60,256 nucleotides of DNA, from contig JAKIWG010000009.1 of the NCBI GenBank assembly GCA_022750155.1, positions 11,816 to 72,071 on the forward strand, read 5' to 3'. Shown here piece by piece: positions 1 to 60,256 of this stretch. Positions within the stretch are counted from its first letter, which is position 1. Each line of letters opens with the position of its first letter. A program made the translations under genes and the position numbers. The DNA is from Thermoplasmata archaeon. GTDB taxonomy: Archaea > Thermoplasmatota > Thermoplasmata > Lutacidiplasmatales > UBA184. The notes under the pieces were generated by a model that saw only the letters and a list, made by a program, of their open reading frames with translations, was not told where the DNA came from and made no database searches.

Positions 1-56
1 CTGTCGCCCGAACCTCGAGGCCAAAATCACGAGCCACGCCCCGAGCGAAGGGATTC

Positions 57-269
57 TCACCAGCTCCGGAGAGCCTGAGCCACCTGCTTTCGCGCGGCTT
101 TCGTCTGGTGAGGAGGGCCGTTCCGGGTGTAGGCGGTGCAGGCGCACGCCCGGCAATGACCGTCCTCTCCATGCAGGCGTCTCTGGTGTAGGCAACCCGG
201 AGTCTCACATTCGGTCGTCAGTTTGCCTTCTCCCCGTCCGCCACTGGTCGCACCTATCCGGAGCGGCAA
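57..269 (-). CDS. Possible small cysteine-rich (zinc-binding) protein
   Basis: A 70-residue open frame with TTG as the only in-frame start visible. Its middle carries a C-x4-C then H and C-x2-C-x-C pattern ending in a CTAY segment, which resembles small zinc-binding proteins of the C..C..H..CxxCxC-xxY type known in actinobacteria and archaea. The flanks are arginine-rich and low in information, as expected for a shadow frame in GC-rich DNA, and no promoter or convincing ribosome binding site is seen. The cysteine pattern is the only support. It may be a genuine tiny protein or chance; function unknown. Confidence 0.35.
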   Translation of the reverse strand: MPLRIGATSGGRGEGKLTTECETPGCLHQRRLHGEDGHCRACACTAYTRNGPPHQTKAARKQVAQALRSW

Positions 270-560
270 GAAAAGGTCGACTGGTCCTACCGATAGGCTT
301 CCGACGGGGAGGAAGCCCGAGGACCGGGGAGGAAACCGGGCATCTCACCCTCGGCCGCCCAGGGTGTTCCCCCCCTGTCGGGCCGATCATCCCTACCTCC
401 GATAGCCCACCGGTTCCCTCAGGGCGTGCGCGCGCGCCGACCCCCGGAGTCTATCCTGTTCGGACGGGGCGGGGCTTCTCGGCTCGAGACTCCGGGTCGG
501 GTGGGGTCGGGCACGTCACCCTTTTGGCCCCCCGAACTCATGCGATCCCTGGGGCATTCG
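270..560. other. Intergenic stretch, no gene supported
   Basis: About 290 bases before the DinB-like gene. Short frames exist on both strands but encode arginine/proline-rich strings with no family resemblance. I looked for RNase P or SRP RNA core motifs on both strands and found none. A pyrimidine-rich TTTT segment near 520 could be a weak promoter element for the next gene. Confidence 0.4.
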
Positions 561-1067
561 ATGTCGAAACTTGCCACGGTTCGCAGGCTGAATTCGTACG
601 ACCGACTCGTGTTCGACCGGTTCGTCCGGGCCGTTTCGAGGCTCGGATGGGCGAAGGCGAGCGAAGATCGAGGGACGGGGCACCTTTCCCTCAAGAACAC
701 CCTCGTGCACATCCTCAACGTCCACGAGGCATGGCTCGTGGCGATCGCTCAGGACCGGTCCGAGGTCTTCGATGTCCCGGGACGAAGGCCCACCGAGGTG
801 GGATCCTGGCGCGAGTTCCGGATCTACCGAGATCGGGTGTGGAAGGGAGTGGATGGCTGGATGACGACGTTGACCGAGGCGAAGCTTTCGCGGCGGGTCA
901 AGGCAGCGTGGATGCCGGGCACCTACACGTTGGAGGACGCGTTCTACCAGGTGGCATTCGAGCAGGCGCACCATCTCGGAGAGGTCATCGCGGTCTTCTG
1001 GCAGGACGACCGCGCCCCGCCGAAAATGACGTGGATCGAAAACCTGCCGGTGCGCTCCCGTCGATAG
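561..1067 (+). CDS. DinB-like four-helix-bundle protein
   Basis: About 168 residues, resembling the DinB/YfiT-like metalloprotein superfamily: a helical protein with an N-terminal LVHILNVHEAWL segment, a central basic helix, and a C-terminal HHLGEVIAVFW segment, placing histidines where these proteins usually bind a divalent metal. Members act as thiol-dependent transferases or are uncharacterised; the substrate cannot be read here. I chose ATG 561 because the preceding in-frame text is low-complexity; ATG 540 is the alternative. It stands alone on the plus strand facing a convergent thermopsin-like gene. Confidence 0.7.
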   Translation: MSKLATVRRLNSYDRLVFDRFVRAVSRLGWAKASEDRGTGHLSLKNTLVHILNVHEAWLVAIAQDRSEVFDVPGRRPTEVGSWREFRIYRDRVWKGVDGWMTTLTEAKLSRRVKAAWMPGTYTLEDAFYQVAFEQAHHLGEVIAVFWQDDRAPPKMTWIENLPVRSRR

Positions 1068-1211
1068 GGGACCCGGAGCGAGGGTCCTCCACCGGGCACC
1101 CTCGTGGGATGGCTCGGTGGATCGGGCGCTCCGGTGACCCGGTCGGCCGACGCTGGGGGACGCGCGTCGGGCCGCAGCGGCGGAATGGGTTCGACGTGCG
1201 TGCGCTCCGGA

Positions 1212-2477
1212 TTACCAGAGCGAAACCTGCGGGTTCTCCGTTCCGGCCACCGCGGAGGCGACGTCACGGAAGCCCGCGAATGCGAACACGTTCACGTTCG
1301 TGACCGACTCCCCGGTATCGGCGCCGGAAGACCATGCGTGCCGGATCGACACCCAGCTGCTCGTGGTCGGCACCCAGTACTCCGTCTCCATCAGGACGCT
1401 CGCGGAGCCGAGCGTCGCCGTCCCGCCCCCGGCGGAGCCGCAGATCAGCCATTCGCCGTCGTACGGGAGCCCGTACGGGGCGTTGATGTCGGCGACCCTC
1501 CAGGACGGGTGCAGGGCCCCCTTCGAACCCGCGGTGAAGTTGACCGAATCGTAGTACGCCCCGTAGGCGTAGGAGTTGTTCTCGATGACCGCCCCGTAGA
1601 AGTCGACGCACGCATTCGCGGTGATCGAACCGCACGGGCCCGCCACGGTCCCCGGCCCGGTGGACATGAATGTCCAGATGCTGAACGGCATCGATAGGTC
1701 GTAGACCGTCGGGCCGACGCAGTAGTAGAAGGTCGGCGCGCCTCCAGTAGAGGTGCAGGCGCCCTTGCCGTTTCCCGTGACGTCACCGGAGTTCATGCAG
1801 CCGAGGCCGCTGCCCGACGGACAGATGCCCCCGGAGTAGGAGAAGTTCCAGATGTTGTCGAGCCAGGTGACGCTGTAGGTCCCCGAAACGCACGGGGAGG
1901 AGCAGGACGAGTCGTAGCCCAACTGGGCCACGTCCTGGGTCCAGTACGAGCCGAGACGATTCTTCACCTCCACTCCCTTGTCCACCCAGTTCGACTGGAA
2001 CCCCACACACGACGCCGCATTCGAGTCGAGGCACCCTCCGGCCCCCGTCGTCGTGACGGTGAGCTTGGAGATGTCTGCGAACGACTCGACCATCTGGGTA
2101 TTGTAGGAGTACTTCCCGAGCGACGCGGTCAGCCCGAAGTCGGTGATCCCCATCGCACAGGGCGAAGTCGAGCATCCCGGGTTCGCTCGCGTCGTCGTGG
2201 CGGAGGGCGGCGCGGCGAGCCGGGGATGAAGCATCGGATTCCCGGTCGCGCGTACCGCCGGCGTGCTCGCGTGACCAGAGCCCTTGGCCACGACCGGCAT
2301 CCCCGCATGGATGGGGCTGGCGCCCGGCGAGACGACCAAGGAGGCCGAACCTCGCCCGTTCGCGGCGGGGGACGCCAGGGCACCGGTGGCGAGCAGAGTC
2401 ACCGCCAGAATCGCCCATGCGGAGGTCCGTCCGGCGATCGCTCCTCTGCTTCCCACGTCACTCACTAACCGCGCCAC
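1212..2477 (-). CDS. Thermopsin-like secreted acid protease
   Basis: A 421-residue exported protein. Residues 17-40 form a hydrophobic signal segment ending in alanines. From about residue 108 it resembles the thermopsin family (MEROPS A05): MGITDFGLTA, a YSYNTQMVESF segment, then QSNWVDKGVEVKN and YWTQDVAQ, the characteristic aromatic region of thermopsins. Thermopsins are archaeal pepstatin-sensitive proteases active at low pH outside the cell. Eight or more cysteines suggest disulfides. Start is a GTG at 2477, with in-frame GTGs slightly downstream as alternatives. It is convergent with the DinB-like gene. No C-terminal anchor is seen, so it is probably released. Confidence 0.72.
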   Translation of the reverse strand: MARLVSDVGSRGAIAGRTSAWAILAVTLLATGALASPAANGRGSASLVVSPGASPIHAGMPVVAKGSGHASTPAVRATGNPMLHPRLAAPPSATTTRANPGCSTSPCAMGITDFGLTASLGKYSYNTQMVESFADISKLTVTTTGAGGCLDSNAASCVGFQSNWVDKGVEVKNRLGSYWTQDVAQLGYDSSCSSPCVSGTYSVTWLDNIWNFSYSGGICPSGSGLGCMNSGDVTGNGKGACTSTGGAPTFYYCVGPTVYDLSMPFSIWTFMSTGPGTVAGPCGSITANACVDFYGAVIENNSYAYGAYYDSVNFTAGSKGALHPSWRVADINAPYGLPYDGEWLICGSAGGGTATLGSASVLMETEYWVPTTSSWVSIRHAWSSGADTGESVTNVNVFAFAGFRDVASAVAGTENPQVSLW

Positions 2478-2505
2478 GGGTCACTCGAAGCGGGATTCGA
2501 TTCCG

Positions 2506-2521
2506 ATATTACAATATGTCC
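2506..2521 (-). promoter_or_regulatory. AT-rich promoter element of the thermopsin-like gene
   Basis: GATATTACAATATGTC, an almost palindromic AT-rich patch in very GC-rich surroundings, lies about 30-35 bases upstream of the GTG at 2477 on the minus strand. Its position suits an archaeal TATA box giving a short leader. It could also include an operator. Confidence 0.5.
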
Positions 2522-2583
2522 GAGCCGAAGGAGGGCCGCTGGCGATGTCACTCCCCGCCGCCCATTCATCAAGCCCTCGAGAC

Positions 2584-3120
2584 CTATGGGTGCGTCCGGG
2601 GCAAGGACGCACCCCCTGGGTCTCGGGGATCGGACAGCGCCCTCGCGGACCCGGTGTGGCGTTCGAGGCCACCCGCCCGCCGAGGTCGGCGTACTACGGC
2701 GTAGACTTCGGTGACCACCCCATCCGGGTCGGTCCATGCCGCCGAAACGTACCAGAGCCCCCCGCGGGTCGCCTGCCGCTCGGTCGGATAGATCGGCCTG
2801 AATCCTCGTCGGATCATCGCCGCCTGGACCCGATCGACCGCTCGTTCGGTCCGGACCTGGAACGCCAGGTGGTCCGAGATCGGGTCGTCCTCGTCGGTCC
2901 GGGGAACCCGTGGGGGGCGTCGTCGAACCCGCCGGGGACGACTCTCGGTGAGCCAGAGCGTCGAGCCTGCGCAGCGATAGGCCAGCCATCGGGGCCCCGT
3001 CGCGCGGATCCGCCGAACCCCGAGCGCGGAGAAGAACCGGTCGTAGTACGAGCGCGCCGCGGACAGGTCCGATACCTCGATCCCGACGTGCCCCAACCAG
3101 ACCCGAGGATGTGCGCTCAT
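2584..3120 (-). CDS. VOC-fold (glyoxalase/dioxygenase superfamily) protein
   Basis: 178 residues. The N-terminal WLGHVGIEVSDLSAARSYYDRFF segment is the typical first beta-alpha unit of the vicinal-oxygen-chelate fold (H plus V-x-D-L-x-x-A-x-x-Y-Y). A second unit contains DHLAFQVRTERAVDRV, followed by the WTDPDGVVTEVY strand typical of the domain end. Candidate metal ligands are the early H, the second-unit H and the late E. The substrate is unknown. The last 30 residues are low-complexity and probably disordered. The start is ATG at 3120. No functional partner is adjacent. Confidence 0.75.
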   Translation of the reverse strand: MSAHPRVWLGHVGIEVSDLSAARSYYDRFFSALGVRRIRATGPRWLAYRCAGSTLWLTESRPRRVRRRPPRVPRTDEDDPISDHLAFQVRTERAVDRVQAAMIRRGFRPIYPTERQATRGGLWYVSAAWTDPDGVVTEVYAVVRRPRRAGGLERHTGSARALSDPRDPGGASLPRTHP

Positions 3121-3596
3121 CGCGACGGTAGGACCGTACGCCTGAAATCGCCTCGGGTCCTCAGAGGACCACCCGACGGGTCGTGCGCCCGTCGGGCCGG
3201 CCTGCGCATCCGGGACCGCGGCTCGGTGGATTAGACCCGCCAGGAGGATTGGCCGGGAAGTCCCACTGAACTCGGGTTGGAAGACCCCCAGGGGGTCCCT
3301 TTCGCGGCCAACCCCCGTCGCCGCCCCGTCCTACCTCCGCAGTCTCCGCTCGTGCGCTCCGAAACGGAGTCCTATACGCAGTTCCCGGCATGCAGGGCCG
3401 GCCGTCCGGCGCGGGCCGCCACCAGACGCGTGAGGATCTTCACGCCCCCTTACCGACCCGGTGAGCCTGGATGGCCCACCCAGGTACTATCTCGCACCCA
3501 TGGGCCAATCCCCGAGCCATGCGAACGCACGACGGAAGCTTCGCTCTTCGGCCAAGGCATACCCCTTTTTCTACAACCTCCTCGCACACATTCGAC
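3121..3596. other. Intergenic region with a nested stem-loop, no gene supported
   Basis: About 475 bases between the divergent VOC gene and the kelch/PKD gene. Open frames here are arginine/proline-rich and unconvincing. The region contains a nested inverted repeat at 3274-3314 (listed separately). No tRNA or known structural RNA was recognised. Confidence 0.4.
3274..3314. repeat. Nested inverted repeat / possible structured RNA
   Basis: GGGTTGG (3274-3280) pairs with CCAACCC (3308-3314) and encloses the perfect inverted repeat GACCCCCAGGGGGTC (3283-3297). It lies in a gene-free stretch between divergent genes, so it could be a regulatory RNA element or a protein-binding dyad. Chance pairing in GC-rich DNA cannot be excluded. 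Confidence 0.4.
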
Positions 3597-6158
3597 ATGC
3601 GACACCTTTCGAGACGCTGGACCACCGCCCTGATGGTCGCCGTGGCCTTCTTGGCCGTATCCCCGGCCGCCGCGGCCTCCGCTTCGATCCCCTCGAGCCT
3701 TCACAGTGCACCCTCATCCCTCCTGGGAACTCACCCTGCGAGCATCCTGAGTGTTCACCCCGCGGGGGTGGAATACGCTGGAATCGGGCACGCCTACGCT
3801 GCTCCGCACCCGCAGATCGCGACCACGCCCGTTTGGTACAACGTCACTCCCGCCCTCATCGCCGTGAACCAGACGTTCCGTGTCTCCACCCAGGCCCCGG
3901 GGCTGTACGGGGAGGCGATGGCCTCCGTCCCGACCGGGAGTGGATACAACTACGACGTGGTCTACGGGGGGTACCTCCCGAACGGCGCGCTTTCGAACCA
4001 GACCTGGATCTTCGAACCCCCCTTCGGGATCTCGTCGTGGTACAATGCCACCGCCGCTTCGGCCGCGCCGGTCTCCCCGCCGGCCCTCGCGTTCGCCTCG
4101 CTCGTCTACGACCCCCGGATCCCCGCGGTCGTGCTCTTCGGGGGGTACCTGGGGGGCCTCGCCGACTCGAACCAGACCTGGTTCCTGAACACGACGAGCG
4201 GCACCTGGTCGAACCAGTCGGCCGTCGCGTGCAGCTTTTTCTGCCCCGCCGTGCGGGACCATGGTAGCATGGTCTTCGCCGCGGACCCCGTGGACAACTC
4301 CACGATCCTATTCGGCGGATGCAACGGCGCCTTCTGCTTCTCCCAGCTCAACGACACCTGGAACCTGACGAACTTCGGGGGCGGCTTCTTCGTCTGGGTT
4401 CCCGGGCCCGCGAGCGGAGCCCCGCCCGCCCGGTATGGGGCGATGATGGCCTACGGCGGAAACGGCGTCGGGAACGTGACCTGGTTGTTCGGTGGGTGCT
4501 ACGGGTTCATCGTCGGCAACTGCGGCATGAACGACACCTGGGAGTACTGGAACTCGACCTGGTACAACGACACGGCTGTCGTGAACTTCTTCGGACCCAC
4601 CCCCACGGGCCGAAATTCGGCCGTGCTCGGCTATGATTGGGGTCACCAGGATCTCCTGATGACCGGGGGGGAGAACAACACCGGCTCGCTGCTGACGGAC
4701 ACCTGGACGTTCGCTTGCCAAATCTTCTGCACGTGGACGAATGACACCGCGGCCGCCGGAGGCGTCCCGGTGTTCGAGGGGGCCATCTCCTCGGACTCGA
4801 CGTTCGGGGAGCCCACCGTCTACGGTGGCCTGTACGCGGGCGCGGCCCACGGGTCCAACTCGACCTGGGTGTTCCAGAACTTTACCCAGTTCCGGGCGAC
4901 GGCGGGTTCCTTCGCCCCTGAGGTGAACCAATCCGACGCCTTCAACGCCACGTTCATCACCGGACCTCCGTACGACGGCCAGACTTCGATCTGGACGTTC
5001 ACCCCGCCGGTGGGTGCACCCTTCCAAGTTCCGTTCAACAACTCACAGCTGTTCTCTCAGAACGGTACCTACCTCGTTTCGGTGATGGTGTTCGACGGCT
5101 GGGGCGTCTCGCAGGTCTACGTCGGGGGAATCTCCGTCGGGATCCCGACCGTCACCCCCTCCGCCTCCCGTCTGGTGACGGACGTGGGGGTTGCGGACCA
5201 TTACTCCGAGACCGTGGGCGGCGTCCACACCGGCGCCCTGAGCTACGCGTGGACGTTTGGGGATGGAGGCACCGCCGCGACGGCGAGCGCCGACCACACA
5301 TTCACCCATCCCGGCGTGTTCGACGCCAAAGTGACGCTGACGGACCAGTACACGATGGTGAACAGCACGCTATCGGTGACCGTCCACGCGACCCCGTCGG
5401 TCACGGTAACGGGCAGCCCTACGCTATCCGGATCCGTGAGTTCGGGTCAGAACGTCACGTTCACGGCCCATGTCGCGAACGGGACCCCCGGCTACACCTA
5501 CGCGTGGAGCTTCGGCGACGGTTCGGCCTCCAGCACGGTCGCCGGGCCGGTCCATTCGTATGCCGCAATGGGCAACTACACGGTGAACCTCACCATCACC
5601 GACGCCGTCGGCGTCACGAACGTCACCCACGTCGTGGTCCACGTACTCGCCGCCGCGATCCCCCTGAGTGCGACGGCGAGCTCGAACGTCTCGACCGCGA
5701 AGACCGGAGCCGCGATCCAGTTCACGGCCTTAGGGTCGGGCGGCACCGGACCGTACACCTATGCCTGGCATTTCGGGGACGGGGGATCGGCGACGACGGC
5801 CACCGCGTCGCATTCGTACACGACGGCGGCCACGTTCTCGGCGACGGTCTGGGTGAACGACAGCGCCGGCCACTCCGTCACCAAGTCGCTTTCGGTGATC
5901 GTCACGTCGAACGGCGGGAGTAGCGGCAACAACGGAGGGAGCACGTCGAGCAGTTCCTCGGGAATCCCCACTTGGGCCTGGGCGGTCGTGGCTGTCCTCG
6001 TGATCGCCGGCATCCTCGGGGCGGTGCTCTACATGCGGCGCCGGGGCGGCCAGCCGCCTCCCTCGCCGACTCCACCACCGGCCGACACCGGATCACCGGG
6101 GGCCGCGCCGGGCTCGACTCCCCCCCCAGGATCGGCGGGCGGGCCCCCGACCGGCTGA
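3597..6158 (+). CDS. Kelch/PKD surface protein with C-terminal membrane anchor
   Basis: 853 residues from ATG 3597, chosen because it starts directly at a signal peptide (MRHLSRRWTTALMVAVAF then alanine-rich); the frame is open further upstream without sense. The N-terminal half holds about six kelch-like blades with hallmark YGG/FGG followed by N/D-x-TW, predicting a beta-propeller. The second half has three clear PKD domains with W-x-FGDG motifs and one degenerate one. Many N-x-S/T sequons suggest glycosylation. A hydrophobic helix near residues 800-822 then RRR and a proline-rich tail indicate C-terminal anchoring with the bulk outside. The likely role is cell-surface adhesion or scaffolding; ligand unknown. 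Confidence 0.8.
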   Translation: MRHLSRRWTTALMVAVAFLAVSPAAAASASIPSSLHSAPSSLLGTHPASILSVHPAGVEYAGIGHAYAAPHPQIATTPVWYNVTPALIAVNQTFRVSTQAPGLYGEAMASVPTGSGYNYDVVYGGYLPNGALSNQTWIFEPPFGISSWYNATAASAAPVSPPALAFASLVYDPRIPAVVLFGGYLGGLADSNQTWFLNTTSGTWSNQSAVACSFFCPAVRDHGSMVFAADPVDNSTILFGGCNGAFCFSQLNDTWNLTNFGGGFFVWVPGPASGAPPARYGAMMAYGGNGVGNVTWLFGGCYGFIVGNCGMNDTWEYWNSTWYNDTAVVNFFGPTPTGRNSAVLGYDWGHQDLLMTGGENNTGSLLTDTWTFACQIFCTWTNDTAAAGGVPVFEGAISSDSTFGEPTVYGGLYAGAAHGSNSTWVFQNFTQFRATAGSFAPEVNQSDAFNATFITGPPYDGQTSIWTFTPPVGAPFQVPFNNSQLFSQNGTYLVSVMVFDGWGVSQVYVGGISVGIPTVTPSASRLVTDVGVADHYSETVGGVHTGALSYAWTFGDGGTAATASADHTFTHPGVFDAKVTLTDQYTMVNSTLSVTVHATPSVTVTGSPTLSGSVSSGQNVTFTAHVANGTPGYTYAWSFGDGSASSTVAGPVHSYAAMGNYTVNLTITDAVGVTNVTHVVVHVLAAAIPLSATASSNVSTAKTGAAIQFTALGSGGTGPYTYAWHFGDGGSATTATASHSYTTAATFSATVWVNDSAGHSVTKSLSVIVTSNGGSSGNNGGSTSSSSSGIPTWAWAVVAVLVIAGILGAVLYMRRRGGQPPPSPTPPPADTGSPGAAPGSTPPPGSAGGPPTG

Positions 6159-6271
6159 CCGGGCACGACGCTCCCCCGGAGCCAACCCCTTCGCACGATG
6201 GGTCGAGTTGCGGGTAGCGACCCGACGGTCCGCCTTCCCCAGCTCGTGGCGGGCGGGGTGCAGTCCGGCCT

Positions 6272-7507
6272 CTAAGCGGACGGGCTCGTCCCGATCGTCT
6301 TGGCGAGGTTGTACGCGTCGAACGAACCGAGGCCGGTCGCCGCGTCCCAGCCGGGACCGGCCGACCAACCGTTCGATCCGCTCGTCACGTCATGGAAGTC
6401 ATGTGCATAGAGGGAGCTCGTGCCATTGACCCCGTACACCTGCAGGTAGAGAAACGCACCGATGAACCCCGCGGGGCCCAACGCCTGGGAGGCCCGCCAG
6501 TCGTTCGCGTCGGCAAGGAAACCCGCCCAGAGCGGGCACGCCACACTGGTGCCCCCCACCGTGAACCAGCCCCCATCCCGCTCGTTGTAGACCCAGACCC
6601 CGGTCAGGGGGTCGGCGACGGCGGCCACATCGGGCTTCGCCACGTCGGTGTAGGGATCGTAGATCGTGACCTTGGATTGATAGAACTTCTCCGTCGCCTT
6701 CGCGACGTACCCCCCGCCGGAACCGCTCCACGCCGACTCGCTGACGTAGGCTCCGGAAGTGGAGTTCACATTGAGGGTCGTTCCGCCTACGGCGAGCACC
6801 GGGGCGCAGTCGGCGGGATACTGCGATACCGCCCCGGTACCGACCCCCCAGCTACCCCCGTCCCCGGATGAGGCCAAGATCGTGACCCCCTGAGCGGCCG
6901 CCGCCTTGACCAGGGAGTTGCCGGAGTGGGGGCAGGCCCCGTTGCCCGCCCAGCTGTCGGATATCTGATTGCCCAAGCGGTGGGCGAGGGAGTAGTTCCA
7001 CGCTCCGAAGAGGTCGGCATTGGTGGGGCGAGCTCCGACCACCAGGTGGAGCGACGCCGAGGGTGCCATGACGTGGGCCCATTCGACGTCGAGCGAGGTC
7101 TCGAGTGACCAGCCGGCGTCCTTGCACGGCGTGCCCTGAGGGAAGTAGACGGTGAGGTTCGCCACGGGCAGGGAGTTGACGGCATCGAAGGTGGCGAGGT
7201 CCGACCCCATCTTCGGGTCCCCGCAGGCGTCCACGATCACGACGGCCTGACCCGCTCCGTCCGTCGACGCGTTGGAGAGGAGCGGAGTGACGTTGTACGC
7301 CGTCCGGACCGTGGCGGGGCATAGCGAGGTGGACGAGCAGACTTCCCCCAACGGGTGCACTACGGCGCTCATGGAGATCGCCGGATGCACGGCATCGCTG
7401 ACCCACCGGACCACGTGCCCCGCCGCCATTGCGCCCGGAGCCACGGCCAATGGCCCGGGAATCAACACGACCAGCAGGACCCACGCGACCACCTGTCCCG
7501 CCTTCAT
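6272..7507 (-). CDS. S53 (sedolisin/kumamolisin-like) secreted protease
   Basis: 411 residues. A signal peptide (about residues 1-29) is followed by a peptidase S53 domain. Visible catalytic features are the E-x3-D pair (E136, D140, in ETSLD) and the nucleophile S321 in GGTSVACP; SSGDGGS near 213-219 matches the conserved strand. S53 enzymes are acid-active serine-carboxyl peptidases. The usual pro-domain of roughly 150 or more residues is essentially missing: only about 35 residues separate the signal peptide from the YNVTPL segment that usually begins the mature enzyme. ATG start at 7507. Convergent with the kelch/PKD gene. Confidence 0.85.
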   Translation of the reverse strand: MKAGQVVAWVLLVVLIPGPLAVAPGAMAAGHVVRWVSDAVHPAISMSAVVHPLGEVCSSTSLCPATVRTAYNVTPLLSNASTDGAGQAVVIVDACGDPKMGSDLATFDAVNSLPVANLTVYFPQGTPCKDAGWSLETSLDVEWAHVMAPSASLHLVVGARPTNADLFGAWNYSLAHRLGNQISDSWAGNGACPHSGNSLVKAAAAQGVTILASSGDGGSWGVGTGAVSQYPADCAPVLAVGGTTLNVNSTSGAYVSESAWSGSGGGYVAKATEKFYQSKVTIYDPYTDVAKPDVAAVADPLTGVWVYNERDGGWFTVGGTSVACPLWAGFLADANDWRASQALGPAGFIGAFLYLQVYGVNGTSSLYAHDFHDVTSGSNGWSAGPGWDAATGLGSFDAYNLAKTIGTSPSA

Positions 7508-7670
7508 TCCAAAGTACCATCCCGCGGCGCGTCAGAGGCCGCCACGCTCATCGGAGAGCGGCCAGCGGGTCGGGGGTTATAGCCCTGTGTGGCGGGTCTG
7601 ACAGAAGAGGTGGTGGCGAGCCGACGGGCGGGAACCCGCGGTCGTCGCCACCACCGGTTCGATCGCCCGG

Positions 7671-9020
7671 ATGGGACCCTCCCGGCCCCACGGCTGGGCC
7701 CCTACCTTCCGGAGAACTCCGGACGTTCGCAAGGAGTATCAACCGCCTGCCCGCTCCCGCGCCGTGGACTGGAACCTTCGGGTCCTCGGCGTGGCGGTGG
7801 GGGTCCGCACGCTCGGCAATGCGCTGTACTTCCCGTTCCTGGCCCTGTTCCTCCACGGAGTCCTTGCCGTAGGCTACCTCGAGCTGGGGGTCATCTTCTT
7901 CGCGGTGGGAGTCGTTCAGCTCCCGTTCAACATCGCCGGCGGGCTGTGGACCGACCGATACGGCCGCCGTCGGTGGATCATCCTCGGCCTCGTCGCCGAG
8001 GCCCTCGCGACGGCGGGGCTCGCCTACGCGTTCGACCTCCGATCCTTGGCGGGGGCGATCGTCGCCGGCACGCTCGGCGGAATGGTGATCTCGGCGGCGG
8101 GCCCCGCCACGAGCGCCTACGTGGCCGACCTTGCGGAGGGCTCCGAGCGAACCCGCGGATTCACTTTCCTGCGCATCGGGTTCAACGCGGGGTACTCCGC
8201 GGGGGTCACCCTGGGGGGCATCCTGATCTCCCTGTTCGGTTTCGCCCCGGCGGTCGCGGTGGCCGCCGTGGTGATCGCGGCCGGGGCGGCCCTGGTCGCC
8301 CTCGTCGTCGACCCGTCGCCGTTCGACGTGGAGCTTCACGCCGGGAGGGCCGCATCCCGTAGGTCCCCCTCCTCGGGAACCGGGGAGCGCGTCCCGACCC
8401 CCCCGATCGCGGCCAGCCTCCGGGCCTTACTCAGGGACCGGGTCGCCCTCGAGGTCGCGCTCGCGTTCGCCTTCGCGGCCCTCTTCGTCGGGCAGTGGGC
8501 ATTCACCTTCCCCCTCTTCGTGCGAAACGTCCTCGGGATCCCGTACTCCCTCCTCGGGGTGGGCCTCGCGATCAATGGCCTCGTTGTCGTGTTCGGCCAG
8601 ACGCTCACCACCCAGAGCGTCCTCGGTCGGCGTCACACGACGATCGCGATCGCCGGAGTCGCCCTCTACGCCGTCGCATTCATCGGCCTCGGCGCCGCGG
8701 GCCTGTGGTCCGTGTACCCGGTCGCCGCCTTTTTCGCAGCGGTCGTGGTCCTGACCGTCGGCGAGAACCTGGTGACCATCCCCCAGAGCACCCTCCCTTC
8801 GAATCTCGCGCCGCAGGGCGAGGTCGGCCTGTATAATGGGGCGTTTGCCACGGTCGGCGGTGCGGGCTTCCTGGGCTCCATCGTGTTGGGCGGCTGGGTA
8901 CTTTCGGTGACGGCGAACCCGCTACTCATCTGGGTCCTCCTCGCCCTGCCTGCGATCCCCGCCGTGATCCTGCTGCGTCATGCGGCGGGCAGAATGCCGC
9001 TCGAACACGACCGAGCCTAG
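7671..9020 (+). CDS. MFS family transporter
   Basis: Up to 449 residues with about twelve hydrophobic helices. The motif GGLWTDRYGRRRW after the second helix is the major facilitator superfamily signature loop (G-x3-D-R-x-G-R-R). The loop between the two halves is basic and proline/serine-rich. The first helix begins just after an internal GTG at 7764, which may be the true start, since the 31 residues before it look non-conserved. Substrate cannot be assigned; the sequence resembles drug/metabolite exporters. It is convergent with the acyl-CoA dehydrogenase gene. Confidence 0.82.
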   Translation: MGPSRPHGWAPTFRRTPDVRKEYQPPARSRAVDWNLRVLGVAVGVRTLGNALYFPFLALFLHGVLAVGYLELGVIFFAVGVVQLPFNIAGGLWTDRYGRRRWIILGLVAEALATAGLAYAFDLRSLAGAIVAGTLGGMVISAAGPATSAYVADLAEGSERTRGFTFLRIGFNAGYSAGVTLGGILISLFGFAPAVAVAAVVIAAGAALVALVVDPSPFDVELHAGRAASRRSPSSGTGERVPTPPIAASLRALLRDRVALEVALAFAFAALFVGQWAFTFPLFVRNVLGIPYSLLGVGLAINGLVVVFGQTLTTQSVLGRRHTTIAIAGVALYAVAFIGLGAAGLWSVYPVAAFFAAVVVLTVGENLVTIPQSTLPSNLAPQGEVGLYNGAFATVGGAGFLGSIVLGGWVLSVTANPLLIWVLLALPAIPAVILLRHAAGRMPLEHDRA

Positions 9021-9158
9021 CCGAGCAGGGGAGCGGTCCGGCGGTGTGCCCCTCCCGGGGAGTCGGAAACGGCGGGAGGCGAACGGCGAGGGAGGGCGGT
9101 TCGGCCGGGGAGGATGGCGCCGTCGAACGTCGCGATCGGTGGGGGAAGGGATCGCCCG

Positions 9159-10310
9159 CTATCGACCCTTGGACCACAGAGAACGCGCGGCGACCAGGTG
9201 CATGATCTCGTGGGTGCCGTGGGCGATCCCGCCGCTCCGGACATCCCGCCAGCGTTGTTCGTGCGGGAGCGCCTGTGAGTAGCCCGCCCCGCCGTGGAAC
9301 TGGATCGCGTGGTCAATCGCGGAGAGCGCCGTTTCGGTGGCGAGCCACTTCGACATCGACGCTTCGGCCGAGACGGGTTCGCCTCGCGCGAGTCGGTGCA
9401 GGGTCCGGTCGACGAACTCCCAGGCCGCGTCGAGACGTGCCCAATCCTCCACGAGCGGGAACCCCACCGCCTCCTGGCTGGAGAGGGGGCGGCCGAACGC
9501 CGTTCGCTCTCCGACGTGGGCCACCGTCTCCTCCCATGAGGCCCGGGCGACCCCCAGGTAGATGGCTGCCAGAAGCGCGCGCTCCCGGACCAGCTCCGCC
9601 TGCAGATATCCGAACGCCGCCCCTTCCTCGCCGATCCGGTGTCCTACGGGAACGAGGACCGACCCGTACTCGACTCGCCCCCGGCGCATCCACCGTTCTC
9701 CCAGGTCTCCGACCATAGAACGCGAGATGCCCTCCAGGTCCTGGGGCACGAGGAATGCGCTCACCCCGGGCGCCCCCGAACCGGCGGGCCCGGTGCGCGC
9801 ATACACGATCGCGGCATCCGCGTCGACCGCGAACGCCGCCTCGCTCTTCGACCCGTCGAGGCGGTACGAATCCCCCTCGCGACGTGCCGTCATCGCGAGG
9901 GCGCCGGCGTCTGAGCCTGCCCCGGGTTCCGTGACCTGGTTGGCGACGAGGAGCTCCCCACGCACCATGGGGCGGTAGAATCGCTCCACCAGTTCCGGAG
10001 TTCCGTGCTCGGCCAGGACGCTCGAGAACTCCGGTTGCAGGGTGAGCTTGGCGAACGCAGTTCCGGAGACACGACCCAGATGGAACAGCGCCCTCCCGAC
10101 CCCCGGGAGGTCGACTCCCCGGCCTCCCCGAGCTATCGGGGTATGCAATCCGAGCAGCCGACGACGCCCGAGCTCGCGATACTCCGCCCTCGGGAACGCC
10201 GGGGTCCGGTCGAGCTCGCGGCTTCGCTGAGCCAGGTGCAACTCGACGGCGGCATGGGTGATCTCGAGCACGAGGGGGTCGGTCGACCCGGGTAGGGGCG
10301 GGAGCGTCAA
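9159..10310 (-). CDS. Acyl-CoA dehydrogenase-like flavoprotein
   Basis: 383 residues, the usual length. Family features include the FAD-contact region VTEPGAGSDAGALAMTARR and the C-terminal QFHGGAGYSQALPHEQRWRD block. The enzyme would oxidise or reduce an acyl-CoA at C2-C3 with an ETF-type partner. Oddity: the medium-chain-type catalytic glutamate immediately before the C-terminal GT is a histidine here (H364, in IAHGTHEI), so the base may lie elsewhere, as in isovaleryl-CoA dehydrogenases, or the activity may differ. The start overlaps the CoA transferase stop by four bases, so the two are co-transcribed, as in CaiA/CaiB-like modules. The acyl group is unknown. Confidence 0.85.
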   Translation of the reverse strand: MTLPPLPGSTDPLVLEITHAAVELHLAQRSRELDRTPAFPRAEYRELGRRRLLGLHTPIARGGRGVDLPGVGRALFHLGRVSGTAFAKLTLQPEFSSVLAEHGTPELVERFYRPMVRGELLVANQVTEPGAGSDAGALAMTARREGDSYRLDGSKSEAAFAVDADAAIVYARTGPAGSGAPGVSAFLVPQDLEGISRSMVGDLGERWMRRGRVEYGSVLVPVGHRIGEEGAAFGYLQAELVRERALLAAIYLGVARASWEETVAHVGERTAFGRPLSSQEAVGFPLVEDWARLDAAWEFVDRTLHRLARGEPVSAEASMSKWLATETALSAIDHAIQFHGGAGYSQALPHEQRWRDVRSGGIAHGTHEIMHLVAARSLWSKGR

Positions 10311-11662
10311 GGGCTCCCGCGCCGGAAGAACGGGCTCGGATGTCCCGAGCGGGGGCTCGGAGGGGACTCCCCGATGGTCCGGTGGGAGGTCAGCTCGGCC
10401 AAACGGGCCTCATGATACCCGAGCAGTCCGACAAGAATCGTGCGGTTGTCCTGCCCCAGCCAGGGGGCCCCCCTCCAGACCCGCCCGGGCGTGTCGGAGA
10501 AGCGAGGCGCCACGCCGGCGCCCTTGACCGGCCCGGCCACGGGGTCCTCCCATTCGACGAACATCCCCCGGGCCTGATAGTGCGCGTCGCGGGAAAGGTC
10601 TGCGATGTCCCGAACCGCCGCGATCGCGACGTCGGCGGCGGCCCCCGCCTCCTCCAGGGCGGCCCGGCTCCGCGACGCGCAGAAGGCCGAGATCGCGGCA
10701 TCGACCTCCGGGCGATGGCCGAGCCGCCAGGTGCGGTCGTCCCACACCGGATCGGTGAGGTTCAGGAGGGCCTTCAACCGCCCCCACGATTCCTGCGTGG
10801 GCGCCGCGACCACCACCCAGCCGTCGGTCGCACGATAGAGGTCGTAGGGGTGGAGGCGGGCGTGCGCCCGGCCGTGCCGCCCTCGCACGACTCCCCGCAT
10901 GAAAAAGTCGAGAGCAAGGTTCTCCATCATCGTGAAGAACACCTCGTACTGCGCCACGTCCACGGCCTGCCCCTTTCCCGTGCGTTGCGCGTGGATGTAC
11001 CCCATCAGCGCGGCGGCGGCCGACGCCAACCCGGTGACCGTGTCGTTGAGCGCGGTCCCGGAGCGGGTCGGGGGTGCGGGATCCGGTTCCCCTTGAAGGG
11101 AGAGGTATCCGCTGAACGCCTGGCCGATCAGGTCGTAGGAAGGGGCGTGGACCCGGCCGGGCGTCCCGGTCTGGCCGAACCCAGAGACGTGGACGATCGT
11201 CACCTTCGGGTTGACGGCCCATACGCTCTCGTCGGAGAGCCCGAACCGGTCAAAGGTCCCCGGTCGGGACGATTCCACCCAGATGTCCGCGTGACCCAAC
11301 AGGTCGAGGAACACCGCCTTGCCCTCTTCGGTGCGCACGTCGAGCCCGAGCGAGAGCTTGTTGCGTGAGTACTGCACCCAGGACTCCGAGACCCCGTCCG
11401 AGGCGGTGGAACCCTCGGGGAGAAGAGGCGGGAGCGACCGGGTCGGGTCCGCGTAGGGCGGCCCGAACGGCGGCCCTTCGACATGGATCACCTGCGCGCC
11501 GAATTCCCCTAGATAGGTGGCCGCCCACGGGCCGGCGACGTACCTCCCCGAATCGACGACCCGAACGCCCTCGAGCGGGCCATACGGCGGGATGAGCGCG
11601 CCCTTCCGGGGGATGGACACGACGCCGAGGTCGGGGATGGAACGATAACCCACGAGGTTCAC
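10307..11662 (-). CDS. Class III (CaiB/BaiF) CoA transferase
   Basis: 451 residues. N-terminal features are LEGVRVVDSGRYVAGPWA and YLGEFGAQVIHVE, followed by QYSRNKLSLGLDVRTEEGKA and the SYDLIGQAFSG segment holding the conserved aspartate region. A later RTGKGQAVDVAQYE block is also typical of the family. These enzymes move CoA between carboxylic acids without a covalent ping-pong exchange of both products. It is the upstream gene of a two-gene unit with the acyl-CoA dehydrogenase, suggesting activation and then oxidation/reduction of a carnitine-like or branched acid. GTG start at 11662; an internal start near residue 15 is possible. Confidence 0.87.
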   Translation of the reverse strand: MNLVGYRSIPDLGVVSIPRKGALIPPYGPLEGVRVVDSGRYVAGPWAATYLGEFGAQVIHVEGPPFGPPYADPTRSLPPLLPEGSTASDGVSESWVQYSRNKLSLGLDVRTEEGKAVFLDLLGHADIWVESSRPGTFDRFGLSDESVWAVNPKVTIVHVSGFGQTGTPGRVHAPSYDLIGQAFSGYLSLQGEPDPAPPTRSGTALNDTVTGLASAAAALMGYIHAQRTGKGQAVDVAQYEVFFTMMENLALDFFMRGVVRGRHGRAHARLHPYDLYRATDGWVVVAAPTQESWGRLKALLNLTDPVWDDRTWRLGHRPEVDAAISAFCASRSRAALEEAGAAADVAIAAVRDIADLSRDAHYQARGMFVEWEDPVAGPVKGAGVAPRFSDTPGRVWRGAPWLGQDNRTILVGLLGYHEARLAELTSHRTIGESPPSPRSGHPSPFFRRGSP

Positions 11663-11793
11663 CGGAAAACTCCCCTCCCCACGTCCGTCGAGCCGATCTT
11701 CTTGAGTTCAGTCGCGCGGCGCCGGCGCGCTCCCCGCCGGGCTCTCCCGGCGAGAAAACGATCCATGGTGGGTTCACGGGGGAACCTCGGCGT

Positions 11794-11801
11794 CCAAATA
11801 C
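11794..11801 (+). promoter_or_regulatory. TATA-like box heading the shikimate operon
   Basis: CCAAATAC, centred about 25 bases before ATG 11823, is one of the few AT-rich patches in the divergent intergenic region. The spacing predicts a leaderless transcript starting at the ATG of the heme-oxygenase-like gene. I see no comparable element in the 34 bases before the ADTH synthase gene, so this is probably the operon promoter. Confidence 0.55.
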
Positions 11802-11822
11802 GGAACCCGGGTCCTCTCGCCG

Positions 11823-12551
11823 ATGTCTGAGGCACCCTGGGTCCGGTTCGAAGGAGAGCACTTCCGACGGGAGTTGACCACCTTCAAGATGGCCCATCAT
11901 CCGTTCCGCACGCACCCGTTCTTCGCCAAGCTCGAAAGAGGGGAGGTGCCCCGGGAGGTCGTCCACCGGTGGATCGCCCAGTTCTACCCATGGCTCGCCT
12001 GCGTACCGATCGCGATGGCCGAGCGGTTCTCCCGATGTTCCTGGGAGCCCAAGTTCGACCGATTCCGCCAGATGATACTCGACCAACTCCTCGAGGAGGC
12101 GGGCGACCCGAAGGGGAAGGCGCCGGGTCATCCGGAGTTGTGGCTCCGATTCTGCGAGGGGATCGGGCTCCCCCGGTCCCAGGTCCATGCCACCCCGTTG
12201 CTCCCGAGCACCCTGGTGGCGATGGACGACTTCCTCTACATCAACCGGGAAGTGCCGTTCTACATCTCGGCGGCGGGCTCCTCCGAGCCCCCCAACGTGG
12301 AGCTGTGCCAGCGGCTCCTTCCCTCGTTCCAACGCCACTACCACGTCGACGATGAGCACCTCGCCTACTACTCACTCCATGTGACCGCGGACGAGGAGCA
12401 CAGCCGGTTCGTCGGAGAGATGGTCGCCGCCTTTGCGAACTCCGAGGACGTCCGACGCGAGATGTGGGACGCGATGTTGCGGGGGTTCGCCCTGCACAAA
12501 CTACTGGTGGACGGCGCCGTCGGCGACTGGTTGTCCCAAGGGCTCCCCTAG
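11823..12551 (+). CDS. Heme-oxygenase-like diiron oxidase (CADD/PqqC/TenA-type)
   Basis: 242 residues, all-helical, matching the CADD/PqqC branch of the heme-oxygenase-fold superfamily. Visible candidate metal ligands are E91/E92, H103, an acidic residue near E155, and the H-x3-D-x2-H triad H186, D190 and H193. The same H-x3-D-x2-H spacing occurs in Chlamydia CADD and other heme-oxygenase-like diiron oxidases. CADD makes p-aminobenzoate from tyrosine; other relatives desaturate or cleave carbon chains. It has its own promoter, and only 34 bases separate it from ADTH synthase, so it looks like the first gene of the aromatic operon. A role in p-aminobenzoate or aromatic metabolism is inference. 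Confidence 0.75.
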   Translation: MSEAPWVRFEGEHFRRELTTFKMAHHPFRTHPFFAKLERGEVPREVVHRWIAQFYPWLACVPIAMAERFSRCSWEPKFDRFRQMILDQLLEEAGDPKGKAPGHPELWLRFCEGIGLPRSQVHATPLLPSTLVAMDDFLYINREVPFYISAAGSSEPPNVELCQRLLPSFQRHYHVDDEHLAYYSLHVTADEEHSRFVGEMVAAFANSEDVRREMWDAMLRGFALHKLLVDGAVGDWLSQGLP

Positions 12552-12585
12552 GGCCCGGGGATCCAGATCCGGCTTTCCATCCACC

Positions 12586-13335
12586 ATGTACGGCAAGGAC
12601 CTACGCCTGCGGCGCCTGTTCTGGGGCGACCGTCGGTTGTTCGCGGTCCCCCTCGACCATTCCGTCTCGATGGGGCCGATCGACGGGCTCGAGAGCACGG
12701 CGAACGCGGCCCGGGAGCTCCAGGCGGCCGGCGCGGACCTGCTCATCGTCACGAAGGGGGCCGCCCGGGAGGTGGCCCCGCTGGTCGCCCCGCCGACCCT
12801 GCTGGGGATCCACGTCTCCGCGTCCACGAACCTCGGGGGGACCGGACATCGCAAGGTGAAGGTCGGGACGGCGGCCGAGGCCGTGGGGCTCGGCGCCGAC
12901 CTGTTGTCGGTCCAGGTGAATTTCGGCGTGCCCGAGGAACCGGAGATGCTCCGCGAGCTCGGCGAGGCGGTGGACGAGTGTCGTAGCCTGGGGCTTCCGC
13001 TGCTATGCATGGCCTACGTCAAGAAACCCGGACCGCCTTCCGCGGATGAGCTGCGGCATGCGGCGCGCGCCTCCGCCGACCTCGGGGCGGACATCGTCAA
13101 GTCGACGTATCCCGGCTCCGTCTCCGAGTTCCGCTCCCTCGTCGAGCGGACCCCGGTGCCCGTGCTGATCGGTGGTGGGGTCCGGATCGAGGATGACGAA
13201 GCGTTCCTCACCCTCGTGCGCGAGAGCCTCGACGCCGGGGGGGCGGGCATATGCATCGGTCGCAACCTGTTCCAGCGTCGTCCGATCGGCGCGTTCGCGC
13301 GACGGGTGGCCGCCGTGGTCCACGGAACGCCGTGA
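12586..13335 (+). CDS. 2-amino-3,7-dideoxy-D-threo-hept-6-ulosonate (ADTH) synthase
   Basis: 249 residues of the class I aldolase (DeoC/FbaB-like) family that starts the archaeal dehydroquinate route. The enzyme joins L-aspartate semialdehyde with 6-deoxy-5-ketofructose 1-phosphate. Visible features: FAVPLDHSVSMGP near the N-terminus, a Schiff-base lysine in DIVKSTYP, and the phosphate-binding VLIGGGVR and GICIGRNLFQ loops. ATG 12586 is chosen because the family similarity begins there; the frame stays open upstream through the previous gene. It is followed eight bases later by dehydroquinate synthase II, the next pathway step. A generic fructose-bisphosphate aldolase is less likely in this setting. 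Confidence 0.92.
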   Translation: MYGKDLRLRRLFWGDRRLFAVPLDHSVSMGPIDGLESTANAARELQAAGADLLIVTKGAAREVAPLVAPPTLLGIHVSASTNLGGTGHRKVKVGTAAEAVGLGADLLSVQVNFGVPEEPEMLRELGEAVDECRSLGLPLLCMAYVKKPGPPSADELRHAARASADLGADIVKSTYPGSVSEFRSLVERTPVPVLIGGGVRIEDDEAFLTLVRESLDAGGAGICIGRNLFQRRPIGAFARRVAAVVHGTP

Positions 13336-13342
13336 GGCCCGC

Positions 13343-14377
13343 ATGACCCGGGAGCGCGTGGTCATCGCGCCGATGGGGGAAAACGAATCCGCGCGCGCCG
13401 AGATCTCCGGCCGTGCGCTGGCCCGGGGGTTCTTCGATCTTCTGCTACCTGCCGGGGACTCGAGACCCCGGGGGCCGTCCGGACGGACCTTCGTCCGTGC
13501 GGCCGACGAGATCCGGTCGGAGGGGGACGGACCGCGCGGGGGGGTCCCGATCGAGGCGGTCGGGAATCCCACCGAGCTCCAGGGCGCCCTGGGCCGGGGC
13601 TACGAAAGGGGAACGATCGCCATCCGTTGGACCGGAGACCGCGTCCTCCCTCTGGAAACCGTCGTCGCGGCCCGCCGGGGGCGGTTCGAGCTTTGGGTCG
13701 TCACGAACCGACCGGCGGAAGTTCCCGCCGCGCTGGGGGCGCTCGAGCACGGCGCGGACCGCGTCTTCGTCGAGGTGGGCCGGCCCGAGGAGGTGGATGC
13801 GCTCGAACGGATCGTCGACCCCATCGGGGTCGGCCCCCTTCCATGGACCCTGGCGACGATCGAGTCGATCCGCCCAGTGGGACTCGGCGACCGGGTCATC
13901 GTCGACGTGACGACGCTCCTCGGCCCCGACGAGGGTCTCCTGGTGGGGAGCTCGGCCGCCTTCCTGTTCCACGTGGCGAGCGAGGCGGTCGGGTCGACCT
14001 TCACCCGCCCGAGGAGGTTCCGGGTGAACGCCGGGGCGGCCCACTCCTACACTCTCCTCGCGGACGGGACCACTCGCTACCTTTCCGAGCTCGAGGCCGG
14101 AGACGCCGTGTGTGTGGCGACCCCGAACGGGCCCACGCGCAGCGCGCGCGTGGGGCGTCTCAAGATCGAGCGGCGGCCCCTCCTCCTTCTCAAGGGTCGT
14201 TCCTTCGAGCAGACCCGGACCCTGTTCGTACAGGAAGCGGAGACCGTGCGCCTTTCGGGCTCCGCAGGGCGAGTCGCGTGCACGGCGCTCCTCGAAGGGA
14301 GCGAGGTCTACGGGGTGGCCCTCGCTCCGGCGCGTCATCTCGGGAGCGCCGTGGACGAATCGATCGAGGAGCGGTGA
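13343..14377 (+). CDS. 3-dehydroquinate synthase II (archaeal type)
   Basis: 344 residues, the usual size of archaeal DHQ synthase II, which oxidatively deaminates and cyclises ADTH to 3-dehydroquinate with NAD. Supporting segments include DRVIVDVTTLLGPDEGLLVGSSAAFLF, the FRVNAGAAHSYTLLADGTTRYLSEL block and LKIERRPLLLL in the C-terminal domain. It is unrelated to the bacterial AroB fold. The residue stretch around 45-60 is shorter and more divergent than usual. ATG 13343 lies eight bases after the ADTH synthase stop, and its own TGA overlaps the GTG of the AroD-AroE gene, so translation is coupled. Confidence 0.93.
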   Translation: MTRERVVIAPMGENESARAEISGRALARGFFDLLLPAGDSRPRGPSGRTFVRAADEIRSEGDGPRGGVPIEAVGNPTELQGALGRGYERGTIAIRWTGDRVLPLETVVAARRGRFELWVVTNRPAEVPAALGALEHGADRVFVEVGRPEEVDALERIVDPIGVGPLPWTLATIESIRPVGLGDRVIVDVTTLLGPDEGLLVGSSAAFLFHVASEAVGSTFTRPRRFRVNAGAAHSYTLLADGTTRYLSELEAGDAVCVATPNGPTRSARVGRLKIERRPLLLLKGRSFEQTRTLFVQEAETVRLSGSAGRVACTALLEGSEVYGVALAPARHLGSAVDESIEER

Positions 14378-15858
14378 GGGGCCGGCGCCCCCTCCGAATC
14401 GTCACGCTACCGGGCCGAACGGTTCCGGAGTTGCACGCGGAGCTCCCCCGCGCTGCCGCGTCGGGCGGAGAGCTCGCCGAGGTTCGGGTCGACCGCCTTC
14501 CGCCCTCCGAACGCGCCGAGCTGCGCCGCCTGTTCCCGGCGGCCCTCCCGCTCATCGCCACGTATCGCTCTCGGGCCGAAGGAGGCGAGGGCGAGGACGG
14601 GGCCGTGGAACGGGCAGCGGTCTTCTCCCAGCTCGGGGGGATGGGATTCGCGGCCTTCGACCGGGAAGCACGTCGGGACCCGGTCCTCCCCGGGTCGAGC
14701 CCCGCGATCGTTTCGTACCACTCGAGCGCATCGACCCCGGTCGAAGAGCTCCGTCGACAGATCTCCGAGCTCGTCCCCGGTTCGTGGTTCGTCAAGTCGG
14801 TCCTACCCGCCAGCCTTACCGACGTCTTCACCGGACTGCTCGGGACGATTCCGACCTCGCAGGAGAGCTCCTTCGTCCTGCATACGACCGGCCCGAGCGG
14901 GGCGCTCCTGCGGGTCTGGGCCGATCGGCTCGGGATGGCCGCGGTCTACTGCGCGTTGCCCACGATCGCCGGCTCGGCGGCCCCGGTGGAACCCGCCCAG
15001 ATTCCCGTCGACCGGATGCGTCGCTACCAGATGGGATCGGGGGCCCGCAGACTGTTTGCCGTGCTCGGGCGGCCGGTCGACCACTCGGCATCCCCTGCGC
15101 TCCACTCGGCGTGGTTCGACGCGGCGGACCGGCGCGCACTCTACATCGCTCTCGAGGTCGTTTCCGAGTCCGAACTCGCGGAGACCCTCCCCCGGCTGTT
15201 CGCGGGCGGATTCGCGGGCGTCAATGTCACCCACCCCTGGAAGACGGCGGCCCTGGCCCTCGCCACGGAGTCGAGCCGCGGGGCCACGCGCTGCGGCTGC
15301 GCGAACACGCTTCGCCTCGATGGGGAAACCGTCCGCGCCGAGAACACCGACCTCGTGGCGGTCCTTCGGCGGCTCGGGGAGTTGCGCGCCGAGGGTCGGT
15401 GGGACGGGGCGCGTGTGACGGTCCTCGGGGCCGGGGGCGCCGCGCGGGCGACCCTCGCCGCCTCGGAGGCGATGGGGGCTCAGGTGACGGTGGTGGCCCG
15501 CCGGCGGGAAGAGGCGGAGGTTCTCGCTCGGGAGTTCGGCGCCGAGCACCGCGCATGGAACGACCCGCACCCCAGTTCGCTCCTAGTACACGCCACGGTC
15601 CTCGGACGCAACGCCTCGGACGCGCCGCCGGCGCCGCTCGTCGGGTGGATCGCTCGCGGCGGTTGGGTCCTCGACTTCGTGTATGGTCCAAAGATCCCGG
15701 TCGTGTCGGATGCCGCAATTTCGGCCGGCGCCACCTACGAAGACGGGTGGCGACTGCTGGTCTATCAGGCGGCCGAGAGCTACCGTATCTGGTGGGAGAC
15801 CCCGCCGCCGACGGAGGTCGTCCGACGGCAACTGGAGGGGGGGACGTGCGAGGGGTAG
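14374..15858 (+). CDS. aroDE: Bifunctional 3-dehydroquinate dehydratase - shikimate dehydrogenase
   Basis: 494 residues fusing two consecutive enzymes. The N-terminal part (about 1-220) is a short type I dehydroquinate dehydratase with AEVRVDRL, the catalytic-histidine region IVSYHSS and the Schiff-base lysine in FVKSVLPA. The C-terminal part (about 225-494) is shikimate dehydrogenase with GRPVDHSASPALHS, NVTHPWKTAA holding the catalytic lysine, the ENTDL aspartate and the NADP loop GAGGAARA. The GTG start at 14374 overlaps the preceding TGA. Plants and some bacteria have comparable AroD-AroE fusions. The 3' end overlaps the shikimate kinase start by 13 bases. Confidence 0.92.
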   Translation: MRGRRPLRIVTLPGRTVPELHAELPRAAASGGELAEVRVDRLPPSERAELRRLFPAALPLIATYRSRAEGGEGEDGAVERAAVFSQLGGMGFAAFDREARRDPVLPGSSPAIVSYHSSASTPVEELRRQISELVPGSWFVKSVLPASLTDVFTGLLGTIPTSQESSFVLHTTGPSGALLRVWADRLGMAAVYCALPTIAGSAAPVEPAQIPVDRMRRYQMGSGARRLFAVLGRPVDHSASPALHSAWFDAADRRALYIALEVVSESELAETLPRLFAGGFAGVNVTHPWKTAALALATESSRGATRCGCANTLRLDGETVRAENTDLVAVLRRLGELRAEGRWDGARVTVLGAGGAARATLAASEAMGAQVTVVARRREEAEVLAREFGAEHRAWNDPHPSSLLVHATVLGRNASDAPPAPLVGWIARGGWVLDFVYGPKIPVVSDAAISAGATYEDGWRLLVYQAAESYRIWWETPPPTEVVRRQLEGGTCEG

Positions 15859-16721
15859 GACGAACCGGGGGGGCGATCAGCCTCGTCAACGCCCTGGCGA
15901 CGGGGGTCGGCTGCGCGGTCGGCGTCGGCCTGTCCGTGGAAGCCGAGGCGACGCTGGACGACGCCCAAGACCCCGGAGCCCCCCGGTGGGACCTCGTGCC
16001 GGAATGCGATACGCCCCTGGTCCGGGCGACGCTTCGTCAGGCGATCGGACAGTTCGCTCCGGGACGATCGCTCGACGTCCGGCTCTCGGTGCGTTCCGAG
16101 GTGCCCCGGGGGTGCGGACTGAAGAGCTCCTCCGCCGTCAGCACCGCCGTCCTGCTCGCCGTCGCACACGCGGTCGGCCGGACCGTGTCACCCGAGGCCC
16201 TCTGTCGGGTCTCCGCCGATGTCAGCCAGCGGGTCGGCGTGAGCGCGACCGGCGCCTTCGAGGACGCCATGGCCTCGGTGACGGGGGATCTCGTCGTCGC
16301 CGACAACCCCGGGCGCACCGTCCTGCGGCGAGAACCGCCCGACAGCCGGTGGACCGGCGTCCTCTGGGTTCCCGGCGGGGAGCACCCGCCGGCACCGACG
16401 CTGCTCGCCAAGTTCCAAGAGCACGCAGAAGAGGGCGAGGAGGCGGCCGCGCTGGCACTCGCCGGAGAGTATCTCGCGGCCATGACGCGGAACACCGAGC
16501 TCGTCGAACAGCTCCTCGGCTACGACTATCGATCCCTCCGGGAAAGCCTGCAACAGCGCGGCGCCCTGGCGAGCGGGGTCTCCGGGTTGGGACCGGCCCT
16601 TGCAGCCCTCACGACCACCTCCTCGATCGCCGAGGTCATGGGAGGGTTCCCCTCGGAGTGGGGAAAGGTGCTCCCCGTTCCCATCGGGCCGCCGTTCCCC
16701 CCCGTCGGCGGCGCACCATGA
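15846..16721 (+). CDS. aroK: Archaeal GHMP-type shikimate kinase
   Basis: 291 residues of the GHMP kinase superfamily, which replaces bacterial AroK in archaea and phosphorylates shikimate on the 3-hydroxyl. The ATP loop is PRGCGLKSSSAVSTA near residues 83-97; the N-terminal GAISLVNALATGVGCAVGV and the C-terminal GVSGLGPALAAL segment also fit. The GTG start at 15846 lies inside the aroDE 3' end, and its TGA overlaps the EPSP synthase ATG (ATGA). Both enzymatic neighbours and order fit shikimate kinase rather than homoserine or mevalonate kinase. Confidence 0.92.
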   Translation: MRGVGRTGGAISLVNALATGVGCAVGVGLSVEAEATLDDAQDPGAPRWDLVPECDTPLVRATLRQAIGQFAPGRSLDVRLSVRSEVPRGCGLKSSSAVSTAVLLAVAHAVGRTVSPEALCRVSADVSQRVGVSATGAFEDAMASVTGDLVVADNPGRTVLRREPPDSRWTGVLWVPGGEHPPAPTLLAKFQEHAEEGEEAAALALAGEYLAAMTRNTELVEQLLGYDYRSLRESLQQRGALASGVSGLGPALAALTTTSSIAEVMGGFPSEWGKVLPVPIGPPFPPVGGAP

Positions 16722-17995
16722 GAATGCGGATCTCCCCCGGGGTCGCCTGCGGGGTCGTCCGAGCCCCGTCCTCCAAGAGTTACACGCACCGCGCGCTCGT
16801 GGCGGCATTCCTTTCCGGCCGACTGTCGACGATCGTAGACCCCCTCGATTCGGAAGACACAAGGGCCACCGCGCGAGGCCTGGAGGCCCTAGGCGGCCGA
16901 GTGCGTTTCGGGGAGAGCGCCTGGTCCATACGGCCTGGTCTCCCCAGGAGGCGTTCTCGCGGCACGACGATCCGTTGTGGCCGATCCGGCACGACGTTGC
17001 GGTTCCTTCTTTCGGTCGCCGCTCGGGAACCGAGAACGATACGGTTCACCGGCGATCCCCAGTTGGCCGGTCGCCCGATCGAACCGCTGCTCTCCGCGCT
17101 AGAGAGGCGAGGCTTGTCGGTCCGACTACCGCCGCTTCACCGGGGTCTTCCGCTGTCGGTTCGAGGCCCGATCGAAGCCGGAGCGACGGTTCTCGACACG
17201 ACGCTCAGCTCCCAGTTTCTTTCCTCGCTTCTTCTCGTTCTGCCCACATTGGCCGCGCCCTCCCGGATCCGTACGAGGGGGGCCTCCGTCTCCGCCCCGT
17301 ACGTCGCGGCGACGCGCTCCATCATGGGCCTCCAGGGCATCCACGTTCGGACGCGGGCCCGAACGTTCGATGTGCCCGCTCCCCAGCGGTATCGCGGGGG
17401 GACGATCCGCGTGCCGGGGGACGCGTCGTCGGCCGCATACCTTTGGGCGGCCGCCGCGATCACCGGGGGAGATGTGACGGTCCATCACGTGCCGGCACGA
17501 CCGGCGCAGGCCGATCTCGCGATCCTCGAGGTGTTCCGCCACGGGGGCACCCGGGTGAGCCGGACCGGTGACCGAGTGCGGGTACGGGGCCGCCTCCGAG
17601 GGCCGATCGACATCCAACTCGACGACGCCCCGGACCTTCTCCCTCTTCTCGGTGCCCTCTCCGCGGCCACCCCGGGGCGACATTGGATCCGGGGCGCGAC
17701 CCACGCCGCAGGGAAGGAGTCCGACCGGCGGCGCGCCACCGCGCGGCTGGTGCGCGCCCTGGGGGGGCGTGCGACGCTTACCGCACGGACCCTCCGCATC
17801 GATGGGACGGCCCGGCCGAGGTCGATCGGCCATGCCCAGTGGGACGACCATCGGATGGTGATGAGCGCCGCCGTAGGGGCCCTCGCCGCCCGACTGCCGT
17901 CATCGATCGGGGATCCGCGCACGGTGCGAAAATCGTTCCCGGAGTTCTGGACCGTGTTCCGCGGATTGGGCATCCGTTGCGAGGTCGCGCGATGA
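16718..17995 (+). CDS. aroA: 3-phosphoshikimate 1-carboxyvinyltransferase (EPSP synthase)
   Basis: 425 residues, two-domain enolpyruvyl transferase fold. Diagnostic motifs: substrate-contacting SSKSYTHRALV at the N-terminus, GRSGTTLRFLLSVAA, the APYVAATRSIM segment, DDAPDLLPLLGALSA with the catalytic aspartate, AGKESDRRR, and WDDHRMVMSAAVGA. It adds enolpyruvate to shikimate 3-phosphate. The GNSGTT motif usual in this family reads GRSGTT. ATG 16718 overlaps the shikimate kinase stop, and the TGA at 17993-17995 overlaps the first ATG of chorismate synthase. Several surface loops are arginine-rich compared with neighbours. Confidence 0.94.
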   Translation: MRMRISPGVACGVVRAPSSKSYTHRALVAAFLSGRLSTIVDPLDSEDTRATARGLEALGGRVRFGESAWSIRPGLPRRRSRGTTIRCGRSGTTLRFLLSVAAREPRTIRFTGDPQLAGRPIEPLLSALERRGLSVRLPPLHRGLPLSVRGPIEAGATVLDTTLSSQFLSSLLLVLPTLAAPSRIRTRGASVSAPYVAATRSIMGLQGIHVRTRARTFDVPAPQRYRGGTIRVPGDASSAAYLWAAAAITGGDVTVHHVPARPAQADLAILEVFRHGGTRVSRTGDRVRVRGRLRGPIDIQLDDAPDLLPLLGALSAATPGRHWIRGATHAAGKESDRRRATARLVRALGGRATLTARTLRIDGTARPRSIGHAQWDDHRMVMSAAVGALAARLPSSIGDPRTVRKSFPEFWTVFRGLGIRCEVAR

Positions 17996-19077
17996 TGGGT
18001 TTCGGAACCCGGTTCCAGGTCACGATATTCGGTTCGAGTCACGGTCCTGAGGTGGGCGCTAAGATCTCGGGGGTCCCGGCCGGGCGAGCGGTCTCGGTGG
18101 CGCGGATCCAGGAGGAGCTCGACCGACGTCGCCCCGTGGGCCGGCGGCTCGCCACGAAGCGACAGGAGGAGGACGTCCTATCGGTCGACTCGGGAATCTC
18201 CGGGGATCGCACCGACGGCACGCCCATTCGAGCGCACGTGGCGAACACGGATGTGCGACGGGAACCGTACGACCGCATCCGCGACACCCCCCGGCCCGGT
18301 CACGCCGACTATCCGGCGCGCGTCCGGTTCGGAGCGTCGGCCGACCTCGCCGGCGGTGGGATCTTCTCCGGCCGGATGACCGTGGGCCTCGTGATCGCAG
18401 GATCGATCGCCCGGCAGCTCCTGGAACCGCTCCACATCGATACGGCCGCATTCACGCGCGCCATCGGCCCGGTCGCCGTGGGCGAGCTCCCCCCGCTCCC
18501 CCTCCCGGAACTCCGCCGTCGCTCCGCCGAGAACGAGGTCGGCTGCCCGGATGCCGCGGTCGCCGAGAAGATGGCCGAAGCGATCGAAGCCGCTCGACGG
18601 GAGGGCGACAGCCTGGGCGGGATCATCGAGGCGTGGACGACCGGCATCCCGGTCGGCCTCGGCGAGCCGTTCTTCGGCTCGGTCGAAAGCACCCTGGCCG
18701 CGTTGGCGTTCTCGATTCCCGCGGTGAAAGGGGTGGAGTTCGGGGATGGGTTCGCCGCGGCCCGGTTGAAGGGCAGCGAGCACAATGACGGCTACCGGAT
18801 GAGCGAGGGGCACGTAACTCTCCTCAGCAATCACGCCGGGGGGATCTTGGGAGGACTCGCCACGGGAGCTCCGCTGGTGTATCGCGTCGCGGTCAAGCCG
18901 ACCTCCTCGATCTCGCGCCCCCAGCGGACCGTTCACCTCGAAACCGGCACGGACACCGAGATCGCGGTGACCGGTCGGCACGACCCGTGCATCGTTCCAC
19001 GCGCGGTCGTCGTGCTCGAGGCGACCACCTCCATCGGCCTGATCGAACTGGCTCTCCGCGGAGACTACCTGACGTGA
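17992..19077 (+). CDS. aroC: Chorismate synthase
   Basis: 361 residues, standard length. FMN-enzyme signatures include FGSSHGPEVGAKISGVPAG at the start, TPRPGHADY, GGGIFSGRMTVG, NEVGCPD, the AVKGVEFGDGF segment, SEHNDGY, NHAGGILGGL and the C-terminal RHDPCIVPRA. It converts EPSP to chorismate with reduced FMN. Two adjacent ATGs (17992, 17995) are possible; the first overlaps the aroA stop. Its own TGA overlaps the GTG of the next gene. It completes the chorismate pathway within a single operon. Confidence 0.95.
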   Translation: MMGFGTRFQVTIFGSSHGPEVGAKISGVPAGRAVSVARIQEELDRRRPVGRRLATKRQEEDVLSVDSGISGDRTDGTPIRAHVANTDVRREPYDRIRDTPRPGHADYPARVRFGASADLAGGGIFSGRMTVGLVIAGSIARQLLEPLHIDTAAFTRAIGPVAVGELPPLPLPELRRRSAENEVGCPDAAVAEKMAEAIEAARREGDSLGGIIEAWTTGIPVGLGEPFFGSVESTLAALAFSIPAVKGVEFGDGFAAARLKGSEHNDGYRMSEGHVTLLSNHAGGILGGLATGAPLVYRVAVKPTSSISRPQRTVHLETGTDTEIAVTGRHDPCIVPRAVVVLEATTSIGLIELALRGDYLT

Positions 19078-20153
19078 AGCCCACGGGAGCCCGGTGCGCC
19101 ATCCTGGGGGCGACCGGCTACATCGGACAACATTTTGCGCGCCTCCTGGCGCAACATCCATGGTTCGGGCCGCCCCGACTCATCGCATCCCCAAGGACGG
19201 CGGGCCGGACCCTCGCGGAGCTCTGGGAACTCGCGGAACCCCCACCGGAGCGCCTCGCCCTCGCTCCGGTCGAATCGGCGAGCCCGGCCCGACTGGCCCG
19301 GGAGGGGATTCGCCTGGTGTTCAGCGCGCTCCCGTCCGGGGTCGCCGGTCCATTCGAGGCCGATTGCCTGCGACGCGGGATCAGTGTCTTCTCGAACGCG
19401 TCGGACCACCGGTTCGGGGCGCGGATGCCCCTGCTGGTACCCGAGGTGAACCCCGACCATCTCGCGATCGCCCCTCGCACGGGCCGACCGATCCTCGTGA
19501 CCAATCCGAACTGCACCGCCACGGGCCTGGTGGTCGCGATGAGGCCGATCGTCTCCCTATTGCGACCCCGGACCGTCCACGTCGCCACCTATCAAGCCCT
19601 GTCCGGTGCGGGCTTGCCGGGACTCTCCTCCATGTCGATGACCGACAACGTGATCCCGTTCATCGCTCAGGAGGAGGAGAAGGTGGCCCGAGAGTCGACC
19701 CGCTTGCTCGGGGAACTTCGGGGCGGTCGGGTTCGCAGTCTGGGGGTCCCGTTCCTTGCGAACTGCGCGCGGGTGGGAGTACGCGACGGCCACCTCGAGG
19801 CGGTCACCGTCGAAGCGACCGGATCCCCGACGGGGAGCGAACTCCTCTCGGCGTGGCGCGAGTTCGACCCGCTGCGAGGAATGGGTCTCCCGACGGCCCC
19901 GAGCCCACCCGTGCTCCTCCGAGAAGAGGCCGATCGTCCCCAGCCCCGGCGCGACCTCTGGGCCGGCTCGCCTACGGCCGCCCGCGGGATGGCCGTCGTC
20001 GTGGGCCGGGTGCGGTGGGACCCGCCGTACCTGCGATTCTTCCTACTTTCGCACAACGCCGTGCGTGGCGGAGCCGGCGGGTCCGTCCTCAACGCCGAGT
20101 GGGCGGCGGTCAAGGGACGGTTGCCAGGGTACGGACCGGAGGCCGGCGCGTGA
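19074..20153 (+). CDS. asd: Aspartate-semialdehyde dehydrogenase
   Basis: 359 residues. The N-terminal Rossmann motif is LGATGYIGQHFARLL; the nucleophile is C147 in TNPNCTATG; YQALSGAGLPG and the CARVGVRDGH segment match the archaeal/fungal-type enzyme. It reduces aspartyl phosphate to L-aspartate semialdehyde, a substrate of ADTH synthase in this same operon as well as the precursor of homoserine and lysine. The GTG start overlaps the chorismate synthase stop and its TGA overlaps the GTG of aspartate kinase, so the coupling is unbroken. ATG-less initiation recurs through this operon. Confidence 0.94.
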   Translation: MKPTGARCAILGATGYIGQHFARLLAQHPWFGPPRLIASPRTAGRTLAELWELAEPPPERLALAPVESASPARLAREGIRLVFSALPSGVAGPFEADCLRRGISVFSNASDHRFGARMPLLVPEVNPDHLAIAPRTGRPILVTNPNCTATGLVVAMRPIVSLLRPRTVHVATYQALSGAGLPGLSSMSMTDNVIPFIAQEEEKVARESTRLLGELRGGRVRSLGVPFLANCARVGVRDGHLEAVTVEATGSPTGSELLSAWREFDPLRGMGLPTAPSPPVLLREEADRPQPRRDLWAGSPTAARGMAVVVGRVRWDPPYLRFFLLSHNAVRGGAGGSVLNAEWAAVKGRLPGYGPEAGA

Positions 20154-21466
20154 CGATGAACGGTCCGGTGGTCCTGAAGTTCGGCGGGGCGGCCCTCTCC
20201 GAACCGGCCCGGGTGGTCGAGCGGGTCCGTGCGGCGCGGGGGGAGGGAGCCGGGGTCGTCGTGGTCGCCTCCGCGCGCGCCGGGATCACGGACCTCCTGG
20301 CCGAGGTCCTCGCACGACCGGGAGACGAGCCGCTTCGCCGGCGCGCCCTCGCCCGGCTCGAATCCAGCCACCGGGGCCTCCCCGAGCAGGGTACGACCCA
20401 TCTCGCGCGAACGGCCCGGCTGCTTGGGCGGATCGAACGAGACTACCCGGCGGACCGCCCCTTGGGGGACCGCCTCCTGAGCCAGGGAGAGCGGCTCTCC
20501 GCCACCTGGCTCGCCGGCCGGCTTCGACATGCCGGAATCCCGGCCGTGGCCGTCGAGGCCGACCATCTGGGCCTCATGACCGATAACTCCTATGGCGCCT
20601 CCTCCATCCTGCTGGGGCCCTCGCAGCGCAACGTACGACGGGGCCTGCAGCCGATCCTGCGTAGCGGGCGGGTCCCCGTGGTCACCGGATTCTTCGGACG
20701 GAGCCAGGAAGGTCGCGTGGCGGTGCTCGGGCGGGGAGGCTCCGACTACTCCGCCACGGCGATCGGCGCCGCCCTGCGCGCTCGCCGGGTCGAGCTCGTC
20801 AAGCGCGACGTGGCGATCTTTACCGCGGACCCGAAGCGGGTTCCCGATGCTCGCCCGATCCGATGGCTGACGTACGAGGAGGCGGAGGAACTCGCCCAGT
20901 TCGGCGCCCGGGTGCTCCACCCGCTCTCGATCGAGCCGGCCCGCCACGCCGGCGTTCAGATCGTGGTCCGGTCGCTCGGCCGAGGGGGCACGACGACGAC
21001 CATCGGTCCCGCCAACGGGCACCGTCCGATCCGCGCGATCACATCGCGATCCCCGCTCAAGCTGTTCCATCTGAGGGTCGCCGCCGGGGGGGAACGCCCC
21101 GGGGTGGCGGCCGAGGTGACCGAACGCCTCGCCGCCGCCGGGGTGAATCTCGTGACCCTGTTCACGTCGGCCTCGATGCTCTCGGTGGTCGTGGAACCCG
21201 CGGCGTCGGCGAGCACGTTGCGCGCGCTCGCACCCATGACCGGGGAGCCGGGCGCAGGGCGGCTCGAACGGCCGCGCCCGGTGGCGCTGGTCGCCGCGAT
21301 CGGCCGGGGCGTGACGGGCGACGTGCTGCGGCGCGCCCACCGCATCCTCCGCGGCGCCGAGGGCGTCGTGGCCAGCCCGAGGTCGATCTCGATGGTCATC
21401 CCGCTCCACCGGGAGCGCGACGTCGTGCGGGGGCTCCATCGGACCCTGGTGCGGCGCCGCGGCTGA
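20150..21466 (+). CDS. lysC: Aspartate kinase with C-terminal ACT domains
   Basis: 438 residues from GTG 20150 (ATG 20156 is equally plausible). The kinase domain starts with VVLKFGGAAL and contains VVVVASARAGITD, GERLSATWLA, VLGRGGSDYSA and KRDVAIFTADP. From about residue 300 a pair of ACT-like regulatory segments is seen (FHLRVAAGGERPGVAAEV and VALVAAIGRGVTGDV), usual sites of threonine or lysine feedback. It phosphorylates aspartate. As the last gene of the aromatic operon it would supply aspartate semialdehyde for ADTH synthase. Nothing in the next 120 bases continues the operon. Confidence 0.94.
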   Translation: MTMNGPVVLKFGGAALSEPARVVERVRAARGEGAGVVVVASARAGITDLLAEVLARPGDEPLRRRALARLESSHRGLPEQGTTHLARTARLLGRIERDYPADRPLGDRLLSQGERLSATWLAGRLRHAGIPAVAVEADHLGLMTDNSYGASSILLGPSQRNVRRGLQPILRSGRVPVVTGFFGRSQEGRVAVLGRGGSDYSATAIGAALRARRVELVKRDVAIFTADPKRVPDARPIRWLTYEEAEELAQFGARVLHPLSIEPARHAGVQIVVRSLGRGGTTTTIGPANGHRPIRAITSRSPLKLFHLRVAAGGERPGVAAEVTERLAAAGVNLVTLFTSASMLSVVVEPAASASTLRALAPMTGEPGAGRLERPRPVALVAAIGRGVTGDVLRRAHRILRGAEGVVASPRSISMVIPLHRERDVVRGLHRTLVRRRG

Positions 21467-21589
21467 CCTCGGCCCCGGCGTTCCCCGAATGGCCCCCCGA
21501 CGCGCTTTTGAGAAGGACCGGCGTCGGGCCGCCGCGACCCCGTCCCCCGCGCGACCGCGCGCGGAGGCAAGGGTCCCCCGATCACCTCC

Positions 21590-22240
21590 ATGAAAACGTT
21601 CGTCAAGCTGTGCGGTCTGACCGACGCCGAGAGCGTGCGGCTCGTTCCGGAGGGCGGGGCCGCAGGATTCGTGATCGACGTGCCGAGCTCGCCCTCCAAC
21701 CTCTCCATCGCTCGGGCGGCGGAGCTCCTCCCCGACCTCTCCACGGAGGCCGAGGCGTGGGCGGTCGTTTCCGACCCCTCGGCCGACCTGGTCCACCGCC
21801 TGTTCGATGAGGTCGGGGTCGACCGCATCGAGGTGTTCGGGGCGATCCCCCAGACCGAGCTCGAGTTCCTTGAGATCCACCACGTGGTCCCCTCGCTCCC
21901 GATCCCGCCTGTGGGCACGGAGGGGCCCAGCCCCCCCATACCTCCGGCCGAGGACTACTCCCGGCTGCACCTGCATGCGGCGGGCAAGCCCCTCGAGACC
22001 GGGCTCTCGGGGCTCCCCAACTGGGAGATGTGCGCCACCCTCATCGACGGCCAACCCGGGCGAAAGCTGGTGCTCTCTGGGGGGCTCACCGTGGAGAACG
22101 TCGGCGAGGCGATGGCGACGGTACGGCCCTGGGGCCTCGACGTCTCGGCCGGCATCGAGTCCTCGCCCGGGGTCAAGGACCCGGCGCGGATCCGGGCGTT
22201 CCTCGCCGCCGTCGAGGCCGCGGAGCGACCGGCGCCCTAG
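21590..22240 (+). CDS. trpF: Phosphoribosylanthranilate isomerase-like protein (divergent TrpF)
   Basis: 216 residues. It begins with the TrpF motif KLCGLT (catalytic cysteine C8) and ends with the phosphate-binding [12 protein letters not shown] and [21 protein letters not shown] blocks, so the family assignment is firm. In the middle, where TrpF normally has LLD with the catalytic aspartate followed by a GGTG loop, this protein reads [17 protein letters not shown], without an aspartate. It may use another residue, or may have changed function. No other trp genes are adjacent. ATG 21590 lies 123 bases after lysC; no clear TATA box is seen, so readthrough from the aromatic operon is possible. 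Confidence 0.75.
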
Positions 22241-22277
22241 TACTCCCGCCGAACGTTGCGCCGTCTAGGTCGGGGAT

Positions 22278-23339
22278 TCAGGGCCGGACCCGTTCCAGGC
22301 TGAGATAGATCACCGCTCCGGAATCGGGGACCGCGGCGAGGAGGAACTCCTTGCGGACGCCCTGGGCGACCCGGACCGCGCCGGCGATCTCCGGCCACGC
22401 GGTGACGTGGTCCGTCCGAACGGCCTGGATCAGGTAGCGAGCGTGGGCCGTCTCCGGATTCCTGGGGTACCCGCGGAAATGCGAACCGTACTTGAATCCG
22501 GTCTTGACGATCAACTTGCGCGCTCGCAGGTCGCGGTACGCCCCGAGGCGCTCTCGGAACCGTCGGTCGAGGCGGGACGCCCGGGCGAGGAACCGGTCGC
22601 TCTCGATCGTCCGTCTCCCCCGGGCATCCCGGAGCTGAAGCTCGCCAAGCTCGAGCAGGTGGGCCGCCTCGATCACCGAGAGCTCCAGGCGCGCCCCGAC
22701 CCGGCTCCCATATGCCATCGCGCCTCCCAGCGTCGCCACCGGCTCCGGGTCGAACACCACGACGCGGTCCTCGGTGACCCACCCCGTGGCCGGGGGAGAC
22801 AGGGGGACCGCCACGTGGCTCCCGACGGGGGACGGACGGCGGATTCGATAGTACGTCAGGTCGGACTCCTCGTCCACGACGCCGAGCAGGAGCGTCTTGC
22901 GGGCGGCCTGGGCACGCTCGGCCAGGTCGAACAATCGCGCCACGTCGAACGGTACCCGCTCGGAGAACGGCTCGATCCAGAACTTGGACGGGGTCTTGTG
23001 GAGCACTCCGCCCCGAGGGAGCGCGGCGAACGCCACGGGCGGGGGCGTGGCCCGGACGACGTATCCCCGTTGTCGGAGGTCCCGGTAGACGAGGTACCGG
23101 ACCCCGAAACCGGATTCGGCCCGCGAAGCCCGACGGAAGAGCGAGGGCCACTCGAGCGTGGCTCCCCTCGAGTCCGTGAGGACCAGCCGGCCCATCTCGA
23201 GCAGGTAGCTCGCCTCGAACCGGTCGAGATGGAGCCCGCCCGGCTGTAGGGTGCCGAAGTACCCCCGACCGTACACCGTACCCGCCTCGGAGGGGTCGGC
23301 GACGACCGCGGTCGCGTCGGCGGCCGCGAGACCGCTCAC
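22278..23339 (-). CDS. endA: tRNA-splicing endonuclease, two-repeat type
   Basis: 353 residues containing two EndA-like repeats, the architecture of the homodimeric euryarchaeal enzymes. The second repeat holds the catalytic triad Y284 (in FKYGSHFRGY), H299 (in ETAHARYLI) and K330 (in GVRKEFLLAAV); the first repeat (about 20-165) has lost it and is structural. The enzyme cuts bulge-helix-bulge motifs of intron-containing tRNAs and rRNA precursors. It overlaps pyrE by four bases and closes a seven-gene operon. A tRNA-Glu with an unusual T-loop intron lies 11.5 kb away and is a likely substrate. Confidence 0.92.
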   Translation of the reverse strand: MSGLAAADATAVVADPSEAGTVYGRGYFGTLQPGGLHLDRFEASYLLEMGRLVLTDSRGATLEWPSLFRRASRAESGFGVRYLVYRDLRQRGYVVRATPPPVAFAALPRGGVLHKTPSKFWIEPFSERVPFDVARLFDLAERAQAARKTLLLGVVDEESDLTYYRIRRPSPVGSHVAVPLSPPATGWVTEDRVVVFDPEPVATLGGAMAYGSRVGARLELSVIEAAHLLELGELQLRDARGRRTIESDRFLARASRLDRRFRERLGAYRDLRARKLIVKTGFKYGSHFRGYPRNPETAHARYLIQAVRTDHVTAWPEIAGAVRVAQGVRKEFLLAAVPDSGAVIYLSLERVRP

Positions 23340-23872
23340 GTCGCGGCCCCGCGAAGCTCCGAGAGCGTGACGAGGGGCTCGAGGGTGACCCCGACGGCCG
23401 CGAGCTTCTCGCGGGCTCCCGCCTCTCGGTCGACGACCACGAGGACCCGGTCGACGACCGCTCCCGCCCCCCGCAAGACCTGGACCGTCTCAACCACCGA
23501 GCCGCCGGTGGTCGTCACGTCCTCGAGGACGACCACGCGCGACCCGGGGGGAATCTCCCCCTCGAGGCGCTGCTGGGTCCCGTGGGCCTTCGCCGATTTC
23601 CGGACCACCGCATACGGGTGGCCCGTGACCAGCGCCGTCGCGACGACGAGCGGCACCGCCCCGAGCTCCATGCCCGCCAACCGGTCGGCCACGCCGACCC
23701 GCTCCGCGAGCAGCTTCGCCATCACCTTCAGCCGGGCCGGGTCGCTCCAGGCGCGCTTGATATCGACGTAGACGTCGGAGGTCTGGCCGGAGGCGAGCGT
23801 GAACCGGCCGAATCGCACCGCCCCCGAAGAGTTCAGGGCCCGGACGAGTTCGGCGCGGTCGTCGGAGTTCAT
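23336..23872 (-). CDS. pyrE: Orotate phosphoribosyltransferase
   Basis: 178 residues, typical archaeal length. The PRPP-binding motif is VVVLEDVTTTGGSVVE; the N-terminal FGRFTLASGQTSDVYVDIKRA is the orotate-binding start of PyrE, and VVRKSAKAHGTQQ is the flexible catalytic loop with its lysines. It makes orotidine 5'-phosphate from orotate and PRPP. It lies 16 bases after the CarS gene and overlaps endA by ATGA, within a mixed lipid/nucleotide/tRNA operon. Confidence 0.94.
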   Translation of the reverse strand: MNSDDRAELVRALNSSGAVRFGRFTLASGQTSDVYVDIKRAWSDPARLKVMAKLLAERVGVADRLAGMELGAVPLVVATALVTGHPYAVVRKSAKAHGTQQRLEGEIPPGSRVVVLEDVTTTGGSVVETVQVLRGAGAVVDRVLVVVDREAGAREKLAAVGVTLEPLVTLSELRGAAT

Positions 23873-23888
23873 CGGTGACCCTGCGGAC

Positions 23889-24470
23889 TCACCACGGGAC
23901 CTTCTTCAGGCCGAGCTGGTAGCCGACCCAGTTGAACCCGACGTGGAACGCGAGCGTGAAAAACACGAGCCATAAGATGCCTTCCCAGTTCCCGAAGACC
24001 GGAACGAACGTGGCCGGGAACGCCACGAGGCCGATCCCGACCGGCACGAGCACGAACGGGAGCTGGTCGAGCAGCACCGCGCGCGCTCCGCTCCCCAGGC
24101 CGAGACGACGCTTGATGAACGAACCGAGCGCGTCCCCCGCCATGGGGCCCATGCCCAGGAGCACGCCCAGCGGCACCGCGGCGAGTACGCTCGGCCCGAA
24201 CGTCGGAACGATCGACTGGTACTGGGGGTACGCGAGGATCAGGTACGCCTGGAGCAACGCGAACGGTAGGGCGAAGAACGTTCCGAACAGGAAGCCGGAC
24301 CACGTCTTCGAGGCCCCGAGCACCCTTCGACCGTCCCAGGGCCAGGTCCGACCGAGATCCATCGGGGGGCCTCGGCCCCCGGGCAGTGTGGCCGAGGAGT
24401 TGGCGATGAACGAGCTCGTGAGGGTCCAGAGGACCGCGGCTCCGGGCACGAGCCACGCGTAATCGACCAC
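23889..24470 (-). CDS. carS: CDP-archaeol synthase
   Basis: 193 residues of the CarS (former DUF46) membrane family. It has about five hydrophobic helices and the conserved loops SSATLPGGRGPPMDLGRTW, RVLGASKTWSGFL and GPMAGDALGSFIKRRLG, resembling CDP-diglyceride synthases. It activates unsaturated archaetidic acid with CTP, the third committed step of archaeal phospholipid synthesis. The genes for the first two prenyl-transfer steps lie upstream in the same operon. Start ATG at 24470, 15 bases after the peptidase gene. Confidence 0.9.
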   Translation of the reverse strand: MVDYAWLVPGAAVLWTLTSSFIANSSATLPGGRGPPMDLGRTWPWDGRRVLGASKTWSGFLFGTFFALPFALLQAYLILAYPQYQSIVPTFGPSVLAAVPLGVLLGMGPMAGDALGSFIKRRLGLGSGARAVLLDQLPFVLVPVGIGLVAFPATFVPVFGNWEGILWLVFFTLAFHVGFNWVGYQLGLKKVPW

Positions 24471-24485
24471 GGCGGCGTATCCCCT

Positions 24486-26111
24486 CTACTCGTCGAGGAC
24501 GAATCGGCGGATCGTCTCGGAGATCCCGAGCAGCATCTTCGGGTCGACGCTCTCCTCGGCCTCGTGGATGTGCGCCGCCCGGTCCATGCTGCCGAAGACC
24601 ATCGCCGGAAGGGGGGACCCGGAAGGGGTCCGAATCGTCGCGAGGCTGCTCGCGTCGGTGCCCCCGTACTCGCCGAAGACCCCGCCGCCGCCGACCAGAG
24701 TCCGTAGGAGCCGTTCCAGCCGCACGACGCGCGGGTCGTCGATGGGGAGCGTGTAGCCCCCGCGCGAGCGCCCCTCGGGAGCTTCCAGGCGCGCATCGGG
24801 ACAATGCTCGCTCGCCCACCCCCGGATCGCGTCGAGGGCCTCGGCCCGTCCCTCGAGGAGCGGCGCCTCCGGTACCAGCCGAAGGTCCACGCTGAACGTG
24901 GCCGTCACGCCCTGGGACGGGGCGACCCATCGGGCCTCCACGGCCCGACGCAGAAGGGCAAGGGCCGCCGGCACCGGGTTGTGGCCGCGGTGCGGGTATC
25001 CCGCGTGTGCGCTCTGGCCGACCACCTGGACGGCCAGCGAGTCGGGCGGGATGACCAACGAGGATCGCACCTCACGCCCCAGGTGGAACGGGAGGCCGAG
25101 GGAGGAGGAGAGCTGACCGGGCAGCGCCGCGAGCGGGGCCATCGGGCCCGCGAACACCAGGGTGACCGCCTCCGGGATCTGGTTCGCCGCGTCGGACTCG
25201 GCGTGGGCGCTCCGAAGGGCCACGGTCTCTTCGCTCCGGCCGGGCGCGGAGAGGTCGAACTGGGTGACCGTCGCGCGCCCGGTGATCACGGGTTCCGGAG
25301 CACCGTGATCCGGCCAATCCGGGGAGGGGTACCGAGACCGGTGCAGCCGCACCCTCTCGTGCAGGCGAACGAGTGCCTCCCCCAGGTCGAGGACTTCGCG
25401 CACGCTCACCGGGCGCACGAACGACGCATCGAGGAACGCCACACCGCTGGAACCGGCCGTGGCGTGGTCGCTCCCGTCGGGGATCAGGGCGACGTCCCCG
25501 AGAAGGAACCGCCCGGGGTCCCCGTCGGGAAGCGCCTCGTCATGGATCCTCAGGGACTCGACGCCCCCCGAGCCACCGGTCTCCTCGTCGCAGCAGATCA
25601 GCAACCGGACGTTGTGGGGGGGCGGAGCCCCCTCCGCGAGGTGCTTCATCGCGAGCAGGGAGGCGACCACCCCGCTCCCGAGGTCGTCGTTGGCCCCTCG
25701 ACCATACCAGCGGCCGTCGTCGCGCATCGTCAGGACGTGGGGCGGGCTCTTCCATCGACCGAGCTGCTCGGCCGGGACCGGGACCACGTCGTAGTGGGCG
25801 AGGATCAGGACCGTCGACGCCGCTCCGACGTCGAGGTCGACGATCACGTTGGGCGAGGGGAGGGCGTGGCGGAGGTCCTTCGGATCGGGGAGTGCCGTGA
25901 GGGGGTCGAAGACCCGGGTGGCGAGGCCGAATCGTCGGGCGGTTCGGACCAGCTGATCGGCGGCCCGGGAGTAGTTCGGTTTCTCATAGCGCCCGTGGGC
26001 GGGGTCCTCCAGGTTCGTCGGCGAGATCGAGACGAGGGAGGCGAGCAGGTCCCGTGCCGAGTTCAGGTCGGTCTCGGGCGAGACCGGCGTCGAACTCCCC
26101 TGCCCGCCCAC
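24486..26111 (-). CDS. M20 family metallopeptidase/deacylase
   Basis: 541 residues. Zinc-site motifs are ILAHYDVVP, YGRGANDDLGS, CCDEETGGSG and a C-terminal HIHEAEESVD; a dimerisation domain with GQSAHAGYPHRGHNP sits between. The family includes succinyl-diaminopimelate desuccinylases, acetylornithine deacetylases and dipeptidases, which cannot be separated by eye. At 541 residues it is longer than the common 380-420 because of inserted segments around 185-330. It is 8 bases downstream of the DUF2070 gene and 15 upstream of carS, thus inside the operon, but no functional link to lipid synthesis is evident. Confidence 0.87.
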   Translation of the reverse strand: MGGQGSSTPVSPETDLNSARDLLASLVSISPTNLEDPAHGRYEKPNYSRAADQLVRTARRFGLATRVFDPLTALPDPKDLRHALPSPNVIVDLDVGAASTVLILAHYDVVPVPAEQLGRWKSPPHVLTMRDDGRWYGRGANDDLGSGVVASLLAMKHLAEGAPPPHNVRLLICCDEETGGSGGVESLRIHDEALPDGDPGRFLLGDVALIPDGSDHATAGSSGVAFLDASFVRPVSVREVLDLGEALVRLHERVRLHRSRYPSPDWPDHGAPEPVITGRATVTQFDLSAPGRSEETVALRSAHAESDAANQIPEAVTLVFAGPMAPLAALPGQLSSSLGLPFHLGREVRSSLVIPPDSLAVQVVGQSAHAGYPHRGHNPVPAALALLRRAVEARWVAPSQGVTATFSVDLRLVPEAPLLEGRAEALDAIRGWASEHCPDARLEAPEGRSRGGYTLPIDDPRVVRLERLLRTLVGGGGVFGEYGGTDASSLATIRTPSGSPLPAMVFGSMDRAAHIHEAEESVDPKMLLGISETIRRFVLDE

Positions 26112-26118
26112 GGTCGGC

Positions 26119-27945
26119 CTACCGAAGCGCCGCGAGCACGACCGTCGAGCTGGCGACCAGGAGCAGGAAGGTCGTCAGGAACGCGTTCGCGAACACCGAG
26201 AGCGTGTCGCCGAGCGAGGTCAAAAGCCGAGCGGTGTAGCCCGGCCCGAGGACGGGAACGTCGGGGATCTCGGCCATTCCGGCGGCGATGTCGACCGGCG
26301 CGAGCGCAGCGAGCGCGTCCGAGACGATCGCCCGCACGTCCCCGGCGATGGCGTCCACAGGGTATCGTTCCCCGACGGGGTTGATCCCTCCGTCCACCTC
26401 ATGGACGACGTGATTGTCCGTGGTCATCACCTCGGCATCATCGACCACCCCTTCCAGGCGCGCCAGGATCTTCGCCCGCATTCCGAGCAGGAGGTTGTTC
26501 CCGTCGATCAGAACGTACGCCGAGGTCCGGCCCCCGGCCCGGATCGTCAGCGCACGGATCCCCTGCGGGCCGATCCCGTGCTGCGCCGTCGTGTACCCCG
26601 TGCGTTCCGCCGCGCCGACCTCCGCCGGTCCGGGCCCCCGGCATCGCAACGCCTCTGCCACCGCCGCCCTCGAGTCGTTCATCAGGCGGTCGGCGATCGG
26701 CGTTCCGTACGCCACGTCCCCCAGGTCCTCGACGTAGGAGTTGTGGGCGTCCACGAGCGCGACACGCGGCCCGGGCTGCGCTTCGAACTCGCGGACCAGA
26801 CGGTCGGCGACGGCGTAGGCGATGTCGTCGGTCGGCCCCGGAGCCTGGGAGACGACCACCAGCACGGTATCGCCCAACAGTTGGGCCCGCGCGACGCTGT
26901 TCGCGTACGGGCTCACGAGCGGGCTGACCTCGGTCGACCCCTTGGCGCCGAGCGACGCCAGAAGGCCCCGTGCGGCGGAGGCGACGCGTTCGACCTCCGC
27001 GGAGGTGGGTAGGTCGAGGTCGTGGTCGCACGGAGTGTGCGGGACGAACACGGTGCCGGCCTCCGGGCCGAGCGCCTGGGTCAGCTTGCGGGGCAGGTCG
27101 CTGGCCCCCAGGGCTCCGAACGGCCCAGGATGCACGGTCGGGAGGGCGATCGTGGCCTTGAGGCGTCCCTGATGACGGAAGGTGATCAGCCCGACCCGCA
27201 GGTTGGCGGGGATCGCGCGTCGGGCGAAGAACGCCTCGAGCGCCTGGGTGGCGGCGGGCTCCCGGGAGTTGATGTGGTCGAGGATGGGACGGATCAACGA
27301 CATGCCGGATATCCCGAACTCCCGGCGGATCGGCCGCTCCGTCGTCCGAATGAGCAGCGCACAGCACAGGAACCCGAGAAGGAGGAAGACGAACGCGGCC
27401 GCAATGATCGGGACAGTCGGGCGGACGAGCAGGAAGATCACGGCGATCGCGACCACCGGCTGGAGGGCCGATGCGGGGAGCGAGCGCAGATGGTTCGCGT
27501 TGGACACCCCGTAGAGGCTCATGTGGCGGAACCACAGGACCGGCCCCTGGACCCAGAGGAGGACGAGCACCACCGGGATCGCCGCGACGGCCGGCACGAT
27601 CGTGAACAGCCTCCAGACGAGCAGCAGGGGGGCCGCGACCGCCGTCCCCGTGGCCGCCAGCAGGAAGCTTCGGCGCAACGCTAGCCGCCCTCCGAGGGCC
27701 GCCGCGATCGGCCCGGTCAGCAGTGCGGCGAGCAGAGAGGGACCCAGGAATACGCCGATCCACAGTTCGGCGAACCACCGGACCGGCTGGTCCGGCCTCC
27801 AGGCGATGAGCGCGAGCACGGCTCCGACCACGACCAGGATGCCGAGGGTCGAGGTCGGGTTCGGCGCCCTCAGCATCACCCGGGATATCCCCGACGTCCG
27901 ATGCGCGGGTCCCTCGACCGCCGGCGACCGAAGCTCAGTCGCCAC
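26119..27945 (-). CDS. DUF2070 family membrane protein
   Basis: 608 residues. About seven hydrophobic helices occupy residues 30-200, followed by a large soluble domain with the family hallmarks PTVHPGPFGALGASDLP, the VDAHNSY block and TTDNHVVHEVDGG, and a final C-terminal helix. DUF2070 is found almost only in archaea; its function is unknown, though the histidine/aspartate-rich motifs look like a metal-dependent hydrolase or a sensor. It overlaps the GGGP synthase 3' end by 11 bases, suggesting translational coupling to lipid genes. The M20 peptidase follows after eight bases. Confidence 0.87.
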   Translation of the reverse strand: MATELRSPAVEGPAHRTSGISRVMLRAPNPTSTLGILVVVGAVLALIAWRPDQPVRWFAELWIGVFLGPSLLAALLTGPIAAALGGRLALRRSFLLAATGTAVAAPLLLVWRLFTIVPAVAAIPVVLVLLWVQGPVLWFRHMSLYGVSNANHLRSLPASALQPVVAIAVIFLLVRPTVPIIAAAFVFLLLGFLCCALLIRTTERPIRREFGISGMSLIRPILDHINSREPAATQALEAFFARRAIPANLRVGLITFRHQGRLKATIALPTVHPGPFGALGASDLPRKLTQALGPEAGTVFVPHTPCDHDLDLPTSAEVERVASAARGLLASLGAKGSTEVSPLVSPYANSVARAQLLGDTVLVVVSQAPGPTDDIAYAVADRLVREFEAQPGPRVALVDAHNSYVEDLGDVAYGTPIADRLMNDSRAAVAEALRCRGPGPAEVGAAERTGYTTAQHGIGPQGIRALTIRAGGRTSAYVLIDGNNLLLGMRAKILARLEGVVDDAEVMTTDNHVVHEVDGGINPVGERYPVDAIAGDVRAIVSDALAALAPVDIAAGMAEIPDVPVLGPGYTARLLTSLGDTLSVFANAFLTTFLLLVASSTVVLAALR

Positions 27946-28702
27946 GCGCCTTCCTCACCTCGCCCAGGATCCCGCGGAACCCGTCGCCCAAACCCTCCTC
28001 CTCCGTGACGCTCCCCGTCACGAGCACCTGGGCACCGGCCTCGAGGAGCGCGCGCGCATCTTCGCCCGTGCGGATCCCGCCCCCCACGACGAGGGGGATC
28101 CCGAGCACCGAACGGACCGCGCGGACCATCTCGAGAGGGACCGGAGACGGGGCCCCCGAGCCCGCCTCCAGGTAGACGAAGCGCATGCCCAGGAATTCGG
28201 CCGCCAGCGCGTACCCCTGGGCGAGCCCAACGTCGCCTCGGGCGACCACATCGACCTGCCCGACCTCCCCGACGCGCATGCCCGGGGCGATGACCAGGTA
28301 CCCAAGGGGGATCGGCTCCAGGTGCATCTGCCGGACGACCGGGGCGGCCTTTGCATGGGTCCGGATCACGAGATCGAGATTGCGCGAGTTCAACAGGCTC
28401 ATGAACAGCACCGCGTCGGCCTTCGGGGTGAGCGAGCCCGGGCCCTCCGGGAAGATGATCGTCGGGACCTGGACGACGCGGCGCACCGCCTCCGCCGCCT
28501 CGCCCATCCCCTCGGAGGAGATCCCGGTCGACCCCCCCAGCAGGATCGCGTCCGACCCCAGGGCCACGGCGCCCTGGGCGATCTCCGCCGCGCGCTCCCC
28601 CGGGGACTTGTCGGGGTCGATCAGGGTGAAATGGAGCGGCCCCCGACGCAGCCGCTCGTGGAGGTAGGAGAGGACCCGTCCGCTCCGGGGTTCTGCCGTC
28701 AT
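27935..28702 (-). CDS. Geranylgeranylglyceryl-phosphate synthase
   Basis: 255 residues, TIM-barrel prenyltransferase of the PcrB/GGGPS family. It joins geranylgeranyl diphosphate to sn-glycerol 1-phosphate, the first committed step of archaeal membrane lipids. Diagnostic segments: HFTLIDPDKSP at the N-terminus, AILLGGSTGISSEGM, IIFPEGPGSLTPKADAVLFMS, YLEAGSGAPSPVP and LVVGGGIRTGEDA. ATG 28702 is chosen because it overlaps the UbiA stop (ATGA) and the family starts there; the frame is open further upstream. Confidence 0.93.
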   Translation of the reverse strand: MTAEPRSGRVLSYLHERLRRGPLHFTLIDPDKSPGERAAEIAQGAVALGSDAILLGGSTGISSEGMGEAAEAVRRVVQVPTIIFPEGPGSLTPKADAVLFMSLLNSRNLDLVIRTHAKAAPVVRQMHLEPIPLGYLVIAPGMRVGEVGQVDVVARGDVGLAQGYALAAEFLGMRFVYLEAGSGAPSPVPLEMVRAVRSVLGIPLVVGGGIRTGEDARALLEAGAQVLVTGSVTEEEGLGDGFRGILGEVRKARGD

Positions 28703-29547
28703 CGGAATGCCGCCACCAGGAAGGCGAGCAGGGCCACGGTCATCGCTCCCTTGCTCAGGGTCTGCTCGCGGTGCAGCTCGCGCGGGAGCCATAGGACGGA
28801 GACGACGAACACCGCATCCGCGGCTCCGACCAACGCGAGGTAGATAATCCCCACGGGGGAACCCCATCCGAGGAAGGTGAGGAGCGGGAGCGGGCTGAAG
28901 GCGAGGGCGACGGCGACGCTCCCCCGGGCCACCCCCGAGGCCACCCGGAGGCCGTGGGTACGCGGAAGCGTTCGGCGGTCGACGTCCCCCTCCGCGTCCT
29001 CCATGTCCTTGATGACCTCGCGGCTGAGCGTGGCGAAGAACGCCATCAGGGCGAACGGGACGAGGAGCGACGCATTCCCGGCCGCGGCGGCCCCATACAG
29101 GAAGACCCCCGACGTCAGCACCGCCACGAGGAGGTTCCCGGCGAGCCCCTCGGCCTTGAATCGGAACTCGTAGAGCAAGAGGGCCGAGACCGCCCCCGCC
29201 CAGATCACCGCCACGAGGGGCGCGTGCGGGATCAGCGGCAGGACGAGAAGCAGGGAGACGACCAACAGGCCCGCGACCAACCCGCGGGCGCTCTGGTGCG
29301 CCACCTCCCCCGTCACGAGGGGTCGGTCGGGGTGATTGGTGCGGTCCGACGCGACGTCGCGGAGGTCGTTGAGCACGTTACCCCCGGCGGTGACGCACGC
29401 GGTCGACCCGGCCGCGAGCAGCGCCACCTCCCACAGCGCCACCCCCGGGGCGAACCCCGCCCCCCGGGCGACGACGGCCCCCACGACCGTCCCCAGGAAG
29501 GAGACGATCACGTTGCCGGACCGGACCAGTCGAAGGACCGGATGCAC
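28699..29547 (-). CDS. Digeranylgeranylglyceryl-phosphate synthase (UbiA family)
   Basis: 282 residues with about eight or nine transmembrane helices. The two prenyl-diphosphate/Mg motifs of UbiA enzymes are visible: NDLRDVASDRTNHPDRP and DMEDAEGDVDRRTLP. In archaea this family adds the second geranylgeranyl group to GGGP, and the immediate coupling to GGGP synthase makes that assignment likely over a quinone role. The GTG start at 29547 fits a TATA-like box 28 bases upstream. It is the first gene of the seven-gene minus-strand operon. Confidence 0.9.
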   Translation of the reverse strand: MHPVLRLVRSGNVIVSFLGTVVGAVVARGAGFAPGVALWEVALLAAGSTACVTAGGNVLNDLRDVASDRTNHPDRPLVTGEVAHQSARGLVAGLLVVSLLLVLPLIPHAPLVAVIWAGAVSALLLYEFRFKAEGLAGNLLVAVLTSGVFLYGAAAAGNASLLVPFALMAFFATLSREVIKDMEDAEGDVDRRTLPRTHGLRVASGVARGSVAVALAFSPLPLLTFLGWGSPVGIIYLALVGAADAVFVVSVLWLPRELHREQTLSKGAMTVALLAFLVAAFR

Positions 29548-29570
29548 GGCCGCCGATGGCGGGCGCCGAG

Positions 29571-29577
29571 CCTTAAC
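29571..29577 (-). promoter_or_regulatory. TATA-like box of the lipid operon
   Basis: On the minus strand this reads within CCGTTAAGG, about 27 bases before GTG 29547, consistent with a leaderless archaeal transcript. It is back-to-back with the promoter of the M16 peptidase gene in an 83-base divergent spacer. Confidence 0.5.
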
Positions 29578-29601
29578 GGTTCGCTTCTCACGAGGGGCCT
29601 G

Positions 29602-29608
29602 CTATAAG
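29602..29608 (+). promoter_or_regulatory. TATA-like box of the M16 peptidase operon
   Basis: CTATAAG, centred about 26 bases upstream of GTG 29631, predicts a leaderless transcript. Only about 30 bases separate it from the opposite-facing lipid-operon box. Confidence 0.6.
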
Positions 29609-29630
29609 GCTGCCCGCGTCGTAGTCGGGT

Positions 29631-30947
29631 GTGCCCAAGCGGGTGGCCCGTCTCCCGGCGATGGAATCGTTCGCGCTGCCGAACGGCCTGCGGGTGATCC
29701 TCGTCCCGCAGCCGGCGAGCCCGACGGCGAGCGTGTGGGTCTGGTATCGGGTCGGATCGAAGAACGAGTGGCCGGGGGTCACCGGAGCCTCCCATTGGGT
29801 CGAGCACATGCTGTTCCAGGGCTCCCCGCGCTACGGCAAGGGGGTGATCGACCGGGCCGTAGTGGAGGTCGGGGGGATCCTCAATGCGTTCACCGACACC
29901 GATTTCACCGCGTACCTGACGACGGTGCCCCGCGAGCACCTGGCCGTGCCGATCGCGATCGAATCCGACCGGATGACGCGGGCTCTGATCGCCCCGGAGG
30001 AGGTCGAGCGGGAGCGCACCGTCATCGATTCGGAGCGGGAGGGCAACGAGAACTGGCCGGGGTTCCGGGTCGACCAGGAGCTCAATGCGCTCGCGTTCCG
30101 GCGCCACCCGTACCGTTGGGACCCTCTCGGGTACGCGGAGGACATCAAGGCCCTCACCCCGACCGACCTACAGTCGTACTACCACCGGTTCTACGGGACG
30201 CACAACGCGACGCTCGTCGTCGTCGGCGGATTCTCTGCCGAGGAATGGCGCCCGAAGATCGAGGAGGCATTCGGCGGACTGCCCGAAGGCGGGGACGACC
30301 CGACGGTGAAGGTCGTCGAACCTCCCCCGCGAGGCGAGCGCCGCTCGTACCTGCACGGCCCGGGGACGACCCCGATCATCGAGGTCGGATGGCGAGCCCC
30401 CGCACTGACCGACCCCTCCACCCCCGCGACCGTCCTGCTCGACGTGATCCTGGGCGGCGAGACCCGACTGTTCGCCTCGGGGAGCGCCTGGGGGCGCTCC
30501 GGCGAACACCCTTCGGCTCGGCTGTACCGCCGGCTCGTCGATACCGGACTTGCGGTCCGGGCCAGCAGCGAGTGGCGACCCCGCGTCCACCCGGGACTGT
30601 TCACGATCGACGCGCAGGCGGCCAAGGGCGTATCGGCCCAACGGCTCGAGGATGCGATCCTCGCGGAGGTGGACCGTCTGGCGAAGAAGGGACCCACGCT
30701 CGCCGAGCTTCGACAGGCGAAGGAGAAGGTGGAGCGCGGAGCCGCCCTCGCCTACGAGGGCGCCACGCGCACGGCGTTCCGGGTGGGCTACTTCGCCGTC
30801 CTGGACTCGCCGGCGCTCGAGGGCCGACTCCTGGGCCAGATCCTGAAGACTCCCCGCAAGGTGGTGCTCGACACCGCCCGCGCCCTGTTCCGCTCGGAGG
30901 CCCGCGTCGTCGTCCACTACACGCCGGACCCGGGGTCCCCCCCATGA
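29631..30947 (+). CDS. M16 family zinc peptidase, catalytic subunit
   Basis: 438 residues of the pitrilysin/processing-peptidase family. The inverted zinc motif HWVEH (H-x2-E-H) sits at about residues 49-53 in GASHWVEHMLFQGS, and the downstream glutamate lies in a typical ERTVIDSEREGNEN helix. These enzymes degrade or trim peptides inside a clamshell formed by two half-proteins. GTG start at 29631 is set by the TATA box. Its stop overlaps the ATG of the second M16 gene, a likely inactive partner, so the two probably form a heterodimer. Confidence 0.92.
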   Translation: MPKRVARLPAMESFALPNGLRVILVPQPASPTASVWVWYRVGSKNEWPGVTGASHWVEHMLFQGSPRYGKGVIDRAVVEVGGILNAFTDTDFTAYLTTVPREHLAVPIAIESDRMTRALIAPEEVERERTVIDSEREGNENWPGFRVDQELNALAFRRHPYRWDPLGYAEDIKALTPTDLQSYYHRFYGTHNATLVVVGGFSAEEWRPKIEEAFGGLPEGGDDPTVKVVEPPPRGERRSYLHGPGTTPIIEVGWRAPALTDPSTPATVLLDVILGGETRLFASGSAWGRSGEHPSARLYRRLVDTGLAVRASSEWRPRVHPGLFTIDAQAAKGVSAQRLEDAILAEVDRLAKKGPTLAELRQAKEKVERGAALAYEGATRTAFRVGYFAVLDSPALEGRLLGQILKTPRKVVLDTARALFRSEARVVVHYTPDPGSPP

Positions 30948-32212
30948 GCGACCGCGCCGACCCCCTCGCGATCGAGCGGACCGTCCGCTCCGATGGACTC
31001 GAAATCGTTCGCCAATCCTCGCCTCCCGGAACGGCGAGCTTCTCCGCCACCTACCTCGGCCCCGCCGGTTTCGCCTATGACCCCTCCGGCCGGGAGGGCA
31101 CGGCCTCCGTCACCTCCCATCTGCTTACGAGCGGAGCGGGCCGATGGGACCGGCTGGCCCTCGCTCGTGAACTCGACCGCCTCGGCGCGTCGCTGAGCAC
31201 CCGGTGCGATCCCGAGTCGAGCGGAGTGACCGTGTGGGGCCCCGCCTCGAGCTCCCGCCGCCTCATGGAACTCCTCGCCGCGTCGGTGCTTCATCCCCGA
31301 TTCGCCGCGCGCGACCTGGAACGCGTCCGACGCCAACTGCTGGAGCGGCAGCTCCAGGAGGAGACCCAGCCCGACAGCCGTGCGGAGCGCGTCCTCTTCG
31401 AGACCGTCTTCCCTGTGGGGCATCCCTACCGATTGTCGGGCGTGGGGACCCGTCGTTCGGTCCAGAAGATCTCCCGGGTCGACGTCGTCCGATTCCATCG
31501 GGCCCAGTTCACCTCCGCGAATGGCCTCGTGCTCGTCACGGGCCCGGGAACCCTGGAGGCGGTCGCTCGGGAGGTCCGCCGGGTGTTTTCCGGCTTCCAG
31601 ACCGAGGCGGCACCCGGCGCGCCCCCCGCGAAGGGGAGCGCCTCGCCCCCGAAGCGACCGATGTCGATCGCGATGGAGGGTCGCAGCCAGGTCGAGGTGC
31701 TCGTCGGAGGGCCCTCGATCGCGAGGGCTGACCCGAGGTTTGCCGCCGTCCACATGGCCAACGAGGTCCTCGGGGGCCGCTCGATGCTGAACCGCCTGTT
31801 CCAGCGGGTCCGCGAGACAAACGGCCTCGCCTACCACGCGTCGAGCGAGGTCGAAGCGATGCGGTGGGGGGGGTACTGGACCGCCCAGGCCGGGACCGGT
31901 CCCAAACGCGTCGCTCGGGTCATCGAGATGGTCGAGCAGGAGGTCGACCGGATCTCCGAGGAGCTGATCCCCGCCTCCGAGCTCGACCAGATCCGCGAGA
32001 GCGCCATCGGCCAAATTCCCCTCCAGGTCGAGACCACGTCCGGGGCCCACGAGCTGGGGCTCGACCTCGCCTATCACCATCTACCCGGTAGCTTTTACCG
32101 GGACTGGCCCGGGACCCTGCGCGCACTGACGCGCGCCCAGGTCCGGCGTGGGGCCGAGTCGGGCATCAACCGCCGGGGCGCCGTGACGGTGGTGGCGGGT
32201 CCCACCCATTAG
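30944..32212 (+). CDS. M16-like peptidase, non-catalytic subunit
   Basis: 422 residues with the M16 fold but no H-x2-E-H: the corresponding region reads VTSHLLTSGA. It retains the substrate-binding signature RETNGLAYHASSEVEA (the R/Y pair of M16 partner halves) near residue 290. In bacteria and mitochondria such subunits pair with an active half. The ATGA overlap with the catalytic gene strongly suggests a stoichiometric complex. A proline/alanine-rich linker separates its two lobes around residue 225. Confidence 0.9.
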   Translation: MSDRADPLAIERTVRSDGLEIVRQSSPPGTASFSATYLGPAGFAYDPSGREGTASVTSHLLTSGAGRWDRLALARELDRLGASLSTRCDPESSGVTVWGPASSSRRLMELLAASVLHPRFAARDLERVRRQLLERQLQEETQPDSRAERVLFETVFPVGHPYRLSGVGTRRSVQKISRVDVVRFHRAQFTSANGLVLVTGPGTLEAVAREVRRVFSGFQTEAAPGAPPAKGSASPPKRPMSIAMEGRSQVEVLVGGPSIARADPRFAAVHMANEVLGGRSMLNRLFQRVRETNGLAYHASSEVEAMRWGGYWTAQAGTGPKRVARVIEMVEQEVDRISEELIPASELDQIRESAIGQIPLQVETTSGAHELGLDLAYHHLPGSFYRDWPGTLRALTRAQVRRGAESGINRRGAVTVVAGPTH

Positions 32213-32246
32213 GCCACTTCGACCTCGTGCACCACGCACCCATACG

Positions 32247-32255
32247 CATAAATAT
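32247..32255 (+). promoter_or_regulatory. TATA box of the RHH-like gene
   Basis: CATAAATAT, centred about 27 bases upstream of ATG 32278, is a strong AT-rich match to an archaeal TATA box and predicts a leaderless transcript. Confidence 0.65.
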
Positions 32256-32277
32256 GGCAGCCCGATAGGTCGGAACC

Positions 32278-32535
32278 ATGCCGGGACTACGCCATGGCGA
32301 CACGATGCAGCGCAAGAACATCACCATCACGCCCGAGGAGAACGCCTTCCTCGAGCGTCATCCGGAGATCAACCAGAGCGCGCTCTTCCGACAGATCATC
32401 GAGAGCATGATGCTCGCCGAGAGGGCGCCGCACCTCGCCTCGGTGCAGAACATGCGACTCGGCAAGGCCGTGTACCGAAGCGGCGCGATCATGTTCCAGA
32501 AGGCGGACCGCAAGCGTCCTCGCGCCGACGAGTGA
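32278..32535 (+). CDS. Small ribbon-helix-helix-type protein
   Basis: 85 residues. From residue 10 it shows the ribbon-helix-helix layout: a short strand (KNITITPEE), a helix (NAFLERHPE), the turn INQSALF and a second helix (RQIIESMMLAE). This is the CopG/Arc-like DNA-binding pattern, usually acting as a dimer on short operators. The last 40 residues are basic and unrelated. ATG 32278 fits the TATA spacing; an internal ATG at residue 10 would still keep the domain. The target is unknown; it could control the divergent or adjacent genes. No toxin gene is adjacent. Confidence 0.65.
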   Translation: MPGLRHGDTMQRKNITITPEENAFLERHPEINQSALFRQIIESMMLAERAPHLASVQNMRLGKAVYRSGAIMFQKADRKRPRADE

Positions 32536-32541
32536 TCCCCC

Positions 32542-33384
32542 TCAGCGACGCGCAGCGTCCTGGTCCCGCATCCGTCGGCCCACGCCGGTCCACGCGGTGC
32601 CCTCGTAGTCGGCCGCCCGTGCGGGGAGGATTCCCTCGGCCCCCGGGGTCGTCTTCCATGCCTCGCCTGGGGTGCCGGGACGCATTCGTTCGAGCGAGTG
32701 GCGGGAAAGGATGTGTCCCACCGCCCACTTCCGCTCCAGGACCAGCTCCGTGAAATGCGGGGCATAATGGCCCCCGCCGATCGCCAGCGCCACACGGTCC
32801 GTCGGGTCCTCGGAGAGTTCAGGTAGCACCCGGGCGAGTGCGTCCACTGCGGCGGAAGGCGGCTCCTCGTCCTCCCCGAACCCGATCTCGACGAAGAACG
32901 CGGGCCAACCGAGCTCCGGCCCGTGGTGGGTCGCCTCGAACGTGGCTTCCAACCCAAGGGATCGGCCGGATTCGGAGAGACGGCGCAGCGCATCCGCCAT
33001 GAGGCGGGGGGAGGTGGGAGTGAGGCGTCCTGAGACGCCCCCGACCTCGGCGTCGCTCCCGGGGTTGCCGAGGGGATGCACGGTGAAGCATCGCTGACCA
33101 CTCTCGCTTCGGTGAATGGATGGGAACACCAACGCGGGTCGTGCCTCCTGCAGGGCCCGTGGAAACCGCCGGTCGAGGCCCTCATCAAAGATGTGCCGAC
33201 CCGGGCGCCTGAGGAGCAGGACCCCGGGCGCGAGCCGCCGGAGGGGTGCGCCGTCCACGTGAAGATCGATTGGATCGGGCGTCCCCCATCGCGAGGCGAC
33301 CCCCAGAGCCACCGGGTCGAGTTCGGAGATCACCACCACGTACCTCACGCTCGGAATCCCTGAGCCCGCGGATGGGCGGGGCAT
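32542..33384 (-). CDS. dtdA: Archaeal D-aminoacyl-tRNA deacylase (DTD2)
   Basis: About 280 residues from ATG 33384. Family hallmarks are FEATHHGPELGWPAFFVEIG and ALAIGGGHYAPHFTELVLE, the conserved zinc-site region of the archaeal/plant DTD2 enzymes. It hydrolyses D-amino acids wrongly attached to tRNA. The long frame extends 36 codons further upstream but that text is not family-like. It converges with the RHH-like gene, leaving six bases between the stops. A perfect 15-base palindrome lies just upstream of the start. Confidence 0.9.
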   Translation of the reverse strand: MPRPSAGSGIPSVRYVVVISELDPVALGVASRWGTPDPIDLHVDGAPLRRLAPGVLLLRRPGRHIFDEGLDRRFPRALQEARPALVFPSIHRSESGQRCFTVHPLGNPGSDAEVGGVSGRLTPTSPRLMADALRRLSESGRSLGLEATFEATHHGPELGWPAFFVEIGFGEDEEPPSAAVDALARVLPELSEDPTDRVALAIGGGHYAPHFTELVLERKWAVGHILSRHSLERMRPGTPGEAWKTTPGAEGILPARAADYEGTAWTGVGRRMRDQDAARR

Positions 33385-33396
33385 GGACGAGCCTTC

Positions 33397-33411
33397 GTTC
33401 AACGATTGAAC
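33397..33411. promoter_or_regulatory. Perfect palindrome upstream of dtdA
   Basis: GTTCAA-CGA-TTGAAC, six-base arms around a three-base centre, located 13-27 bases upstream of ATG 33384. The position overlaps the expected transcription start/TATA region, so it is a candidate operator. No regulator can be named. Confidence 0.5.
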
Positions 33412-33575
33412 CCGAATCGCCCATCCGGGTCCGTGGCAAAAGTAAGTGCCTCCAGAGAACCCGGCGGGTTCGGGCCTGCCGGCGGGAGGCATGAACGGCC
33501 CAGAACATGAGGAACTCGGTGGGGCCTCCGTGACCCTCGGCCGAGGAGGGTGTCGACGTCAGGTGGCCCGTCGCC

Positions 33576-34834
33576 TTGCCGGACGCGTTCGCGGGCCGGG
33601 CGGAGGTGATCCGCCGGGTCGAAGAAGGGGTGCGGGACGCCCTTCAGGCAGGGCGGAGCACCGCGGTCATGCTCCACGGGTATCGGGGCAGCGGGAAGAC
33701 CTCCGCGGTTCGGAAGCTCCAGGCGGTGGTCCGGTCCCGTGCACCCAAGACCATCGCCGTCGAGCTCCCTCTGCGGATCCTCAGCTCGGAGGGCCGATTG
33801 CTCGGCAGCATCGTCCAAGAAGTCGGACGCCAGCTCGAAGGGAGGGAGACGGCGGGCGGAAGGTCAAAGGATTCCTGTCCAGGATCAACGGTCTCTCGGT
33901 CGCGGGTTCGGGAGTCTCGGTCGCACCGGGCGGAGCGGATCGCCGGACCTCCGGATTGGCGGTGTGGCGGGATTGCCTCGAGTCCCTGGAGGAGGGCACC
34001 CTATTGCTGATCGGCGTCGACGACCCGGAGCTCCTCGATCGGAGCGGTCTAGGGGCGCTGAAGACGATCGCGGAGGCGCAGGCCCGGGTGCCGATCATCC
34101 TCCTCGTGGCAGGCGGGGTCGAACTGTCGGACCGGCTGGGTCAACGAGAGACCTCGCCCATTGCCCGGGCGTTCTCGGGTACGCGATTCGATATCGGGGA
34201 ACTGTCGCTCGAAGAGACCGGGGCGGCGCTGGCCTTTCCGATCGCGGCGATCGGAGGGGGCGGGGCATGGCAGCCGGACGCCGTTCGGGAGGTCCACCGA
34301 TTGAGCCACGGTTACCCGTTCTTGGTCCAATGCTTGGCCTCGGCAGCCTACCGGGAGCCCGATCCGGTGGATGTCGCGGCGGTTCGGGGAGCGGTGGAGG
34401 GGGCCCTGAAGATCGGTTCGAGTTGGCTCGAGCGGGAATGCGCGAACGCGTCGGACGAAGACATCCGGGCATTTGCCAAGATCGCGGGCCATGGTCGGAG
34501 CACGGTCCGAAGCTCCGAGATCATCTCTCTCGGGATCCAAAGCCCGTACATCGGACGGCTCGTCCGTCTGAAGATTCTCAAGAAGATCTCGCGTGGGCGC
34601 TACGAGCTTCGGAAGGCGCCCGCGATCGCCTGTTACCACGCCCTCGCCCGCGGAGTTCCGCTTCCGAAAGCTCACACCCGGCGCGATCCCCCACAAACGA
34701 CGACGGGCCCGCGGTGCGCCGGAGGGGTTGGGCGGCCCGACGGGCCCCTCACGTACGCCCGGAAACCGACGGAGGAGGGGAGATGCTCCCGGCGGGATTT
34801 TCACCGGGCGGGGCGGTTCCCGCCCGGGCTTTGA
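33576..34834 (+). pseudogene. AAA/archaeal ATPase interrupted by a frameshift
   Basis: The N-terminal part (from TTG 33576) reads FAGRAEVIRRVEEGV and the Walker A loop HGYRGSGKTSAVRKL, typical of archaeal AAA ATPases with a winged-helix tail. Around 33845-33865 the sense passes from this frame to the frame beginning one base earlier: downstream text reads FLSRINGLSVAGSGV, TLLLIGVDDPELL (Walker B-like), LSHGYPFLVQCLASAAY and a winged-helix segment ending KKISRGRYELRK. A single-base deletion would explain this. The continued frame ends at 34834, antisense to the tRNA-Glu gene, so its authentic end is uncertain. It may be a decayed gene or a sequencing error. Confidence 0.72.
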
Positions 34835-34888
34835 ACCCGCGTCAGAGGCTCGAGAGGCCTCTATCCTTGACCACTAGACTACGGGAGC
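34784..34888 (-). tRNA. tRNA-Glu (CTC) with an intron in the T-loop
   Basis: Read on the minus strand. The acceptor GCTCCCG pairs perfectly with CGGGAGC (34785-34791), and the discriminator is A. D-arm GTCT/GGAT; anticodon stem GAGGC/GCCTC with loop CTCTCGA gives anticodon CTC (Glu). The T-stem GCGGG pairs with CCCGC only after removing 32 bases within the T-loop; the mature loop is TTCAAAT and the mature tRNA is 73 nt. CCA is not encoded. Without the intron model the 3' half cannot fold. The gene is antisense to the tail of the broken ATPase. Confidence 0.88.
34798..34829 (-). other. tRNA intron (32 nt) between positions 59 and 60
   Basis: Between T-loop A59 and T60. Exon-intron pairing forms a bulge-helix-bulge: the T-stem as outer helix, a central 4-bp helix TTCA/TGAA, a 3-nt 3' bulge AAT cut before T60, a 5' bulge AAG(C) cut before G, and a 9-bp intron hairpin CCGGGCGGG/CCCGCCCGG. 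Cutting after the second base of each bulge regenerates a perfect T-loop. Non-canonical intron positions are mostly reported in Crenarchaeota and a few nano-sized archaea. Confidence 0.82.
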
Positions 34889-34962
34889 GCCCACGGCGGT
34901 TATGGCCCCTCCTCTTTGAGTCTTTCTGCGTGGCAGGCGGCAGCGGAAGGCTGGAGCGCCCC

Positions 34963-36291
34963 CTACGGGACGCACCCTGAGTTAGTGTAGTCGTCCCCGT
35001 TGAACTCCGCGAAGCCGTAGTCCTCGTACAGGTCGGTTTCGGTGACGGTCACCCCGTTCACGGGGTCGTAGAAGACGATGACCCCGGTCGAAGTGGAGTA
35101 CGAGATGATCACCGATGGCCCGAGCGCCCTGTGGAGGGAGCTCAGGGTGGACGATGGGATGGAGGCATTGTCCTTCTGGCAGACCGAGGTCGACACTCCG
35201 CTCCCGCCACCCCCCGGTGGAGCCCCCCCCGGGGAGGTCACAAAGATCGGGGCGGGGCTGTTCAGCGGGTCGTACGTCAGGGCGGCCACCCACCCGACCA
35301 GGAGCAGTACAGCGACGGCGGCCACGGCCCGCCGCGGGAGCGACCATCGCGCAGAGCCAAGGGGACTCTTCCTCCGCGAGGTGAACCGGCCGAAACCCTT
35401 CTCCCGGGTGGATGGGTTCGGCGCGGCTCGGCGGCGCAGCGCCACCGATAGGGTGTTGCCCGCGAACAGGGCCACGAGAACTGCGAGCGTGGGGAGTACT
35501 ACCGGCAACAGGGCCGCCCCGGCAGCCACCACGCCGGAATAGAGAGGCTGGGCTCTCGGGTCCGAAGGGGCGGTCCGTGGTTCGGTGACCATGAATAGGG
35601 CGAAGAACAACACCGCCGGGTCGATGGTGGCGAGCAGGAGCACCTGGGGCACCAGCGCTCCCCCTACGAGCTGAGCCGAAAGCACGCGTTGCAGGACTGC
35701 CAGTGCGGCGTACGCGCCCAGGAAGCTGACCGGGATCCTCCAGGCCCGGAGATTCCAGAGCAGCAGCAATACCCCCAGGGCGAGCAGCAGCTCCACATCG
35801 ATCGCGGCCCACCACGCGGGAGCGAAGCCGAACAGGAATGCCCCGAGGACGACCCCCACGCCGGCAGGATTCAACCACGGGCGACCGCGATACCGGAGCG
35901 TGTGCTTCACGGTGATCGCCGCGACCGTGACGGCGATGGCTCCCGCCAGGGGGACGATGGGAGGCAGGATCAGGGCCACGAACAGCCCGGTGGCGATCGC
36001 CCCATCGGGAATCCGGATCGAATCGAACCGGGCCTTCTGGAACGCGACGTCGACGAGGATGGCCGTCAGGGGAAGGGCAATGGCCGTCGCTACACCCAGC
36101 CCCCCGCCGAGGAACTCGAGGCCGTATGCGGAGAGCACGACCAGGCAGATCCAAAGAAGACGGGGTTGCGGGAGGAGGGACCGGACGCGTCGGAATCCGT
36201 GGGCGATGACCCCTCGTCCTCTCGATGTTACGGCGTTGGGCGAGCCCGTCGCTCCCTTCGGTTCCGAAGGTTCGGACGCGACCTCGCCCAT
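34963..36291 (-). CDS. NqrB/RnfD-like membrane protein with an external tail
   Basis: 442 residues. About nine hydrophobic helices in residues 40-290 resemble the NQR2/RnfD/RnfE family: TVKHTLRYRGRPWLNPAGVG and ALFMVTEPRTAPSDPRAQPLYSG match the conserved NPA and TDP/TEP loops of RnfD. The FMN-threonine motif (S/D-G-A-T) typical of NqrB/RnfD is not seen. After a basic cytoplasmic loop, a further helix (about 325-343) leads to an external domain of about 100 residues with glycines and two cysteines. No other Rnf/Nqr subunit is nearby, so this is an orphan. Function is uncertain: flavin- or quinone-linked electron transfer is possible. Confidence 0.65.
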   Translation of the reverse strand: MGEVASEPSEPKGATGSPNAVTSRGRGVIAHGFRRVRSLLPQPRLLWICLVVLSAYGLEFLGGGLGVATAIALPLTAILVDVAFQKARFDSIRIPDGAIATGLFVALILPPIVPLAGAIAVTVAAITVKHTLRYRGRPWLNPAGVGVVLGAFLFGFAPAWWAAIDVELLLALGVLLLLWNLRAWRIPVSFLGAYAALAVLQRVLSAQLVGGALVPQVLLLATIDPAVLFFALFMVTEPRTAPSDPRAQPLYSGVVAAGAALLPVVLPTLAVLVALFAGNTLSVALRRRAAPNPSTREKGFGRFTSRRKSPLGSARWSLPRRAVAAVAVLLLVGWVAALTYDPLNSPAPIFVTSPGGAPPGGGGSGVSTSVCQKDNASIPSSTLSSLHRALGPSVIISYSTSTGVIVFYDPVNGVTVTETDLYEDYGFAEFNGDDYTNSGCVP

Positions 36292-36358
36292 CGTCGGAAG
36301 CCCAACGATCCACCGCTCATAGAGTTTCGAGTCCGAGCTCCCCGAAGGGCCAAAGTCG

Positions 36359-36366
36359 ACAAATAC
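36359..36366 (+). promoter_or_regulatory. TATA-like box of the 36387 gene
   Basis: ACAAATAC, centred about 24 bases before GTG 36387, consistent with leaderless initiation and the reason for choosing that GTG. Confidence 0.55.
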
Positions 36367-36386
36367 GCTCGTCCGCTAGGTCGAGC

Positions 36387-36842
36387 GTGACACCTCCTGT
36401 CAAGGCCCGCAGCGGCCACATCCTCCTGGAAGGCAAGCGATCGTACAAGGACCTCGTCAAGGTCTACCCCGATATCCACCGCAAGTTGGTCGAGGTGAAC
36501 AAGCCGTTCACCAAGGAGACCGAACCCATGCTGCCGGAGGTCCTTCTCGAGGAGAACATGCGGGACCTGAGGGCGGACCGTAAACCGGCCGGCTACAACC
36601 GCCCGGACGCGTTCGCCATGCGACTCATCTTTCCCATCCACGAGGAGCGACGGACCGAGTTCTACTTCTCGAAACCGGCGCGGTGCCAGGAGGTCGTTCA
36701 GATCACCGAGCAGATCTCCGCCCTCCTCAAGCGTCGCGGGGTCCGACACAGTGTCGAGTACGACCGCCTCCAGCTCGGAGCCCCGCGGGGGGTCCCCGGT
36801 CTCCCGCCGATGGGGAGCGGGAGCGCCTCGGGACTCCCGTAG
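36387..36842 (+). CDS. Conserved-looking hypothetical protein
   Basis: 151 residues from GTG 36387. I do not recognise the family. The text is protein-like: HILLEGKRSYKDLVKVYPDI, a charged central helix EVLLEENMRDLRADRKP, FAMRLIFPIHEERRTEFYFSK and a second helical segment EVVQITEQISALLKRRGVRH; the last 25 residues are glycine/proline-rich. Mixed alpha/beta, soluble, no cysteines except one. It converges on the giant repeat protein and has its own promoter. Function unknown. Confidence 0.65.
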   Translation: MTPPVKARSGHILLEGKRSYKDLVKVYPDIHRKLVEVNKPFTKETEPMLPEVLLEENMRDLRADRKPAGYNRPDAFAMRLIFPIHEERRTEFYFSKPARCQEVVQITEQISALLKRRGVRHSVEYDRLQLGAPRGVPGLPPMGSGSASGLP

Positions 36843-36853
36843 GTCGGCCGCTC

Positions 36854-39800
36854 CTAGGGGTTGGAGTCCGGCCGACGGAACGGCCACATCCCGGCCGGGG
36901 CCTCGCCGCCCTTGAGTTGCCCCTGGAGCATCGTCAGGGCTTCGCGGGCCTTCTCGAGGGCCTGGGCGTAGTCGGTGACCCGCAGCCGGATCGACTCGTC
37001 GAGCGCCGAGCGCGCGGGCGTCACGTCGAGGTGACGCTCGTGGGCGCGGACGAGCGCTGCGTCGATCAGGTAGTGGATGTTCATGAGTTCGCGATGCATC
37101 GACTTGCGGCGGTTGAGCTCCTCGTCCGCGGCCAGAAGGGCCTGCGCGGCCTCGATCTCCCGGCCCGCCGCGCGGCGCTCCTCGACGAGGGCGAGGGTCT
37201 GCGGAACGCTCCCGACGCTGACGTGGAGCCCCTCCTGGGCGAAGGTGAGCTCGGTCTGGACCTCCCGTAGCCGCTCCCCCACCCGTTGCTTGACCAGCGA
37301 GGTGAGCTGCAGGTCGGCCCGGCCGAGGAGGGGCGGAACCTCGGATAGCTTGCCTCCCTCGAGGGCGAGCTTCGCTTCGCTGAACAGCTCCATGACGGGC
37401 GTCGTGTCGAGCCCGAGCTTTTCCCCGACCCAGACCCGGTCCTTCAGCTCGTTCACCCGGTGGCCGAGCCCCTGGCGCCATCGTTCCGTCAGCCGGTGGG
37501 ACTCCTCCCCGAGGGCGGCGAGCGCCCCGGGGTAGTTCCGCCGGGACATCTCCGAACTGATGCGTTCGGAGGCCTGCCTTCGGAACTCGACCTCCTGCGG
37601 CGGGGCCTCCCCGTCGTCATGGTAGAGCTTCGGAAGGGCTTCGAGCCGTTCCGAGAGAAGGGTGTCGAGCGAGCGGAGGGCCGCCTCGCGCGCCGCGGCC
37701 AGCCCGTCGCCGGCCCGTTTCCACTCGCGAGCCCGCAACGCGGCCTCCGCCTCCTCGAACGGTCGCCGCACGGCGGCGAGCTCGGTGCCGGACTGGGCCC
37801 CCTCGGCCGTCTCGAGCAGGTGACGGACCTCGGCGAGGGCTCCGGAGTACTGCTTGTCGATCGCCCACAGGGCCCGCTCGGCCACCTCTCGGGCCTTCGG
37901 GATCGTCTCGAGGTACTCCCCGGCGTCGGCGTGGCGGCGTGCGAGGTCGAGCGACGAGACGACCTCGCCCAGGTCGGCTCCCAGCTCCATCGCCTCCTTG
38001 ACCTGCCGGTCGGCGGCGTCCAGCGCCTCGCGGGCGCGCCGGTGCTGCTCCCGCCCGACGGCGATGAGGTCGGCCGCGACGATCGCGAGCTCGAGGACCT
38101 GGGGATACTCGTGACGGTGGAAGGCACTGCGCGCCTTGTGCAGCTCGGCCTCGGCCGCGGGGAGCTTCACGCCGTGCTGGACGGCGTTGCCGAGCTTGCC
38201 CTCGACGGTCTCGAGGGAGCTCTGGGCGATCCGGAGCTGGAGCTCGACCCGTTCGATCTCCCCCTCGCTGCGGGCCGCGAGCTGCAGCGCGTCGAACGGA
38301 TGGCCGTCGTTGAGGGCCGTGCGTGCCTGGGTGAGGAGGTTGTCGGCGAGCGTCGCGTCGCTCCCGCCCTGACGGGCATGGACGACCTGCGCCTGGAAGC
38401 CGGCGAGGGTCTTGGAGACCTGCTGGTAGGTGGCCTGCGTCAGCTCGCGCTCGACGGAGGCGGCGAGCTCGATGACCTTCGCGTAGGAGCGCTCCCCGAG
38501 CAGCACCTCGACCTTCTCCATCGTCGCCCGGGCCGCGTGGGCGTCGACACGGACGAGCTCGGCTTCGTTGAGCGCCTCCCGGGCCCTCTTGGTCGCCTTC
38601 TGGGCGTGCTCGAGGAAACCGCGGGTCTCGATGAGCTGGCTCCGCGCATGTTCGATCCGCTCGGCCGCCCCGGTGGGGACCTCGGCGGAGAGGTTCCGGC
38701 GGGCGTCCCCGAGCGAATCGAGGACCTCCGGCGCCTCGACGCCCGCACTCCGCGCGAGCTCGAGGTCGGCGGTGAGCAGTCGGAGGTTCTCCTCCAGGAC
38801 CGGACGCAGCCTGAGGACGATCTCGGCGAGGAGCGCCTTTGCGTGGTGGATCGCGGGGGCGGTGCTCGGCTCGGCCAGTTCGACCGTCACCTCCGCGGCC
38901 CGCCGCGTGAGCTCGTCGGTCGGTACGGACATCCTCCGGGCATCCTCCAGGAGGAGTTGGGAATCGGACAGAAGCCGGCCCGCGATCGCGCGGTCTCGGG
39001 CCTCGGTCAGGGCCGCCGTCAGTTGGGCGAGCGCCGACGCCGCCTGCTCGAACTCGAGCGCCTGGTACAATTGCTTGGCTTCCCCGATCTTCTCCCTCAG
39101 GGGGTCGACGGGCAACCCGAGCTCCTTCGTCGCCTGCCAGAGCTCGGTGGCGTCCGAGAGCGCGTCCAGCACTCCCTGCGCACTGGACCGAAGCTTGTGG
39201 GCCCCGCTCTGGGTCTCCGTCGCGAGGCGGTACGCGTCCGGGTACTTCTGCAGCCGGGCCGCCTCGTGGGCGGCCTCGAGCGAGCCGCGAAGCGACCCCG
39301 TGTCGAGGCCCATCTTCCCGAGCTCGACGAGAGCGAGCTTGGCGTGGGAGACCGCGTCCTCGCTGCGCAGCAACTGCTGCTGGTGCGCCCGGGTCCGGAT
39401 CTCCTGGCTGGCCCGGGAGGCCTTGACGAAGTCGCCCATGTTGAAGATCTGCTGCACCTCGTCGATCTGTCGCTGGATCTCGTCGCCGGTCCCGCCCATC
39501 GCCTCCAGGGCCCGCCGCTCCTCCTCGAGCTGCTCGACGAGGGAGGAGGCGCGCGCCGCAAAGACGGCGGAAAACTCCCGCTCGGCCCGCTTGAGCGCCT
39601 CCATCGACCCGGTGAGGTCCTCCTTCACGCGCAGGTTGACGTCGGCGTCGGCGAGGAGCCGGCGGACCGGGCGGACGAGAGCCTCGTCCGGGATCTCCGC
39701 GAACCCCTTCTCGATCTCCTCGACCCGGCGGGCGACGTACGGACCCGCGGCGGTCCGCAGGCGGACCTCGAGGGACGCCAACAACTCTCCGGCATCGGCG

Positions 39801-41308
39801 AGCTGGCCCTCCTCCAGGAAGTTTCGGGCATGGAGGATCTCGTCGGTCACCCCGTCCGGTAGGAACCCGCGTTCCTGGGCGAGGGTCGCGACGCGGTCGA
39901 GCGCGATCTGTTGGAGGGAGAAGTGGGTGAACGCCTCGCGGCCCAGCGAGTGGACGGTCTCCTGAAGCTGCTTCCGCGCGGCCTCCAGCTCGATCCGGTC
40001 GAGGAAGGAGGTCACGTGCTTGAGCTGCTCGTCGAAGGGTGCGGTGGGGAACTTCGCGGAGGCCAGCCGCGTGAGCAGCGCCTCCAACGACTCGGCCTCC
40101 TCCCGGGCGGAGTCGAGGTCCTCGGTCAGCTGGCTGACCCGCTCGACGGCCTCCTGGCTCGCCGCCAGGGCTTCGCTGTAGATCTTGAGGCGCAACGCCT
40201 CCCGGGCGCGGTTCATCGCCGCGAACACCTCCGACGGGTCGCGCCCGAGCCGGCGGGCCTCGACGAGCCGCGGGCGCACCTCGTCGAGCAGGCTCGCGAC
40301 GACGGCGACGACCGGCTCCTCGGTGAGCTGCCGCGCCTTGGTCAACAGTCCGGGCAACTCGGCCGGCCCCGCCGTTCGGACGGGGGCGAGCAGCTCCTCG
40401 ATGCCGATGAGGCTCGAGGTGGGGTCCACGCCCTGCTCGCGCAGGGAATGGAGCGTCGCCCGGAGGGACTCGATGGCGGCCTGAACCCGGTCCCGGAGCA
40501 GGTCGGCGATCTTGGCGTTCTCCGCCTCGACCGCGGGAACGGTCCGGTTCCAGGTGGTGGGCACCGCCTCGGCGTCGCCCTGCAATGCGGCCTCGAGGTC
40601 GGCGGAGGGGACCGAGAGGTCGCGGGCGGCGGCGACCAGGGCCGCGCCGGCCGCCCGGGCCGAGTCGCGGCGGGCTTTGGCCAGGGGCAGCTCGTTGGAG
40701 ACGACATCGTTGAGGCGAGCCACCGCGTCGGCGAATCCGCCGGTATGGATCGTGTCGAGCACGGCGCGGAACCGGGCGTCCAACTGGGCGGGGCGTTCGC
40801 CGGTTTCGCCCGACCACTCGGCGATCGCCATCGCCTCGCCGCGCAACCGGCCGCTGAACTCCGACTCGGCGAGCCGGATCCCCTCCTGGAGCCGAGAGAG
40901 CGGTTCGAGGGCCGAAATCCACGGCCCGTCCACCGTCGGCTGCTGGGCGTCCTTCAGGAGCGGGAGCAACTCGGAGGGCAGGGTGGCTCCGAACTGGGTG
41001 AGCCGGTCCCCGCGTTCGGCGATCTCAGCGCGCCGCCGGAAGAACACGCCCGAGCCGCTCGCCGAGAGCGAGTCCTGGAAGGCCTTCGCCTGGGTCTCGA
41101 GCGATTCCCACTCCGAGCGCCGGGCGAGGTCACGGAACGCCGCTTCCTTCTCTTTCCAATCAGGGACCGGCAGGTCGAGGAGCCCCAACAGTCGGACGGC
41201 CTCCTCGACCTCCTTGAGGGCGACCTCGGCGGTCGCGCGCCGCTTCTTGAGGATCTCCGCCTTTTCCTGGAGGATCTTGGTCAGACGAGAAGAGGGGAGG
41301 GTACCCAT
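36854..41308 (-). CDS. Giant helical-repeat / coiled-coil protein
   Basis: 1484 residues, almost wholly helical and rich in A, E, L and R, with no signal peptide, membrane segment or nucleotide-binding motif. It is built from at least eleven diverged repeats of roughly 80-100 residues. Each has a GLD-x4-L-x2-A-x3-L-x4-Y-x2-A-x2-L-A pattern, for instance GLDTGSLRGSLEAAHEAARL, GADLGEVVSSLDLARRHADA and GLPVDPLREKIGEAKQLYQA. The layout recalls spectrin- or TPR-like rods. It probably forms a long intracellular rod or scaffold; partner unknown. It lies downstream of aIF5A on the same strand, about 140 bases away, with a separate TATA-like TTTATATC element near 41401-41408. Confidence 0.8.
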   Translation of the reverse strand: MGTLPSSRLTKILQEKAEILKKRRATAEVALKEVEEAVRLLGLLDLPVPDWKEKEAAFRDLARRSEWESLETQAKAFQDSLSASGSGVFFRRRAEIAERGDRLTQFGATLPSELLPLLKDAQQPTVDGPWISALEPLSRLQEGIRLAESEFSGRLRGEAMAIAEWSGETGERPAQLDARFRAVLDTIHTGGFADAVARLNDVVSNELPLAKARRDSARAAGAALVAAARDLSVPSADLEAALQGDAEAVPTTWNRTVPAVEAENAKIADLLRDRVQAAIESLRATLHSLREQGVDPTSSLIGIEELLAPVRTAGPAELPGLLTKARQLTEEPVVAVVASLLDEVRPRLVEARRLGRDPSEVFAAMNRAREALRLKIYSEALAASQEAVERVSQLTEDLDSAREEAESLEALLTRLASAKFPTAPFDEQLKHVTSFLDRIELEAARKQLQETVHSLGREAFTHFSLQQIALDRVATLAQERGFLPDGVTDEILHARNFLEEGQLADAGELLASLEVRLRTAAGPYVARRVEEIEKGFAEIPDEALVRPVRRLLADADVNLRVKEDLTGSMEALKRAEREFSAVFAARASSLVEQLEEERRALEAMGGTGDEIQRQIDEVQQIFNMGDFVKASRASQEIRTRAHQQQLLRSEDAVSHAKLALVELGKMGLDTGSLRGSLEAAHEAARLQKYPDAYRLATETQSGAHKLRSSAQGVLDALSDATELWQATKELGLPVDPLREKIGEAKQLYQALEFEQAASALAQLTAALTEARDRAIAGRLLSDSQLLLEDARRMSVPTDELTRRAAEVTVELAEPSTAPAIHHAKALLAEIVLRLRPVLEENLRLLTADLELARSAGVEAPEVLDSLGDARRNLSAEVPTGAAERIEHARSQLIETRGFLEHAQKATKRAREALNEAELVRVDAHAARATMEKVEVLLGERSYAKVIELAASVERELTQATYQQVSKTLAGFQAQVVHARQGGSDATLADNLLTQARTALNDGHPFDALQLAARSEGEIERVELQLRIAQSSLETVEGKLGNAVQHGVKLPAAEAELHKARSAFHRHEYPQVLELAIVAADLIAVGREQHRRAREALDAADRQVKEAMELGADLGEVVSSLDLARRHADAGEYLETIPKAREVAERALWAIDKQYSGALAEVRHLLETAEGAQSGTELAAVRRPFEEAEAALRAREWKRAGDGLAAAREAALRSLDTLLSERLEALPKLYHDDGEAPPQEVEFRRQASERISSEMSRRNYPGALAALGEESHRLTERWRQGLGHRVNELKDRVWVGEKLGLDTTPVMELFSEAKLALEGGKLSEVPPLLGRADLQLTSLVKQRVGERLREVQTELTFAQEGLHVSVGSVPQTLALVEERRAAGREIEAAQALLAADEELNRRKSMHRELMNIHYLIDAALVRAHERHLDVTPARSALDESIRLRVTDYAQALEKAREALTMLQGQLKGGEAPAGMWPFRRPDSNP

Positions 41309-41446
41309 GCCGCCCGACCCCGTCGTGGCCCTCGCCTCCTAAGGGGAACCGATCCCGTCACGCGGCGAGAGGGGTTCGTGGGAAAAGATGCGGGGCCCAC
41401 GATATAAAGCGTGGGAGTCGCTGGCCAAGGGATCGCCCGCTCTTGC

Positions 41447-41833
41447 TCAGGTCCGGGTGATCCGTCGGCGGCCCATCGCATCGAGGTATTGGATGTCCGT
41501 TCCCGGCGACAGGGAACCCTTCATCTCGGCGTCGATGGGGAGCGCGAAGGTCTCGTAGCTCTCGAGGTCCATCAGCTGGACCTCCGTCTCCGTCATCGAG
41601 AGCACCTGGGCCTGCCGTTTGCCGATGAGCGGGACCTGCACCTTGTGCTTGACCGGGAACACCACCGAGCGCTTGGACCCGTCGAACAGTCCGACGGCAT
41701 CGATCCGGGCCTTCGCTTCCCCGTGCTTTCCGGGTTTGGACATCTGGATCGAGAGGATCCGGCACGGTTCCTCCTCGATGAGCATGTACCGGCCCTCCTT
41801 CAACTCGCGGACTTCCTGCTGCGTCCACGCCAT
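41447..41833 (-). CDS. Translation initiation/elongation factor aIF5A
   Basis: 128 residues from ATG 41833. The hypusination loop SKPGKHGEAKARI carries the modifiable lysine K36 in the invariant S-K-x-G-K-H-G context. The N-terminal SH3-like barrel and the C-terminal OB-fold (VQLMDLESYETFALPI) are complete. aIF5A relieves ribosome stalling on polyproline and other difficult motifs. The frame extends nine codons upstream but without conserved text. Divergent from the pseudo-synthetase gene, whose product carries a long proline-rich linker of the kind that depends on IF5A. Confidence 0.95.
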   Translation of the reverse strand: MAWTQQEVRELKEGRYMLIEEEPCRILSIQMSKPGKHGEAKARIDAVGLFDGSKRSVVFPVKHKVQVPLIGKRQAQVLSMTETEVQLMDLESYETFALPIDAEMKGSLSPGTDIQYLDAMGRRRITRT

Positions 41834-42018
41834 CGAAGGTTCCCTCGGGTCGGGGCACACGGCCCGAGGAATAAAGCTTGCTCCGAAGCCGAACCCACCC
41901 GCCTGCGGAAGGGCACCTCCACGCGCTCCGGTGCGTCACCGGAAGTCGCACGAGGGTTTATGCCAATGGCAGGCCATCGAGCGCTGGCGGGTCCCGCCCG
42001 ACGGACCCGACCTCACGA

Positions 42019-45000
42019 ATGCAGGCGCTGGCCGAACGGTTCGATCCCCCCGCGATCGAAGCCGCCACCCGCGCGTTCTGGGCCGGCCGAGCGGCCCTCA
42101 GGAACGAATCGCGACTGGGTCCGCCCGGGGGACCCACCACCCACGAGATCGTGGGCACCCTCTTCCCGACCGACGACCCCTTCGCCCTATGGCATCGGGA
42201 GCTGCTCGCCGATGTCGAAGCCCGATACCTCGCCCTCGCCGGCCGACGAAGCTGGTCGACCGTCCAGGTCGTCGCGGGCCAAGGTCCCCCGCTCCCCGAG
42301 ATCCTCTCGACCCTTCGGAACGATGGTTTCCACCTCGAGATCGACCACATGGTCCCTCCGGAGCCGGAGGCCCTCAACGCGCTACTTCAGGGGCTCGTCG
42401 AAGGGCTCGCGAGGCGGCGGCTGCTCGTCTGCCGGGAGGCAGTGGCGATGTCGTGCCCCCGTTGCCGGCTCCCCCGCAGCCCCGAGGCGATCATCTACCA
42501 GCAGGACGACGGGCCTGCGTACCTACTGCGATTCCCCATCCGGGGCTCGCCGACGAAGGCCAGCCTCCTGGTGTGGACCGACTACACATGGCGGTTGCTC
42601 GGCACGACCGCGATCGGGGTCAACCCGGATCAGGCGTACGTCACTGGCCGATTCCGTCGGCGGGAGACCGAGGAGGTCATCGTGATCGCGAAGGAGGCGA
42701 TCCCCCGACTGCACGAATGGCTGCCGGGAGGGGAGTTCGAGATCCTGGAGGAGCGCACCGGTGCCGCATGGGCAGGCACTGGGTACGACCACCCGCTCAG
42801 CGTCGAGTACCCGGCGATCGCCGACCTCACGGCCCCGGCGGGCACCGTCGTGGCGGCCCCGGAAGTGACCCTGGGCGGTTCGGGCCTCGTCACGCTCGTC
42901 CCCGCCCACGGGACCGCCGATGCCGCGGTCGGGGCCCGGTTGGGCCTCCCGGGTCTCCCCGTGACGACCGCCGATGGCCGCATCGGACGGGTGGTGATGC
43001 ACAAGTACGCCGGGCTCCCGCTCGAGATCGCCGAAGCGTTCATCCTCCGGGACCTGAACGATGGCGGGTCGATCTTCACGGAGCTGAGGACTCCCCGCGG
43101 GGTCCCTCACTGCGTGGCGTGCGGCAGCCCCCTCATCTGGCTGCCGGCCCGTACGTGGTTCCTCGAGCCGGGCCGCCTGGCTCCCGAGCACCTCCAGCAA
43201 TTTGCGCGGCTGCTCCCCGGCGAGCCGGTCCCCACGATGAGCGATCTGGTGGGCTGGGTGGCGGCGAAGGGGTCGGTCACCTCCGACGGTTCGGACCCCA
43301 CCCTCCTGGAGTGCGACCGCTGCGAGCTCCTCGCGTCCCCCGAAGAGGCCGGCGAGTGCCCGTGCGGGGGAAACCGTCAGCTGGCGAGCCGGGGACTCGC
43401 GACCGCATTGAGGGAGACCATGACGGCGTGGGCCCGACATCAGCCGTTCCAACCGGGCGACCCGGTCGACCTGATCCTCCCCGATCGACGCCGGGCCCCG
43501 GCCCTGGTCCATCACCTTGCGGCCATCGCGGCCTCCGGGGTCCGGATCGGCGAGCTGCACCTCCTCCGCGTCCCGACCACCCGCCCGCCCGATAAGCCGG
43601 GGGAGACGCCGCGAGGGATCGACGCACGCCGGGTCGCCCTGGTCCGCACGCTCCGATCCCCCCGGGTGGGGAGCACCTTGGCCGACCGCGAGCTGCGGGA
43701 AGCGCGTCGGCTCGCCCGAGCCTGGCACCTCGTCCGGAGCGTGGTCGACCAGGCGCTGCGCGACGGGTATCTCCCCTCCGGCGAATCCCTCGCGAACCAC
43801 CGGGGCGAGCTCCTCGAGGAGGATGCCGCATTCGTCTCCGTGTTCGAACGGATGCGCGCCCAGGTCCTCCGCCAGTACCAGGACGGCCACTTGGGCGAGG
43901 CCGCGGGTACCCTGGGCGATTTCCTCGAGCGGGACGTGCGCGGGGATTACCTGCGACTCGTCGGTCCGCGGCTTCGAACCCCCGGTCTCGGTCCGGCCAA
44001 AGTGTCGGTCTACCGGGTGCTGTGGCATGTGCTCCCGCTCTGGACCGAGCTCTACGCGCCGGTGGCCCCGTTCACGATGGAGGCGGTGCACCGGGCGTTC
44101 CGGGGCGACGCCCAGAGCGTGTTCGAGCGGACGTTCACCCCGGTGCAGGAGACGCTCATCGATTCAAAGGCGGAGGAGGCCGCGCGACCGTGGCGCCAGG
44201 TGGTGGACGGCCTGGCGAGGGCGAGAAAGGAGTTCGGGATCAGCCGGGAGGCCCGGTTGGAGAACGCGGTGCTGGTCGCGCGTGAGGAGGAGATGGGCGG
44301 GGCGCTCCGGGCGAGCCTGCCGATGCTCTCGCGTCTCGCGTTGGTGACGAACCTTCAGATCGCCTCGCCGAGCCAGCCGTGGAACGGGGCCCAGTTCGTG
44401 GCGACCCCCGTCCTCGACGAGATCCATCGGGTGTACCCGAGCGAGAGCGCCCGGATCGCCCGACTTCTTCAGCAGATCAAACCGAGACGCATCCAAGAGG
44501 GGCTCGCCGGCGGGAACCTCAGCGTGGCCCTCGACGGCCGATCCCTGCAGATCCTCCCGGGCATGGTGGAGATCTCCGAGTCCCTCCCCGAGCACACCGT
44601 CGTGGTGCCCTGGGCGGGCGGTGAGATCTACCTCACCCTGCCTTCCGTCGTCCTTGGCAGCGACGCCGAGCGGCCACCGGCGGTCTCGGTGGAGGCGTCC
44701 CAGATGCTCCGCGAGGTGCGCCGTCGACTGACCCGGATCTCTCCGCACGAACCGCCCCCGCGGGCGGTGATGGCCGCCTCCGGTGCGCTCTCGAACGAAC
44801 TCGCGGCGCGAACCGCCGCATCCGCCCACTACCTCGGCGTCGGCGATCTCACGGTCTCCCCGTCCGACGAGCGGTTCGTCCGGTCGGAGACGATTAGGGG
44901 CCGGACCCGTCGGGGTGCCCCATGGGCCGTCTGGTTCCCCGGGGTACTCGTCCCGCGGCGCCCCCGAAAGCGCCGGACGCCCCGCTCGGGAACCCCGAGG

Positions 45001-46113
45001 GTGCGCGTCCTCGAGGTCGGGCAGGAAGGGGGCGATGTGGATTTCCTCAGCGAGCCGGTAGTGCATCAGGCAGAGACCATCCGGTCGATGCTCGAGCAGC
45101 TGGACTCCGTCGTCGGTCGACCGTTCGTCGGCCCGACGAAGCTCGCCAATGCGTGGGCCGTGGGGATCCACGACTACGAGTCCCTCCAGAAGGCGCCGTT
45201 CGAACTTCTCAGCGGAGTTCCGGGGTTCGGCCCCATCGTCGCGGGCGCGGTCGTGCGCTCGTTCGGTGGGACCCTTCCCCCGAGGTCGGCACGAGTGAGG
45301 CCATCTCTCCACCCGTCAACGGCCGCGGCGATCGGCCCTCCCGCGGTTCGCGAAGCGGCGGGCGCTGACCGGCTGGCCCAACCGGTGCAGGCTCCTGTAG
45401 AAGCGACGGCATCGGTTCCCCTCACAGTCCCGGCCGAGCCGCCCCCGCCGGCGGTCGCACTCCCGCCCTCGCCTCCGGCCACCCCGGCCGCCCCCAACCC
45501 ATGGTCCGACAGCCCACCGCCCCCGCCCCCTCCGACATCGACCCCGGTGCAGTCGTACTTCGTGCCATCGACCCCGCCGCCCCGCCCGGTCGAGTTCCCC
45601 GTGGAGGAGCCCTGGTCCCCCCCGACCCCCGCGGTCTTTCCCCTCCCCCCGGACGCGGAGCCCAGGTTCGGAGTGGAGGTCTGGCCCGGTCCGGGTTCCG
45701 ACCCCGCCTGGAGGATGTTCCTCGATGTGACCGCCGGGGGGGTGCGTGGCTTGTGCTTCACGCGGGAGTTTCCGGACCGGGTCCGGGGTGCCCTGGGGAC
45801 CCGGGTGGTCGATGTCGCCTGGCTCTCCAACACGGGGCGGGACGGGTCCGTTCGGCCGGGGGACCTAGACGCCGTCCAGGCCCGGATCGCCCAGGCGGTC
45901 TCCGAGCGAAGGGTGCGGGCCGTCTTCCTCGGAGGGATGGAGTACCTCCTCTCCCTACACGGACGCGAAAAGGTCGCTTCATTCCTACAGGCGGTCGCCG
46001 GGGTCGCCACGGGGGCCAAGGCGAGGGTGTGGGTTCCGGTCAATCCGGCGCTGGTCGTCCCTGGCGCCGCCGAGGAGTTGGCGAGCCAGTTCCCCCCCGA
46101 GGTCTCGGCGTAG
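42019..46113 (+). CDS. IleRS-like pseudo-synthetase fused to HhH and DUF835
   Basis: 1364 residues. Residues 1-760 follow class Ia isoleucyl-tRNA synthetase: N-terminal PAIEAATRAFWAGRAAL, CP1 editing domain (about 180-345) with VWTDYTWRLLGTTAIGVNPD and VPAHGTADAAVGARLGLP (D301 kept), the VPHCVACGSPLIWLPARTWF block, zinc-like pairs C146/C149, C365/C368, C432/C435 and C447/C449, and an anticodon-binding helical domain (TLGDFLERDVRGDYLRLV, WTELYAPVAPFTMEAVHRAF). The HIGH site is replaced by FALWH (55-59) and no KMSKS is present, so aminoacylation is unlikely. A helix-hairpin-helix (about 1033-1085), a proline-rich linker (1127-1215) and a C-terminal DUF835 domain (about 1225-1355) follow. ATG 42019 is where IleRS similarity begins. 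Function unknown; tRNA editing, tRNA sensing or translational control are possibilities. Confidence 0.85.
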   Translation: MQALAERFDPPAIEAATRAFWAGRAALRNESRLGPPGGPTTHEIVGTLFPTDDPFALWHRELLADVEARYLALAGRRSWSTVQVVAGQGPPLPEILSTLRNDGFHLEIDHMVPPEPEALNALLQGLVEGLARRRLLVCREAVAMSCPRCRLPRSPEAIIYQQDDGPAYLLRFPIRGSPTKASLLVWTDYTWRLLGTTAIGVNPDQAYVTGRFRRRETEEVIVIAKEAIPRLHEWLPGGEFEILEERTGAAWAGTGYDHPLSVEYPAIADLTAPAGTVVAAPEVTLGGSGLVTLVPAHGTADAAVGARLGLPGLPVTTADGRIGRVVMHKYAGLPLEIAEAFILRDLNDGGSIFTELRTPRGVPHCVACGSPLIWLPARTWFLEPGRLAPEHLQQFARLLPGEPVPTMSDLVGWVAAKGSVTSDGSDPTLLECDRCELLASPEEAGECPCGGNRQLASRGLATALRETMTAWARHQPFQPGDPVDLILPDRRRAPALVHHLAAIAASGVRIGELHLLRVPTTRPPDKPGETPRGIDARRVALVRTLRSPRVGSTLADRELREARRLARAWHLVRSVVDQALRDGYLPSGESLANHRGELLEEDAAFVSVFERMRAQVLRQYQDGHLGEAAGTLGDFLERDVRGDYLRLVGPRLRTPGLGPAKVSVYRVLWHVLPLWTELYAPVAPFTMEAVHRAFRGDAQSVFERTFTPVQETLIDSKAEEAARPWRQVVDGLARARKEFGISREARLENAVLVAREEEMGGALRASLPMLSRLALVTNLQIASPSQPWNGAQFVATPVLDEIHRVYPSESARIARLLQQIKPRRIQEGLAGGNLSVALDGRSLQILPGMVEISESLPEHTVVVPWAGGEIYLTLPSVVLGSDAERPPAVSVEASQMLREVRRRLTRISPHEPPPRAVMAASGALSNELAARTAASAHYLGVGDLTVSPSDERFVRSETIRGRTRRGAPWAVWFPGVLVPRRPRKRRTPRSGTPRVRVLEVGQEGGDVDFLSEPVVHQAETIRSMLEQLDSVVGRPFVGPTKLANAWAVGIHDYESLQKAPFELLSGVPGFGPIVAGAVVRSFGGTLPPRSARVRPSLHPSTAAAIGPPAVREAAGADRLAQPVQAPVEATASVPLTVPAEPPPPAVALPPSPPATPAAPNPWSDSPPPPPPPTSTPVQSYFVPSTPPPRPVEFPVEEPWSPPTPAVFPLPPDAEPRFGVEVWPGPGSDPAWRMFLDVTAGGVRGLCFTREFPDRVRGALGTRVVDVAWLSNTGRDGSVRPGDLDAVQARIAQAVSERRVRAVFLGGMEYLLSLHGREKVASFLQAVAGVATGAKARVWVPVNPALVVPGAAEELASQFPPEVSA

Positions 46114-46176
46114 TCGGGCGCTCGAGGGGTCGTCCCTTTGGCAGCGTCCTTGGGCCGGATCGGGCGCAGGCACCGC

Positions 46177-46190
46177 GGGGGGGGGGGGGG
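46177..46190. repeat. Poly-G tract (14 bases)
   Basis: A run of fourteen G residues after CACCGC in the 219-base spacer between the convergent pseudo-synthetase and the next gene. Such tracts are prone to slippage in cells and to length errors in sequencing. No coding frame depends on it. Confidence 0.8.
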
Positions 46191-46332
46191 TCGGCCGGGC
46201 CGCACCGCCACGATTGAGGCCCCGGCGTCGTCGACTGGGGGCACCGGCGGAGGTCGATGGGGGGAGGCCGAACACGAAGCCCCTCCGCGGGGGGTGCGGC
46301 TTCACCGATCCGCACCGAATTTCGACGTCGAC

Positions 46333-46644
46333 CTACGAGCGGCGGGGCACTTTGGGGATCTCGACGCTCTCCTTGAAGAGGTCGACCATCGCCAGCATGA
46401 CGTCGTACGAGAGATTGATCCAGAGATGGAGCTCCGCGTCGGGGAGCCTCGAAGCGTCCTCCGGGAGCAAGGCGAGGGCGTCGGTGGCGAGGCTCCGGGC
46501 GAGGAGTAGCCGACTGTCATTCGTGACGCGGAGCGACGAGTCGTTCAGACGGGGATAGAATCCCGCAATCCCCTCGCGCATCATGGAATAGAGTCCGCGC
46601 CGCTGTTCGATGGAAATCGAAGTCTCCGAGCTCACGAGACCCAT
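46333..46644 (-). CDS. Small hypothetical helical protein
   Basis: 103 residues from ATG 46644. I do not recognise it. It is mostly alpha-helical: SIEQRRGLYSMMREGIAGFY, SRLLLARSLATDALALLPED and LHLWINLSYDVMLAMVDLFK are amphipathic stretches, with a basic VPRRS end. No cysteines, no signal peptide. The frame continues far upstream but that text is the antisense of the next gene. It is divergent from the large surface protein at 46769. A small regulatory or four-helix protein is possible. Confidence 0.55.
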   Translation of the reverse strand: MGLVSSETSISIEQRRGLYSMMREGIAGFYPRLNDSSLRVTNDSRLLLARSLATDALALLPEDASRLPDAELHLWINLSYDVMLAMVDLFKESVEIPKVPRRS

Positions 46645-46768
46645 TCCGTTCGCCTCGCCGGAGCCAACCGGGCGAGTAGCATAGCCGCTTCGGGGACCGG
46701 CCCCGTTCGCCGAATCGCCGGCAGGATGGAAACGGGTTTGTGGCGCGAGGTCTAGCCGGAACCCCAAC

Positions 46769-49700
46769 GTGACCGGCCTACGAAGTCCGCGGGCGCCATT
46801 TGCAGTCGTGCTCGCCGTCGGGGTGCTCGCGTTGCTCATCGTTTCGGAACAGGGCTCGGTGTGGCAATGGAGCGACGGCCGGCCGACCGCGAGCGCGGAG
46901 GGTGGGCTCAGTCCTGCCCATCGGTGGACGTCGGCTCCGGCCCGCGCAGTGCCGTCGAACTCAACCCACCCGCACACGCGGCCACTCGCCACGACCTACC
47001 CCATCTTTGGGAATCTCACCGGGCTCGCTCGCACTCGCACCCCCCTGGCGGGGGAGAACATCTCGCTGTACGATAGGCCCTGTACCTCCATCGCCGCTCC
47101 GTCCACGTGTACCTACGTCAACCACACGAGCACCCGGGCCGACGGGTCCTTCGTGATCAATGCGTCCAAAGGCCCGTACTTCGTCGTCGCGAACAACTCC
47201 AGCCGCTGGAGCGGCTCGTGGGAGGCGGTGACGGTTTCCGGTGGGCGCGCGTCGGTCGACCTCCTAGCGTACCGGTGGCTACTCTACGGAAACGCGACGT
47301 TCGTCCTGCCGGCCTGGTCGAACCTCGCGACGACGGCCTCCAACTGCAACGCGGCCTACCCGTGCGGTACCGGCGTCTACGGGACCCAGGACCCGCTGCT
47401 GTCCTGGACCTCGGACGGGGTCTACTATGTGAACAGCACCCATCGACTCGTCTTCTACAACTTCGCCAACGGGTCGGTGCGCAACATTGCCCCCTGGCTG
47501 ACCCTCTATGACGACATCATGGCCTACCAGGGGATCGAGAACACGGAGTGGATCACGGCCGATTCGGCCTACGTCTACGAGTTCGGCTGCACTTCGGACT
47601 GCTCGCTCTCGTCGACCTCGCCGATCGTCTTCTACGCCGTCAACACGACGACCGGGCAGACGTTCCGGCACACATACTCGAGCGTCACCGACGGCGACCT
47701 CTACTCCAACGCCCAGATCCAGATGATCGGGGAGGACGGGAACACTTCGATCGCCGCCCTCATCACCGCAGCAGGCACCGTGTACGGCTACAATCTCTGG
47801 AACCAGACGCAGTGGCAGCTCGGCACGATCCCGTACTTCGAGGCGAACAACATCTACTGGTTCCCCAACCTCAACTCGTTCCTGAACGTCCAGGCGGACG
47901 GGAGCTCGTCAGACGGTCTCGACCAGGTGCAGTTGCAGGGGCCGGCCCCCGGCACGTCGCTGGTCACGGTCTTCCAGGGATACTACGGCACGAACTTCCT
48001 GTGCAACGGGGTCAACGGCGTCTACCTCAACGTCAGCAGCCATCGGATCGGAGTGTCGGAACTGACCGGGGGCGGGCCGGTCCGCACGGAGTTCTGGCAG
48101 TACGACGCGAGGGGCCGCCTCACGGGCAACTACACCCTGGTGCAGCCGACGACGTATTCGTCCTGGCCGAGCAACTCGGCCCCGGCGAACGTCTACTCCT
48201 CGGAGCACCGCCCTACGATGACCTCGAACGGCCCGATGTACAACGGGGACTGGGATGGGATGTTCGGCAACAATACCTGGCTCTACGAACCGACCTCGAA
48301 GGAGTTCCTCTCCCCGAACCTCTCCTTCGATCACATCGGGCGCGGCCCGAACATGCGCCAGTCCGGTCAGAGCCCCGCCTCGGTCGAGAGCCTGTTCGCG
48401 AACACCACCTACAGCATTCTCTCCGAGTCGGTGAACTGCCGGACGAATGGCACCACCTGCCCGATCCGTGGCACCGCGACGGGGACGGTCCCCGGCACGG
48501 TCTGGTGGACGTGGCGACTCGGACTACCGGAGTTCCCGTTCCCCGTCTCCGCCTCCGGAGCGGAGACCCTTCCTCCCGGACCGGTGAATCTGACCGCCTC
48601 CTCGAACACGACGTCCATCACCCTACGATGGAGCCCGCCCCCGACGCAGGCTTCCTATGTCCTCAACTACACGCTCTTCTGGGGTCCGCCGGGCCAGCCG
48701 AGCGCACACGCGGTCGACCTGTGGTCGTCGAACCTGAGCTACCCGATCCGTGGACTCCCTCCGGCCACCTCCGAGGCGGTTTGCCTTCAGGCCTGGAACC
48801 TCCACTGGCACAACATCGGCACGTGTCTCAACGCATCGACCGAGCCCTCCGCTGGCGCGCTGGTGCTTCACCAGTTCTCGGCGACTCCCTCGACGCTCGA
48901 CCGGGGGATGAGCGTCGAACTCATCGCGAACGCGAGCGGGGGACTCGCCCCGCTCTCGTACACCTTCTCGGGGCTGCCGAACGGCTGTCCGAGCGGCGGG
49001 CTGCCCCCGTCGTTCGGTTGCACTCCGAACGTCTCCGGAGTGTTCCATATCCGGCTCAACGTGACGGACTCCGCCGGCGAGTTCCAGCTCGCCCAGCTGA
49101 CACTCACCGTGAACCCGCCGTTCGCGGTCGGGGCCACCATCGCCCCCCCGGTGATCGACGTAGGCCAATCGAGCAGCTTCTCGACCGTGATCCAGGGCTC
49201 GGGGACGCCTCCCTATTCGGGGGGGTGGACGATCCTAGGGGTCGGTTACAATGTGACCGTCGGGAGCGGCCCACCGCTCACCGCGACCCCGACGATCGCC
49301 GGGAACTTTTCCGTGGTGTTCGCAGGGACGGATGCGCTGGGCGAGGTCTCCTGGGACAATCTCACCTGGACCGTGCACCCTCAACTCTCGGGGAATATCC
49401 TCGCGCAGCCCGCCGCGGTCGACATCGGGATCCCCGTGACCGTGACCGCTACGGCGGCGGGGGGCACCCCCCCGACGAGCGCGGCGTTCGGGGCGGTCCC
49501 CGTCGGGTGCAACCCTCAGAGCTCCGGGGCGCTGGCGTGCCGCATCGCCGCCCCGGGGTATGCTCAGGTCTCCGCCGTGGTCTCGGACGCGGCCGGCGAG
49601 AACCTCACGGTGTCGACGTACCTCTCCATCAACGCGAACCCGCAGATCGTCGCGTTTTCTCCCACGACGGCCCAGATTACCCAGGGGACCCCGGTCGGTT

Positions 49701-50032
49701 GGATCGTCGATGCCCAGTACGGCACCCCACCCTATTCGGTCCGCACTTCCGGCCTCCCGCCGGGCTGCCCGGCGGTCGCGCTGAACACGAGCACCGCAAC
49801 TTGTACGCCGGCGGCGGGATCCTACCGGGTGGACCTCACCCTGACGGATTCGGACGGCCGATCGGTGAACGCAAGCACCACGCTCGTCGTGGCGGCCCCT
49901 GCTGTGGGACCCGGAGCCGGCAGTTCTACGACGTGGTGGGCGCTCCTCGCGGCCGCCGCCGTGGCCGGGTCTGCGGTCGTCGTCGTGTGGGTGAGAAGGC
50001 GTCGGGGACCTCCCGCCCGAGAAGGCCCCTAG
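46769..50032 (+). CDS. Large surface protein with FN3/PKD-like domains and C-terminal anchor
   Basis: 1087 residues. An N-terminal hydrophobic helix (about 10-28) acts as signal. The first 560 residues are beta-rich with many N-x-S/T sequons and repeated aromatic/asparagine pairs (YGNATF, NNTWLY), suggesting a propeller-like surface domain. A fibronectin type III unit follows (PGPVNLTASSNTTSITLRW, about 610-700), then four Ig/PKD-like units with PPSF-GCTPN and TLTDSDGRSVN features. A final helix (about 1055-1075) and an RRRR-containing tail anchor it. GTG start at 46769. It ends four bases into the MscS gene on the opposite strand. Adhesion or scaffolding at the cell surface is likely. Confidence 0.78.
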   Translation: MTGLRSPRAPFAVVLAVGVLALLIVSEQGSVWQWSDGRPTASAEGGLSPAHRWTSAPARAVPSNSTHPHTRPLATTYPIFGNLTGLARTRTPLAGENISLYDRPCTSIAAPSTCTYVNHTSTRADGSFVINASKGPYFVVANNSSRWSGSWEAVTVSGGRASVDLLAYRWLLYGNATFVLPAWSNLATTASNCNAAYPCGTGVYGTQDPLLSWTSDGVYYVNSTHRLVFYNFANGSVRNIAPWLTLYDDIMAYQGIENTEWITADSAYVYEFGCTSDCSLSSTSPIVFYAVNTTTGQTFRHTYSSVTDGDLYSNAQIQMIGEDGNTSIAALITAAGTVYGYNLWNQTQWQLGTIPYFEANNIYWFPNLNSFLNVQADGSSSDGLDQVQLQGPAPGTSLVTVFQGYYGTNFLCNGVNGVYLNVSSHRIGVSELTGGGPVRTEFWQYDARGRLTGNYTLVQPTTYSSWPSNSAPANVYSSEHRPTMTSNGPMYNGDWDGMFGNNTWLYEPTSKEFLSPNLSFDHIGRGPNMRQSGQSPASVESLFANTTYSILSESVNCRTNGTTCPIRGTATGTVPGTVWWTWRLGLPEFPFPVSASGAETLPPGPVNLTASSNTTSITLRWSPPPTQASYVLNYTLFWGPPGQPSAHAVDLWSSNLSYPIRGLPPATSEAVCLQAWNLHWHNIGTCLNASTEPSAGALVLHQFSATPSTLDRGMSVELIANASGGLAPLSYTFSGLPNGCPSGGLPPSFGCTPNVSGVFHIRLNVTDSAGEFQLAQLTLTVNPPFAVGATIAPPVIDVGQSSSFSTVIQGSGTPPYSGGWTILGVGYNVTVGSGPPLTATPTIAGNFSVVFAGTDALGEVSWDNLTWTVHPQLSGNILAQPAAVDIGIPVTVTATAAGGTPPTSAAFGAVPVGCNPQSSGALACRIAAPGYAQVSAVVSDAAGENLTVSTYLSINANPQIVAFSPTTAQITQGTPVGWIVDAQYGTPPYSVRTSGLPPGCPAVALNTSTATCTPAAGSYRVDLTLTDSDGRSVNASTTLVVAAPAVGPGAGSSTTWWALLAAAAVAGSAVVVVWVRRRRGPPAREGP

Positions 50033-50532
50033 TATTCGCCCTTGAGCCGTTCGCCCGCCGAGTGATTGCGCATGGGGCCGCTCAACAGGGTGTTGTTGCT
50101 GACCGAGGCGACGGTCCCGTCGTCGAGCCGGAGCCAGGTCGTCACGATCCCGACCTGGACCACCCGGCCCTTCATCCCGCTGATCTCGATCGTGTCGTTG
50201 AGCCGGAGCAACCGGTTGCGGAACAGGATGAACCCGGCGATGATGTTCTGGAGGGTCGTCTGGAGAGCGAGCGTCGCGGCGAGCCCGGCGAACGCCGAGA
50301 AGGTGAGGCCCGAGACGAGGTTGAACGGGCCGATGGACGTCGAAAGCACCACCAACGCCGCCAGCCCGAAGACGATGCTGAGGAGGATCCGAACTCCCCG
50401 TACGAGAGCCGGAGTCGCCCCCCTCTGGAAGAGCGCCCGACCGGCCGAACGCGCGATTACGTAACCGATGACCAGGAGCGCGACGACCGCCACCGCGGCC
50501 TCGAGGTAGTGCAACTCGCTCGTGGCGTCCAT
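50029..50532 (-). CDS. Small MscS-family mechanosensitive channel
   Basis: 167 residues from ATG 50532. It has two N-terminal hydrophobic helices, a pore-lining TM3-like helix rich in A and G (FSAFAGLAATLALQTTLQNIIAGF), and the MscS beta domain (NDTIEISGMKGRVVQVGIVTTWLRL, ending SVSNNTLLSGPMRN). The cytoplasmic alpha/beta basket of classic MscS (286 residues) is absent, making this a minimal member. MscS channels release solutes upon hypo-osmotic shock. Tail-to-tail with the surface protein, overlapping by four bases. Confidence 0.85.
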   Translation of the reverse strand: MDATSELHYLEAAVAVVALLVIGYVIARSAGRALFQRGATPALVRGVRILLSIVFGLAALVVLSTSIGPFNLVSGLTFSAFAGLAATLALQTTLQNIIAGFILFRNRLLRLNDTIEISGMKGRVVQVGIVTTWLRLDDGTVASVSNNTLLSGPMRNHSAGERLKGEY

Positions 50533-50689
50533 GGCTCCCGGCTCCGGGGCGAGCAACCGTGCAACCGACTATTTGGGGGCGAGGGTCCCCCGTCCGCGCG
50601 GCCTATCGGCGGTCGCTCCGCCACGAGAGAGCTCCGGAAGGCCCGCGGTGGAGACGCGGAGGGGAAAGCCCGCGGGGGACGCTCCGGGC

Positions 50690-51136
50690 TTACCGAGCTC
50701 GCGCCCGATTGTTCTTCAGATTGTGCTCGACCTCGGCGAGGCCGAGCGCTTCGAGCACTGGCGGGACGTACATCCCGAACCGACCCCGCAGTCCTTTCTT
50801 CAGGCCGTACCAACCGCCGACCGGGTTCTCCGATGACCGCCCCCATGCCTCGACCGTCCCTGCCGGTGCGGGCTTCTGTTCGTCGGTGCTTCCCAGGACG
50901 ACCCAATCGCCCTTCCCCTTCAGCATGGCATGGAGGTCCTCCACGCAGCGCAGGTGGTAGCGGAGCTGGGTCTTGCCGACGGTCACTACCAGCGCCGGCG
51001 GGTCCGACGCCGGGTCGCGATACGCCTGAAACTCCGACGCGCCGCTGGGCGTCTTGAGCGTCCATGGACTTGCCGACGTTCCCGAGCCCTTCACCGATGC
51101 CTTCGTCACGGATGCCGCCACGTCAGCCCAGGGCAT
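50690..51136 (-). CDS. Conserved hypothetical protein of the DUF6855-like type
   Basis: Up to 148 residues. The pattern SPWTLKTPSGASEFQAYRD, the KTQLRYHLRCVEDLHAMLKG stretch, DWVVLGSTDEQKPA, GTVEAWGRSSENPVGGWYGL, RGRFGMYVPPVLEALGLAEV and EHNLKNNRARA recalls a small family conserved across bacteria and some archaea, which I associate with DUF6855 (name from memory). Function unknown. The first 9 residues may not be translated: a TTTAAT element overlapping ATG 51136 sits about 29 bases before GTG 51109, which would suit leaderless initiation there. Confidence 0.75.
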   Translation of the reverse strand: MPWADVAASVTKASVKGSGTSASPWTLKTPSGASEFQAYRDPASDPPALVVTVGKTQLRYHLRCVEDLHAMLKGKGDWVVLGSTDEQKPAPAGTVEAWGRSSENPVGGWYGLKKGLRGRFGMYVPPVLEALGLAEVEHNLKNNRARAR

Positions 51137-51638
51137 TAAACCCGATGTTACTGGTTGAACCTCTGGCCACGCGAAGCTCGGCCGTGGGAGTACCCGGTCC
51201 GCTTCCGGCCGACGCGTCCTCCCAAGCCGGCGGGGTCGAGCGGCAGGGGTCGCGAGCCCCCTACAGGGGAGACATTGCCCGATCGGACGACTGAGCAGAG
51301 AAGAATCCGACCTCCGATGGGGTCGTTCCTTTGGATTCCTTCCGGCGCTTCCGACCTACCCCGGAACGCTGCGCCGAGGACCAGTTCCTCCAGGTCAGGT
51401 GACGGCCGCCGGATTTGAAGTAGGGTGAATCGGAGGGGGGTCAACTGGATCCCGAGAGAATCTCTCGACCAGATGCTCCACCCCCGGTCTCCCCCCCGCC
51501 GATCCGAAGGGTTCCACCGCGGCGGTCGAACGAGGAGAAAGCGGGAGGAATGGGTTGGGCCCGGCCCCTGGCGGCCCGCAGGGGACGTGGGGGTATCGGA
51601 CTCCGATGGGGAGTCGATACCCCCGGGGGGTCTCCCGA
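51137..51638. other. Intergenic region of about 500 bases, nothing recognised
   Basis: No frame on either strand shows protein-like composition, and no tRNA, repeat array or transposase remnant is visible. It separates the DUF6855-like gene from the end of the cysteine-containing exported protein gene, both on the minus strand. Confidence 0.5.
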
Positions 51639-52523
51639 TCAGGTGACGGTGACTCCCACGAGGGCGGCGCCGTTGCCCAAGGTCCCCAGGTTCATCACGG
51701 CACTGGCGCTCCCGGCACCGGTGGCGTGGGCATCAAAGACTTCCGCAGCGACGTCCGCGATCACCAGGAGGGTGACATACAGGGTGTAGGCCACCGAGGC
51801 GTTGACCGCGTAGGTCCCGGTCGCGCTGATGGTTTCGTTCTGGTAGCCCGTTCCCGTGAAGGTGCCGGCGGTTCCGCCCGCCGAGCTCGTGTTCCCGCCG
51901 TAGTGGGTGCAGGTCGTGTAGCAGTAGTTGCTGCTGTAATTCTCCACGTCGGTGAAGTTGGAGAACCCGCTTCCCGACACGAAGTTGTCGTAGCTGTAGT
52001 TGGCGTTGACCAGGTAGGCGTACCCGGTCACGAACACATCGGAGTAGACCTCACAGTAGGACTGCGGGTCGGCGTACTTGAGGGCGCAGGAGGAGAACGG
52101 CGTGATGTTCCATGCCGCCGACTCCGTGACTGCCCAGGAGACGCTGATCGTGTGGGAGCCGCTGGTCTTGAAGTGGATCGGGGTCTGCAGGTTGACGTAG
52201 GCGTCCCAAGCGGCGAAGTTCTGCGAGGCGCTCGTCTTGCACTTCGGTGCCATGGCCTTGGTGCCGGCGAGGAACGTGGTCCCGCTCCAGTGCGGTGCCA
52301 CGAACTGCTTGACCTTGCCACACGCCCCGTTGGAGACGCTGTAGCTTGTGGACACCCCGAAATGCTTGATCGGAATCGACACGAGGCCCGACGCTCCGGC
52401 CCCCGCGCTGACCGGGACCAGGAGCATCATCGCCATTACGGCGAACGCCGCTCCGGCAGAACCCAGCCCGGCGATCCGTCCTAGTCCTCTCTTTCGCTTC
52501 CCAATTGACGTGGTTTCGCTCAT
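51639..52523 (-). CDS. Exported protein of unknown function
   Basis: 294 residues. A basic N-terminus (GKRKRG) and a hydrophobic segment (about 20-43) form a signal peptide. The mature part is beta-rich with six or more cysteines (SSCALKYADPQSYC, NYCYTTC) and several N-x-S/T sequons such as NYS, NFT and NAS. A hydrophobic C-terminal stretch (ASVAYTLYVTLLVIADVAAEVF) could be a buried strand pair or a weak anchor. I do not recognise the family; architecture resembles secreted surface proteins of Thermoplasmata. ATG 52523. Confidence 0.65.
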   Translation of the reverse strand: MSETTSIGKRKRGLGRIAGLGSAGAAFAVMAMMLLVPVSAGAGASGLVSIPIKHFGVSTSYSVSNGACGKVKQFVAPHWSGTTFLAGTKAMAPKCKTSASQNFAAWDAYVNLQTPIHFKTSGSHTISVSWAVTESAAWNITPFSSCALKYADPQSYCEVYSDVFVTGYAYLVNANYSYDNFVSGSGFSNFTDVENYSSNYCYTTCTHYGGNTSSAGGTAGTFTGTGYQNETISATGTYAVNASVAYTLYVTLLVIADVAAEVFDAHATGAGSASAVMNLGTLGNGAALVGVTVT

Positions 52524-52622
52524 GTGGTTTTCTCATCGGCCCCAGCGCACGGCGCAGATACGCGCCCGCTGAGGCACCCGCCCCACCTTTCTACGGGTTA
52601 ATGTACTTCGAGGGTGCCCGTC

Positions 52623-52661
52623 TGCGGCCTCACGAGCCTCGTGAGACAGGCGAAGGCCGCA
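52623..52661. terminator. Strong stem-loop between two minus-strand exported-protein genes
   Basis: TGCGGCCT (52623-52630) pairs with AGGCCGCA (52654-52661) and encloses the perfect inverted repeat CTCACGAG-C-CTCGTGAG (52629-52645). It lies between the end of the kelch gene (52720) and the start of the exported-protein gene (52523), so it could terminate or process the kelch mRNA, or be a leader structure. No U-tract follows on the minus strand. Confidence 0.45.
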
Positions 52662-52719
52662 CATACCGACTTGCGCTAGTGTGACATGTCGCAAGCCCGG
52701 GGCCGTCGACCTGGAGCGT

Positions 52720-53811
52720 TCATGGCCGAAGGACCCAGGTCTCGTTGAGCCAACCGTGGGACCATCGGCCCCCGAACGTGACCCCGTAGTCCGCGGCCGA
52801 GTTCCATGCCAAGGAGATCGCGTTGATTGGCCTGGGAGAGGTGGAGGGGAATACCTGGGTCCAATGACCGGAGTAGTACCACCACGTGTCGTTGTACACA
52901 TGCGTGCGGTGGTGACCTCCGAAGAGCACCACGCCCGAGCCGTTGGGGTCGTAGGCCATCAATCCTCCGTCGCGAGAAATTGGCGCCACGGTCAGGTTGC
53001 TCGTGATGTTCGTCCACGCGCTCCCTCGAAGGACCCACGTGTCCCCGAAGGTCGGTCGCGAGGCGTAGCCGCCGAACAGGAGCACGTACTGATCGAGGGC
53101 GTCGTAGGCGACCATCGGTTCTCCCCGGGGTGTGGGGGCGACCGGGGTCTTGAGCTGGCTCCAAACGCCCGCGTGGAAGGTCCACGTGTCGTTGTAGAAG
53201 TGGAAGGAAGTGGGCGGTACCAGGCTCCCGCCGTGGCCACCGAACATCACCACCTCAGAGGTCAGTGAATCGTACGTGATGCCGGCCACTCGCCGGGCCG
53301 GGGGTGAAACCGTGGGGGCGAGTTGGGTCCATTTGCCGCCCACGAACTTCCACGTGTCGTTGAGGTAGTTCGTGTTGTTCGACCCACCGAACATCATCAG
53401 ATATCCGTCGGCCGGGTCGTAGGTCATCATCGCCCCGCGCCGGGGTTGGGGGGTGGGAGTGAGGTGAAGACGGACCCACTTTCCTGCCGTCGTGAACTTC
53501 CAGGTATCCCCTAGAAGGGACAGGCGATTGTGCCCGCCGAACATGACAAAGTAGCCGTCCACGGGGTCGAAAGCCATCACGTCTTCCGCACGCGCTCCCG
53601 GCGCGACGGGGAGAATGATCTGGGTCCAGTTCTTCGGCGGGGTTCCCGAGCTGTTGGTCGGGCCAACCAGTCCAGCCGGGTGGAGGCTGAGCGATCGGGC
53701 GAGGGGGACCGACGACGCCCTCGCGGCCAAGCCACCCACGTAGGCCGCGGACGGGATCAGCAGGACCGCGACCCCGAGGAGGGCCACGCTCGCGATCGTG
53801 AGTCGGTTCAT
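52720..53811 (-). CDS. Secreted kelch-repeat protein
   Basis: 363 residues from ATG 53811. A signal peptide (about 5-25) is followed by six kelch-type blades, each with FGG followed by D/E-TW (FVMFGGHNRLSLLGDTWKF, LMMFGGSNNTNYLNDTWKF, VVLFGGHHRTHVYNDTWWY), predicting a complete six-bladed propeller. There is no C-terminal anchor, so it is probably released or bound to the surface layer. It resembles the propeller half of the 3597-6158 protein without the PKD domains. Binding partner unknown. Confidence 0.82.
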   Translation of the reverse strand: MNRLTIASVALLGVAVLLIPSAAYVGGLAARASSVPLARSLSLHPAGLVGPTNSSGTPPKNWTQIILPVAPGARAEDVMAFDPVDGYFVMFGGHNRLSLLGDTWKFTTAGKWVRLHLTPTPQPRRGAMMTYDPADGYLMMFGGSNNTNYLNDTWKFVGGKWTQLAPTVSPPARRVAGITYDSLTSEVVMFGGHGGSLVPPTSFHFYNDTWTFHAGVWSQLKTPVAPTPRGEPMVAYDALDQYVLLFGGYASRPTFGDTWVLRGSAWTNITSNLTVAPISRDGGLMAYDPNGSGVVLFGGHHRTHVYNDTWWYYSGHWTQVFPSTSPRPINAISLAWNSAADYGVTFGGRWSHGWLNETWVLRP

Positions 53812-53834
53812 GGCCTCGCCGAGACTCGGTTCCC

Positions 53835-53843
53835 CCTTCTTAA
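53835..53843 (-). promoter_or_regulatory. TATA-like box of the kelch gene
   Basis: On the minus strand this reads within CGGTTAAGAAG, about 28 bases before ATG 53811, supporting that start and leaderless or near-leaderless transcription. Confidence 0.5.
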
Positions 53844-54040
53844 CCGTCTCGGGAAATCCCACCCCCGTAGGACTTCTGCGGTACTGGGATTCGTGCGGCC
53901 GGACCCGGGGCGGCCCCGGGAGTTGGGCACGAGCGGCCGATCTACGAGACCGCCCACTCGGTGGCGCACTCCACCACCTCCGACGAGAGCGGGGGTGCCA
54001 CTCCATTCGGTGGCCCGTCGCGATCCGCAGGTCGACCGGT

Positions 54041-54583
54041 TCAGGAGCTGCTCAACGTCGCCAGCTTCAGCACCGTGTTCCAGTTCCGCGCCGTGGCCCG
54101 GGTGCCGAGCCGGGTTTCGATGATCGAGCTGGTCAGCCGCGAGGTGCCCACCCCCCGAGGGTAGACGATGTAACCGTGCCGGCCCCACCCCCGAGCGAGC
54201 TCCGGACCCGAGATCGCGTCGCTCAGCCTGGCCCACGCGGAGTCGTCCGGTTCGCCCTTCAGGGCCAGCATGAGGAGGTGGCCCGGGTCGTTCCTCGCCT
54301 CCCGCCCAAATGGGTTGCGGGTGACGATCTCGGCCCACTCGATGGAAGTGCGGACGAAGACCTCGGTGGCGATCGCGAACCGCCGGTCGAGCGCCTCCTC
54401 GAGCTTCTTCTCGACCCGATCGGTGGATTCGCGGGCTCCCTCGAACACGATGTTCCCCGACGCGAGCAGAGTTTGCGCGTTCGAGAAGCCCAGCTCGGTG
54501 ACCATGGTTCGCACCGCCGCCATCTCAATGCGCTGGTGCTTGACCAAGTTCACCGCCCGAAGGAGGGCGACATACCGGCTCAT
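54041..54583 (-). CDS. DUF1697 family protein
   Basis: 180 residues. It begins YVALLRAVNLVKHQRIEMAAV, then LGFSNAQTLLASGNIVFEG and a C-terminal TSRLTSSIIETRLGTRATARNWNTVLKL, all diagnostic of DUF1697. The family is widespread in bacteria and has no established function; the fold is alpha/beta. It is a single gene, divergent from the nickel transporter. ATG 54583. Confidence 0.9.
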   Translation of the reverse strand: MSRYVALLRAVNLVKHQRIEMAAVRTMVTELGFSNAQTLLASGNIVFEGARESTDRVEKKLEEALDRRFAIATEVFVRTSIEWAEIVTRNPFGREARNDPGHLLMLALKGEPDDSAWARLSDAISGPELARGWGRHGYIVYPRGVGTSRLTSSIIETRLGTRATARNWNTVLKLATLSSS

Positions 54584-54730
54584 GAACTCGCCCTGTCTAG
54601 GAATCTGTCGAATAGAACCGTTTTGGGATGGGAGTCGCCCCGTGGTGACGAACCCGACGTAGCCCGCGGCCCGCGCGCGGGGCGTCGGTCGTCAACGGGC
54701 TCAGTGTTACGATTTACAGGAAGCGCATAC

Positions 54731-54738
54731 TCTTATAC
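54731..54738 (+). promoter_or_regulatory. TATA-like box of the nickel-transporter operon
   Basis: TCTTATAC, centred about 26 bases before ATG 54761, predicts a leaderless transcript. The surrounding GCATAC...TTATAC direct repeat could take part in NikR control, but no canonical NikR dyad is visible. Confidence 0.55.
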
Positions 54739-54760
54739 GAAGGCCGAGTCCGCCCGTCCG

Positions 54761-55897
54761 ATGAGTTCGAGCCCCCCCGGAGCCCGTCGATCGGTGCTCA
54801 CTCCCGGTGAGAAGGTCGCCGTCGCTCTGCTGTACGCGGGGATTGCCGCGGCCACCATCGTGGCCTTCCTCCTGCTCTACCTGATCTCCGCCCGATACGA
54901 CATCCCCCCCGCCCATGGGGGGGGTGGGGGTTCGCTCATCACCACGGGTGCGACCTTCTTCAGCATCGGCCTCGCTGCCTACGTGTTCGGCCTGAGGCAC
55001 GGCGTCGACGCCGACCACATCGCGGCGATCGACAACACCACCCGCAAACTGCTCGCCGAGGACAAGCGCCCCCTGACCGTGGGCACGTGGTTCTCCCTGG
55101 GTCACTCGACGATCGTCGTCGGCCTCATCGTCGCCCTGGTGTTCGCGACGGAGTTCATTGACTCGAAGATCAACTTCCTCCAGTCGACCGGGGCGGTCAT
55201 CGGTACCGTCATCTCCGGCTCGTTCCTCTGGCTGATCGGACTCATCAACGTCGTGATCGTCCTCGAGGTGTACCGCCTGTTCAAGGCACTCCAGCGGGGG
55301 GAGTACAACGAAGAACAGCTCGAGGAACAGCTGAAGAACCGCGGGTTCATGAACCGCTACTTCGGCAAGCTCTTCGGCGTCATCAACACCCCACGCCAGA
55401 TCTATCCGGTGGGAGTCCTCTTCGGGTTGGGATTCGACACCGCGAGCGAGATCGCGCTCATCGCGGTCACCCTAGCCCTCGGGCTTTCGAACATCCCGAT
55501 CTACGTGGTCCTTGTCTTCCCGTTCCTCTTCACGTGCGGAATGGTGCTGGTCGACACGACCGATGCGATCACGATGCGCTTCGCCTACGGCTGGGCGTTC
55601 CTCAAGCCGATCCGGAAGATCTACTACAACCTCACCGTGACGGTCATCTCCGTCCTGGTCGCCTTCCTGATCGGGGCCATCGAGCTCCTTTCGGTCCTGG
55701 GCTCGGAGCTTGGGCTGAGCGGGACCTTCTGGAACCTCATCGCGGGGCTCAACTTCGCGGACCTCGGGTTCGCGATCATCGGGATCTTCGTCGTCACCTG
55801 GCTTTCCGCATCGGCGTACTACCGGTACCGGCGGTTCGACGATATCCCCCTCGGCCCCCCCTCGGCCACGGGCTCCCCCTCGGCGCCGTCGGGCTAG
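54761..55897 (+). CDS. HoxN/NixA-type nickel (cobalt) permease
   Basis: 378 residues with about eight transmembrane helices. The NiCoT signature RHGVDADHIAAIDN (H-x4-D-H) sits in the second helix region near residues 84-97; SLGHSTIVVGL and FGLGFDTASEIALI are the other two hallmark motifs. It takes up Ni2+ or Co2+ across the membrane. A glycine-rich loop precedes the first signature helix, and the tail is proline/serine-rich. The nikR gene begins six bases after its stop, pointing to nickel as substrate and to autoregulation. Confidence 0.92.
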   Translation: MSSSPPGARRSVLTPGEKVAVALLYAGIAAATIVAFLLLYLISARYDIPPAHGGGGGSLITTGATFFSIGLAAYVFGLRHGVDADHIAAIDNTTRKLLAEDKRPLTVGTWFSLGHSTIVVGLIVALVFATEFIDSKINFLQSTGAVIGTVISGSFLWLIGLINVVIVLEVYRLFKALQRGEYNEEQLEEQLKNRGFMNRYFGKLFGVINTPRQIYPVGVLFGLGFDTASEIALIAVTLALGLSNIPIYVVLVFPFLFTCGMVLVDTTDAITMRFAYGWAFLKPIRKIYYNLTVTVISVLVAFLIGAIELLSVLGSELGLSGTFWNLIAGLNFADLGFAIIGIFVVTWLSASAYYRYRRFDDIPLGPPSATGSPSAPSG

Positions 55898-55903
55898 GGT
55901 GCG

Positions 55904-56356
55904 ATGACCGAAGGGGTCGTCCGGTTGGGAATCTCACTCGAGCCGGAGCTGCTCGGCTCGCTCGACCGATGGGTCAAGGAACGGAACTCCCCCAGCCGGT
56001 CGGAGGCGGTCCGTTTCCTCGTCCGCAAGGAGCTCGCCGAGAAGGGCCTCGAGGACCCGGAGGCCGACGCCGTCGGGACGGTCACCTTGCTCTACCGGCA
56101 CGACGCCCCCATGGTGCTGCGCCGCCTCGCTGCCGCGCAACACCGTTGGGGAACCCACATCCAGTCCTCCACCCACCTACACCTAAGAGGCGAGGCGTGC
56201 GTCGAGGTGCTTCTGCTCGTCGGGAAGCGGCGCGAGATCGAGGAGGCGGCGGAGGACATCCGCGGCGTGAAGGGGATCCTCCAGGGACGGTTCACCACGA
56301 TGACCCCGGGGATCGCCGGCGCCGCGACGGGGCATCAGCACCCGCATCGCCCCTGA
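55904..56356 (+). CDS. nikR: Nickel-responsive regulator NikR
   Basis: 150 residues. An N-terminal ribbon-helix-helix (VRLGISLEPELLGSLDRWV) and a C-terminal ACT-like domain with the square-planar Ni ligands H80, H91, H93 and C99. Their spacing matches E. coli NikR H76, H87, H89 and C95. With nickel bound, NikR tetramers repress uptake genes. Six bases separate it from the permease, so it is co-transcribed. The histidine-rich end (GHQHPH) may add metal binding. Confidence 0.93.
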   Translation: MTEGVVRLGISLEPELLGSLDRWVKERNSPSRSEAVRFLVRKELAEKGLEDPEADAVGTVTLLYRHDAPMVLRRLAAAQHRWGTHIQSSTHLHLRGEACVEVLLLVGKRREIEEAAEDIRGVKGILQGRFTTMTPGIAGAATGHQHPHRP

Positions 56357-56446
56357 CCGAGGGGCGCAGTTCGCCCGTCCGCCCGCCGGCCCGTCCAGAC
56401 CCTCTGCCCCCTCCGCGACCGAAGGGCTCCCCTCCGGCCCGGCGGC

Positions 56447-57286
56447 TCAGCCCTTGCGGGCGACAACCAGCACGGCCTCGGCGGGAATGGAGACACCGGC
56501 GGCATTGGTCCACGGCTCGAGGTTCTTGCGGGTCTTCTGAAGGACCGCCTGTTGGATCGGCTCCGTCTCCTCCGATAGGGAGTGGCCGATCGGTGTCGCC
56601 TTCAGGAGGGTGTCGAGGTACTGTTGGGCGTCGGCGAACTTCATGTAGTGGGTGACCCGCCCCTCTTTGGCCGTCGGGAACCCCGCCGCCTCGAGGAACG
56701 CGACCATCTCGCCCGGGCCGCCGGTCTCGTAGGGCGTCGGCAGATAACCGGACTCGTCCGGCTCCGCGTGTTCGAGCATGGGCCCGACCAGCGCGTCCAG
56801 GAACGGGACGTTCGGGCCCGTGCTCCAGACCGCGACGCCGATCCGCCCGCCCGGCTTCAGGGCTCGATACGCCTCCCGCGCCGCCTTCTCGGGATCCGTG
56901 AAGATCTGGAATCCAAAGCTGCTCATCGCGCAATCGAACGACGCGTCGGCGACATCGAGATCCGCACAGTCCCGGACCCGGAACTCGACGTTTCTAAGAC
57001 CGCGGGTCTCGGCCACTTGGCGCGCGATGGACACCATGTTTTCCGAGAGGTCGACGCCCAAGACCCTGCCGGTCGCGCCGACGATTCGTGCCACGGTCAT
57101 CGCCGGCTCTCCCGGACCGGTGCCGAGGTCGAGCACGCTCTCGCCGGCCCGCGGGTCGAGGCGCGCGATCAGGTCCTGACGGAACGGCTCGAGGTTCTTC
57201 ATCAGGGCGACGTAGGACTCCGCACTCTCGTTCCACGTCGTCCGAGTGTACTCGAGATAGTACTCGTCCGTGTACTTCCAGGTCAT
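56447..57286 (-). CDS. Class I SAM-dependent methyltransferase
   Basis: 279 residues. SAM-binding motifs are VLDLGTGPGEPAMTVAR (motif I), VLGVDLSENMVSIAR, the VRDCADLDVADASFDCAM acidic loop and RALKPGGRIGVAVW. It resembles UbiE/MenG-like and small-molecule methyltransferases, but the acceptor is not evident. A C-terminal cap with FADAQQYLDTLLKATPIG is of the type found in phosphoethanolamine or quinone methyltransferases. It is a single gene converging on nikR. ATG 57286. Confidence 0.85.
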   Translation of the reverse strand: MTWKYTDEYYLEYTRTTWNESAESYVALMKNLEPFRQDLIARLDPRAGESVLDLGTGPGEPAMTVARIVGATGRVLGVDLSENMVSIARQVAETRGLRNVEFRVRDCADLDVADASFDCAMSSFGFQIFTDPEKAAREAYRALKPGGRIGVAVWSTGPNVPFLDALVGPMLEHAEPDESGYLPTPYETGGPGEMVAFLEAAGFPTAKEGRVTHYMKFADAQQYLDTLLKATPIGHSLSEETEPIQQAVLQKTRKNLEPWTNAAGVSIPAEAVLVVARKG

Positions 57287-57609
57287 GCGACTTCCGGTAT
57301 GTCAACGCCACCGCCCTATTCGCCTTTCGCGTCGAACGCGGCCCAGGGCGATGGGGGGCCTCCGCCTCCCCCCCCGGAAGCGGGAACAGTCCGCGGCCGT
57401 GTCCCTCGGGCCAATTCGGGCATAAGCGTCCGGCCCGAGGCTGCACCGTCTCAGCCCCTCGGTTCAGGGTCGATGCCGACCCCCTGCGTCGCCCGCCGAC
57501 CGGGCGGGCCGTTCCACGTCGTCGATTCCGGTTCCCGAATCTGAAAACCTCCGGGAGGAATCTGGCGCACGACCAAGGTCTAGACGGAGCGTGACCGTTC
57601 CGAAACCCG
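57287..57609. other. Divergent intergenic region, nothing firm
   Basis: About 320 bases between the methyltransferase and the cupredoxin-like gene. A CATAAGCG patch near 57420 is the most AT-rich element. Frames here are proline/arginine-rich and not protein-like. Confidence 0.4.
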
Positions 57610-58359
57610 ATGAACGAGAACACCTGGTACCGTTCGGTCGCCGTTGGACTGGTCGTCCTCCTGATCTCCGGAATCTTCCTCGGGCTCACGTGGGGCGGCA
57701 AGGCGGACCCGGGTCCGGCCGCAAGTTCCCCGGAGGCCGCCTGGGGCTCGCCGGCGGTAGATTTCGTAAACCTCACCATTGCGTGGAACCCGGCCACCGG
57801 CCTCGACGAGTACTTCTCGGCGAACTTCACCGTCCCTGCCCACGTGGTGGTGCGGGTGACGATCACGAGCTACGACAACGGGACCAATCCGATCCCCGCG
57901 TCGTACTCCACCGTGCAGGGGACGCTGAGCGGCATCGAGACGGTCTCGTCGGAGGGAGTCGATCGATCGGTCCCAGCAATCCCGGGGAAGATCGCGCACA
58001 CTTTCACGGTGCTGTCTTGGGGCACCGTCGGGTCTATGATGGCCGGCGATGGGACGGGCGGCATGCTCAACCCCGTGGTGCCCCCCTCGATCTCCGTCTC
58101 CGACCCGGTCTCGGTTTCCTTCTCTACGTACTTCAACCAGACCGGCCTGTTCACGTGGGCCTGCATGGCGCCCTGCGACCCCACCGCGATGATGAGTCCG
58201 GGCCTGATGGCCGGGACGATCTCCGTGCTCTTGGGCGGCGGTCCTGCAGGCCCGGGTTCCCGGGTGGGAATCTCGTCCGGGGGAATCCTGTCGTCGGGCC
58301 CGGAGCTGTCGGACCCCCCGACCATGGTGCCCCACCGCTCGGGGGCCACGATGGAGTAG
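57610..58359 (+). CDS. Membrane-anchored cupredoxin-like protein with atypical ligands
   Basis: 249 residues. An N-terminal uncleaved helix (about 10-27) precedes an exported beta-sandwich: VNLTIAWNPATGLDEYF, FTVPAHVVVRVTITSYDNG, AHTFTVLSWGTVG and a final GLFTWACMAPCDPTAMMSPGLMAGTISVL. This matches the cupredoxin layout (first-ligand histidine in AHTFTV, ligand loop between the last strands). The loop has C-x3-C-x4-MM and lacks the histidine of both blue copper and CuA sites. The last 40 residues are glycine/serine-rich and may be extra. It could be a redox carrier for a terminal oxidase, or a non-copper relative. Confidence 0.65.
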   Translation: MNENTWYRSVAVGLVVLLISGIFLGLTWGGKADPGPAASSPEAAWGSPAVDFVNLTIAWNPATGLDEYFSANFTVPAHVVVRVTITSYDNGTNPIPASYSTVQGTLSGIETVSSEGVDRSVPAIPGKIAHTFTVLSWGTVGSMMAGDGTGGMLNPVVPPSISVSDPVSVSFSTYFNQTGLFTWACMAPCDPTAMMSPGLMAGTISVLLGGGPAGPGSRVGISSGGILSSGPELSDPPTMVPHRSGATME

Positions 58360-58448
58360 AGGATGACCGCGAACCCCGCGCCGTTGAGCGCCGCGCTCGC
58401 GACCCCGGCCGTCAGGAGGTCGTGGGTGACCAGCTCGCGGATGGTCCG
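58326..58448 (-). pseudogene. Possible remnant of a minus-strand membrane protein
   Basis: The minus strand reads RTIRELVTHDLLTAGVASA followed by ALNGAGFAVILYSIVAPERW, a plausible cytoplasmic turn plus transmembrane helix. It is cut off upstream exactly where the TnpB-like text begins and runs into the antisense of the cupredoxin tail. It may be a gene fragment left by insertion and deletion, or chance. Confidence 0.3.
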
Positions 58449-58812
58449 AGTGAACCCCGAGGGGACCTCTCAGGAGTGTCCCAAATGCGGAGGGCGGACG
58501 GCTCTCCCGCGGGAGGAGGCGACGAAGGGGACCCGGGGTCGTACCCCCCGTTCTCGGATGTCGAGGCGGACCGTGTGCGAGAGTTGCGGATCGGAGTGGC
58601 ATCGGGATGTGGCGGCGGCGATCGCCGTCCTGGCCCGTGGCCGTTCCATCCTACGGGGAGCCCCAGTCCCCCCGAGCGCGCGCAACGAGCTCATGGAGGC
58701 GGCGGGGTGGCGTTCCGAAGTCGAAGGGCTTCGGGGCCTCATCGCCGAGCCGAGGAAAGGAGACGACGCGAAACCCGGGCCCCCCCCGCTACGCGTAGGG
58801 GTTTCCGGATAG
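58441..58812 (+). pseudogene. 3' remnant of a TnpB-family (IS200/IS605) gene
   Basis: About 123 residues matching only the C-terminal part of TnpB. VNPEGTSQECPKCGG starts the zinc finger (C-x2-C), CESCGSEWH closes it, and HRDVAAAIAVLARG contains the last RuvC catalytic aspartate. The first two thirds of TnpB, including the other RuvC acidic residues, are absent, so this is non-functional as a nuclease. The frame is open up to ATG 58363, but similarity begins near 58441. The downstream region could retain part of the guide (omega) RNA sequence. Confidence 0.78.
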
Positions 58813-58967
58813 GCTGTTATCCTTGCGACGTGGTCGTATCGGGGACCGGCCCGTAGTGTGGCGCCGGAGATTCTCTGCTGCGGGGATCGGCCTCGATAAT
58901 CTGCCGAAGATTGAACGTGGCCGTCGCGGGTTCCCCACTGGGTGCGATGGTAGCACCCGGTGTCAAG

Positions 58968-59524
58968 ATGTCCGAATCCACAGATGCTACCTCGGGTGCA
59001 GGTTTCTGGGCGAGTCACGTTCAGGAGATCAAGACCGGACTGCGCGTGGTCTTCGGGATCATCTGGCTCATCGATGGAAGTTTCAAGTTCTCCGCCGGGG
59101 TGCTCTCCAACTTTCCCGATCAGGTCAGCAACGCCGGCGCCGGCCAGCCCGCTGGCTCTCCGGTTGGTTCCAGTTCTGGGCGGCGCAGGCCTCCGCGAAT
59201 CCGGCGTTGTGGGTGTACATGACCGTCAGCTTCGAGCTCGCCCTCGGCTTCGCCCTCGTGGCCGGCTTCCTGAGGAAGATCGCCTACGCGGCCGGCTCCT
59301 TCCTCAGTCTCCTCATCTGGGCCGTTCCCGAGGGATTCGGGGGTCCGTACGGGCCAAGCTCGACCGACGTGGGTACCGGGGTCGTCTATGCGATGGCATT
59401 CCTGTTCCTGCTCCTCGTGAACGCCACGTCCGGGTCCAGCCGGTGGAGCCTGGATTCCGTGATCGAACGTCGCTGGGCCGGATGGGCGCGCTGGGCCGAA
59501 CTCCGGGCTCCGCCTCCCTCGTAA
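58968..59524 (+). pseudogene. DoxD/DoxX-like membrane protein with a frameshift
   Basis: Starting at ATG 58968 the product reads HVQEIKTGLRVVFGIIWLID, GSFKFSAGVLSNFPDQV; then, near 59120-59150, sense continues in the frame one base earlier: WLSGWFQFWAAQASANP, YMTVSFELALGFALVAGFLR, AYAAGSFLSLLIWAVPEGFG and a final helix. Together these give the four-helix DoxD/DoxX family, found in thiosulfate:quinone oxidoreductase of acidophilic archaea and in other redox membrane proteins. One missing base explains the break; it may be a sequencing error or real decay. The extra upstream frame is not family-like. Confidence 0.72.
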
Positions 59525-59633
59525 CCCGCGAGGAATGGTCCCGGTCGATCCATGGTCTCCCTACGGGGATGCCGGAGCTCCGCGCCACGCAGTCCGGGAT
59601 CGAAGGCCCTCCCCGAACCCGGCGTCGCCTTCA

Positions 59634-60256
59634 CTAGCCAAATGGGGAACGCCGGAGGGGTCGCCCGCAGTTCGTGCACGTGCGTCGGATCGGAAGGTTC
59701 GATACCCCACAGCTGGCGCAGATCTTCGCGCCTTTGACCACATCATCCGGTCCCGCGGGGGGGACCCGACCCTGCATCGAGCTGAACGCGGTGCGAGCCA
59801 CTTGCCGACGCCATAGGTACACTCCCACCCCGACGAGGATTGCCGCGAGCAGGAGGATCCCGAGCGCGCTCCACGTGGTCAGCCAGGGGGTGGGTCCCGG
59901 CGCGGTCGAAACCGAGATCGCCGAGAGAGGGGACGTGCCATTCGCGCCCAACGCATCGGTGACGACGACCGTGGGGGAGAAGGTGCCTTTCGAGGGATAG
60001 GCGTGGACGACCGTCGCGCCGTACAGCTTCGTACCGTCGCCGAGGTTCCAGGTGAAGTTGAACGGACCCCCGGCCCCGCCCGAGGCCACCGCCGAAAAGG
60101 TGAACTTGCCGCCGACGAGCGCGGAGGCTGGGCTCGAGTGGGCCTGGATCTGAATGGGCGACACGTCGACAGTGAAGGACGAGGCGGCGAGCATCCCGTT
60201 CGAATCTTTCGCATAGGCCACCACGCTGAAATTCGCAGAACTGGCGAACGCATGGG
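59634..60256 (-). CDS. PKD surface protein, C-terminal part, with cytoplasmic zinc ribbon
   Basis: Partial: the frame stays open to the window edge, so the N-terminus lies outside. The visible part contains one PKD domain (FNFTWNLGDGTKLYG), a transmembrane helix (SALGILLLAAILVGVGVYLW) followed by RR, then a basic tail ending in a zinc ribbon CASCGVSNLPIRRTCTNCG. The zinc ribbon would face the cytoplasm, which is unusual for a surface protein and might allow binding to an intracellular partner. It is the fourth kelch/PKD-type surface protein in the window. Confidence 0.75.
   Translation of the reverse strand, partial: HAFASSANFSVVAYAKDSNGMLAASSFTVDVSPIQIQAHSSPASALVGGKFTFSAVASGGAGGPFNFTWNLGDGTKLYGATVVHAYPSKGTFSPTVVVTDALGANGTSPLSAISVSTAPGPTPWLTTWSALGILLLAAILVGVGVYLWRRQVARTAFSSMQGRVPPAGPDDVVKGAKICASCGVSNLPIRRTCTNCGRPLRRSPFG

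Follow-up and report, generated by a model that had tools for sequence, protein, structure and literature searches.

The gene at positions 42019..46113 (+ strand) of the window, the 60,256-nucleotide stretch of Thermoplasmata DNA analysed here, encodes a protein of isoleucyl-tRNA synthetase (IleRS) descent whose retirement as a charging enzyme is well supported. It is a single open gene, beginning with ATG at 42019 and ending with a stop at 46111-46113, and ORF, Pfam and NCBIfam searches resolve its 1364 aa product into a motif-less IleRS body, a helix-hairpin-helix (HhH) region, a proline-rich linker and a DUF835 domain. Profile comparison shows that this pseudo-IleRS descends from an ordinary Thermoplasmata IleRS already bearing HhH and DUF835, and substitution patterns show that it has been kept under purifying selection after loss of HIGH and KMSKS. 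We favor the reading, at a probability of about 0.42, that it may be a trans-acting reader, perhaps a deacylase, of aminoacylated tRNA-Ile.

The preliminary description had recognised an IleRS-like body with CP1 editing and anticodon-binding domains, and both Pfam and Foldseek bear this out. Anticodon_1 (43822..44262) is matched with 46.3 bits against a cut-off of 25.1 (E 5.1e-12), the editing domain of 1ile is matched at 1.1e-21, and the model of residues 1-1085 (pLDDT 87.1, pTM 0.77) matches the full-length type 2 IleRS 8c8v with a Foldseek E of 3.0e-45 (TM 0.57 over the query) and also yeast IleRS-tRNA entries; judged from the model, the body is an IleRS fold by homology over its whole length, including the anticodon-binding domain. 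In order along the + strand, the Rossmann catalytic domain is eroded in its N-terminal half (residues 35-122; 42121..42384), the CP1 editing-type domain with its conserved Cys pairs (residues 130-400; 42406..43218) is the best-conserved region of the protein, and the C-terminal Rossmann half (residues 405-545; 43231..43653) has no KMSKS loop; beyond Anticodon_1, residues 751-975 (44269..44943) align with the C-terminal, tRNA-binding part of type 2 IleRS in the model and by Foldseek. The HIGH site reads FPTDDPFALWH, and the reported replacement of HIGH by FALWH and absence of KMSKS are confirmed by alignment, with both motifs missing, and no equivalents seen, in the window protein and in all 13 genus relatives aligned with it. 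Pfam finds no PF00133 match in the window protein, and against the NCBIfam ileS model TIGR00392 it scores 120.6 bits (6.1e-35), below the equivalog cut-off of 621.4.

The HhH region (residues 1012-1081; 45052..45261) is predicted as helices in the model, as first described, but its HHH_2 match is weak (14.9 bits, under the Pfam cut-off of 27; E 0.031); in the relative L061, HHH_5 is matched at 3.8e-5 (24.5 bits, cut-off 27). The linker (45274..45633) proves to be about 120 residues rather than about 90. The terminal DUF835 (45709..46047) is found as described, with PF05763 at 51.3 bits against a gathering cut-off of 33.1 (E 1.3e-13), and the domain is present in 38/38 loci with a complete 3′ end and, by Pfam at E <= 0.001, in 39/39 rows including the window. 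It is not the blank domain it had been taken for: PMC5847659 gives it as a KaiC-like domain that has been inactivated, the best folds for its model are KaiC and FlaH, and a Walker A motif is found in none of the 39 rows.

Whether the genome has a genuine ileS elsewhere had been posed as a check, and one is present, with a HIGH-type motif (PHLGH), KMSKS and a complete editing site (G000:C43:110985-112832); a ValRS lies at C43:199156-200781. The suspicion that assembly had joined two genes is not borne out, as dozens of genomes have kept the same fusion, and misassembly is excluded because 64 homologous loci come from other records. These loci, all with open frames, were recovered with the family alignment as query (the whole protein as a direct query against the named genomes gave no match), and 52 of them together with the window form the core alignment of 53 rows, 12 truncated loci being left out. 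Relatives occur in 71 of the 103 genomes of the window family; the remaining 32, some of them 93–97% complete, show no copy, and the protein is therefore not essential. The dN/dS ratio is 0.10-0.19 in six pairs and 0.07-0.12 for CP1, and maintenance by selection without the charging motifs suggests a protein whose task is now to read or control charged tRNA and not to make it.

The gene is divergently paired with an aIF5A gene (41447..41833, - strand; Pfam IF5A-like_N, 1.8e-14) at 54 of 57 loci, and aIF5A was not found near the fused gene at the f2 and f3 loci. In the intergenic region between them (41834..42018), GAGGGTTTAT (41952-41961), facing the pseudo-IleRS gene, and GGAATAAAGCTTGC (41868-41881), facing aIF5A, match TATA-like blocks conserved in 57 aligned regions, which we infer to be promoters.

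The fusion is no novelty that arose after retirement, for the architecture is old: elsewhere in the class the IleRS-HhH-DUF835 protein is an ordinary, motif-intact IleRS, and 23 of the 80 genomes examined have it as their sole IleRS match at E <= 1e-88. The possibility that DUF835 was added after retirement is accordingly rejected, motif-intact fusions being common in the class, and so is the window genome's working IleRS as parent, since a profile of intact fused-lineage IleRS outscores the other-lineage profile for 56/56 window-family proteins. The gene sample consists of 72 of the matching genes and 8 further regions, a selection from the genes of these genomes. DUF835 is present in 42/51 fused-lineage genes versus 0/33 of the other lineage; restriction of the fusion to the class Thermoplasmata is a result of the sample, and a phylum search of 194 genomes gave, among the matches listed, frames of up to 1153 aa outside the class. 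In a tree made by a quick method, a branch with support 100 sets the unfused lineage apart; the tree joins long branches and carries a warning of this, and it would fit either one ancient loss shared by the motif-less fused copies or repeated decay.

At least one motif-less copy occurs in 17/17 of the genomes for which two IleRS-like genes were analysed. Fused copies in f3 keep HIGH and have lost KMSKS, those in f1 and f2 have neither, and f5 is the mirror case in which the unfused copy is degenerate. In f3, f13, f18 and f24 the fused copies, and in f5 the unfused ones, still exceed the TIGR00392 cut-off, so that loss of charging there is read from the KMSKS loop (partly HIGH) alone. Motifs were called across lineages by pattern, and two f25 genes with HLGN and HMGQ were thereby scored HIGH-negative even though their genomes have no other IleRS match. 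Not all motif-less copies retain DUF835, as L251 (f6) has three HhH stretches and a search of it did not find the domain.

Conservation within the window family is the reverse of that in a working enzyme: mean identity over the 53 rows is 0.54-0.61 in CP1 versus 0.36 in the N-terminal Rossmann half, while nine true IleRS of the same family have 0.57 and 0.67 respectively; the anticodon domain, at 0.39, is no higher than average. We transferred E. coli IleRS residue numbers by motif spacing, placing positions T241-T243, T246, H333 and D342 by what we take to be the E. coli sequence context. Of these editing residues, D342 alone is fully kept. In the remodelled threonine-rich peptide WTDYTWRLLG (residues 186-195; 42574..42603), the T242 position is Asp and the T246 position Arg or Lys (never Thr) in 53/53 rows, the T243 position is mostly Ala, and 22/53 rows have Val at T241, the position that places the 3′ OH; in the peptide GSGLVTLVPAHGTAD (residues 287-301; 42877..42921), the D342 position is Asp in 53/53 rows and the H333 position His in none. 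All three of D342, H333 and T246 are kept in 67/67 motif-intact IleRS, and H333 is kept in 3/17 other motif-less copies; in several lineages the protective His has gone together with the charging motifs and the amino-group anchor has stayed.

As described in PMC9023258, H333 and T246 of E. coli IleRS prevent hydrolysis of Ile-tRNA-Ile, D342 anchors the aminoacyl moiety by its amino group, a T246A/H333A double mutant hydrolyses Ile-tRNA-Ile at 14 per second, also in trans, and T243R with D342A is editing-dead. Two f5 copies have Ala at T246, Ser at H333 and Asp at D342, the combination that gives Ile-tRNA hydrolysis in trans in E. coli. The window family's residue pattern argues against ordinary Val-tRNA-Ile proofreading and would be compatible with a protein that reads or deacylates cognate Ile-tRNA-Ile; however, T246 has been replaced by Arg/Lys and not by Ala, and T242 by Asp, so that the pocket may be closed and not widened. 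Nor can a CP1 role be common to all pseudo-lineages, because CP1 has the lowest conservation of all parts in f6 and f9 (0.24-0.30) and D342 is lost in 4/4 f9 genes. Further points against the favoured reading are Val at the T241 position in 22/53 rows, H333 in 3/17 other motif-less copies, the no more than average conservation of the anticodon domain, the 32 family genomes that show no copy, and the f2 and f3 loci at which aIF5A was not near the fused gene.

A second, unfused IleRS lineage took over or shared charging, and the fused copy then lost HIGH and KMSKS while staying under purifying selection. We picture the rest as follows. The protein presumably no longer makes Ile-tRNA. The retained anticodon, C-terminal and HhH parts could bind tRNA-Ile and present its 3′ end to a CP1 site with the amino-group-holding residue and without the isoleucine-excluding ones, where aminoacylated tRNA-Ile might be read, or slowly hydrolysed, in trans; the inactive KaiC-like tail may carry a signal or recruit a partner, and synthesis of the protein may be coupled to production of aIF5A, a translation factor. 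The boldest form of this proposal, in which a dedicated Ile-tRNA-Ile reader/deacylase sets or senses the correctly charged tRNA-Ile pool and a synthetase has been turned into its own opposite, we consider doubtful.

Of the suggestions made at the outset for a reused synthetase, retirement with retention stands, and ordinary Val-tRNA-Ile proofreading is made less likely by the changes at the T243 and T246 positions. Proofreading in trans in the manner of the free-standing ThrRS-ed of some archaea (PMC7373986) would fit the conservation of CP1 and D342, but with the threonine-rich peptide rewritten, an editing-dead E. coli precedent involving T243, and no gap to fill because the editing site of the genome's active IleRS is complete, we find it quite improbable. 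It is unlikely, though somewhat less so, that the protein is a Gcn2-type sensor of uncharged tRNA-Ile, in which the dead body binds deacylated tRNA, DUF835 passes the signal and CP1 is only structural: the tRNA-binding architecture is complete, archaeal response regulators are described in which DUF835 is the output domain (PMC5847659), and conservation in f6 and f9 is highest in the C-terminal and anticodon parts (0.49, 0.39), yet in the window family that place belongs to CP1 with its invariant Asp, the protein contains no kinase or other effector, and no further DUF835 was found in the window genome.

The motif-less copies of the two-gene genomes, the f5 mirror case included, together with the conserved aIF5A pairing and the tendency of KaiC-like folds to oligomerise, could also point to a protein without catalysis of its own that partners the active IleRS or a larger translation complex, with the body as scaffold or dimer partner and DUF835 as oligomerisation module; some genomes that keep the active IleRS have lost the family, and we hold this to be rather unlikely. 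That charging persists through an unusual active site is very improbable: a shrunken Rossmann fold is still predicted and f3 relatives keep HIGH, but neither HIGH nor KMSKS is left, no domain is less conserved than the N-terminal Rossmann half, and the genome has an intact IleRS. A pseudogene or artefact, to which motif loss alone might point, is scarcely credible in view of the open frames at 64 loci, the low dN/dS, and the conserved neighbour and promoter-like blocks.

The class contains a natural series that starts from a working IleRS-DUF835 fusion and leads through the f3 state to that of f1 and f2, beside genomes whose only IleRS match is the fused enzyme. The series isolates whatever the DUF835-bearing IleRS may do other than charging, since this is what selection preserved once charging had gone. 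The class is also a ready natural test of the negative-catalysis idea for class I editing sites, and it connects to translation an inactive KaiC-like domain that is elsewhere listed among signalling proteins of archaea.

Among known systems, type 2 IleRS (TIGR00392; 8c8v, 8wnd) has the same fold from the N-terminus to the C-terminal tRNA-binding domain, with CP1, zinc-type Cys pairs and anticodon domain; the window protein differs in lacking HIGH and KMSKS, in falling far below the family cut-off, and in carrying HhH and DUF835. Motif-intact fusions of other Thermoplasmata families, such as L212 and G140, share the domain order tRNA-synt_1, Anticodon_1, DUF5915, HHH_5, DUF835 and a profile tie to the window family, but have a HIGH-type motif (HxGT) and MSKS and are the sole IleRS match in their genomes. 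The DUF835 tail resembles the inactivated KaiC-like domain in its PF05763 score, its best folds and its missing Walker A, although the fusions listed in PMC5847659 are with REC and PAS in response regulators and not with a synthetase. Gcn2 contains a HisRS-like part, and synthetase bodies have been reused in regulation in HisZ, Gcn2 and other dead or repurposed paralogues (the first two named in PMC7373986); unlike the window protein, HisZ and Gcn2 are class II bodies with neither CP1 nor DUF835. Archaeal ThrRS-ed is likewise a synthetase relative without charging beside a second copy that charges (PMC7373986), but there the charging copy lacks editing, whereas in the present case the editing site is intact in the active IleRS and rewritten in the dead copy.

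The motif-less IleRS-DUF835 gene (42019–46113, + strand) is a single open frame of 1364 codons, and its product has Pfam matches to an anticodon-binding domain (5.1e-12) and DUF835 (1.3e-13), with no Pfam match to the class I catalytic family. It matches the NCBIfam ileS model at E 6.1e-35, yet with 120.6 bits against a cut-off of 621.4, and residues 129–386 resemble the editing domain (CP1) of Thermus IleRS (1.1e-21 in a PDB sequence search). As the preliminary description claimed, this protein lacks HIGH and KMSKS, and so do 13 aligned relatives from the genus; the separate, complete ileS that it proposed looking for is present in the same genome, encoding PHLGH and KMSKS, as is a ValRS. Its suggested comparison with IleRS-tRNA complexes also holds up, in that a model of residues 1–1085 (53 aligned rows as input; pLDDT 87.1, pTM 0.77) has structures of full-length type 2 IleRS and of yeast IleRS-tRNA among its matches. 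The DUF835 model (pLDDT 92.9) has KaiC and FlaH as its top PDB matches (E ~3e-5 to 5e-5), none of 39 DUF835 rows has a Walker A motif, and PMC5847659 counts DUF835 among KaiC-like domains that have become inactivated; no further DUF835 protein was found in the genome.

Long relatives with 36–46% identity are present in 13 of the 20 other genomes of the genus. At E ≤ 1e-40 a match is present in 74 of the 106 genomes of the order, three of these 74 being from other families, and within the family itself the figure is 71 of 103; since only 26 of the 39 order genomes that are at least 90% complete have a match, gene loss is real in some. We took 64 loci from named records, mostly Thermoplasmata archaeon and one Candidatus Lutacidiplasma silvani, and DUF835 is present at all 38 with a complete 3′ end (39/39 by Pfam, counting the window). 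For six pairs with 76–81% identity, dN/dS is 0.10–0.19 over the whole gene, and 0.07–0.12 in CP1 versus 0.19–0.50 in the N-terminal Rossmann half. Motif loss, the separate IleRS with both motifs and these dN/dS values together provide good support for the proposal that a retired synthetase, stripped of catalysis, has nonetheless been kept as a functional protein.

The gene also has a conserved neighbor. Among 57 loci with at least 900 bases upstream, aIF5A lies on the opposite strand within 600 bases in 54, at about 2.4 kb in two, and is missing from the 1.4 kb available at the other; the gap (median 152 bases, 57 sequences) contains two conserved TATA-like blocks, one per direction. aIF5A was not found at the loci of families f2 and f3, so the pairing is specific to the window's family. 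Adjoining aIF5A is a gene for a 1484-aa protein (36854–41308, − strand) with no Pfam family above cut-off and similar genes at 57 of 64 related loci; a small gene (36228–36842, + strand), also with no Pfam match, has strong matches at 41/64 loci, with up to 99% identity (L105) and otherwise about 80%.

IleRS-matching long frames (~1240–1825 aa) are frequent in a search across the class, and a fused IleRS-DUF835 is the sole ileS match (E ≤ 1e-88) in 23 of 80 class genomes, 18 of them at least 90% complete. One such protein, L212, combines tRNA-synt_1, Anticodon_1, DUF5915, HHH_5 and DUF835 by Pfam. Comparison of 85 IleRS-like genes distinguishes 51 of a fused lineage A, 33 of an unfused lineage B and one odd gene; DUF835 is present in 42/51 of the former versus 0/33 of the latter, and a branch with support of 100, in a quick tree with long branches, separates lineage B and the odd gene from the rest. 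In an independent test, an intact-A profile outscores an intact-B profile for all 56 window-family proteins (median gap 108 bits). The working IleRS of the window's genome belongs to lineage B.

None of 17 genomes analyzed with two IleRS-like genes has both motif-intact. In families f1, f2, f3, f6, f9, f13 and f18 a degenerate A is accompanied by an intact B, and in f24 its companion is an intact A gene cut by the contig. Of the two motifs, only KMSKS is gone from the f3 copies, which retain HIGH; the f2 copy has lost both. Family f5 is the mirror case, with the fused A intact and the unfused B lacking KMSKS in 4/4 (L239, L242, L246, L249). In f20 (genome G128) the motif-less member is the odd gene, L245, which falls outside both lineages, without intact HIGH and KMSKS and with an intact editing site. 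Several degenerate copies (f3, f13, f18, f24 and f5-B) have scores that still exceed the ileS cut-off, and their inactivity is thus less certain than that of the window's family. One motif-less fused copy (L247, genome G126) has a tetratricopeptide stretch at residues ~1533–1584, between HhH and DUF835.

Among true IleRS from the window's family, mean identity is higher in the Rossmann halves than in CP1 (0.67 and 0.57), and this order is reversed in that family's motif-less proteins (0.29 and 0.47 in 8 rows; 0.36 and 0.54 in 53). With E. coli numbering transferred by motif spacing, residues aligned to T246, H333 and D342 are retained in 67/67 motif-intact IleRS. In the 53 window-family rows the D342 and T242 positions are invariably Asp, T246 is replaced by Arg (29) or Lys (24), and no row has His at the H333 position (Pro in 32, Thr in 10, Ala in 7 and other residues in 4). 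Two of the f5 copies have Ala at the T246 position and Ser at H333. Of 17 further motif-less copies, three retain H333 and 11 retain D342, and in f6 and f9 conservation is lowest in CP1, all of which counts against a uniform CP1 story.

A literature search, largely of papers outside subscription journals, gave nothing on an isoleucyl-tRNA synthetase paralog in Thermoplasmata or on pseudoenzyme synthetases, a single paper mentioning DUF835, only one unrelated cyanobacterial paper for isoleucyl-tRNA synthetase with KaiC, and only one conceptual paper for duplicated archaeal IleRS; "tRNA synthetase", "isoleucyl" and "DUF835" are all absent from the main text of the Lutacidiplasmatales paper (PMC9287336). 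Because selection centers on CP1 and has rewritten it at the very positions that determine what becomes of cognate Ile-tRNA, we tentatively favor, at a probability of roughly 0.4, a trans-acting reader, and perhaps deacylase, of aminoacylated tRNA-Ile as the most likely function. The chief counterpoint to hydrolysis is the Arg or Lys at the T246 position. In E. coli IleRS, according to PMC9023258, D342 anchors the amino group, H333 and T246 protect cognate Ile-tRNA-Ile from hydrolysis, and the T246A/H333A enzyme hydrolyzes Ile-tRNA-Ile in trans at 14 per second.
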